Below are positions 1 to 41,015 of a DNA stretch of 41,015 nt, one piece after another; position 1 is the stretch's first letter; every line of letters begins with the position of its first letter. Source of the DNA: Rubritalea profundi (GTDB lineage Bacteria; Verrucomicrobiota; Verrucomicrobiia; Verrucomicrobiales; Akkermansiaceae); the NCBI RefSeq assembly GCF_002954445.1, contig NZ_MQWA01000001.1, forward strand, positions 2,932,216 through 2,973,230. Direction: 5' to 3'. The position numbers and the translations under genes are program-made. The notes under the pieces were generated by a model that was not told the DNA's origin, ran no database searches, and saw only the letters and a list, made by a program, of their open reading frames with translations.

Positions 1-1
1 C

Positions 2-370
2 CTTATAGCAGGCAAAGAAACGCCTAAGATGAGTCATCCAATGTTAGCGAACTGCACTCAATGTCACGTGCCAAGTGAAGGGGAAAACTTCCTCAAGGGG
101 AACGAGATTGCAGGATTGAATGTGGAAAGCTTGTTTGTTGGGGCTAGTAGTCCTGGCAAAGGTGATAAAGCGTACGATGGAGCACCACCAGTTGTCCCTC
201 ATCGGCTGAATATGCGTCAAAATTGCATGGCTTGTCATGGAAATGGCATGGCAAATGCTGTGAGCACTTCACACCCACAGCGGAAAAATTGTCTTCAATG
301 CCACGCTCCCAATGCTACCTTTGATAACCGCGAAAGATACAATCTAAACGACTTTAAAAAAGACAAGTGA
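2..370 (+). CDS. napB: NapB-like periplasmic multihaem cytochrome c (5' partial)
   Basis: The reading frame is open to the left edge, so the gene is cut by the window; the ATG at 29 is probably internal. The visible part holds three CxxCH haem-binding motifs (CTQCH, CMACH, CLQCH). The second and third are arranged as in NapB, the electron-transfer subunit of periplasmic nitrate reductase: a PPVVPH motif supplies an axial histidine just before CMACH, and the protein ends shortly after CLQCHAP. Classical NapB has two haems, so the first motif (HPMLANCTQCH) is extra or marks a related cytochrome. The stop codon overlaps the GTG of the next gene by 4 bp (GTGA), which indicates translational coupling. 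The NapB-type assignment is fairly secure; the full haem count is not, because the N-terminus is missing. Confidence 0.7.
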   Translation, partial: LIAGKETPKMSHPMLANCTQCHVPSEGENFLKGNEIAGLNVESLFVGASSPGKGDKAYDGAPPVVPHRLNMRQNCMACHGNGMANAVSTSHPQRKNCLQCHAPNATFDNRERYNLNDFKKDK

Positions 371-1029
371 ACGAGCCTGTAAACATAAGCCGTCGCAAGA
401 TGTTTGAGAGGTTTTTTAAACCACTCAATAAAGCCTCGGGTTCACTTATGAATCCGGATCCTGTTGCTGAAACAGTTAAGGATGAAGAGCGAGTGGCTAT
501 TATTCAAGGGCGATTTTGCTTAGCTTACCAGCGGAGCTTCTGTACCACATGCTCTGAGCGTTGCCCTGAGCAAGGAGCTATCATTGTAGAAATGGGCGTG
601 CCCCGAGTAGTTGCCGACCAATGTACGGGCTGTGGAATTTGCCACGATGTTTGCCCAGCTCCAAGAAATGCGGTCCTGATGATGGCTAAACCTAATAAAA
701 AAATGACTGATAATTTAATGAGTAGCCTGAGCGATGGCACTGAACTTCCTGAGTTGGCCCAAGGCGTGTTAGACTCAGAAACTCTCGATCAATTAGTGGT
801 CGATATAGAGACCTGCACGGAACTGCTAGAAGTGATACCAAAATTCGGAGCAGACAGTTATGTGAAAGAGGGAGAAGTGATCGATCTAAGAACGGCTATA
901 TCAATGCTCACTAGAGGAGATCTAAGAGGAGTCCAAGTGCGTTATAAACACGAGGGTTCACAGTGGTGGGACACGCTGATGGCTACACATCAAGGGGTGC
1001 GACTCGTGCGTATTCAACATGATTTCTAG
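367..1029 (+). CDS. napF: NapF-like 4Fe-4S ferredoxin with C-terminal extension
   Basis: A 220-residue protein starting with GTG, overlapping the cytochrome stop by 4 bp. Around residues 58-70 a cysteine cluster (CTTCSERCP) and around residues 86-98 a second (CTGCGICHDVCP) are ferredoxin-type iron-sulphur ligands, as in NapF, the accessory ferredoxin that helps mature NapA. The N-terminus has an SRRKMFERFF stretch as in NapF/NapG proteins. Residues 110-220 are not part of a typical NapF of about 160 residues; they end in a basic, aromatic segment (QVRYKHEG, QWWDTLM, GVRLVRI) that I cannot assign. The context with a NapB-like cytochrome supports a nitrate reductase maturation role. Cytoplasmic location is inferred from the family. 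Confidence 0.65.
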   Translation: MNEPVNISRRKMFERFFKPLNKASGSLMNPDPVAETVKDEERVAIIQGRFCLAYQRSFCTTCSERCPEQGAIIVEMGVPRVVADQCTGCGICHDVCPAPRNAVLMMAKPNKKMTDNLMSSLSDGTELPELAQGVLDSETLDQLVVDIETCTELLEVIPKFGADSYVKEGEVIDLRTAISMLTRGDLRGVQVRYKHEGSQWWDTLMATHQGVRLVRIQHDF

Positions 1030-1040
1030 AAAGGGATAAA

Positions 1041-1445
1041 ATACAAAACCAAGACGACAACAAAAAAGACATTCTAGGTGAAGAAGAGGTTACGCAAGTA
1101 ATCCATACTTTTTACGAAAGAGTCCAAGTTGATGAAAAATTAGGTCCTATCTTTAATGATGTAGTGAAGATCGACTGGCCGTCCCATTTACCTGTGATGG
1201 TGCAGTTTTGGCGCACCATCATGTTCGGTGACGGCGGCTATCAGAGAAACCCATTGATGGCGCACATGAAGTGGACATCCGAGGTGAGAATGGACGAACA
1301 AAAATTCCAGCATTGGTTGGATTTATTTCACAGCACCATAGATGAACTCTTCTCGGGTCCCAACGCAGACCTTATGAAGATGCGCTCAGCTAATATGGCG
1401 ACCATGTTACCGAGAAGAATCAAAGAATTTCAAAATTTAAGTTAG
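1041..1445 (+). CDS. Group III truncated haemoglobin, unclear start
   Basis: The translation matches group III truncated haemoglobins (2/2 globins): a helix with VDEKLGPIFND, then DWPSHL and VQFW, and a later WLDLFHSTID helix that holds the expected proximal histidine. The family binds haem and is usually linked to NO or oxygen chemistry, which fits the nap genes upstream. The homologous frame is open from 1023 but contains no ATG, GTG or TTG before the conserved region, only an ATA at 1041 that sits 4 bases after AAGGGA. Alternatively the ATG at 1019 would enter this frame if the AAA at 1030-1032 were one base shorter. The GTG at 1164 would delete the first two helices and is unlikely. The function is well supported; the start is not. 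Confidence 0.65.
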   Translation: MQNQDDNKKDILGEEEVTQVIHTFYERVQVDEKLGPIFNDVVKIDWPSHLPVMVQFWRTIMFGDGGYQRNPLMAHMKWTSEVRMDEQKFQHWLDLFHSTIDELFSGPNADLMKMRSANMATMLPRRIKEFQNLS

Positions 1446-1455
1446 ATAGATAACA

Positions 1456-2694
1456 ATGAAAAATAATAGAACAACAGTGTTAGATGGAGGCTTATTGATA
1501 GCTGGGGTCAACATCGGACAAGCAAAGGAAGGTCCCTATACTTTGGGGGATTTTGGAGTTTCTGGTCCAGATTTCATAAAAAATACGGAGGTGTTTCTGA
1601 ATGGACGACTTAGGTTAGAAGGAGCTGACATGGACGCCAAGAATGGAGGAGCTTCGGTTCTTTCATTACGCAACCGCTTTGGACTAAAGACAGCGAAAGT
1701 TGCTGGATTTAGCGTGCTGGCTGAAGGCTAACACACGTGGATTCTTACTCCCACCAGCGCATATAGTCCGTTCCCTTCGGGGACTCGCAGTGTGATAGCT
1801 GACCCAGATAACTTTGATCTGAATCGTCTACAGCTTGATTACTCTCTCGAGAGCACGGATTTTACGCTCGGTCGACAGGACATAAATCATGGCGATCAGC
1901 GCTTTATTGGAGCTGTTGCTTGGCGTCAGAATAATCAGACATTTGATGCTTTCAGCGTGACGAATACCACGGTGAAGGATTTAAATTTCACCTATTCGTA
2001 CGCCAACCAAGTGAACCGGATTTTCGGAACCAATGCTCCATCTGGAGCCTTGAGTCGCTGGCATGGTGATGTGCATTTGATGCGTGGTGACTACAGCGGG
2101 TTGAGCGCAGGAACCCTAAGCGGATTTGCTTACCTCATGGACTTCAAGAATGCTGTGGCTGCATAAACAAACACATACGGCGCTGAGTTTAAAGGCAGTC
2201 AGCAACTCTGCGAGTCATTGCCGGATCTTGATTATTTGATTACTGGTGCACTGCAAAATGGAGCAGGTGATAATGCATCCTATGAGGAGTATTATTTCCG
2301 CGGCGACTTGAGCATGAATGCCAAACCTGTCAAAGGTGGATTTGGGCTGGAGTGGATGACTGGTAATGGAGATAATGCATTTATCTTCCCACTCGGTACG
2401 AACCATAAGTTTGGTGGCTTCGCAGATGCTTTCCTAACAACTCCAGGGAGTGGTCTACACGACTACTACGCGTGGGTTGGCGGAAAGTGCCCACTAGAAG
2501 TAAATCATAAGATCATATTCCACCACTTTTCTAGTGATAAAGGTGGGGACTTCCTTGGATACGAATTTGATTATGTGGCTAAAAAGGTACTCACAGAAAA
2601 TACCAGTGCTCTTATAAAGTTAGCGCACTTGGAAGGCAGTCGGGCTATTAAAGATGTCCAACGCGCCTCTATCCAGTTGGATTACTCTTTCTGA
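1456..2694 (+). pseudogene. Alginate-export-type outer membrane porin, two in-frame stops
   Basis: One reading frame runs from ATG 1456 to TGA 2692-2694 and is interrupted only by TAA at 1729-1731 and TAA at 2164-2166. The protein continues without frame change across both stops, so these are substitutions, not indels. After a weak signal-like start it shows beta-barrel features: an NGRLRLEGAD strand, a GRQDINHGDQRF motif followed by WRQNNQTFDAF as in alginate-export/porin proteins, and a terminal aromatic strand ending in DYSF, as expected for BAM insertion. The usual role would be outer-membrane diffusion of anions or sugars. It follows the nap/haemoglobin genes by 10 bp. As sequenced it can make only a 91-residue fragment, so I call it a pseudogene. 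Confidence 0.65.
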
Positions 2695-2714
2695 ATTATT
2701 TGAAACTAAGTAAT

Positions 2715-2751
2715 AAAAAACGCTAGCAGACTAGATCTGCTAGCGTTTTTT
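2715..2751. terminator. Bidirectional intrinsic terminator
   Basis: Perfect 16-bp inverted repeat AAAAAACGCTAGCAGA (2715-2730) and its complement at 2736-2751, loop CTAGA, with A-tract on the left and T-tract on the right. It lies between the converging porin remnant and the DP-repeat gene and can serve both strands. Confidence 0.9.
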
Positions 2752-2768
2752 GAGGTGTTTAAGTGCGT

Positions 2769-4043
2769 TTATTTGTTGTCCATCATTCTTACGACGTGGC
2801 GTTTGACTCTTTCTGGGACATCATTGTTCTTAATCCAGTTTTGAGCTTGGGATTTGTCTTTTTTGTAAAGAGTCCAGAGGGCGCGGCCAACGGTGCGCGA
2901 GCGTGAGCTTTCATCATCCAGTTCGTTGCCATAGTTGAGTGCTAGTACAGGGTCAGAGCGCGTGGCTCCCTCGGCGAATTCACGGAGTAGATCTTGGTAA
3001 TTAGAGGCGTTAGCATTTGTGTCTAACCAGTCGGCAGCGGCATTGGCATCCTGCCTAGCATAAGAACCGACAAACTCTGGACCCGCCTTGAGTTGATCTT
3101 CGACGGGGAGTGTGGCGATCCAAGCTTTGGCTGCTGATGGATCTTGGTCGGTCCAGTTATCGACTACTTCGTTTAAAGCCCGCTCGCGTGCGGTATCGTC
3201 TTTAATGCGGGAGGCCCAGTCGGCTCCCATGGCTGGATCTTGTTTAGAAAATTGGTTGGCTAGGTAAGCTGATGCGCCACCCATGAGTTTTGGGTCTTCG
3301 AGGCCGGTGAGCCACTTTAGGGCTCCATCGAGACCTAAACTTGCGATATGCGGAGCCATGCTACCAAGGGCCTTAGCCCGTTCTCTCGAAAATGGCAGTT
3401 CCTGTAGGATCTGAGTAGCAAGAGTGGGGTTGGAGCCCGCTAGGCCGCGGATGATTCCTACGAGGTAGGGGTTAGCTTTGTCGCCATCGTGATTTTCACG
3501 CGCCCAGGCCAATGCCGCGTTGGGGTTGTGGGTAGCCCACGATGCGAGTACTTCTTTTTCCGCGTGGTCCGATTTAGAGTTTTCTTGGGAATAGCTGAGG
3601 GCTCCTAGTGGATCTACTTTTCCCCATGCGTGGAGTAGCATATTGTATTCAGTCATTCTCTCACGAGTCATACCGAGTGCTCGGAAATCAGCGACTACGG
3701 ATTCAAATTGGTCAGGCCTAAGCGAGTCGATGAGGTTGAGCATTTGGCGTGCGCGTGCGAGAGGGTCACTCAGCTGACTGATTTTTTTGATGGAATCACT
3801 TGATGCCTTAGCTGTACTTGATGCGCTAGAACGGCTCCTAGTGGAGCCTCTAGATGAGCTGTTTGTCGAGATGTGACCACTAGTGTGCATGTCAGATCGA
3901 ACTTGCTCAGTACTTGTTGAACCTGAAGCTGCAGAATCATTTGAGCTGACTTCTGAAGAGTTTTGCGAGGTACCCACGTAATAGGCGGCAGCGAGCGTGG
4001 TGAGCCATGCGCCAGCAGCGGGTAGTAGAATTTTATTTTTCAT
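2769..4043 (-). CDS. Secreted or membrane-anchored repeat protein (Trp/DP repeats), function unknown
   Basis: A 424-residue protein with an N-terminal hydrophobic segment (residues 4-23, LLPAAGAWLTTLAAAYY), then a low-complexity Ser/Thr-rich linker to about residue 85, then helical repeats of about 35-45 residues. Each repeat carries an aspartate-proline turn and an Ala-Trp motif (DPLGALSY, NPNAALAW, DPAMGADWASRI, DPSAAKAWIATL, DANAAADW, DPVLALNYG). This resembles TPR/SEL1-like alpha solenoids seen in many verrucomicrobial genomes, so a periplasmic protein-binding role is possible, but no function can be assigned. The frame is intact, unlike many neighbours. It ends 18 bases from the bidirectional terminator at 2715-2751. 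Confidence 0.6.
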   Translation of the reverse strand: MKNKILLPAAGAWLTTLAAAYYVGTSQNSSEVSSNDSAASGSTSTEQVRSDMHTSGHISTNSSSRGSTRSRSSASSTAKASSDSIKKISQLSDPLARARQMLNLIDSLRPDQFESVVADFRALGMTRERMTEYNMLLHAWGKVDPLGALSYSQENSKSDHAEKEVLASWATHNPNAALAWARENHDGDKANPYLVGIIRGLAGSNPTLATQILQELPFSRERAKALGSMAPHIASLGLDGALKWLTGLEDPKLMGGASAYLANQFSKQDPAMGADWASRIKDDTARERALNEVVDNWTDQDPSAAKAWIATLPVEDQLKAGPEFVGSYARQDANAAADWLDTNANASNYQDLLREFAEGATRSDPVLALNYGNELDDESSRSRTVGRALWTLYKKDKSQAQNWIKNNDVPERVKRHVVRMMDNK

Positions 4044-4235
4044 GGTAGGTACGGAAGCTTACCCATAAAAACGTAGGGCTCGTGTGGGTTTGTCTAGAAT
4101 TATTTATAGCGGGTACTATGAATTGAACTCCGAAAATTACAAAAGGGTGTAAAAAAGAAATTTTATGCCTAGTGGCTAAAGTCGAACTTCGCTTGAGGAG
4201 CCTTTATTTGAGAATTATCTCATTTTTCCTATGGA

Positions 4236-5112
4236 TTACTCTACGTTTTGAATCTGCTCGCGGATTTTCTCGAGTTCCGTTTTCGCGGTGACGACGTGCT
4301 GGGCAAGTGTCGCATCATTGGCCTTGGAGCCGATGGTGTTGAACTCTCGGTTGAGCTCTTGGCAGAGGAAATCAAGTGACCTGCCAACTGGTTCTGAGGA
4401 ATCTAGGTACTCGCGGAACTTGGCGAAGTGCGAGCGTAGACGAGTGATCTCCTCGCTGATGTCACAACGCTCGGCAAAAATCCCGACTTCCTTGAGCACG
4501 CGGTCGTCGCTGAGGTCGAGCTCTAGGCCTGATTCCTTGAGGCGTCGGTGGAGGTTGTCACGGTAGCGTGCAATCACTGATGGCGAGTGCGCTTCGATGG
4601 CGCTCGCTTCAATTTTTAGAGTGTCGAGTCGGTCTAGCGTGTCTTGTTTGAGGTCGTCACCCTCACGGCTACGCATTTCTACTAGGCTGGAAATTGCCGC
4701 GTTTAGTGCGGGCATAATCACTTCTCTGACAGAGTCGATGCAGACTTTTTTTTTCTTCGAATTTAATAATGTCTGGTGCGCGAAGGATGTCGGCAGCAGT
4801 GATGTCGAGTGGTTGGCCTATCTCGTGGCTGAGTGATTTGAGAGTATCAGAGAGAGACTTAGCGCGTTTCAGATCGACGCTGATCGGGCTCGGAGCCTTG
4901 TCAGTTTGCTCTAGCGAAATGCTGATAGAGACTCGGCCACGTGAGATCTTGCCGAGAACGAACTTGCGGACTTCAGATTCAAGCTCTGCGTAGTTGCGTG
5001 GAAGTTGGACTACAACTTCGCCTTGCTTACGGTTAACTGAGCTCGCTTCGATATTCGCGACGAGAGTTTCTGAGGCTTGCGATGCGCGGCCAAATCCGGT
5101 CATTGATTTCAT
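4236..5112 (-). CDS. yicC: YicC/YloC-family endoribonuclease, frame broken at an A9 run
   Basis: The start MKSMTGFGRA is diagnostic of the YicC family, a conserved bacterial endoribonuclease; the C-terminal half shows the matching DUF1732 region (EMRSREGDDLKQD, FNTIGSKANDA, VTAKTELEKIREQIQNVE). The two halves lie in different frames. The change occurs at a run of nine T on the plus strand (4746-4754), read as A9 in the gene; eight A would join FEEKK directly to VCIDSVREVIMPAL and give a protein of about 291 residues, the normal length. It lies 18 bp downstream of tatC on the same strand and is probably cotranscribed. A9 is also long enough for transcriptional slippage, so functional product is possible even if the sequence is right. 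Confidence 0.85.
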
Positions 5113-5130
5113 ACTTATGGGGCTGGGGTT

Positions 5131-6666
5131 TTAGGGTTTTTCTGAATTATCGTTCTCTTTGTCATCGACGCCATCTGCAGGTTCATCTGAGCTTGGCTCG
5201 TCGGCGTTTTCATCTTCAGAGTCGCTAGGATCTTCTTCGGTATGAGGATCGTGTGGAGCCTGGAGGTTATTTAATAGCTCAGGAGATTCACCTTCACTGG
5301 TGAGTGTGTCTACTTCACCGTCATCATGCTCTTCTCCTTCACCATCTTCTTGATGCTCTGGAGCTTGCTCGAAATAGTCGTGGTCGTGGTCGTGGTCGTG
5401 GTAATGATCATGATAGTCATGGTGGTCATGGTGGTCATGATCGTGATCGTGATCGTGATCGTGATCGTGATCGTGATCGTGATCGTGGTCATGGTCATGG
5501 TCATGAGCCGAGTCATCGTGGGCCGCAACGGTGCCAGGGGCGGATACTAAACGTGGCTGGTAGTTGGCCATTTCTTCAGCTTCCTTTTCTAGCTCTTTCT
5601 TTCGGCTAAAGTAGGCGAACCAAATACATATTTCGTAGAGCAGGGCCATAGGGACAGCCAGCATGCTGAGCGTGAGCATGTCGCCAGTAGGGGTGATTAT
5701 AGCCGCTATCACAAAGATGGACACAACTGCGTAGGAGCGCGTGCGGCTCATGAGGTCGTAGTCGAGTAGGCCTAGTTTGACCAAGGTCATGACGACCACT
5801 GGGAGTTCAAAGGCGAGACCAAAGACGAGGGTGAACTGGGTGGCAAAGGTGATGTACCAACCGATGCGCCATTCGTTTTCAACTCCCATGCTACCAGAAT
5901 AGACATAGAAAAATTCTAGAGCCTTCGGTAGAACCAAGAAGTAGCAGAAAAAGACGCCGGTGAGGAACAGGCCAAAGCCAACTATGAGTGCGGGCCACAG
6001 AGCTTTGCGCTCAGTAGATTTCAAGCCAGGAAGAACAAACTGTAGCACAAAGACTAAGATAAAAGGGAAGGATACGATCAGGCCGGCAAAGAATGCCAAC
6101 TTGAGCGAGAGCATGAAGGTCTCGGTCGGGTGCATCGACTGCATCTTGATGACCTTATTTTTTGCTCCGACCTTAGCGCTAGGTTCACCCACTAGGAGTT
6201 CCCTGACGGTGGTGCTGAGCTTGGGGTCAATATTGGGTAACTCATCGATGAATTTCTGCTTTTCCTCCAGGGTTTCGAGCGACTGAGCGGCACGGTAGTA
6301 ACCAGCACACTCGGCATAGAAGGCGAGGTCTTCGTCTTTGAATTGAGCGTAGAAAACAGTTTTTTCCTCAGGGCTCAAGCCGGATGAATTATAGGAGGCG
6401 CCCTTCGCTTGTTCCCATTGGTCAGGGGTAATAGTCTCAGGCAGGCGTTCCTGCTGGGATTGCTCCCAGACAACTTCCAGCGGCTTGCGCAAGAGATCCA
6501 TGAGGATGTCCTTCAGCGAATAGCACGCAATGGTAGCAATCAGTAATACGACGACGATTCGCGTGATGGTTGTTCGCAGATCCTCCAAATGCTCGAGGAA
6601 TGGTTTTTCATCGATGTTTTTATTGGCTTTGTTGCGGAGCTCAAATGCTTTGTTTAAAAGGAACAT
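5131..6666 (-). CDS. tatC: Sec-independent translocase TatC with periplasmic insert and His-Asp tail
   Basis: A 511-residue TatC, about twice the usual 250. The core is recognisable: the cytoplasmic FLEHLEDLR motif (residues 24-32) that binds twin-arginine signal peptides, six predicted membrane segments, and the later ITPTGDMLTLSMLAVPMALLYE region. Between membrane segments 1 and 2 there is an extra soluble domain of about 100 residues (roughly 75-185). After the last helix, which ends in RKKELEKEAEE, a tail of about 130 residues begins with alternating His-Asp dipeptides (about residues 385-430) and finishes in a Glu/Asp/Ser-rich segment. The tail should face the cytoplasm and looks metal-binding. 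Downstream yicC follows after 18 bp. TatC identity is secure; the role of the additions is unknown. Confidence 0.9.
   Translation of the reverse strand: MFLLNKAFELRNKANKNIDEKPFLEHLEDLRTTITRIVVVLLIATIACYSLKDILMDLLRKPLEVVWEQSQQERLPETITPDQWEQAKGASYNSSGLSPEEKTVFYAQFKDEDLAFYAECAGYYRAAQSLETLEEKQKFIDELPNIDPKLSTTVRELLVGEPSAKVGAKNKVIKMQSMHPTETFMLSLKLAFFAGLIVSFPFILVFVLQFVLPGLKSTERKALWPALIVGFGLFLTGVFFCYFLVLPKALEFFYVYSGSMGVENEWRIGWYITFATQFTLVFGLAFELPVVVMTLVKLGLLDYDLMSRTRSYAVVSIFVIAAIITPTGDMLTLSMLAVPMALLYEICIWFAYFSRKKELEKEAEEMANYQPRLVSAPGTVAAHDDSAHDHDHDHDHDHDHDHDHDHDHDHDHHDHHDYHDHYHDHDHDHDYFEQAPEHQEDGEGEEHDDGEVDTLTSEGESPELLNNLQAPHDPHTEEDPSDSEDENADEPSSDEPADGVDDKENDNSEKP
5382..5508. repeat. In-frame GATCGT-type hexanucleotide repeat encoding His-Asp
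   Basis: Tandem hexamers (GTCGTG, then GTGGTC/ATGGTC variants, then eight or more GATCGT copies) encode the His-Asp tail of TatC on the minus strand. Because the unit is six bases, copy-number change alters tail length by two residues without shifting frame. Long ORFs on other frames here are consequences of the repeat. Confidence 0.85.
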
Positions 6667-6716
6667 AGGAAAGTGTGAAGTAGAAGGAGCCTCAGCTCAG
6701 ATGGTTACTGAGTGAT

Positions 6717-7379
6717 TTACTCTGAAACTAGACGCTCAGCGGGGAGAAGTTCTTTCAGCGAGGCAAGCACTCTATCAGCTATCGAGAAATCGAGGCAGTC
6801 GGTGAGGCGTGACGGCACGGCGCAGGTCTGGCAACCAGCTTCGATGGCAGATTTTGTGCCATTTAGTGAGTCTTCGATCACGAGACATTCGATGGCAGGA
6901 AGTCCGATCTGACGGACCGCTTCGAGGTAGAGATCTGGTGCTGGCTTGATACGTGGGGCGTCGCCTTTGCAGACGGTAGTCGTAACCATCGGCATCAAGT
7001 GGAGTTTTTCGAGCCAGCTGTCGACCCAGCCATGTGATGAGGACGAAACGACAGCAATAGGTGTGTCTTCAGCGAAAAGGTGTTCAAACAAGCCTCGCAC
7101 GCCAGGTAGGGCGATTGGATCTTGCAGGGCTGCTCGGATTTCAATCTGTCGGTCGAGGTTGATGTTGTCCCAGTCGTAGCTCTTGCCTGTGAGATCTTCG
7201 AGGTGCGTCTCTGGTGACCAAGTATTAAAATCTGAGCCAATACATTGGACATAGGTTTCGATTGGCAAATCTTGCCCTTCGGAACGGAAGAGTTTGAGCC
7301 ATGTTTGGTAGATTGGCCATTCGGTGTCTAAAATGACTCCGTCGAAGTCAAAAAATACTGCCTTTGCGTTTGCGAGCAT
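6717..7379 (-). CDS. HAD-superfamily hydrolase, beta-phosphoglucomutase-like
   Basis: A 220-residue protein with all four HAD motifs: I, DFDGVILD (residues 11-18, nucleophile Asp and acid/base Asp region); II, VVSSSSHG near residue 113; III, the lysine in RIKPAPD near residue 145; IV, VIEDSLNG near residue 167. The helical cap between motifs I and II is of the C1 type, as in beta-phosphoglucomutase and small sugar-phosphate phosphatases. The substrate cannot be told from sequence. It is cytoplasmic. It lies 50 bp upstream of tatC on the same strand and may share a transcript, with no obvious functional link. Confidence 0.8.
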   Translation of the reverse strand: MLANAKAVFFDFDGVILDTEWPIYQTWLKLFRSEGQDLPIETYVQCIGSDFNTWSPETHLEDLTGKSYDWDNINLDRQIEIRAALQDPIALPGVRGLFEHLFAEDTPIAVVSSSSHGWVDSWLEKLHLMPMVTTTVCKGDAPRIKPAPDLYLEAVRQIGLPAIECLVIEDSLNGTKSAIEAGCQTCAVPSRLTDCLDFSIADRVLASLKELLPAERLVSE

Positions 7380-7481
7380 GCTCGGAGAGTAATCGTGTAA
7401 AAGGATTTGAAAAGACGATTCTCACGTCATGCTCTAAGCAAGTTGCTTTGTCTGGGAGGTGATGCCAAATGTGGCTCTCGC

Positions 7482-8696
7482 TCAGTGGCTCACCAAGAGT
7501 TTTTTACCGAAGATTTTGATGCAAATGGCACCCAATGGAGCCGTAATGGCGATGCTCAGCACCGCGATTGCAAGGATCAGCTGAGCAGTCTCCTCCGAGG
7601 TGCCTGTCATTTCCCCCGAAAGCACCAAAGTGAGAGGCACGGCACCAATGGCCGCCTGAACAGTGGCTTTCGGCCAATACGCCATCATACAGAACATCTT
7701 CTCTTTGAAATTAAGCTGAGAGCCAATGAGGGAAACCCACACGCCAGCGCTTCTGCCAATGAGGCCAACACAGAGAACTGCAAGTCCCGTGCCGACAGAA
7801 GAAAGGGCTATTTCGGCGATGCGGACTTCGGTGCCGATGTAGACAAATAAGAGGATCTCGGCGAAGACCCAGATTTTGCCAAATTTTGCAGCCATCCTAC
7901 CAGCCAGTTGATCGTGACGCTCCAGGATGACAAATCCGATGGCCATGATTCCGAGCAGCGCCGCGATGGGTAGGGTGTTCTTTACCGCTGGTAGTTCAGA
8001 GAAATCGTAGAACAAGATCGCTATGGCGACAAAGAGGATGACTTTGAGCGTGTCACGCATGTGGAACTTCTTGAAGAACCAGACAAACAGGTAACCAAGC
8101 AGAGCTCCAACGAGCGCACCGAGCGCGATTCCAGCTGGGACGCCAACTAGCACGCTGAGCCAGCTGGTTTCTTGGCCAGTGCCGAGTCCCGCGAAGACGC
8201 CAAAGAGGGTGATCGCGATCACGTCATCCAGTGATGCGCCTGCCAGCACCAGTGTAGGAACCTCCTTCTTCTTGCCGAAGCCACCATTCTTCAGCTCCAG
8301 CATTGCCGGTACCACGACCGCCGGAGAAACTGCCGCGATGATGAATCCTAACATGCCTGCTTCGTAGAGCTGAAAACCGAAGACTTGCCATGCCAGCAAA
8401 GTAATCGCTCCACCCTCGATGAGGCAGGGGATGATTCCCATCTTGATGGCGGGCCCACCAATCCTATTGAGTGTTTTCTTACTGATGCCTAAGCCCGCTC
8501 GAATAAGGATGATAATCAGGGCGACGGTTTTAAATTCCTTGAGCCCTTCAAGAGTACCGTCGTGGATGATATCGAATCCACTGGGGCCTAGTATCAAGCC
8601 AGTGGCAATCATCCCGAGAATTCCGGGAAGGCCGAGCTTGTTGAACAAGAAATTAGCCACAAGGGCAAATAGAACGATTAGGGCTACATCAAACAT
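7482..8696 (-). CDS. CPA-family cation:proton antiporter
   Basis: A 404-residue integral membrane protein with about 12 hydrophobic segments and the fold of monovalent cation:proton antiporters (NhaP/Kef-like, CPA1/CPA2). Recognisable pieces are LGLPGILGMIATGLILGPSG at the start, AVSPAVVVPAML around residue 142 and GASLDDVIAITLFGVF around residue 174, which contains the paired acidic residues expected in ion binding. There is no C-terminal nucleotide-binding (TrkA-N) domain, so it is not a full Kef channel. It probably exchanges Na+ or K+ for H+ across the inner membrane. The direction and ion are not decidable. The upstream leader contains only a weak AAGAG ahead of the ATG. Confidence 0.8.
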   Translation of the reverse strand: MFDVALIVLFALVANFLFNKLGLPGILGMIATGLILGPSGFDIIHDGTLEGLKEFKTVALIIILIRAGLGISKKTLNRIGGPAIKMGIIPCLIEGGAITLLAWQVFGFQLYEAGMLGFIIAAVSPAVVVPAMLELKNGGFGKKKEVPTLVLAGASLDDVIAITLFGVFAGLGTGQETSWLSVLVGVPAGIALGALVGALLGYLFVWFFKKFHMRDTLKVILFVAIAILFYDFSELPAVKNTLPIAALLGIMAIGFVILERHDQLAGRMAAKFGKIWVFAEILLFVYIGTEVRIAEIALSSVGTGLAVLCVGLIGRSAGVWVSLIGSQLNFKEKMFCMMAYWPKATVQAAIGAVPLTLVLSGEMTGTSEETAQLILAIAVLSIAITAPLGAICIKIFGKKLLVSH

Positions 8697-8816
8697 CTCT
8701 TGATCTTTCTGCTGACCGGGGTTACTCGCTGCAGATAAAGCGATTTATACTTCTGATAGCCGAAGGACTCCAGAAAAATCGTCACTTTGTCGCTCTAACC
8801 GGAGCTGTAGGGCATA

Positions 8817-8851
8817 AAAAAGCTTCACGAGCAGAACTCGTGAAGCTTTTT
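8817..8851. terminator. Intrinsic terminator of rpmE, usable in both directions
   Basis: A perfect 15-bp stem AAAAAGCTTCACGAG (8817-8831) with complement at 8837-8851 and loop CAGAA. In the minus direction it lies 20 bases after the L31 stop and is followed by a T-tract. Confidence 0.9.
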
Positions 8852-8871
8852 GAAAGTGTCTCGAAAGGGAA

Positions 8872-9144
8872 TTAGCCGAGTGATGGCTTCTTCGCGCGAC
8901 GGACAGAGGAACCAAAACGTTTTTGGAACTTGTCGATGCGACCTTCGGTATCCACAAACGTGGACTTACCTGTGTAGAACGGGTGAGTGTCAGCAGTTAC
9001 GCCCATTGAAAGAATGTAGTACTCTACACCGTCAATAGTCTCTTTGTTGCCGGATTTCGCGGTCGAGCGTGTAACGTAACGCTTGCCGGATGTCATGTCT
9101 TGAAAGATTACCGGGTGGTAATCAGGATGGATATCAGCTTTCAT
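8872..9144 (-). CDS. rpmE2: 50S ribosomal protein L31 type B
   Basis: Ninety residues starting MKADIHPDYHPV, the signature of bacterial L31. It lacks the four zinc-binding cysteines of the type A protein, so it is the zinc-independent type B form. ATG 9142-9144 was chosen over an upstream in-frame start because L31 proteins begin at this methionine. The GKRYVTRSTAKS and SMGVTADTHPFYTGK stretches are conserved family segments; the C-terminal SSVRRAKKPSLG is slightly longer than usual. It is probably monocistronic: it is preceded by about 125 bp of noncoding DNA and followed by a strong terminator at 8817-8851. No Shine-Dalgarno sequence precedes the start. Confidence 0.93.
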   Translation of the reverse strand: MKADIHPDYHPVIFQDMTSGKRYVTRSTAKSGNKETIDGVEYYILSMGVTADTHPFYTGKSTFVDTEGRIDKFQKRFGSSVRRAKKPSLG

Positions 9145-9270
9145 AGTCTTGATAAGGTTGTGCCACGTTTCCAACGCGGTGTGATGAGGAGATTGCAAAG
9201 ATTGCTTCGCTTGTCAATCATTTACCTGAACAAGACTTGGCCGAGGGTGAAATTCATCGAGCTAAGAGGC

Positions 9271-10188
9271 TTAGAGCTGCGTGACTACTTGTCGCAGGAT
9301 AGTTTCAGAAAAGTCCATTGCGCCGCTGAATAGGCTCACCCAGTGAACTGCATAGCTTTTGAAATTAAGCCCACCAGGAACGAGGCACAGCATCGTCGCT
9401 AGTAGGAGTACATTTGCCATGTAAATGAGAACTGCCGAGAAGAACGTGCCATTTTCTTTGAGGTCGGGTTGATCGCGCGGGATCATCCAGATCGTCCATG
9501 CCAAGTGGAATGTCCAAGTTCCTCCGATAGCAAAGTACAGCACATAGTCGTGGTAAGGGATGTCCCAGAATAGGCGAAGTAGGCCAGAGATAAATAGGAC
9601 GATGAACGACCAGAAGGGAACGAAGTAGGGGGAGAGCGCGATGAGGATATTCGACTTATTGGTCATCACATAGCCTCCATCGAGAGTGACATTGAAGCCG
9701 GAAACTTTGCCGCCACAGATGTAAATGAAGATGACGTGGGTGAGTTCGTGCCCAAGCACGTAGAGGTAGAGAAAGAAGTTACTTAGGAGCTTCGAGTAGA
9801 ACCAACCGCACATCAGGAAGCAGCCAGTGAAAAAGAAGATGAAGGGACGGGAGCGCAGCAGCTCCATCCAGAAGTGCGATTTACCAGTGTGCTCAGCAAT
9901 CGTGAATAGAGCTAGAGTGCTGATAGCACTGGGGAGCAGAAGGAAGAGAGCCAAAAAGGACCGCAGCAGCAGCTGGCCAGTTGGCAGTGAATAGTCGTCC
10001 TCATACGTATCGGCTATCGCCGCATGGACTGAGGTCAGGCCTTGGCGTCGCCAGCTGCGTTGGTTCGCTCGTTGGTGGGCTCGCTTATTCGCCCCTTGGA
10101 TGGATTCCCATAGCTTAGGGCGCTGGGCACGACGAGTAGCGCTGTGTGAACGGCGGCGAGGGGGAGGTTTTCGTGCGCGGCGAGACAT
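9271..10188 (-). CDS. Polytopic M50-like membrane metallopeptidase
   Basis: A 305-residue protein with an Arg-rich, very basic N-terminus (first 50 residues), then about six membrane segments. A zinc-binding HELTH motif sits in the segment VLGHELTHVIFIYICGG (around residues 143-159), and a later SPYFVPFWSF segment may hold the third ligand, as in M50 intramembrane peptidases. No PDZ domain is visible. Site-2 proteases cut transmembrane anti-sigma factors or signal peptides, but the target here is unknown. The neighbours give no clue: L31 lies downstream and a small cysteine protein upstream. The assignment to an M50-like fold rests mainly on HExxH within a hydrophobic segment. Confidence 0.6.
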   Translation of the reverse strand: MSRRARKPPPRRRSHSATRRAQRPKLWESIQGANKRAHQRANQRSWRRQGLTSVHAAIADTYEDDYSLPTGQLLLRSFLALFLLLPSAISTLALFTIAEHTGKSHFWMELLRSRPFIFFFTGCFLMCGWFYSKLLSNFFLYLYVLGHELTHVIFIYICGGKVSGFNVTLDGGYVMTNKSNILIALSPYFVPFWSFIVLFISGLLRLFWDIPYHDYVLYFAIGGTWTFHLAWTIWMIPRDQPDLKENGTFFSAVLIYMANVLLLATMLCLVPGGLNFKSYAVHWVSLFSGAMDFSETILRQVVTQL

Positions 10189-10430
10189 AAGTAAATAAAG
10201 ATGCTTAAGTTTCCCTAATTAATTAGAAAAAGCAACCATGTAGTTCAAGCGTCCAATTCAGCGAAGTGAAGTAACTACCCATTGCGAAAAATACAGAATG
10301 GGACGAAATTTTTGAGGCGGTCTGTATGAAGAAACTATTTTTCTACCAGAGATTCACACGAATCACTAAGCTGGGATGGTTCTCTTAAACGCCCGACGGG
10401 ACTTGCTCTTAACCCTTGAATGCTTGGGGC

Positions 10431-10663
10431 TTAAATTCCAAGCGCATCTTCTAGATCTTTCAGGGACTCGAAAACTTGCTGTCCGGCATCGATTTCTATG
10501 CTCAGTCGGCTGATATCGTTAGCGTTACACAGATTGAACATAGAACAACGGCTACACTGAACGCGGTGATCAATCATAAAATCCGGCTTTGGACACCATG
10601 ACCAGAGCTTTATTATCCAGTAACGGCGAGCGGAAACAAATTGTTTGAGCCGTTTTTTCTCAT
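10431..10663 (-). CDS. Small cysteine-containing protein, unknown, frame broken near the start
   Basis: Read on the minus strand, a continuous frame down to TAA at 10431-10433 encodes about 75 residues: a basic N-terminus (RLKQFVSARRYW), a WCPKPDFMIDHR segment, a cysteine cluster CSRCSMFNLC, and an acidic helical C-terminus (SLKDLEDALGI). The only good start is ATG at 10661-10663, which enters this frame if the six-T run at 10653-10658 were seven, giving MRKKRLKQF. This is the same type of single-base defect seen in several neighbours. The four cysteines could bind a metal or an iron-sulphur cluster. I do not recognise the family. Coding is inferred from the open frame and amino-acid composition. 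Confidence 0.45.
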
Positions 10664-10697
10664 AGAATTGCGTTAGGAAAAGGTGTACGCCTCCAAT

Positions 10698-10973
10698 ATG
10701 ATCACTAAATTAATACAGCTTAAAGCAAAACCGGGTAAGAGCGCAGAGCTCAATAGTCTTGTGCAGTCGTTAATCGAGCCATCCCGCAATGAAGTGGGCT
10801 GCATCAAGTATGACGCTTACTCGGATGATTCAGGCTCGATCTATCTGATCGAAGAATGGGAATCGGCTGAAACCTTGAATGCTCACAAGCTCACGGCGCA
10901 TTTTTTGAAATTCAAAGATGCAGGTCCAGAACTCATTGAGGAGAAGGGATCGATTGCTCTCAATCCACTATAA
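10698..10973 (+). CDS. Antibiotic biosynthesis monooxygenase (ABM) domain protein
   Basis: A protein of 91 residues with the ferredoxin-like ABM fold: the opening MITKLIQLKAKPGK strand, a GCIKYDAYSDDS strand, YLIEEWES, and a helix with AHKLTAHFLKF containing the conserved histidine. Family members are small dimeric enzymes or quinol/haem-modifying monooxygenases such as YgiN; the substrate here is unknown. Two starts are possible. ATG 10698 gives the usual family N-terminus. An in-frame GTG at 10683 adds five residues and sits four bases after AGGA. It is probably monocistronic. Confidence 0.8.
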   Translation: MITKLIQLKAKPGKSAELNSLVQSLIEPSRNEVGCIKYDAYSDDSGSIYLIEEWESAETLNAHKLTAHFLKFKDAGPELIEEKGSIALNPL

Positions 10974-11077
10974 AACCAAGCGATTCTCGGTCTTGGATGG
11001 TGGATGGTGGTTCTCAATGTCAATTAGTGCTTTTTTTGTTGTAAGACGGATAAGAATTCCGAGTATCCATTTCAGTC

Positions 11078-13316
11078 ATGCACTGTATAGCACTCACTTT
11101 ATTACTCTTTGGAATCAGCGGCTATGCGGACTCTGAGCCCGTTGAATTCAACCGTGATATCCGGCCGATTTTATCGGATAAGTGCTATGCCTGCCACGGA
11201 CCTGATAAGGAGGCTAGAGAAGCTGATTTACGTCTAGACACGGAAGAAGGACACGGAAGAAGGCAGTCAAGCTGACCTAGATGGGCATCAAGCCATTGTG
11301 CCGGGAAATCCTGATAAAAGTGCTCTTATTCTACGCATTAACTCGGACGATGAAGACCTAGTGATGCCTCCACCCAGTTCTCACCTAAGCCTTAAAAATA
11401 AGGAGAAAGAGCTTCTCAGGCAGTGGATTAAAGAGGGCGCTAAGTGGCAAGGTCATTGGTCGTTTCAGCCCATTTCTCGGCCATTTCTCACCAGCCACAA
11501 GGCACATTCTATTGATGCGCTGGTGCATGCTCATTTGAAAAAAAATGCGGTGGAACCGGCTGCTCCAGCAAAGCCAGTGGTTTGGTTGCGCCGCGTTACT
11601 CAAGACCTCACGGGCTTGCCTCCCACGCTGGCCCAAATCGATGCCTTTCTCGCAGACTCCTCAGATAAGGCCTATGAAAAGGTCGTCGATCGTCTGCTCT
11701 CCAGCGTCGACTACGCGGAGCGCATGACCACAATTTGGCTCGATAATGCGCGTTATGCCGATAGCAATGGCTTCCAGTTCGATAATGCTCGAACCATGTG
11801 GCCGTGGCGCGATTGGGTGATCAAATCCTTCAGGGAGAACATGCCCTATGACCAATTCGTGACCCAGTAACTGGCTGGCGATTTACTAGAAGATCCAAGC
11901 CAGGACCAATTGATTGCCACCGGTTTCAACCGCAATCATGGCTATTCCATCGAGGGGGGAATCAACGATGAAGAATACCGGGTGATGTATGCCAACGATA
12001 AAACCACGACATTTGGCACCTTACTTCTCGAGCTAACAATGGAATGCACCCGATGTCACGATCACAAATATGATCCCTTAACTATGGAGGATTACTATTC
12101 ACTTTCGTCATTTTTCAATACCAGTGCTGAAGTCGGCGCTCCTGGGGAAAGAGGCCGCAGGAAAAAGACTGCAGCTCCCTTTATTGAATATTTTCCAATT
12201 GCTGGCCAATCACTCTCAGGTTCTGACAAAACCTCCAAAACATCTGACAAACCGGTCTTAGTTATGGTGATGGAAGAGAAGAAACGCGACAGCCACATTC
12301 TACTCCAAGGGCTCTTCGACCAAATCGGAGCTAAGGTTAAACCGCGTACTCCGACCATATTACCAAGCTTTGATGGCTATCCAGCCAACCGCCTAGGTCT
12401 GGCTCAGTGGTTGTGCGCCGATGATAACCCGCTGTTTGCCCGAGTCACAGTCAATCGACTTTGGCAGCAACTTTTTGGAGTCGGTATCGTGAAGTCGTCT
12501 GACAACTTGGGTTTACAAGGTGAGCTTCCTAGCCACCCAGCATTGCTCGATTGGTTGGCGACTGAATTTCGGGACAATGACTGGGACCTCCAGCATATCA
12601 TTCGGATGATCGTGCTCTCTGACACCTACCGTCAGTCCTCAAAATTCCGCAAGGACATCTAGGATCCGGATAACCGCCTGCTGGCTAGAGGGCCGAGCTT
12701 TCGCCTGCCAGCGGAAGTTATCTGCGACCAAGCATTGGCTGCAAGTGGCCTCATCTCTCATGCCGTTGGGGGCCCTAGCGTGATGCCTTACCAGCCAGCT
12801 AAGTTGTGGGACGACCTCAACGCTCCACCGTCTCACGCCGAAACCTACACTCAAAGCTTTGGTGACAAGCTCTAACGCAAGAGCCTCTATACCTACTGGC
12901 GACGGGCGATACCGCACCCAGAAATGGCCACCTTTGACGCACCAAGCCGTGATGTCTGTAGCGTGGAGCGCATTGCTACCAACACCCCCTTACAGGCACT
13001 AGTCACCTTGCGCGCCCCTATTTATTTAGAATCATCCCGAGTCTTAGCGGAGTCGCTTATCGGCAAAAAAGACCCCATCCAACTTGCCTTCCGCCGCATT
13101 CTGTCGCGCAAAGCTGACGCGATTGAGCTAAGCGCATTGAGCCAGCTCCACCAAGACAGGCTCGAATCCTACCAGAAAGACCCAGAGGCTGCGCGTCGTT
13201 TTCTCAAAGTGGGGGAACACCCGACTCAGCCAAATTCCAATAAAGCCGAAGTGGCCGCTCTGGCTGATGTCTGCCTCGCTATCTTCAACCTCAGTGAATC
13301 ACTCACTCGCAAGTAA
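11078..13316 (+). pseudogene. Planctomycete-type DUF1549/DUF1553 cytochrome-like protein, multiply broken
   Basis: The order of domains is that of the verrucomicrobial/planctomycete family: signal peptide ([18 protein letters not shown]), a PSCyt1 haem motif (CYACHGPDK), DUF1549 (NGFQFDNARTMWPWRDW, ECTRCHDHKYDP) and DUF1553 (NPLFARVTVNRLWQQLFG, ATFDAPSRDVCSVER). It cannot be made as sequenced. A 13-bp tandem duplication at 11237-11262 shifts the frame, and after it the frame contains TAA 11868-11870 (at the expected Gln of FVTQQLAGD), TAG 12660-12662 (before DPDNRLLAR) and TAA 12873-12875 (at the expected Tyr of KLYRKSLYTYW). Removing the duplication restores [16 protein letters not shown]. 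The family is secreted and often paired with DUF1501; its biochemical role is unsettled. Confidence 0.85.
11237..11262 (+). repeat. 13-bp perfect tandem duplication
   Basis: The unit GACACGGAAGAAG occurs twice without a gap (11237-11249 and 11250-11262) inside the DUF1549 gene. Deleting one copy restores the family reading frame, so the duplication is a recent inactivating event. Confidence 0.9.
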
Positions 13317-13322
13317 TCTCCT

Positions 13323-14750
13323 ATGAAAGATCTCATCGAATCTGCTATCCTCAGCATGAACCGTCGCCAGACGCTTAAGACCATTGGCGGTGGATTCGGC
13401 TCCATGGCTTTAGGCAACATGCTGGCCGACGCTGGAGACTTCACTCCGACGGCTCATCACAAAGCAAAAGCAAAGCGCGTGATCTACCTCTTTCAAGCCG
13501 GTGGTCCCTCACAGGTCGATCTATTCGACTACAAACCGGCGCTCAAAAAGTTTCACGGGACAGACACCTTTTCCCATGTTGAAAAATCCGGACGACTCAC
13601 GGGATTTACCGACAAACACAAAATCCACCCGATTATTAACTCGCGTTATAAGTTTGAGCAACATGGTGAATGCGGATCGTGGGCGAGTGAATTGGTTCCT
13701 CATATGAGTAAAATCGTTGATGATGTCTGCACCATTCGTTCAGTCTGCACCAAACCGATCAACCACGACCCGGCAATGACCTTCATGCAGACTGGTCACA
13801 ACCTCCCGGGGCGGCCATGTCTGGGATCATGGATGAGCTACGGCCGCGGCAGTATGAACTAGAATCTGCCAGATTTCGTCGTGCTAGTCTCAAAAGGTGA
13901 CCTAGGTAACATGCAGCCACTCAACTCCCGACTATGGGGCAATGGCTTTCTGCCTGGCCACTATCAAGGAGTGCGTTTCCGCTCGGGTTCCGAACCTGTA
14001 CTTTACTTGGAGGACCCTGCAGGCAAGAGCATGAAGGACCAACGTCGCATGCTCGACACCATTAGCCAACTCAATCAGCATGAGCTCCAAAGCAGTTGCG
14101 ACCCAGCGATTGAGACCCGTATTATGCAGTATGAAATGGCTTTTCGTATGCAGACCTCGATCCCTGAATTGTCTGACTTCTCCGACGAACCCGAGTTCAG
14201 CTTCAAGCTGTATGGTGAGGATGCGCGCCGCCCGGGAACCTATGCCTATAATTGCCTCATGGCGCGCCGGCTGGCTGAGCAAGATGTCCGCTACATTCAG
14301 CTATACCATTCCGGCTGGGATCACCATTTCAACCTACCTAATCACCTTCCAAAACGTTGCCGCGAGAACGATCAAGCCAGCGTGGCCTTGATCACCGACC
14401 TTAAGCAACGCGGATTACTCGACGACACAATTGTCGTCTGGGGTGGCGAATTCGGCCGTACTTCGTTTAGCAAGAGTGGTAGAGTCAATGAATCCTACGG
14501 TCGTGATCACCACGCCAATTGCTTCACAAAAATTGTGGCCGGCGGTGGCTTCAAGTAAGGTCTCAATTACGGCGAAACCGATGACCTATCGTATCGTGTC
14601 ACCCGTGATGAAGTGACTGTCCACGACTTACACGCCACGATCCTCCATCAACTAGGGCTCGACCACGAACGACTCACCTACACCTCCCAAGGTCGCCGCT
14701 ATCGTCTCACCGATGTCGAAGGACATGTCATGAAAAACCTCTTGAGCTAA
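13323..14750 (+). pseudogene. DUF1501 (sulfatase-like) protein, two premature stops
   Basis: The single frame from ATG 13323 to TAA 14748-14750 encodes the DUF1501 family: SMNRRQTLKTIGGGFG twin-arginine-like leader, FQAGGPSQVDLFDYKP, INHDPAMTFMQTGHNLPGRP, YHSGWDHH, VVWGGEFGRT, and the terminal [14 protein letters not shown]. It is interrupted by TAG 13860-13862 (position of Gln in the conserved NQNLPDFVVL) and TAA 14556-14558 (GGGFK then GLNYGETD). The family has an alkaline-phosphatase-superfamily fold and is exported by Tat. It follows the broken DUF1549/DUF1553 gene by 6 bp, so the whole operon is decayed. A closely similar intact gene is at 37991-39367. Confidence 0.85.
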
Positions 14751-14769
14751 ACAAAACAAGCTGGAACCA

Positions 14770-14796
14770 CCATCACTCCAACAATAGGAATGATGG
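14770..14796. terminator. Hairpin between convergent genes, possible terminator
   Basis: CCATCACTCC (14770-14779) and GGAATGATGG (14787-14796) form a 10-bp stem with one C/A mismatch and a 7-base loop AACAATA. There is no clear T-tract. It lies between the 3' end of the DUF1501 remnant and the 3' end of hmp. Confidence 0.4.
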
Positions 14797-14810
14797 CTGC
14801 CTCGGCAAGT

Positions 14811-16056
14811 TTAGCCTTCGAGTTCATCGTGCGGGCCGAAAAATTCGAAATGGATTTTATCCACTGGGTGATTGAATGCCTTAAGCGCCTTGTAGACTTG
14901 AGCCATCATTGGCTTTGGACCGCAGAAGTAGACTTCGGTTTCTGAGGTGAGGTATTCCGAGAGAAATGTCTCATCGAAAAACCCTTCACTGTGGTAGTTC
15001 CCTTTGTCTTCTTCCGCTGGATGGCTGTAGCGGAAGAGCGCATTGATTGCTGGGTTTCTCTTTGCGAGTCCGCGGACTTCATCAGCGAGTGCGTGCATTT
15101 TACCATTGATAGCACCGTGGATGAAGGTGATGTCTTTGCTCGGACTAGCGTGGCAGCATCGAAAGCACTGGTGTGAGACCTACTCCGCCAGAGAGGAAAA
15201 GAACCGGAGTTTCTGCAGGGTGCTCGCCGAGGAAGAATTCGCCACAGGCTGGAGCGACCTCGATTGTTCCACCTTGTTGTATTTGCTCGTGAAGGAATGT
15301 GGATGCGTAGCCGTTTGGCGTGTCATCACCACCAGCAGTTTCACGCTTCACGCTAATGCAGTAGTGGTTCCAGTCAGATGAGCCCGAGAGTGAATAATTA
15401 CGCATCGTGGTCATCTGGCTATTTCCTGTAAATGGGCAAGCGCTAGCCTTAGCATTTTCCTTAAGAAGGGGAACGCGTACTGTGAGGTATTGCCCGGGCT
15501 TGAACTTTGGAAGTGGCTTGCCGTCAGCACGCTTGAGATAGAACGAGGTGATCGTATCGCTTTCCTTCACGCGCTTAAAGACCGTCATGTCGGTGAATCC
15601 CTCCCAACCCGCATCTTGTTGGTTGTCGTAAATGGATTTTTCCGCGCCAGTCAATACTCCAGCTAGGAAGCCATAAGCTTCAGCCCAAGCATCGAGAATT
15701 TCTTTTGGTGCAGGATTGAGTAAGTCATCGATAGAGTCGAGCTGGTGCTCACCCACGATTGGGTAGTGCTCAGGCTTGATGCCGAGTGATGCGTGCTTGT
15801 TGGAAATACGACTCACTGCTTCAGCCAGATTTTCTGGAGTTTCAATATTTTGGGCGAAAGCGCAGATGGCGGCTCCGAGTGCTTGTTGTTGGTTGCCTGT
15901 CTTCTGGTTGGCTTGGTTGAAAAATTCCTTCACCTCTGGGTTGCCAGCAAACATGCGCTTGTAGAAGTGTTCGGTCAGCGCTTGGCCGTTTTGTTGGAGG
16001 AAGGGAATGGTCGCTTTGACCGTCTCGATCATTGTTGTGGATAGTGTCGTGCTCAT
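14811..16056 (-). CDS. hmp: Flavohaemoglobin (nitric oxide dioxygenase), one frameshift
   Basis: N-terminal globin domain (residues 1-140; TIPFLQQNGQALTEHFYKRM, KHASLGIKPEHYPIVGEHQL with the proximal-histidine region), then an FAD domain (MRNYSLSG near residue 220) and an NAD-binding domain (LFLSGGVGLTPVLSML, EVYFCGPKPMM). This is Hmp, which turns NO plus O2 into nitrate using NADH. The frame shifts at about 15152, where the plus-strand GG gives LPRYASPSK-like nonsense; one base fewer rejoins LSMLHASPSKDITFIHG to the C-terminal part. It is divergent from an NsrR-like regulator with 87 bp between, the classical NO-sensing arrangement. As sequenced the NAD domain would be lost. Confidence 0.85.
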
Positions 16057-16143
16057 TTGAATTTAAATAGGTTTATAACAAGCGTATTTAGTCAATAGTT
16101 AAATAGACTTTCAAAATGCGTACTATATGTTATATCATGAAGT
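16057..16143. promoter_or_regulatory. hmp/nsrR divergent intergenic region
   Basis: 87 AT-rich bases separate the two starts. An AAAATGCGTAC segment near 16113 and a following TATATGTTATAT resemble a degenerate NsrR half-site pair (consensus AAGATGCATTT and its complement), but the symmetry is imperfect. A regulatory role is expected from the divergent layout; the exact site is inference. Confidence 0.35.
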
Positions 16144-16584
16144 GTGAAGGTGACATACCATACTGACTATGCTCTCAGGCTGTTGATTTATTTGCTCACG
16201 CATCCAGACGATGTTGTGAGTACGCGGACTGTGGCTGAGGTGTACGGCGTCTCGCTGAACCATATGAACAAGGTGAGCCAGCATCTAGTGAAGCTGGGAT
16301 TGCTCAATGCCACACGTGGACGTGGTGGAGGGGTGAAACTCTCAGAGGTGGCGCGTGAATGGCGTCTTGGAGACTTAGTGCGGCAGTTAGAGCCAACTGG
16401 TGAAATCGCGCAATGTTCAGGAAACTCCACGGTGGAGCCGTGCAGAATAGCGCCAGTATGCTATATCCGCTCGATTTTTGCCGGCGGGACCATGGCGTTC
16501 TATAATCATCTCAATGGCTATAAAATAGAGGATCTCACAGCTAAAAATGCTGACGAAATGCGCCAGTTATTAGACGGTGCCTAA
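16144..16584 (+). CDS. nsrR: Rrf2-family NO-sensing repressor, NsrR-like
   Basis: A 146-residue Rrf2 protein: an N-terminal winged helix (YHTDYALRLLIYLL, TVAEVYGVSLNHMNKVSQHL, GLLNATRGRGGGVKL), and three cysteines in the order C-x8-C-x5-C (QCSGNSTVEPCRIAPVC), the ligands for the 4Fe-4S or 2Fe-2S cluster of NsrR/IscR-type sensors. GTG 16144 was chosen because it gives the standard short N-terminus; an ATG at 16137 is in another frame and reaches a stop quickly. The divergent gene is hmp, the best-known NsrR target. In the presence of NO the cluster is nitrosylated and DNA binding lost. The 3' end overlaps the HD gene by 15 bp. Confidence 0.85.
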   Translation: MKVTYHTDYALRLLIYLLTHPDDVVSTRTVAEVYGVSLNHMNKVSQHLVKLGLLNATRGRGGGVKLSEVAREWRLGDLVRQLEPTGEIAQCSGNSTVEPCRIAPVCYIRSIFAGGTMAFYNHLNGYKIEDLTAKNADEMRQLLDGA

Positions 16585-17204
16585 TTGCGCGCCACAAATT
16601 GAGGATTCCGGTATCCAGCCATCGGTGACGGCTTGTTGGATGCGGCTATGAACGTAATCCCACAGGGAGGGGCAGGCGCGTTCGATCTTTTTGTTTTTGG
16701 AGAAAATTTGTGCGTAGCTCACTGAGTTTTCTTTCCAGGCTCGGCCACTGGTATTGAGGTTGTGGATCAGAGGGATCATTCGATCGAGCGCAGCGGCGAA
16801 CTGTGCGGTGTCGCTCTCTTCAGCTTCAAATTCGTCCCAGATGGCGCGAAATTCTTTAGCTTGTGGCTCGGGGAGGAGTCCGAAGATTCTATCCGCCGCC
16901 GCTTGTTCGCGCTCGGCTTTGTCTTCATGTCCTTTATCATCGTAGCAAAAAGTGACGCCGGCATCGACTTCCACGATGTCGTGGAGCAGAAGCATGTGAA
17001 TCACTCTATTGATATCCACTCCAGATTTAGCGTAATCCGCTAATGTCAGAGCAAATGTCGCAACCGCCCAAGAATGTTCGGCTGAATTCTCAAAGCGTGA
17101 CTCTGAGAGTAAGTAGGCCTTACGCTGGACATCTTTGAGCGCATCAATCGCCTTGATGAAGTCGATACGCTGCTGGAGTTGGTTTAATTTTTTTGAGGAT
17201 CCAT
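16570..17204 (-). CDS. HD-domain hydrolase of the YfbR/HDDC2 type
   Basis: The homologous frame runs from about 17190 to TAA 16570-16572: DALKDVQRKAYLL, then ENSAEHSWAVATFAL with the first metal histidine, HMLLLHDIVEVDAG with the HD motif (His, Asp), and an acidic helix LDRMIPLIHNL with the last aspartate region. Family members are divalent-metal 5'-nucleotidases or phosphohydrolases. The best start, ATG 17202-17204 (MDPQKKLNQLQQ), needs eight rather than seven T at 17188-17194; as sequenced the ATG runs into a stop. The gene overlaps the upstream kinase-like gene on the same strand and overlaps nsrR tail-to-tail. Confidence 0.7.
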
Positions 17205-17900
17205 GCTTTTGCTTCTGCAGTAGGTATGGAGGCTATAGCGTCAAAGGGGATTGGTTTACCATCAACAAGGCGAACATTTCGAGGGAATGCATCGGTGAGT
17301 AATATGTCGTGGTTTCGATTGTAGTAGGCCCCAGAACTGACAAAGTGGTATCCGTAATGAGCCAAGGACTCAGTGATTTGATTTTGATTGGGTGTGGCGT
17401 CGCCAGCATACGGTTGACTAATACAAATACGAGGCAACCAACCATCACGAGCTGGCGCTATGATTCCTTCGAAGCGCGTCTTGTAATGACTGATTTGATT
17501 GAGAAATTGCCACCGATAAAGTAGAAAAATGGGTCGTCATTGCCTCGTGCTATGAAGTTTCGCCCAGTAAGTTCTGAATCGATAGGATCAAACACAACAT
17601 CACAGCCAAAATTGTCGCTGTGTGTGATCTTGTAAATTCTGTGCTCTTCTCCTTCTATACAAAAATTGATATGCTCATCTCCACCAAAGAAGCTCAGCAA
17701 TGGTGAGTTTAGGCGCTCTTCGAGTGTTTTTGAGATGGGGAAGTGCTCGGCGAGAGAGGTGAGAGCTTCACGGTAGTTTTCGCGAGCTTCCTGCCAACTG
17801 AGCGTTCGGCAGATTTGTGAAACGCGTCCCAGCTGCCGAGTGATTTCAACCAGCTGACTTTTGGAGCTGCTGGCATCAGTCCTGTAACAATCTTGTTCAT
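17184..17900 (-). CDS. Kinase-like protein of the polyvalent-protein type, frame broken
   Basis: Read from three frames, the protein is GRVSQICRTLSWQEA, EGEEHRIYKITHSDNFG, GRNFIARGNDDPFFYFIGG, HYKTRFEGI, RICISQPYAGDATPNQNQI, YNRNHDILLTDAFPRNVRLV, and GKPIPFDAIASIP. The order (lysine strand, central QPYAGDATP motif, TDAFPRNV in place of a catalytic DxHPxN loop) resembles the Kinase-PolyVal family found in mobile and polymorphic proteins. Frame changes fall at AA 17889-17890, AAA 17504-17506 and T7 17188-17194; adding one base to each gives one frame from ATG 17898-17900 to TAA 17184-17186. The aspartate-rich loop is atypical, so activity is uncertain. Confidence 0.5.
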
Positions 17901-18138
17901 TGATACTTAGACGCTATGTCGTAGGTGAGGAGATGTCAAAACCTGATTGTTCAACTCCTTTTGCGGTAGTTACCGTCGTTTAGTAGGGTGGCTAAGTCAG
18001 ATAAAGGAGCAGACCTGGTACGTGCTTGAAGCTGGAAAGGTGAGGATGGAGTAAACTCCACTACCCAAAGTAGGGGCTAGGCAAAGGCGTCTATCAAGAA
18101 GAAGTTTTCTGACCATGATTGGACTGTTTGAGTAAGCC

Positions 18139-18890
18139 CTATTTTTTTAGGAGCCTGATGACAGCTTCAGCTGAGGGGGCTGCCGAGGCTGGATTTTGAC
18201 CGGTGACGAGGCGTTCGGAGGTGACAATGAATGCTTGGAAATCGGGGCCAGATTGGTAGATGGCTCCTAGTGTTTTGAGCTTATTTTCTAGTAGGAAGGG
18301 AACGGACTTAGTGAGACCTACAGCTTCTTCCTCGGAGTTAGTGAAAGCGGTGAGTTTTTCCCTTTGATAAGGAGAGAGCCATCAGGGAGCTTGATGTTGA
18401 TCAGCGCTGCCGGACCGTGACAGACTGCTGCAACCACACCCATATTGCTGTATATTTTGCCAGCTAGCGATGAGAGTCCAGGAGCCTGAGGGAAGTCCCA
18501 CATGGTGCCGTGACCGCCGGCAAAGAAGACTGCGCGGTAGTCGTCGGCATTAAGGTTCTTGATAGCTGGGGTGTTTGCTAAAGCTCCGAGCGATCCTTTG
18601 CTTTCCAGAAATCGTTTATTGTCCGGGTCGCTCAGGTCTTTGCTGCGAGGGTCGATAGGAGCATTGCCGCCAGTGGGACTAGCGAAATCGACGGAGAATC
18701 CGGCCTTGGTGAAGCGAGTCCATGGGTGTGACACCTCAGAAAGCCAGAATCCTGTGGCCTGGCCGTTCGGCATTTTGGCGTGGTTGGTAACAACCATGAG
18801 AATCTTCTCTTTAGAGTCGTCGGCCCTTAAATTTGAGCTCAGAAGTAAGCAGCAAAGAATGAGGAGAGTATGGCTTAGGAAGTTTTTCAT
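18139..18890 (-). CDS. Secreted DJ-1/PfpI family protein (HSP31-like), frame broken
   Basis: An N-terminal signal peptide (MKNFLSHTLLILCCLLLSS, cleavage near LRADDSKE) is followed by a DJ-1/PfpI domain: KILMVVTNHAKM, VDFASPTGG, AVFFAGGHGTMWDFP and the nucleophile elbow VVAAVCHGPAAL with the catalytic cysteine. HSP31-type members are glyoxalase or chaperone-like. The frame breaks at a five-T run (18355-18359); six T would join LIKGK to KLTAFTNSEEEAV, QSGPDFQAFIVTSERLVTGQ and the stop TAG 18139-18141, giving about 250 residues. An HSP31-like glyoxalase acting in the periplasm is plausible but unproven. Confidence 0.75.
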
Positions 18891-19200
18891 AATCGGTCCT
18901 CTAAAAGTAGTAGTCCTCAGGTTTAGTCAGACTTTAACAATCCGAGAAATGCAGGGAACGCACGGGTTCCGGCTCGACATACCTGATTTTTGCTGGGGCG
19001 GATCAGGATTTGACTAGACATAAGAACAGCGCATAAATGCGCTGTATCTAGCGATATCAGGTAATGAAACCTGGTCTCGATCGCTGGCGAGTTATTCAAA
19101 TGAATGAATTATTTAGAAAATAACGCCTTTGGAATGGGACAGCTTGTGGCAAAGCCACGCTTGTGACTGGCCCATTACCAAATTTGTTATGTGCTGCGAA
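18891..19200. other. Noncoding stretch with three hairpins
   Basis: No convincing gene. It holds CAGCGCA-TAAA-TGCGCTG (19028-19045), CAGGT/ACCTG around 19060-19073, and GTGGC-AAA-GCCAC around 19146-19158 nested in an outer AATGGG/CCCATT pair (about 19133-19175). None has a clean T-tract. They lie in the 3' flank of the cold-shock gene, which reads leftward. Confidence 0.4.
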
Positions 19201-19407
19201 CTAAACTGGAGTTACTTTGTTCGCGCAAGGGCCTTTTTGGCCTTGTCCAACTTCGAACTCAACGGCTTGGCCGTCATTCAATGTTGCGTATCCGTCTCCG
19301 GATTGAATTTCTGAATGGTGAACGAACAAGTCGTTACTTCCGTCTTCAGGTGAAATGAAGCCGAAGCCTTTGTCTGCGTTGAACCATTTAACTGTACCTT
19401 TACTCAT
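19201..19407 (-). CDS. csp: Cold-shock protein (CspA family)
   Basis: A 68-residue cold-shock domain protein, the normal length: [15 protein letters not shown] (RNP1) and LFVHHSEIQ (RNP2) with the conserved aromatic residues that bind single-stranded nucleic acid, then [20 protein letters not shown]. It is a cytoplasmic RNA chaperone. The ATG is preceded by AATAATTAAAACAATAAC with no Shine-Dalgarno sequence. The 180 bp upstream are AT-rich and probably carry the promoter and a long 5' leader, as is common for csp genes. Cold induction cannot be judged from sequence alone. Confidence 0.93.
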
Positions 19408-19716
19408 GTTATTGTTTTAATTATTTCGGTGAGAAGTTATAAAATCACTGTTCCAATTCACCGCTTGGATAGTGAGATGACGGTAATCGAAGATTGCCGT
19501 CTGAATTACCATTAAACGTATTTTCGATTTTAGCGAGAGGAATTTTACCAACTTGTTCATTTTTAGTGTCCGCAGCTGTTTTTTTAGGCACTATTGCTTA
19601 ATTTCTCTAAGAACTGTGAACACAGGGTACTCTTCAAAAGTTGCTGCATTGTAGGAACAGGTCATGGATGTGTGGAGCGTAGAAGAGGCATCTTGACTCT
19701 TCTACTGTTATCTTTC
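19408..19716. other. csp leader and polA 3' flank
   Basis: AT-rich noncoding DNA. The part nearest csp (19408-19590) contains T-rich tracts and is the likely leader and promoter of csp; no ORF or recognisable RNA family is visible. Confidence 0.4.
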
Positions 19717-19739
19717 AAAGAGGCTGGAAGCCCTCTTTT
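19717..19739. terminator. Weak hairpin after polA
   Basis: AAAGAGG (19717-19723) pairs with CCTCTTT (19732-19738). The stem is short and lacks a T-tract in the minus direction, so it is only a candidate polA terminator. Confidence 0.35.
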
Positions 19740-19743
19740 ACGT

Positions 19744-22583
19744 CTAGTGAGCTTCGAGCCAGTTGTTGCCGGTGCCGGAGTCGGCTTTGGCGGGGACGTT
19801 GTGGGGGAGTGCTAGTGCGGTTTCCATGGCTTCGGTGATCAATGGGATGAGTGCGTCTTTTTCGTCGAGTGCGAGGTCGAAGATGAGTTCGTCGTGGACT
19901 TGGAGGATCATCTTGCTTCGGTAGTTGCCGTCGCGCAGGATTTTGTCGACTTTGACCATGGCGAGCTTGATCATGTCGGCGCCGGTGCCTGGATCGGGGT
20001 GTTGATGGCGGCGCGCTCGGCATTTTTGCGGATCATACCATTGCGCGAGCTGATGTCGCGGAGGATACGGCGGCGTCCACCGAGTGTCTCGACGTAGCCA
20101 TCTTTCTCAGCTTGCTCCATGGTGTTGTCCATGAAGGTTTTGATGGCGGGGTATTGCTCGAAGTAGGAATCGATGATGCTGGCTGCTTCTGCGCGTGGGA
20201 TGCCGAGTCGCTGGGATAGGCCAAAGGCTGAAATGCCATAGATGATGCCGAAGTTGACCATCTTGGCGGACGAGCGCATGTCGCGGGTGACTTCATCGAG
20301 CCCGACTCCGTAGACGCGGGCGGCGGTGGCTGTGTGGATGTCGAGGTCTTGCTGGAAGGCTTCGATCATAGCTTGGTCGCCAGCGATGGCTGCCATGACT
20401 CGGAGTTCCACTTGGGAGTAGTCGCATGCGAGCAGAGTGAAGTCAGCACTGCGTGGGATGAAGGCTTTGCGAATCTCGCGGCCAGCTTCACTGCGCACGG
20501 GGATGTTTTGCAAGTTCGGGTCTGAGGATGCGAGACGGCCCGTGGCTGTCATCAACTGATGTAGGTGGGTGTGGATGCGGCCATCGCTCGGGCAGATGTG
20601 CTCGGGAAGTGCATCGACGTAGGTGGACTTAAGCTTCGCTGCCTCTCGGTATTCGAGGATGTTGGCGATGATCGGGTGCTTCGACGCTAGCGCTGAGAGG
20701 GTCGACTCGTCGGTCTTGAATTGGCCAGTCTTGGTCTTCTTTGGCTTCTCAACGAGTTCCATTTCGCCGAAGAGAATTTCGCCGAGTTGCTTTGGTGAGT
20801 TGAGGTTAAACTCTTTGCCAGCTTGTCCATAGATGTCAGCGGTGAGAGTCTCGAGCTTTTTGCCGAGGGTTTTACCAATCACCTTGAGGCTCTCTAGGTT
20901 GACTGAAATGCCTTCATGCTCGATGCGTACAAGGACGGGAAGAAGGGGTGACTCGATCTCGTAAAAGACATCGGACTGGCCGGATGATTCGAGTTGCTCC
21001 GCGAGGATTTCTGCGAGCTGGAAGGTGACGTCGGCATCTTCGCAGGCGTAGTCGGTGAGAGCCTCGGAGGGGATTATCGACATGTCGATGTGGTTCTTCT
21101 TTTTCTTTTTAGGTTTTTCCTTCTTTTCCGCGAAGCTAAAGAGGTCGTCATCGGCGCTGTCAGCTTCTTGCTGTAGCTCAACTTTTTCTGCGATTTCGCT
21201 GAGTTTGATAGGCGTGTAGCCGAGCATGGATTCAGCTAGGTAGTCCATGTTGTGGCGTTGATCTGGCTCGACTAATGCGTGAGCAAGCATGGTGTCGAAA
21301 TACGGTGGGGCAGCATCGAGTCCCTGAGCAAGAAGAACTGAAAGGTCGTACTTGAGGTTGTGGCCGATCTTGGTGGCTTTGGATGTGAGCGCTGGACGCA
21401 GGGCTTCGATAATCTCAGCAATGCTGAGTTCGGTTGAAGGTGCGACAAAGTAGGCTTCACGCGCTTTCCAGCTGAGGGCGACACCGAGAACTTTGGCAAT
21501 GCGCGGATTGAGCGACGTGGTCTCGAGGTCGAAACAGAACAGGTCTTGTCCGTTGAGGAGTTTGGTGACTTTTTCGAGAGCTGCAGGGGTATTGACTATA
21601 GTATAGTGAGTCTTGAAATCTGAGAAGTTCTTGAGGGCTGCTTGCAAGAGTTCAGGTTGTTCCGCTACTGCTGTGGTGTGGCCACGGCCAGACTGGAAGT
21701 CATTTCCATAAAGCCGTTTGCCTAGTGCGCTGAACTCGAGCTCAGTGAAAAGTGACTTCACTGCATCGTCATCGCGATTTTCAAGGACGAGATTCCCGAA
21801 TGTTGTTTCGACCGGGACATCGAGGATGATGGTGGTGAGGATCTTAGAGAGCAGAGCTTGTTGTTTGTTGTTCTCCACGTTTTCCTTCTGTTTGCCTTTG
21901 AGTAGATCGGTGGACTCTAGGAGCTTTTCGACGGAGCCGAATTGCTTGACGAGCTTCTTAGCTGTTTTTTCGCCAATGCCTGGGACGCCGGGGATGTTGT
22001 CTGAGACGTCACCCCAGAGGGCTAATACGTCGATGACTTGTTTTGGGTCATCAATTTGCCACTTTTCGAGAATGGCTGGGACATCGAGGAGTTCGGTGTC
22101 GGATCCTTTGCGGCCGGGTTTCCACATGGTGGTTGTGGGGGATACAAGCTGGGCGAAGTCTTTGTCCGGAGTCACCATGTAAGTATGGAATGAACCTTCT
22201 TGGTCAGCCTTGTGGGCGAGCGTGCCAATGATGTCGTCTGCCTCGAAGCCCGGGAGCTCGATCACTGGGATGTTGAATGCGTGGAGGAGGCGCTTCACTT
22301 CTGGGATCGCTTTGGCGAGGTCTTCGGGCATTGCGTCGCGCTGAGCCTTGTACTGCGGGAAAATCTTGTGCCGTGGTGTCGGCTCTTTGGTGTCGAAAGC
22401 GACACCGAGATGGGTAGGCTGGTGCTTGTCGAGGATGTCGAGTAACGTATTCATGAAGCCGAAGACTGCGGAGGTGTTCATCCCCTTACTATTATAGATA
22501 GGGTTACGAATAAGAGCGAAGTGTGCGCGGTACACCAATGCCATGCCATCGAGTAAGAAGAGACGCTTTTCAGAGGAAGCCAT
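19744..22583 (-). CDS. polA: DNA polymerase I with proofreading, one frameshift near the C-terminus
   Basis: About 946 residues in order: 5' nuclease domain (LFLLDGMALVYRAHFAL, ELPGFEADDIIGTLA, GDVSDNIPGVPGIG), a 3'-5' exonuclease with its acidic DxE motif intact (FCFDLETTSLNPR) and YACEDADVTFQLAEI, and the polymerase domain (LACDYSQVELRVMAAIAGD, RSSAKMVNFGIIYG, LQVHDELIFDL). It fills gaps and removes primers in replication and repair. The frame shifts at CC 19988-19989, where three C would restore INTPIQGTGADMIKLAM; as sequenced the last 76 residues, including the HDE catalytic motif, are lost. Since polA is normally needed, a sequence error is the simpler reading. Confidence 0.93.
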
Positions 22584-22665
22584 GGACGGAGGATGGACAG
22601 AGTAGGGGGGAGGTCAATATTTATAGAAGTTAGGAAAGAAATTTTAGGGCGGAATTTCTCAAAGA

Positions 22666-23296
22666 ATGATCTGGAAAAAAGCACTGGAGCTGATATTGAA
22701 TCCATCAATGAACATTTCATCCTTCTTCATGATCTTGATTTTTGTGGCAGTAGGCTACGTCGGCCACCCGATTTTATTGCCTTTCGTGGAAGATAAATTG
22801 CCGAAGGCTGAGGTGGAAAAAAGGTGAAGATGTCGCAGCGGTTGCTCCGAAAGTCACAGCACCACCAGTCGTTGTTGAGAGTGCCCCAGCATCCCAAGTG
22901 GAGCCAGCCGCTCCAGTAGTGGTGGCGGAAACTGTGTTGAAGGTGAATTCTCCTATCACTGAGGAGGTTACTGAAACCGAGCCTGTGGTGGAAGAAGTCA
23001 GAGAAGAGATTGCGGTAGATACAGCAACTCCGACGATGATGAGTGAGAGTCATGTGATCCTAGTAATGCAGAAAAGTATCAAAGCTTGTGAGTTGAGAGG
23101 GTTTAACTATGACGATGTGCAAGCATTGGTGCAGGCCGGTGAAGAGGAATTTGAAGGTGTCCACTATCAAACTGGACTCGCCACTGTGAATATGACAACA
23201 ATTTTTGGACTTAAGGAACAAAAAGTGAAAGCGCTCTGTAGTAATGGAAAAGTAGCGAAGTGGCTCTGGGCGGTTTCAGGCGTGGAGGTTCAATAG
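22666..23296 (+). CDS. Single-pass membrane protein with Ala/Pro/Val/Glu linker, unknown
   Basis: Starting at ATG 22666, the first part encodes MIWKKALELI, a hydrophobic helix (SFFMILIFVAVGYVG), and KLPKAEVEKK, then a frame change at the A6 run 22817-22822. With five A it continues GEDVAAVAPKVTAPPVVVE, a Pro/Val/Glu-rich linker, and a soluble C-terminal domain of about 85 residues (VILVMQKSIKACELRGFNYDDVQAL, TVNMTTIFGLKEQKVKALCSNG). The architecture is a tail-out anchored protein. I do not recognise the C-terminal domain. It is divergent from polA with 82 bp between. Confidence 0.5.
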
Positions 23297-23634
23297 AGTG
23301 TCTATTAGAGATCGAAATGGTCTACTCTACTAGAGTGAAGCTTTTCACTCGGTAAATGACGATCATTCTAATTGAAGTGCAGCGACTCGTGCGGGTTTCT
23401 GCATTATTCGTCTAAGGGTGTGATTTTGTTAGGTCTTTAGTGGTTGTTGTTGTTTCAGAGTAACTAGGGGGTTCACCAGTGAGTTACGGTAGCGCGTTTT
23501 GTGGAGATCTAAGAAGCCTCTGAAAAAAAGTGAAAAGAATGACAATTTATTTTTGACAGTTGGCTGGAAATTGCTAGTTTGCGCCCGCCTTCCTAGGTCA
23601 ACTGACTGCGGAGGGGAAATACATCGGTAATAAA
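23297..23634. other. Noncoding stretch upstream of tRNA-Thr
   Basis: No convincing gene. GAGTGAA-GCTT-TTCACTC (23333-23350) is a 7-bp hairpin soon after the membrane-protein stop, possibly a weak terminator. The distal part carries the tRNA-Thr/tuf promoter. Confidence 0.45.
23553..23580 (+). promoter_or_regulatory. Sigma-70-type promoter for tRNA-Thr-tuf
   Basis: TTGACA (23553-23558) and TAGTTT (23575-23580) are separated by 16 bases and followed by a GC-rich discriminator (GCGCCCGCC), as is common for stable RNA promoters under stringent control. It lies 55 bases before the tRNA. Confidence 0.6.
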
Positions 23635-23709
23635 GCTCTTGTAGCTCAGCGGTAGAGCGCGTCCTTGGTAAGGACGAGGCCGGCAGTTCAAATCTGCTCA
23701 AGAGCTCCA
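23635..23709 (+). tRNA. tRNA-Thr(GGT)
   Basis: A full cloverleaf: acceptor GCTCTTG/CAAGAGC, D arm GCTC..GAGC, anticodon stem CGTCC/GGACG with loop TTGGTAA (anticodon GGT), T arm with TTCAAAT, and an encoded CCA (23707-23709). A tRNA next to tuf is the usual tufB-type arrangement. Confidence 0.95.
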
Positions 23710-23773
23710 TTGCTGATTATCATTTCTTGCATCCGGCAAGTCCAAAATTCAAAGCGCAAAAACATCTAATATT

Positions 23774-24957
23774 ATGGCTAAAGAAGCATTCGAAAGAAAT
23801 AAGCCGCACGTGAACGTCGGCACAATCGGCACGTTGACCACGGCAAAACTACTCTCACAGCAGCAATCACAAACACCCTCGCAGAGGTTGGTGGTGCAGT
23901 TGCTAAAGCATACGACGAAATCGACGGAGCTCCAGAAGAGCGCGAGCGTGGTATTACAATTTCCACAGCACACGTTGAGTATGAGACTGAGACACGTCAC
24001 TATGCTCACGTTGACTGTCCAGGTCACGCTGACTACGTTAAGAACATGATCACAGGTGCTGCCCAGATGGACGGCGCGATCCTTGTTTGTTCCGCAGCAG
24101 ACGGCCCAATGCCACAAACACGTGAGCACATCCTACTTGCTCGTCAGGTTGGTGTCCCAGCAATCGTAGTTTTCCTCAACAAAGTTGACCAAGTTGACGA
24201 CGAAGAGCTTCTTGAGCTCGTTGAGATGGAGATTCGTGAGCTGCTTAGCGCATACGAATACCCTGGTGACGACATTCCTGTTGTTATGGGGTCTGCGCTA
24301 CTCGCCCTTCAAGGTGACGCCGAACAGAAGAAAAATATCTTCAAGCTTATGGATGCTGTTGATTCCTACATTCCTGAGCCTGAGCGTCCAGTTGATCAGC
24401 CATTCCTTATGCCTGTTGAAGACGTATTCTCGATCTCTGGTCGTGGTACAGTTCTCACAGGTCGTATCGAGCGTGGTATCGTTAAGAAGATGGAAACAGT
24501 TGAGATCGTTGGTCTCAGTGATACTATCGAAACAACAATCACAGACATCGAAATGTTCCGTAAGCTTCTCGACGAAGGTCGTGCAGGTGAAAACGTTGGT
24601 CTCCTCGTTCGTGGTCTTAAGAAAGAAGACGTACAGCGCGGTCAAGTAGTTGTTAAGCCTGGTTCAGTAACGCCACACGCTAAGTTCACTGGTGAGATTT
24701 ATGTTCTCTCCAAGGATGAAGGTGGTCGTCACACACCATTCTTCTCCAACTACCGCCCACAATTTTACTTCCGTACCACAGACGTTACCGGTGCTATGAC
24801 CCTTCCTGAAGGTGTTGAGATGGTAATGCCTGGTGATAACGTTCAAATCAAGGTTGAGCTTATCACAAAAATCGCGATGGAGTTGCGCATGCGCTTCGCT
24901 ATTCGTGAAGGTGGACGTACAGTTGGCGCAGGACGCGTAGCTGAAATCCACGACTAG
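23774..24957 (+). CDS. tuf: Elongation factor Tu, one frameshift near the N-terminus
   Basis: EF-Tu of about 394 residues: start [17 protein letters not shown], then the P-loop [10 protein letters not shown], switch [31 protein letters not shown], and the C-terminal barrels ending [11 protein letters not shown]. It delivers aminoacyl-tRNA to the ribosome. The frame changes at C23830, where two C are expected (ATCGGCCACGTT); as read, the P-loop is destroyed after GTIG. Because EF-Tu is essential and the rest is perfectly conserved, a missing base in the sequence is likely, unless a second tuf exists elsewhere. The start is preceded by AACATCTAATATT with no Shine-Dalgarno sequence. A terminator follows. 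Confidence 0.95.
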
Positions 24958-24969
24958 TCTAGATTTTTT

Positions 24970-24995
24970 AAAGGTGCCTCTCAGGAGGCGCCTTT
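24970..24995 (+). terminator. Intrinsic terminator after tuf
   Basis: AAAGGTGCCTC (24970-24980), loop TCAG, GAGGCGCCTTT (24985-24995), an 11-bp stem with one G-U pair, then TTTATTT. It closes the tRNA-Thr-tuf unit. Confidence 0.85.
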
Positions 24996-25028
24996 ATTTA
25001 TCAGATATAAATAACATCGAAGGTTTAT

Positions 25029-25105
25029 AGGGGCGTAGCTCAATTGGTTAGAGTATCGGTTTCCAAAACCGAGGGTTCAGAGTTCGAGTCTCTGCGCCCC
25101 TGCCA
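25029..25105 (+). tRNA. tRNA-Trp(CCA)
   Basis: Acceptor AGGGGCG/CGCCCCT, anticodon stem TCGGT/ACCGA with loop TTCCAAA (anticodon CCA), T arm CAGAG-TTCGAGT-CTCTG, and encoded CCA at 25103-25105. It sits just before secE, the usual tRNA-Trp-secE-nusG order. Confidence 0.95.
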
Positions 25106-25140
25106 CCTTTGATTTTTCTTTCTAAAAGAAAAAAGACAAT

Positions 25141-25368
25141 ATGTTCAATAAAAGCAGAAATTTCCTCGAAGAGGTAAAGTCAGAATTACGCAAGGCTACA
25201 TGGCCGTGGGATTCTGATCCAAAAGCAAAAGGCTTAAAGAAGTATAAGGAGCTCGTGGATTCCACCGTGGTAGTTATTATCGCGATTATTCTTCTCGCAG
25301 GTTTTGTTGCTGTTTCTGACCTCCTATTGTCCGAAGCTCTAGTTTTCATCACTGAGGTGGCAAGCTAG
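25141..25368 (+). CDS. secE: Preprotein translocase subunit SecE
   Basis: A short 75-residue SecE with an amphipathic N-terminal helix (FLEEVKSELRKATWPW, the conserved cytoplasmic motif) and one C-terminal membrane span (VVVIIAIILLAGFVAVSDLLL). It is the small clamp subunit of SecYEG. The insert DSDPKAKGLKKYKE between the two parts is slightly unusual. It is followed by nusG after 73 bp, the normal order. The ATG follows an A-rich leader (AAAAGACAAT) with no strong ribosome-binding site. Confidence 0.9.
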   Translation: MFNKSRNFLEEVKSELRKATWPWDSDPKAKGLKKYKELVDSTVVVIIAIILLAGFVAVSDLLLSEALVFITEVAS

Positions 25369-25441
25369 ATTATTCCACATTAGGGTTCTAGCAAATTGGC
25401 TAGCTCCCATCATTTTCCAAATATTCATTCTAAACAATCAG

Positions 25442-26014
25442 ATGCCAACAATTCCATCAGCTAAAAACCAATGGTACGTAGTCCATGTTCTCTCCAATCA
25501 GGAGATGCGCGTGCGCAATCGTATCTTGCGTCAAGTGGAGGCTGAAGAAATGGGTGATAAAATCTTTGAGGTTCTTATGCCTACGGAGGTTATCTCGGAG
25601 GTTAAAAAAGGCAAAAAGACTGAGCGCAAGAAGAAGTTTTACCCAGGCTATATCCTAATCAACATGTATCTCCTGACTGAAGACGATCAGTTGGTTGAAG
25701 ACACATGGTACTTCATCAAGGAGATGGACGGTGTGATCGGCTTCGCCGGCACAAAAATCCGACCAATTCCAATGCGTCAACGTGAAGTTGATGCTATGTT
25801 GGCTCAGATCAAGGAGTGCGAAGAGTCCGTTCGTCCAGCAGTTGTCTTTGATGTCGGTGACTCTGTCTTGGTTAACGATGGCCCGTTCCAGAGCCAGAAT
25901 GGTATTGTTGAAGAGATTGACGTAGAGCGCGGGAAAATCCGTGTCGCAGTCACAATCTTTGGTCGCTCTACTCCGGTTGAGCTTGAATTTTGGCAGGTCG
26001 AACAAGGCGAGTAA
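25442..26014 (+). CDS. nusG: Transcription termination/antitermination factor NusG
   Basis: A 190-residue NusG: NGN domain (NQWYVVHVLSNQEMRVRNRI, FYPGYILINM, GVIGFAGT) and a KOW domain (FDVGDSVLVNDGPFQSQNGIVEEID). It binds RNA polymerase, and links it to Rho or the ribosome. It lies upstream of rplK with an 81-bp gap. ATG 25442 follows TTCTAAACAATCAG, a leader without Shine-Dalgarno. Confidence 0.95.
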   Translation: MPTIPSAKNQWYVVHVLSNQEMRVRNRILRQVEAEEMGDKIFEVLMPTEVISEVKKGKKTERKKKFYPGYILINMYLLTEDDQLVEDTWYFIKEMDGVIGFAGTKIRPIPMRQREVDAMLAQIKECEESVRPAVVFDVGDSVLVNDGPFQSQNGIVEEIDVERGKIRVAVTIFGRSTPVELEFWQVEQGE

Positions 26015-26095
26015 GTCCTGCATTGCAGAGTGGGGGATGTCCTCATCTGCCAAACACATCGCAAATAATCATTAACTACTAACCTATAGCAAATT

Positions 26096-26524
26096 ATGGC
26101 TAAGGAAATTAAACAAGTTCTCAAGCTCCAGATCAATGCTGGACAAGCAAATCCATCTCCACCAGTAGGCCCAGCACTCGGGCAGGCTGGCGTAAATATC
26201 ATGGCTTTCTGTAAGGATTTCAACGCTGCTACACAAAAGCAAGCGGGTGATCTTCTTCCAGTAGTTATCACAGTTTACAAGGATGCATCATTCACATTCA
26301 TCACAAAGCAGCCACCGGCAGCAGTTCTTATTAAGAAGGCAGCAGGCATAGCTTCTGGTTCTGGTGAGCCAAACAAGATCAAGGTTGCTCACCTCACGAA
26401 GGCGCAGCTCATGTCAGTTGTTGAACAGAAGATGGTTGACCTCAACGCCAACGATCCTGAAGCAGCAGCAAATATCATCGCGGGTACTGCTCGTCAGATG
26501 GGAATCACTGTTGAAGGCTACTAG
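26096..26524 (+). CDS. rplK: 50S ribosomal protein L11
   Basis: A 142-residue L11 (family length about 141): [60 protein letters not shown], and a C-terminal [12 protein letters not shown]. It forms the GTPase-associated stalk base with 23S rRNA. Start ATG 26096 is preceded by TAACCTATAGCAAATT with no Shine-Dalgarno sequence. Confidence 0.96.
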
Positions 26525-26562
26525 GCATTCATAGAGTGAGTTTTCACTGAAATATACAATTT

Positions 26563-26668
26563 AAGCACGCAAGTGCTTGACAAAGGGGGCTCCATCTGCG
26601 AGTCCCCTTTCCCCGCCTATGTGTGTTTAACGTCTAGGTGGATTAATCGCAGGAGAGGCAATCGCCTC
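26563..26668 (+). promoter_or_regulatory. Structured rplK-rplA spacer
   Basis: Three hairpins lie in the 171-bp spacer: AAGCAC-GCAA-GTGCTT (26563-26578), an 11-bp stem at 26582-26592/26600-26610 with one G-U pair, and GAGGC-AATC-GCCTC (26655-26668). None is followed by a T-tract, so they look like an RNA structure in the operon transcript, perhaps for feedback by L1 or for processing, not a terminator. Confidence 0.45.
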
Positions 26669-26695
26669 GAAAGTACTGCAAAAATAACTAAAACA

Positions 26696-27397
26696 ATGGC
26701 AAAGCGTAGTAAACGTTACAATCAAGCTGCAGAATTGGTGGATGTCACCAAGACCTATAGCCTCGTTGAAGCTGTGACTCTTCTCAAGAAGTTTCCAGCT
26801 CCTAAGTTCGACTCCACAGTCACACTCTCATTCGCACTCGGAGTTGATCCGCGTAAGAGTGATCAGATGGTGCGTGGCTCAGTTTCTCTCCCACACGGTA
26901 CTGGTAAGAAAGTACGTGTAGTGGTATTCGCTACTGGCGATGCAGCAAAGGCAGCTGAAGCTGCAGGTGCTGATAAGGTCGGTATGGATGATCTCATCAA
27001 AGAAGTTCAAGATGGCTTCACTGACTTCGACATAGCAATCGCAACTCCAGACGCAATGGCTTCAGTCCGCAAGATTGCCCGAGTTCTCGGACCACGTGGT
27101 CTTATGCCTAACCCAAAGACAGGCACAGTGACAAACGACACGGCAAAAGCAATCGACGCAGTGAAGGCTGGTCGTATCGATTACAAGATCGATAAGAACG
27201 CCAACGTTTCTGCTGCTATCGGTAAAGCTTCATTCGATGATGCTAAACTTGTTGAGAATGCTCAGGCACTCGTAGACAGCCTAGTTAAGGGTAAGCCAGC
27301 ATCCGCTAAAGGTAACTTCATCAAAGCTGTTACTGTTACATCTTCAATGAATCCTGGTGTGAAGCTTGACTCAAGCGTGTTCGCCCCAGCTGTATAA
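26696..27397 (+). CDS. rplA: 50S ribosomal protein L1
   Basis: A 233-residue L1 with the start [17 protein letters not shown] chosen at ATG 26696; the open frame upstream runs through the hairpin spacer and is not part of the protein. Conserved segments are [40 protein letters not shown] and [12 protein letters not shown]1 binds 23S rRNA in the L1 stalk and in many bacteria represses its own operon by binding mRNA. Confidence 0.95.
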
Positions 27398-27418
27398 TTT
27401 AACCAAGGAACCATCATT

Positions 27419-27925
27419 ATGAATCCTAATAAATCTTTCATCATCGACGAACTCTACGAGCGAGTGAACGCATCTCCGTTCGTTATCGTTGTAGACTACA
27501 CTGGTACATCTGTACCTCAGTTCTCACTTCTTCGCGACAAGCTTCGTGATTCGGGTGCTGAGTGTCACGTGGCTAAGAACACCTACATGCGTGCTGCTTT
27601 GACAAAAGCGGGTCTTCCTGACCTTGCTTCTGATCTCATCGGCCAGACCGCATTCATCACTGGTGACAATGACGTGTGTGCTGCTGCTCGTGCTGTTAAA
27701 GAGTTCGCTAAAGATGCGGCTAAGAAGGACGTATTCAAAGCAGGTATCCTCGACGGCGACGCCCTCGATGCTGCTAAGCTTACAACGCTCTCCAGCCTTC
27801 CATCACGCGATGCGCTTCTCAGTATGCTCCTCGGAGTCATCAACGAGCCTGGTACACAGATCGCTCGTGTGCTTAACGCAAAATTCAATCCTGACGCTGA
27901 CTCCGCTGACGAGTCTGCTGAATAA
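27419..27925 (+). CDS. rplJ: 50S ribosomal protein L10
   Basis: A 168-residue L10: NPNKSFIIDELYERVNASPF, VVDYTGTSVPQFSLLRDKLR, and ECHVAKNTYMRAAL, then the long C-terminal helix region that binds L7/L12 dimers (LPSRDALLSMLLGVINEPG). Start ATG 27419 is 21 bases after the L1 stop and is preceded by AAGGAA, one of the few clear Shine-Dalgarno sequences in this operon. Confidence 0.95.
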   Translation: MNPNKSFIIDELYERVNASPFVIVVDYTGTSVPQFSLLRDKLRDSGAECHVAKNTYMRAALTKAGLPDLASDLIGQTAFITGDNDVCAAARAVKEFAKDAAKKDVFKAGILDGDALDAAKLTTLSSLPSRDALLSMLLGVINEPGTQIARVLNAKFNPDADSADESAE

Positions 27926-27940
27926 ACAATCTGAACTGAT

Positions 27941-28010
27941 AGTGGCGTAGGGTAACTTACGCTACTTGATAACCAACCTTGGTTCCTCGTCGGACCTCCG
28001 GTCTGGAGAA
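27941..28010 (+). promoter_or_regulatory. Hairpin leader between rplJ and rplL
   Basis: AGTGGCGTA (27941-27949), loop GGGTAACT, TACGCTACT (27958-27966) make a 9-bp stem with one G-U pair. AACCAACCTTGGTT (27971-27984) and GACC-TCC-GGTC (27993-28003) add two more foldable segments. The 138-bp spacer is long for rplJ-rplL; it may set L12 excess by RNA processing or translation control. Confidence 0.45.
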
Positions 28011-28063
28011 CTGAAATGCCCCTGATGCTCAGGGCGCGACGAAACCTAACTAAATATACAAAT

Positions 28064-28435
28064 ATGGCTGACCTAGAAAAAATCGCTGAAGAACTCGGCA
28101 AACTTACTGTAATCGAAGCTGCAGAGCTCGTTAAAAATCTCGAAGTAGCATGGGGCGTTTCCGCCGCTGCTGCTGTTGCCGCTGGCCCTGCTGCAGGTGC
28201 TGGTGAAGCTGCTGAAGAGCAAACTGAATTCTCAGTTATGCTTGTTGAAGTGGGCGCATCCAAAATCGGAGTGATCAAAGCCGTTCGCGGTATTGCATCT
28301 GGCCTCGGTCTTGCAGACGCTAAGAAGCTTGTTGAAAGCTTCCCTGTTGCAATCATCGAAGGTGTCGACAAAGACGCTGCCGCTGCTGCAAAAGCTACTC
28401 TCGAAGAAGCTGGCGCAAAGGTCGAAATCAAGTAA
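28064..28435 (+). CDS. rplL: 50S ribosomal protein L7/L12
   Basis: A 123-residue L7/L12: N-terminal dimerisation helices ([20 protein letters not shown]), an Ala-rich hinge ([19 protein letters not shown]), and the globular C-terminal domain ([37 protein letters not shown]) that recruits translation GTPases. Start ATG 28064 is chosen because MADLEKI is the family N-terminus; the leader TAAATATACAAAT has no Shine-Dalgarno sequence. Confidence 0.95.
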
Positions 28436-28454
28436 TTCGATCTATTTACTTACG

Positions 28455-28486
28455 AGGTGGCTCCGTTCTGACGGAGTCACCTTTTT
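28455..28486 (+). terminator. Terminator or attenuator between rplL and rpoB
   Basis: AGGTGGCTCCGT (28455-28466), loop TCTG, ACGGAGTCACCT (28471-28482), a 12-bp stem with one G-U pair, then TTTTTG. In many bacteria a partial attenuator here lowers rpoBC transcription relative to ribosomal proteins. Confidence 0.85.
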
Positions 28487-28668
28487 GCGCCTCCTTGATC
28501 GGGGCTCAGATTTTAAAGGATTTTAAAGTTTGAGCTCTGGTCAATGATGAGTAGGTGAAAGCAATTTCAGCTGCAAATCAATGACAGACAAAGCATCCTA
28601 AAACCAAGTTCGCTCGAATCGGAAACGGTATCGGGCTTTAACCGCCTAAATAACACTAGTACTCTACC

Positions 28669-31600
28669 ATGGCCGAAAGACGCTACTTCGGAACAATCGA
28701 TGAGGTTATCGAACCACCCAACCTTATCGAAGTTCAATCCAAGTCCTACGAGGACTTCCTACAAAAAGATGTGCCTGCTACGCAGCGCATAGAGACCGGC
28801 TTGCAAGCCGTACTCCAGGAAGTTTTCCCAATCAAAAGTTACGATGAAACAATCGAGCTTGATTTCAATGCATATGATATCGAAGACCCGAAGGCTACCG
28901 CCCTCGAGGCGCTTCAAACCGGAGAGAGCTTCAGTGCTGCACTCTATGTTACCTTCAAATTGAAGGACGAAACTGGAACGAAGAAAGAGCGTGTCTACAT
29001 GGGTGAACTCCCAATGATGACGCGCCGTGGAACATTTGTGATAAACGGAGCTGAGAGAGTAATCGTTTCCCAGCTGCATCGTTCACCAGGTATCTGCTTC
29101 GAGAAATCTCTCCACCTCAATGGTAAAGAGCTTTTCAGTTTCCGCATCATTCCTGACCGCGGTTCATGGCTTGAAACTCAGTTTGACACCAACGACCTTC
29201 TCTACGTTTACCTCGATCGCCGTCGTCGTAGAAGAAAGTTCCTTGCTACTACTTTCCTTCGTGCTCTTGGCTACCCAAGTAACCGCGAACTCTGTGAGCA
29301 ATTTTACGCAATCAAGTCAATCAAGCTTACTGAAGAAATGGACGAAGAGGAGCTATCCTCAATGGTTCCATTTGACGACATCCTCGATGGTGAAGTTGTT
29401 GTGGCAAAGCGCTACGAGCCACTTTCAATCGGTGTTGTTCGCCAGCTTATGGCTGTCGGTATCAAGAAGATTGAAGTGCTTGATTCACGCGAAGACGAGA
29501 TTCTTCTCAAGTCTCTTAAGAAAGACCCATCTCACGATGAAGAGTCCGCACTTAAAGATATCTACAAGAAGCTTCGTCCAGGTGATCCACCAACAGCTGC
29601 GAACGCTAAGGCTCTCCTTAAGCGCCTTTTCTTTGATCCTAAGAAGTATGACCTCACTCGTGTGGGTCGCTACAAGATCAACCAGAAGCTTGGTGTCGAC
29701 GTGGATTCCCACGAGCGCACCATGGTTGGTGAAGACTTCCTTCACGCAGTTAAGTACATTCTTAAGCTGAAGACAGGTGAAGGTGTGCTCGATGATATCG
29801 ATCACCTTGGTTCTCGTCGTGTGCGTGCAGTAGGTGAGCTTCTTGCGAACCAGTGCCGTGTAGGTCTTGCTCGTACTGAGCGCCTCGTGAAAGAGCGTAT
29901 GACTCTCTTTGATGTTAATATTGAAGGAATGACACCACAGAAGCTCATCAACCCTAAGGCTCTCTCAGCGGTTGTACGTGACTTCTTTGGTCGTTCCCAG
30001 CTTTCCCAGTTCATGGACCAGACTAATCCGCTTGCAGAGCTGACGCACAAGCGTCGTCTCTCCGCGCTTGGACCTGGTGGTTTGAACCGTGACCGTGCAG
30101 GTTTCGAAGTTCGAGACGTGCATCCATCTCACTATGGTCGTATTTGTCCGATTGAGACTCCGGAAGGTCCAAACATTGGTCTTATTAACTCAATGTGTAC
30201 CTATGCTCGTATCAACGAGTTCGGTTTCATTGAGACACCATACCGCAAGGTAACTAAAGGTAAGGTTTCAAAGCAAATTGAGTACCTCACCGCTGACCAA
30301 GAGGAGGAAACTAAGATTGCTCAGGCTAACAACCCAATCGACAAGGCTGGCAATTTCCTCAATGAGCGAGTCACAGCTCGTGAGAGCGGCGGTGAGTTCA
30401 TCGAAGTAAGCCCACTTGAAGTTAGCTACATGGACGTTTCACCTAAGCAGCTCGTTTCAGTTGCTGCAGGTCTTATCCCATTCCTTGAGCACGACGATGC
30501 TAACCGAGCTCTGATGGGTTCAAACATGCAACGTCAAGGTGTGCCACTTCTTATCTCTGAAGCCCCATTCGTAGGGACTGGTCTTGAAGCTAAAGCCGCG
30601 CAGGATTCCCGCGCTGTGGTAACTTCCGAGTCCGAAGGTGTTGTTGCTGCTTCCACAGGTGAACTTATCGTTGTTACTAAAGACGGTGAACTTCCTGTGA
30701 CAGACGAGCAATTCCTCTCTGATAACGCATCCGTTGTTACTGACTTCGATAAAGGAGTATTTGTTTACCCTCTTCGTAAGTTCATGCGCTCAAACGCAGG
30801 AACATGCATGAACCAAAAGCCTATCGTCCACCGTGGTGATAAGGTCAAGATTGGTTCTGTACTCGCAGACGGACCGAACACTGAAAATGGTGAGCTTGCT
30901 CTTGGTCGTAACGTTCTCGTGGCATTCATGCCTTGGAACGGATACAACTTTGAGGATGCTATCGTCATCTCTGAGCGTGTTGTTAAAGAAGACGTTTACA
31001 CATCTATCCACATTTCTGAGTACGAGTGCGCAGCACGCGACACTAAGCTCGGACCTGAAGAGATCACACGTGACATCCCGAACGTAGGTGAAGAGGCTCT
31101 TAAGAACCTCGACCACGACGGAATCGTTCGTATCGGTGCTGAGGTTGGTCCTGGCGACATTCTTGTCGGTAAGATCACTCCTAAGTCTGAAACTGAACTC
31201 GCTCCAGAAGAGCGTCTTCTCCGCGCAATCTTCGGTGAGAAGGCTGCTGACGTGAAAGACACTTCACTCCGTGTACCGTCTGGTACTATCGGTATCGTTC
31301 AGGATATCCGTATCTCCACACACGGCCTCGCACGTCGTAAGGGTGGTGACATGGATTCTGCTGAAATGAAGAAGCAGCTGAAGAAGATCAACGACGACTA
31401 CAAGAAGAAGAAAGATGGCCTCACTGATCAGCTCACTGAGAAGCTTTCTGACATCCTTCTTGGTGAAAAGATCCCACTCGACGTTGTCAACGCACAGTCA
31501 GGTGAAATCATCATCCCAGCAAACCGCAAGATCACTAAGACGCTTCTCCGTAAGCTCGCGGCGATCCATGATCACATCGAAATCGATCCATCACCGATCC

Positions 31601-32628
31601 GTAACAAGATCCTTGAAATCATTTCTAGCTTCGAAGGCCGATTCTCTGAACTCGATACCGACCGTGAGCGTCGTCTCGACCAAATGGAATCTGGTGACGA
31701 AGTCGATCCAGGTGTCATTAAGGAAGTAAAAGTCTATGTTGCCAAAAAGCGTAAGCTTTCTGTAGGTGACAAGATGGCGGGTCGTCACGGTAACAAAGGT
31801 GTTGTCGCGATCGTCGTTCCTGAAGAAGACATGCCATTCCTTCATGATGGTACTCCGGTTGATATCTGTCTCAACCCGCTCGGTGTTCCATCTCGTATGA
31901 ACGTCGGACAGGTTCTTGAGACTCACCTCGGTGTCGCTGCCAAGGCGCTCGGGTTCAACGTAGCTACTCCTATTTTCGATGGTATTCCTGAGGCCGCAAT
32001 TTGGGACTTCATGAGTGAAGCCAAGAAGATCGACGGTATGAAAATGATCGGAGATGGATCAGGTAAAGCGCGTTTGCGTCGCCCTGAAGAACCAATGCAG
32101 CCAGGATCCACATGGATTGGTGACGGCAAGGACGGTTCTACCGGTGGTAAATCTACTCTTTATGATGGACGCACTGGAGAAGCATTCCACCAGCCAATCG
32201 TGGTGGGCCAAATCTACATTCTGAAGCTAGGTCACCTTGTGGCTGATAAGATTCACGCACGTGCAGTTGGTCCATACTCACTCGTTACCCAGCAGCCACT
32301 CGGTGGTAAAGCTCAGTACGGTGGTCAGCGATTCGGTGAGATGGAAGTTTGGGCACTCGAAGCATACGGTGCTGCCTACACACTCCAAGAAATGCTCACA
32401 GTGAAGTCTGACGACGTTCAAGGACGTACACGCATCTATGAGGCAATCGTCAAAGGCGATAATAACCTCGAAGCTGGTACCCCAGAATCGTTCAATGTTC
32501 TTATGAAGGAGATGATGTCACTCGGTCTCGATGTTCGTCCTGGTAGGGGACTTAAGAAAGATGACTCTGACAGCTCTCCAGGTGATTTCGGTTCTGATGA
32601 TTTCTCACTCGACGATCTCACACTGTAA
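28669..32628 (+). CDS. rpoB: RNA polymerase beta subunit
   Basis: A 1319-residue RpoB, close to the usual length, with the rifampicin region [20 protein letters not shown] followed by [19 protein letters not shown], the conserved [20 protein letters not shown], and the C-terminal [14 protein letters not shown]. Positions that confer resistance elsewhere (Asp, His and Ser of this region) look wild type. It forms the catalytic centre with RpoC. ATG 28669 follows ACTAGTACTCTACC with no Shine-Dalgarno sequence. Confidence 0.98.
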
Positions 32629-32642
32629 TCAACACGAAACAT

Positions 32643-32662
32643 GCACCGCTCTCGGGCGGTGC
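32643..32662 (+). other. Intercistronic hairpin rpoB-rpoC
   Basis: GCACCGC (32643-32649), loop TCTCGG, GCGGTGC (32656-32662). There is no T-tract, so it is more likely an mRNA stability or processing structure than a terminator. Confidence 0.5.
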
Positions 32663-32707
32663 TTATCCCTAACAATAATTAACGAATACCTATAATTACT
32701 TTATAAT

Positions 32708-36868
<4,161 letters not shown>

Positions 36869-36894
36869 TTGGCACAACCTCTAGAAAATCATTC

Positions 36895-36929
36895 AGCCCG
36901 TCATCGCTTCTAGCGATGACGGGCTTTTT
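36895..36929 (+). terminator. Strong intrinsic terminator of rpoBC
   Basis: A perfect 14-bp stem AGCCCGTCATCGCT (36895-36908) with complement 36912-36925, loop TCT and a five-T tail. It ends the tuf-to-rpoC block. Confidence 0.92.
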
Positions 36930-37082
36930 CGTACTAGGATTGCATGGGCTCGACACAGCATTGCTGCAGACCCGACTTGATGAGTGCCACCAGTGGCATT
37001 AGTCAAGTCAGCACGAAGAAACAGTTTCTACCACGAATATGCTAGTTTTTTAGGGGGGATAGAGCGCTCCGTGGAGATTGGT

Positions 37083-37652
37083 TTACTTGAAGTTTTTGAG
37101 CACTTCGAAATTAAGTCCTTTGAGTACCTCAAGAACTTGCTGTTCATTGAGGTTACGCGTGTTGCTGATCTGGATGAAAAACCTGTTGTTGTAGATCATG
37201 ATCACGGACTGGTCTTTCTCTTTGAACATGAGCTTGGTACCATTGACTCGTCGAGTTTGTAGTCCCATGGCTGATGCCATTTGTGGGTTGTTTATGTAGC
37301 TGCCAAATTGTGCCATGAGCGGGCTATCGAGAGCGAGCTGCACTCGGCAGCGTGCATTGCCATTGGTGTATTGGCGGTGTAACATAGTCCCAGCAGCATT
37401 GTAGAGAGCGTTATCGACTTTTGATTTTTCTCCTTTTAAGTTTCCAATAGTATCGGGGAAGAAGGGTTTTAGAGTTTCGGACTTCTTCTGGTTTACGTAG
37501 ACAATAGCCTGTTGGAGTGATGACGTCGCTTCACCATAGGCGCCTTTTTCATATGCTTTCACAGCAGCATCCATTTCTTCCGTGGTTTAATCTGCTACCA
37601 TTACAGGAGAGAGGCATACTGTCAGAAGTAGTGTGAGGTATCTAATTTTCAT
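37083..37652 (-). pseudogene. Small secreted protein, premature stop after signal peptide
   Basis: ATG 37650-37652 starts a clear signal peptide (MKIRYLTLLLTVCLSPVMVA) that ends at D21; codon 22 is TAA (37587-37589), and the same frame then continues TTEEMDAAVKAYEKGAYGEA, VYVNQKKSETLKPFFPDTIG, ARCRVQLALDSPLMAQF, to the stop near 37083. Total length without the stop would be about 189 residues. The mature part has an N-terminal helical repeat-like segment and an alpha/beta C-terminus (DQSVIMIYNNRFFIQIS), family unknown. Because the stop lies exactly between leader and mature domain, only the ATG/GTG-like starts inside could rescue cytoplasmic product. Confidence 0.6.
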
Positions 37653-37990
37653 GGATTCTAGGGATAGTTTTCCTAGTGTCATACTACTGTCAGTGTTGGC
37701 GCTGCAATGGCAATCAAAGGAGGCAACAGGGTAACCTATATGAGCTAATCCAAGCCTATATGAGGGCGTTTAGATTCGAAATTTGTTTGGTTTACTGAAT
37801 GACTAACCAGTGATGAGTATCTGAACTCACGTAGAAAATTGTAGATTACACAAAAAAGCACCGGCCAGTGATGGCGCGGTGCTTTTTAAAGGATATTCAG
37901 CTAGAAGGTTGACCCTTACTGTTGTTTTACGCAGCCCACCTTTCAGCAGCACGTCTTTAGCTAAGAGAATGGCAAGGACTATAAACTAGC
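37653..37990. other. Noncoding stretch with one terminator
   Basis: No convincing gene on either strand. Apart from the terminator at 37853-37887 it is AT-rich and featureless; the part next to 37652 probably contains the promoter of the secreted-protein gene. Confidence 0.4.
37853..37887 (-). terminator. Terminator of the DUF1501 operon
   Basis: AAAAAGCACCGGCC on the left pairs with GGCGCGGTGCTTTTT on the right with one bulged base and a short loop. In the minus direction it lies about 100 bases after the DUF1501 stop and is followed by six T. Confidence 0.8.
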
Positions 37991-39367
37991 TTAAGAGAGG
38001 ATTTGGCTGATGATTTTGGATGGTTCTACACCCGTGAGTTTATGGTCGAGCCCTTGGGCTTTGAAGGTGAAGCTTTCGTGTTCGAGACCAAGCAGGTGGA
38101 GGATGGTGGCATGCAAGTCGTGGACTGAGACTGGGTCTTTGACGACTCCGTAGCCTAGTTCATCGGTCTCACCGTGGACGGTTCCCCCTTTGATTCCACC
38201 ACCAGCGAGAAATACTGAGAAGGCTTTGATGTGGTGGTCGCGACCACTTCCCTGAGCCATCGGCGTACGGCCAAATTCACCACCCCATATGACGAGAGTC
38301 TCATCGAGCATGCCGCGACGTTTGAGGTCGCTGAGTAATGCTGAGGTGCCTTGATCGACAATCTTTGCAGTTTTTGCGATGTTCTTTTTAATGCCGCCGT
38401 GGTGATCCCAACCGCGGTGGTAGAGCTGGATGAAGCGTGTGCCGCGCTCGGCTAGGCGGCGGGCGAGTAGACAGTTAGACGCGAATGATCCGTCACCAGG
38501 CTTGCAGCCGTAGAGGTCGAGAGTTTCCTGTGATTCGTCCTTGGTGTCCATGAGTTCAGGGACTGAGGCCTGCATTCTGAAAGCTAGCTCGTATTGTTCT
38601 ATGCGGGTAGCGACTTCGCGGTCGTTTGTCTGTTGCGCCTTGATCTGATTGAGCTTGTTTACTGCGTCGATCAGTTTGCGTTGGTCAGTTGACTGGATGC
38701 CATTTGGGTTGCTGACGTAATGGACTGGGTCTCCGGCCGATTGGAATTCGACTCCTTGGAGGTGGCCGGGGAGGAAGCCGTTGCTCCATTGTTTGGATGA
38801 AATCGGTTGACCCTGACCACCACCAGTACTGGTGAGTACTACGAATCCGGGTAGGTTCTGGCTCTGGCTGCCGAGGCCGTAGAGGACCCATGATCCCATA
38901 GAGGGGCGGCCCGGGATGATTGATCCCGTATTCATGAAAGTGTGCGCGGGGTCGTGGTTGATTTGCTCTGTGTGCATAGAGCGTACCAGCGCGATGTTGT
39001 CAGCATGCTTTGCTATGTTCGGGAAGAGATCGGAGATTTCCATTTGGCTTTCGCCGTGTTTGGAGAAGTCGTGCTGAGCCCCCATGCACTTGAGAGCTCG
39101 GCCTTGGAGTTGGGCTAGTTGTTCACCTTTGGTGAATGATTCTGGCATGGCTTTTCCATCCATTTCGCGCAGCTTCGGTTTGTAGTCGAAGGTTTCTAGG
39201 TGAGAGGGTCCGCCCGCCATACTGAGGAAGATGACGCGTTTGACTTTCGGTTTGAAACTGGTAATGCCAAAGGTGAACTCGCTGCCGAAGAGGTCGTTGA
39301 GAGCTATTGAGCCCAGACCTGTGAGTCCTTGGGCTAGAAAACTACGGCGTGTGGTTTGATTGAACAT
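37991..39367 (-). CDS. DUF1501 (sulfatase-like) Tat-exported protein
   Basis: An intact 458-residue DUF1501 protein. N-terminal twin-arginine leader (TTRRSFLAQGLTGLG), then FLSMAGGPSHLETFDYKP, INHDPAHTFMNTGSIIPGRP, YHRGWDHHGG, LVIWGGEFGRTPMAQG, and the C-terminal [17 protein letters not shown]. The fold is that of the alkaline phosphatase superfamily and the protein is expected to be exported folded by the Tat system. It lies 23 bp downstream of the DUF1553 gene and ends before a terminator. Function is not established; linkage to DUF1549/DUF1553 suggests a shared extracytoplasmic task. The paralogue at 13323-14750 has the same motifs but is broken. Confidence 0.88.
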   Translation of the reverse strand: MFNQTTRRSFLAQGLTGLGSIALNDLFGSEFTFGITSFKPKVKRVIFLSMAGGPSHLETFDYKPKLREMDGKAMPESFTKGEQLAQLQGRALKCMGAQHDFSKHGESQMEISDLFPNIAKHADNIALVRSMHTEQINHDPAHTFMNTGSIIPGRPSMGSWVLYGLGSQSQNLPGFVVLTSTGGGQGQPISSKQWSNGFLPGHLQGVEFQSAGDPVHYVSNPNGIQSTDQRKLIDAVNKLNQIKAQQTNDREVATRIEQYELAFRMQASVPELMDTKDESQETLDLYGCKPGDGSFASNCLLARRLAERGTRFIQLYHRGWDHHGGIKKNIAKTAKIVDQGTSALLSDLKRRGMLDETLVIWGGEFGRTPMAQGSGRDHHIKAFSVFLAGGGIKGGTVHGETDELGYGVVKDPVSVHDLHATILHLLGLEHESFTFKAQGLDHKLTGVEPSKIISQILS

Positions 39368-39390
39368 AGAAAATGAAGTGAGTGAGCGGC

Positions 39391-41015
39391 TTAATAGCGG
39401 GTGATGCTCTCGTGGAGGTTGAAGAGCACGCGGGCAACTGAGGTGGTGGCTGCGAGTTTTGCTGGATCTAGATCTGCTGCGACTGGGCTAGCACCAACGT
39501 TGACGAAGTCTTTGGCAGCTTTTGGGTTTTTGCTGAAACGCTCAAACTCTTGTTGGTAAAAAGTGTCTAGCACTTCCATTTCGCGACCCGAGGGAGGTCG
39601 GCTGAGGCAGGCGAGGTAGGCTCGCTCGATGATTTTTGTGTCTCCTTTGTTGAGGAGATTTTCAGCAAAGACGCGGGCGGCTTCTAAAAAGCTGGGGTCG
39701 TTGAGGAGATTTAGAGACTGCAGAGGAGTGTTAGAGTCTGTTCTTTCGGTGGTACATTCTTGGCGAGAAGGAGCTCCGAAGTTCTTCAACATAGGGTGTA
39801 GGAATGTGCGTTGCCAGTGGGTGTATACGCCTCGTCTGTATTGGTCACTGTTGTCAGATGGTTGGTATTTTCTGCGAGGGAAGTTGAGGTGGCGGTAGTA
39901 GCCTCGGGTTGATACGGGCGCACGCTTGGGCCTCCCACTTTGGGGTTGAGTAGTCCTGAAACAGCTAGGGCGTTGTCGCGGATGAGTTCGGCGGGGAGAC
40001 GGAGTTGGCTCTGGCGTGCTAGTTGGCGGTTGTGCGGGTCTAGTTTCAGCAGCTTAGCATTGGGGGTGCTGGCTTGTTGGTAGGTGCCGGATAGAGCAAT
40101 TTTTCGGACTAGTGGTTTGATTTTCCAGCCGTCACCCATAAAGCTGATTGCTAGGTGGTCGAGCAGCTCTGGGTGGGAAGGGAATTCTCCTTGGAGTCCT
40201 AAATCACCAGTGTTGCGTGAAAGTCCGATGCCGAAATACCGTTGCCAGAGGCGGTTGACAAAGACGCGAGCTGTGAGTGGATTGTCTTTGCTTACGATCC
40301 ATTTGGCGAGGTCTAGCCGGGATTTGTGCTCGATACGTTTTCCGCCAGTTAAGAACTGAGGTGGGCTAGGCGTCACGATTTCACCAGTCTCGTCTTGCCA
40401 GTTTCCACGGTTGAGTACGCGGATGGTGCGCGGCTTAGCTGAAATGGTGGCTGGCACAGTGTTGGTGATGGATTTATTGAATTTCTCTCGCTCGCTTAGT
40501 AGGGATTCTAGCTTTTTGGTTTTGGCTGGGTCGTTGGCTTTAGCTAAGGACTTTTTGGCGTTAGAAATCTGCTGGTCAAACGCTTGGAGTTTCTTTTTTT
40601 GTTCAGCATTAGGGAGGCGATAAAGTGGCCCTAATTTAGGGAATTCAATGCCTTGATCTGCCCATTTTTTAATATCTTCTTGGTAGTGGCCATGGCTGTT
40701 GTAGGCGCCTTTTTCAAGGATATCAGAGAAGTAGGCGGCGAAGGAGTAGAAGTCTTTGGCGGTGAAAGGATCGAACTTGTGGTCGTGGCACTCGCAGCAT
40801 GCCATGGTGGAGCCAAGCCAGGCAGAACTGGTGGTGCGGACGCGTTCCGCTTGGTATTTCTTTAGGTATTCTTTATCCTGAATGCCACCTTCGGCAGAGA
40901 TCTGAGCAATCCGATTGTAAGCTGCCGCTACTTTTTGTTCTAGCGTGGCGTTGGGGAGTAGGTCTCCAGCTAGTTGTTCTATGGTGAATTCGTCATACGG
41001 TTTATCGTTGTTTGA
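39391..41015 (-). CDS. DUF1549/DUF1553 protein (5' partial), one frameshift
   Basis: The gene runs off the right edge; the frame is open from 41015 through EFTIEQLAGDLLPNATLEQ. It then shows CCECHDHKFDPFTAKDFYSF (DUF1549), NPLTARVFVNRLWQRYFG and GDLGLQGEFPSHPELLDHLA (DUF1553), ending FGAPSRQECTTERTDSNTPL and ARVLFNLHESITRY. The frame changes at CC 39902-39903, where three C would turn the frame to PEGYYRHLNFPRRKYQ and rejoin. This is the same kind of defect as in polA and tuf. The signal peptide and haem-binding domain lie outside the window. Predicted periplasmic, paired with DUF1501. Confidence 0.85.

Follow-up and report, generated by a model that had tools for sequence, protein, structure and literature searches.

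A TatC protein with a predicted helical insert and an acidic, histidine-rich C-terminal tail in Rubritalea profundi, and its variation among relatives

The tatC gene and its protein

The window, by which we refer to the entire stretch of 41,015 nucleotides from Rubritalea profundi that was analysed, contains on its minus strand an intact gene encoding the translocase component TatC, whose product carries a periplasmic insert and a long cytoplasmic tail. These features are located as follows:

5131..6666, minus strand: tatC, 511 amino acids, complete open reading frame with stop codon (open reading frame and profile matches)
6151..6444, minus strand: periplasmic insert, residues about 75-172, compact and all-helical by prediction (structure models)
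5131..5595, minus strand: cytoplasmic C-terminal tail, residues 358-511 (154 amino acids) and stop codon, net charge -54 (composition and pLDDT)
5374..5520, minus strand: His-Asp block, residues 383-431, 6-bp repeats (repeat and sequence reading)
5308..5349, minus strand: acidic motif EDGEGEEHDDGEVD, residues 440-453 (sequence comparison within the genus)

The product of 5131-6666 matches the family profile PF00902 with an E-value of 3.5e-62 (210 bits compared to a curated cut-off of 25.1) and TIGR00945 with 166 bits (cut-off 132.7), so that the intact frame of 511 codons on the minus strand bears out the preliminary description of a TatC of about this length. A Foldseek search with its AlphaFold2 model retrieves seven PDB chains with E-values of 0.001 or lower, all of which are TatC (best 1.6e-6). 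Across 67 aligned sequences, including the one from the window, His 26, Phe 210 and Glu 219 are invariant and Asp 29 is nearly so; by our reading of the alignment these residues line up with His 12, Phe 94, Glu 103 and Glu 15 of E. coli TatC, which together with Tyr 100 are assigned a role in signal peptide binding in the available part of the corresponding study (PMC13323110). Four of these five positions are kept in the window protein, with Asp 29 as conservative replacement of Glu 15, and a lysine is found at the position of Tyr 100. In light of the profile scores, the PDB matches of the model and the preservation of the four signal peptide residues, the protein is very likely a working TatC. 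One copy of tatC was found in the 4.17 Mb genome, and its neighbours encode a YicC-like nuclease and a HAD hydrolase, followed by a Na+/H+ exchanger.

Elsewhere in the window, a NapB-like cytochrome and a 4Fe-4S ferredoxin-like protein encoded at its start (29-1029) are likely part of a nitrate-reduction cluster. A DUF1501 piece identified with Pfam (13323-13862) contains the N-terminal sequence RRQTLK, which reads as a twin-arginine signal, as does RRSFLA at the N-terminus of the product of 37991-39367, which by eye resembles the DUF1501 piece, and both products are candidates for Tat cargo. Frame shifts or in-frame stops interrupt several genes, namely yicC, DUF1549/1553, DUF1501, a globin-domain gene resembling a flavohaemoprotein and polA (4236-5112, 11298-13316, 13323-14558, 15145-16056 and 19715-22583), and the splitting of such housekeeping or otherwise common genes suggests sequencing errors or decay in the assembly.

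The insert of about 100 residues that had been placed between membrane segments 1 and 2 was located at residues 75 to 172, approximately. In the AlphaFold2 model it forms about six helices, with pLDDT values of 93-98 per 10-residue block and of 78 in the last block, and it remains compact and helical when modelled alone (mean pLDDT 90). It matched no family in Pfam and no fold in the PDB, where the best Foldseek E-value was 0.61. All 67 sequences of the alignment, which comprise the window and 66 relatives, three of them from an Akkermansia-like genus (g3), contain the insert; as judged from this alignment, it is not special to the window protein and is nearly family-wide among the TatCs read. 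The TatC of locus L139 (genome G071, genus g3), which counts 273 codons, contains neither insert nor tail, and its genome holds two TatA-type matches. Five loci of a sister family (f2) equally lack an insert between segments 1 and 2, their matches spanning 657-678 bases compared to about 940, and segment 1-2 inserts of other types were read from the sequences of further families of the phylum (L157-L160, L166 and L167).

The tail had been described as a His-Asp stretch built from six-base repeats and followed by an acidic stretch, and both were recovered, the former as an array at 5377-5502 and the latter as the motif EDGEGEEHDDGEVD. Residues 358-511 include 27 His, 35 Asp and 23 Glu, and the tail is predicted to be disordered, with pLDDT values below 50 nearly throughout residues 383 to 504 of the AlphaFold2 model. 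The array consists of 20.5 copies of a 6-bp unit with 78% match, the exact count being uncertain since neighbouring genes are broken, while the tatC frame itself is intact. Its longest unbroken (HD)n run (residues 388-412, 25 residues) is composed of eight CACGAT and four CATGAC units, which vary at the third codon position only, and exchanges between Asp, His and Tyr appear beyond this run. The sequence CAYGAYCAYGAYCAYGAY, which codes for HDHDHD, has 12 overlapping matches in the 4.17 Mb assembly, all within tatC, compared to none for the reversed control, a count to be read with the partial masking of the assembly in mind (34,038 N per 800,000 sampled bases). The clustered His and Asp ligands by which His-rich metal-binding proteins are recognized are present in the tail, and a search with residues 363-511 against Pfam, including TatB, retrieved no family at E-values up to 1.

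Tail composition and turnover in the family

The relatives belong to a family that is probably Akkermansiaceae. TatC was read in 110 of the 179 family genomes with a match, the window's own included, with the rest being mostly from g3 or lower-ranked, and further g3 loci were also inspected. Exclusion of three tails shorter than 40 residues, all from g3, leaves a set of 107, which is reduced to 104 by dropping L022, L048 and L052 for their runs of N and to 101 for composition by also dropping L028, L076 and L098, whose frames are not closed. The family sequences are related, and row-wise tests thus treat non-independent samples, with p-values that overstate their independence.

A tail lacking in all relatives, the outcome that would have spoken against its relevance in the preliminary description, is not what we find, since outside g3 all 107 TatCs carry one of at least 43 residues. 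Their lengths range from 43 to 263 residues, or from 45 to 263 if the three frames that run off the end of a contig are set aside. In g3, tails measure about 25 residues in most loci read, with 11 in L112 and 3 in L139; an exception is L146, with a tail of about 60 residues without His. The net charge is -10 or lower in 102 of the 104 usable tails. Histidine accounts for at least 5% of residues in 72 of these tails, and 10 of the 12 tail-bearing genera include one or more species at this level. The remaining 32 stay below 5%, with 29 at about 4% or less and seven without any His, and this low-His group keeps its acidity. On a quick single-gene tree, the assignment as His-rich changes at least 18 times. 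The variation extends to close relatives: the nearest one available is a different species with 72% identity in the core, and in the closest relative L002 the tail lacks an HD array and has a His content of 3%, but retains its acidity and a GEE.DDG motif. Stretches resembling this motif are found in 10 of the 12 tails of the genus, which differ among its 12 species, and no sequence motif common to the tails of the whole family was found. The f2 loci (L152-L156) resemble the window protein in carrying acidic tails of 91-134 residues, with charges of -20 to -31 in the four of five that were measured, but these four contain 0% His, with a single His in the acidic stretch of L152. A scan of named genomes returned two matches, L031 from Cardiobacterium valvarum (31% identity, residues 182-365) and L032 from Burkholderia anthina, the latter corresponding to an HD stretch at the N-terminus of a P-type ATPase.

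The enrichment of His is specific. Across 101 tails it accounts for 7.6% of residues compared to 1.5% in the cores, whereas the respective values are 2.3 and 2.2% for Asn, 2.7 and 2.7% for Gln and 3.1 and 3.0% for Tyr. The tail exceeds its own core in His in 93 of 104 cases, compared to 56 for Asn, 47 for Gln and 50 for Tyr; Pro is also enriched (85 of 104). A single-base change turns an Asp codon into one for His, Asn or Tyr, and a Glu codon into one for Gln. Drift from Asp and Glu codons should thus raise Asn, Gln and Tyr as well as His, and with these three at background, such drift alone is disfavoured as source of the His. In a control with 600 open reading frames from 800 kb of the own genome, seven acidic, non-hydrophobic windows of 60 residues contain 1.2% His, compared to 9.0% in 134 windows from family tails. 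A proteome-wide habit of forming His-rich acidic stretches is thus not seen in the sampled fifth of the genome, and genome-wide the HDHDHD pattern was found in tatC only. Another protein of this genome (L217:645-2661) contains an acidic KEDGD tandem repeat without His.

Repeat arrays are found in 46 of the 107 tails, with units that are unlike among species and genera. Those containing His encode HD (6 bp, L001), HDD (9 bp, L080), HAD (9 bp, L042), HDSY/HDSH (12 bp, L043) and DPHHDDH (21 bp, L029), arrays of EPT (L098), EKAD (L064) and EES (L006) are free of it, and further arrays have units of 30 bp (L063) and 117 bp (L020), the latter being a minisatellite of 2.6 copies with a His/Asp-rich unit in the TatC tail of a genus-mate (L020:1009-2892). 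The charge of the tail is kept while in-frame repeats rebuild its sequence. The comparison of tails with cores, the unlike repeat units and the acidic windows of the own genome together indicate that acidity is the constant property of the tail and His a frequent and specific addition.

Possible roles of the tail

The possibility that the repeat is an artefact of assembly or sequencing draws on the broken frames of yicC, DUF1549/1553, DUF1501 and polA nearby, which reflect assembly errors or decayed genes, but it conflicts with the 521-codon open frame, in which no stop interrupts the array, and with comparable His/Asp tails in relatives from other assemblies. We consider it extremely improbable, and with respect to the existence of the tail, which had been subject to this objection from the outset, it can be rejected on both grounds, whereas the exact number of units could shift. 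A role in metal handling, which had been proposed as sensing or delivery, would mean that Zn, Ni, Cu or Co is bound by its His-Asp clusters in the cytoplasm, where the tail could serve as buffer or sensor of the metal or hand it over to folded Tat cargo. The 27 His of the tail, its uninterrupted (HD)n run of 25 residues and the elevation of His above Asn, Gln and Tyr would agree with such a function, as would the occurrence of other HD-rich stretches in likely metal-handling membrane proteins, which include a permease with an HDHD loop from a genus-mate and the N-terminus of the P-type ATPase, whose metal roles are assumed from their sequences. Yet the tail persists without any His in seven of 104 cases, no metal gene was seen adjoining tatC, and Cu-oxidase_3, the sole metal family compared, is found in 16 of 42 genomes with His-rich and 11 of 29 with His-poor tails, corresponding to an odds ratio of 1.0. 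This comparison, which included 71 hand-picked genomes covering genera with both His states, thus revealed no association with a copper enzyme. What stands of the proposal is the specific enrichment, which fits a role of the His; metal binding as such is possible, but as general purpose of the tail it is disfavoured by these three observations and not specifically supported, and we regard this explanation as unlikely.

A somewhat doubtful account, to which we assign more weight, would view the tail as an acidic disordered extension that is kept for charge or solubility only, with slippage and drift supplying His that has no specific job. Its fast turnover, as reflected in the lengths of closed frames, the arrays with His-free units among them, the repeated gain or loss of His-richness on the tree and the Akkermansia-like genus, which mostly lives without a tail, are consistent with this account. 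It would not explain why His is raised and its single-base neighbours are not, why His and Asp recur together within many different repeat units and why other acidic stretches of the own genome, of which only seven were found, are not rich in His.

We tentatively favour a functional TatC whose disordered, polyanionic and His-favouring tail would act as a docking or proofreading arm. This preference is based on the composition of the Tat system and on two analogies. The genome encodes one TatA-type protein of 83 residues (97 from an earlier start) and contains no match to tatB above its cut-off, which is a strict test as only three of the 14 named genomes used as control passed it. The role of TatB can also be filled by TatA. 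Among 195 genomes, one TatA-type match was found in 164, two in 12 and none in 19, and 31 such proteins that were read count 69-108 residues. Each of the 31 scores against tatAE and, at a lower level, against tatB, so that the absence of TatB rests on family scores. With TatA-type proteins being short and TatB not detected above cut-off, no long cytoplasmic part other than the tail of TatC is seen in the Tat proteins that were found. In the accessible portion of a 2013 survey, Verrucomicrobia are listed as 'C <-> A2', with C and A loci apart and a 0 in the column that we take as TatB, for four genomes (PMC3827258). As for the analogies, folding quality control and holdase activity of E. coli TatB require His 109, His 112 and His 123, and the question of whether these histidines sense Zn or pH is raised by the authors in the available text (PMC9436932). 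In the TOM complex, acidic patches have been proposed as receptors for basic presequences (PMC8150904, in part), and an acidic tail near the site that binds basic signal peptides recalls this acid-chain idea.

In such an arm, each core complex would contribute more than one tail (three if the trimer described in the available part of PMC13323110 applies) to an acidic brush at the cytoplasmic face, which might draw in Tat signal peptides by their basic n-regions and contact the waiting precursor. Patches of His that respond to pH or metal could tune these weak contacts, and the tail may thereby take on the docking or proofreading job that in E. coli falls to the His-dependent cytoplasmic domain of TatB. 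It counts against a docking or proofreading arm that in the published complexes, as far as the consulted sections describe them, substrates associate solely via their signal peptides (PMC13323110), as does the finding of no motif common to the tails of the family. The genus g3, with mostly a single TatA-type match and yet a tail of mostly about 25 residues, shows that a missing TatB does not force a tail, and the tail as plain outcome of this absence is weakened as explanation.

The number of DUF1501 proteins was used as proxy for Tat traffic, based on first-look counts. This load correlates weakly with the His content of tails (rho 0.33), but in phylogenetically independent pairs the relationship is not significant (median p 0.29), which argues against traffic as driver of His. 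It also correlates with tail charge (rho -0.25, p 0.01 in related rows) but not with tail length. Among the genomes without a DUF1501 match, 20 of 41 are listed, 19 of which belong to g3, and one g3 genome has a match; the coincidence of a mostly missing tail and a lack of DUF1501 in this genus is at best a single event. A bolder version of the docking and proofreading arm, which we deem quite improbable, would hold that in a TatAC system without TatB a disordered tail of TatC, polyanionic, rich in His and fast-evolving, has taken over from TatB the proofreading of folded cargo. Its charge and grip would be switched by pH or metal, and it would be upheld by repeat expansion selected for composition and not for sequence.

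Comparison with known systems

The lineage carrying the tail offers natural variants, His-rich, His-free and tail-less, for testing docking, proofreading and the control by metal or pH. It bears on the sensing of folding by Tat and on the role of disordered cytoplasmic parts of translocases, in a system that is apparently devoid of TatB. Our search of the openly accessible literature, with subscription papers outside its scope, revealed no publication dealing with a His-rich tail of TatC, and the available parts of studies on Tat in Corynebacterium (PMC4383559) and on DUF1501 in PVC bacteria (PMC4452313) contain nothing on TatC tails.

Stretches of the HDHD type that resemble the array of the window are found in a permease-like membrane protein of a genus-mate with an HDHD/HSH-rich loop (L173:191-2211), which is adjoined by another membrane protein that contains a short stretch rich in His and Asp, and in the P-type ATPase described above. 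In these proteins, His is mixed with Gly, Ser, Ala and Cys, whereas the array of the window is strongly acidic and is part of a protein translocase. Like the tail, the E. coli TatB domain is a flexible cytoplasmic part of the translocase, and its histidines matter in proofreading; in contrast, it combines helical and random coil regions with three histidines, whereas the window tail belongs to TatC, is predicted to be disordered and contains 27 (PMC9436932, in the portion available). The likeness is a functional analogy only, as the Pfam search found no homology.

Large periplasmic inserts in TatC have been published for Nitratifractor salsuginis (PDB 9E02/9E07) and Myxococcus xanthus (9E03), whose proteins resemble the one in the window in their combination of a core with such an insert (PMC13323110, available sections). 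These inserts are located in different loops and are mutually unrelated, that of N. salsuginis being disordered and that of M. xanthus trimeric, as described in the same sections, which do not mention a His-rich tail for either protein. The N. salsuginis chain aligns straight across the position of the window insert between segments 1 and 2, and unlike both published examples, the latter is predicted to be a helical domain without match in the PDB. Compared to these systems, the core of the window protein is that of an ordinary TatC and its insert is of a kind that is already known, whereas its tail is a new variation on TatC.
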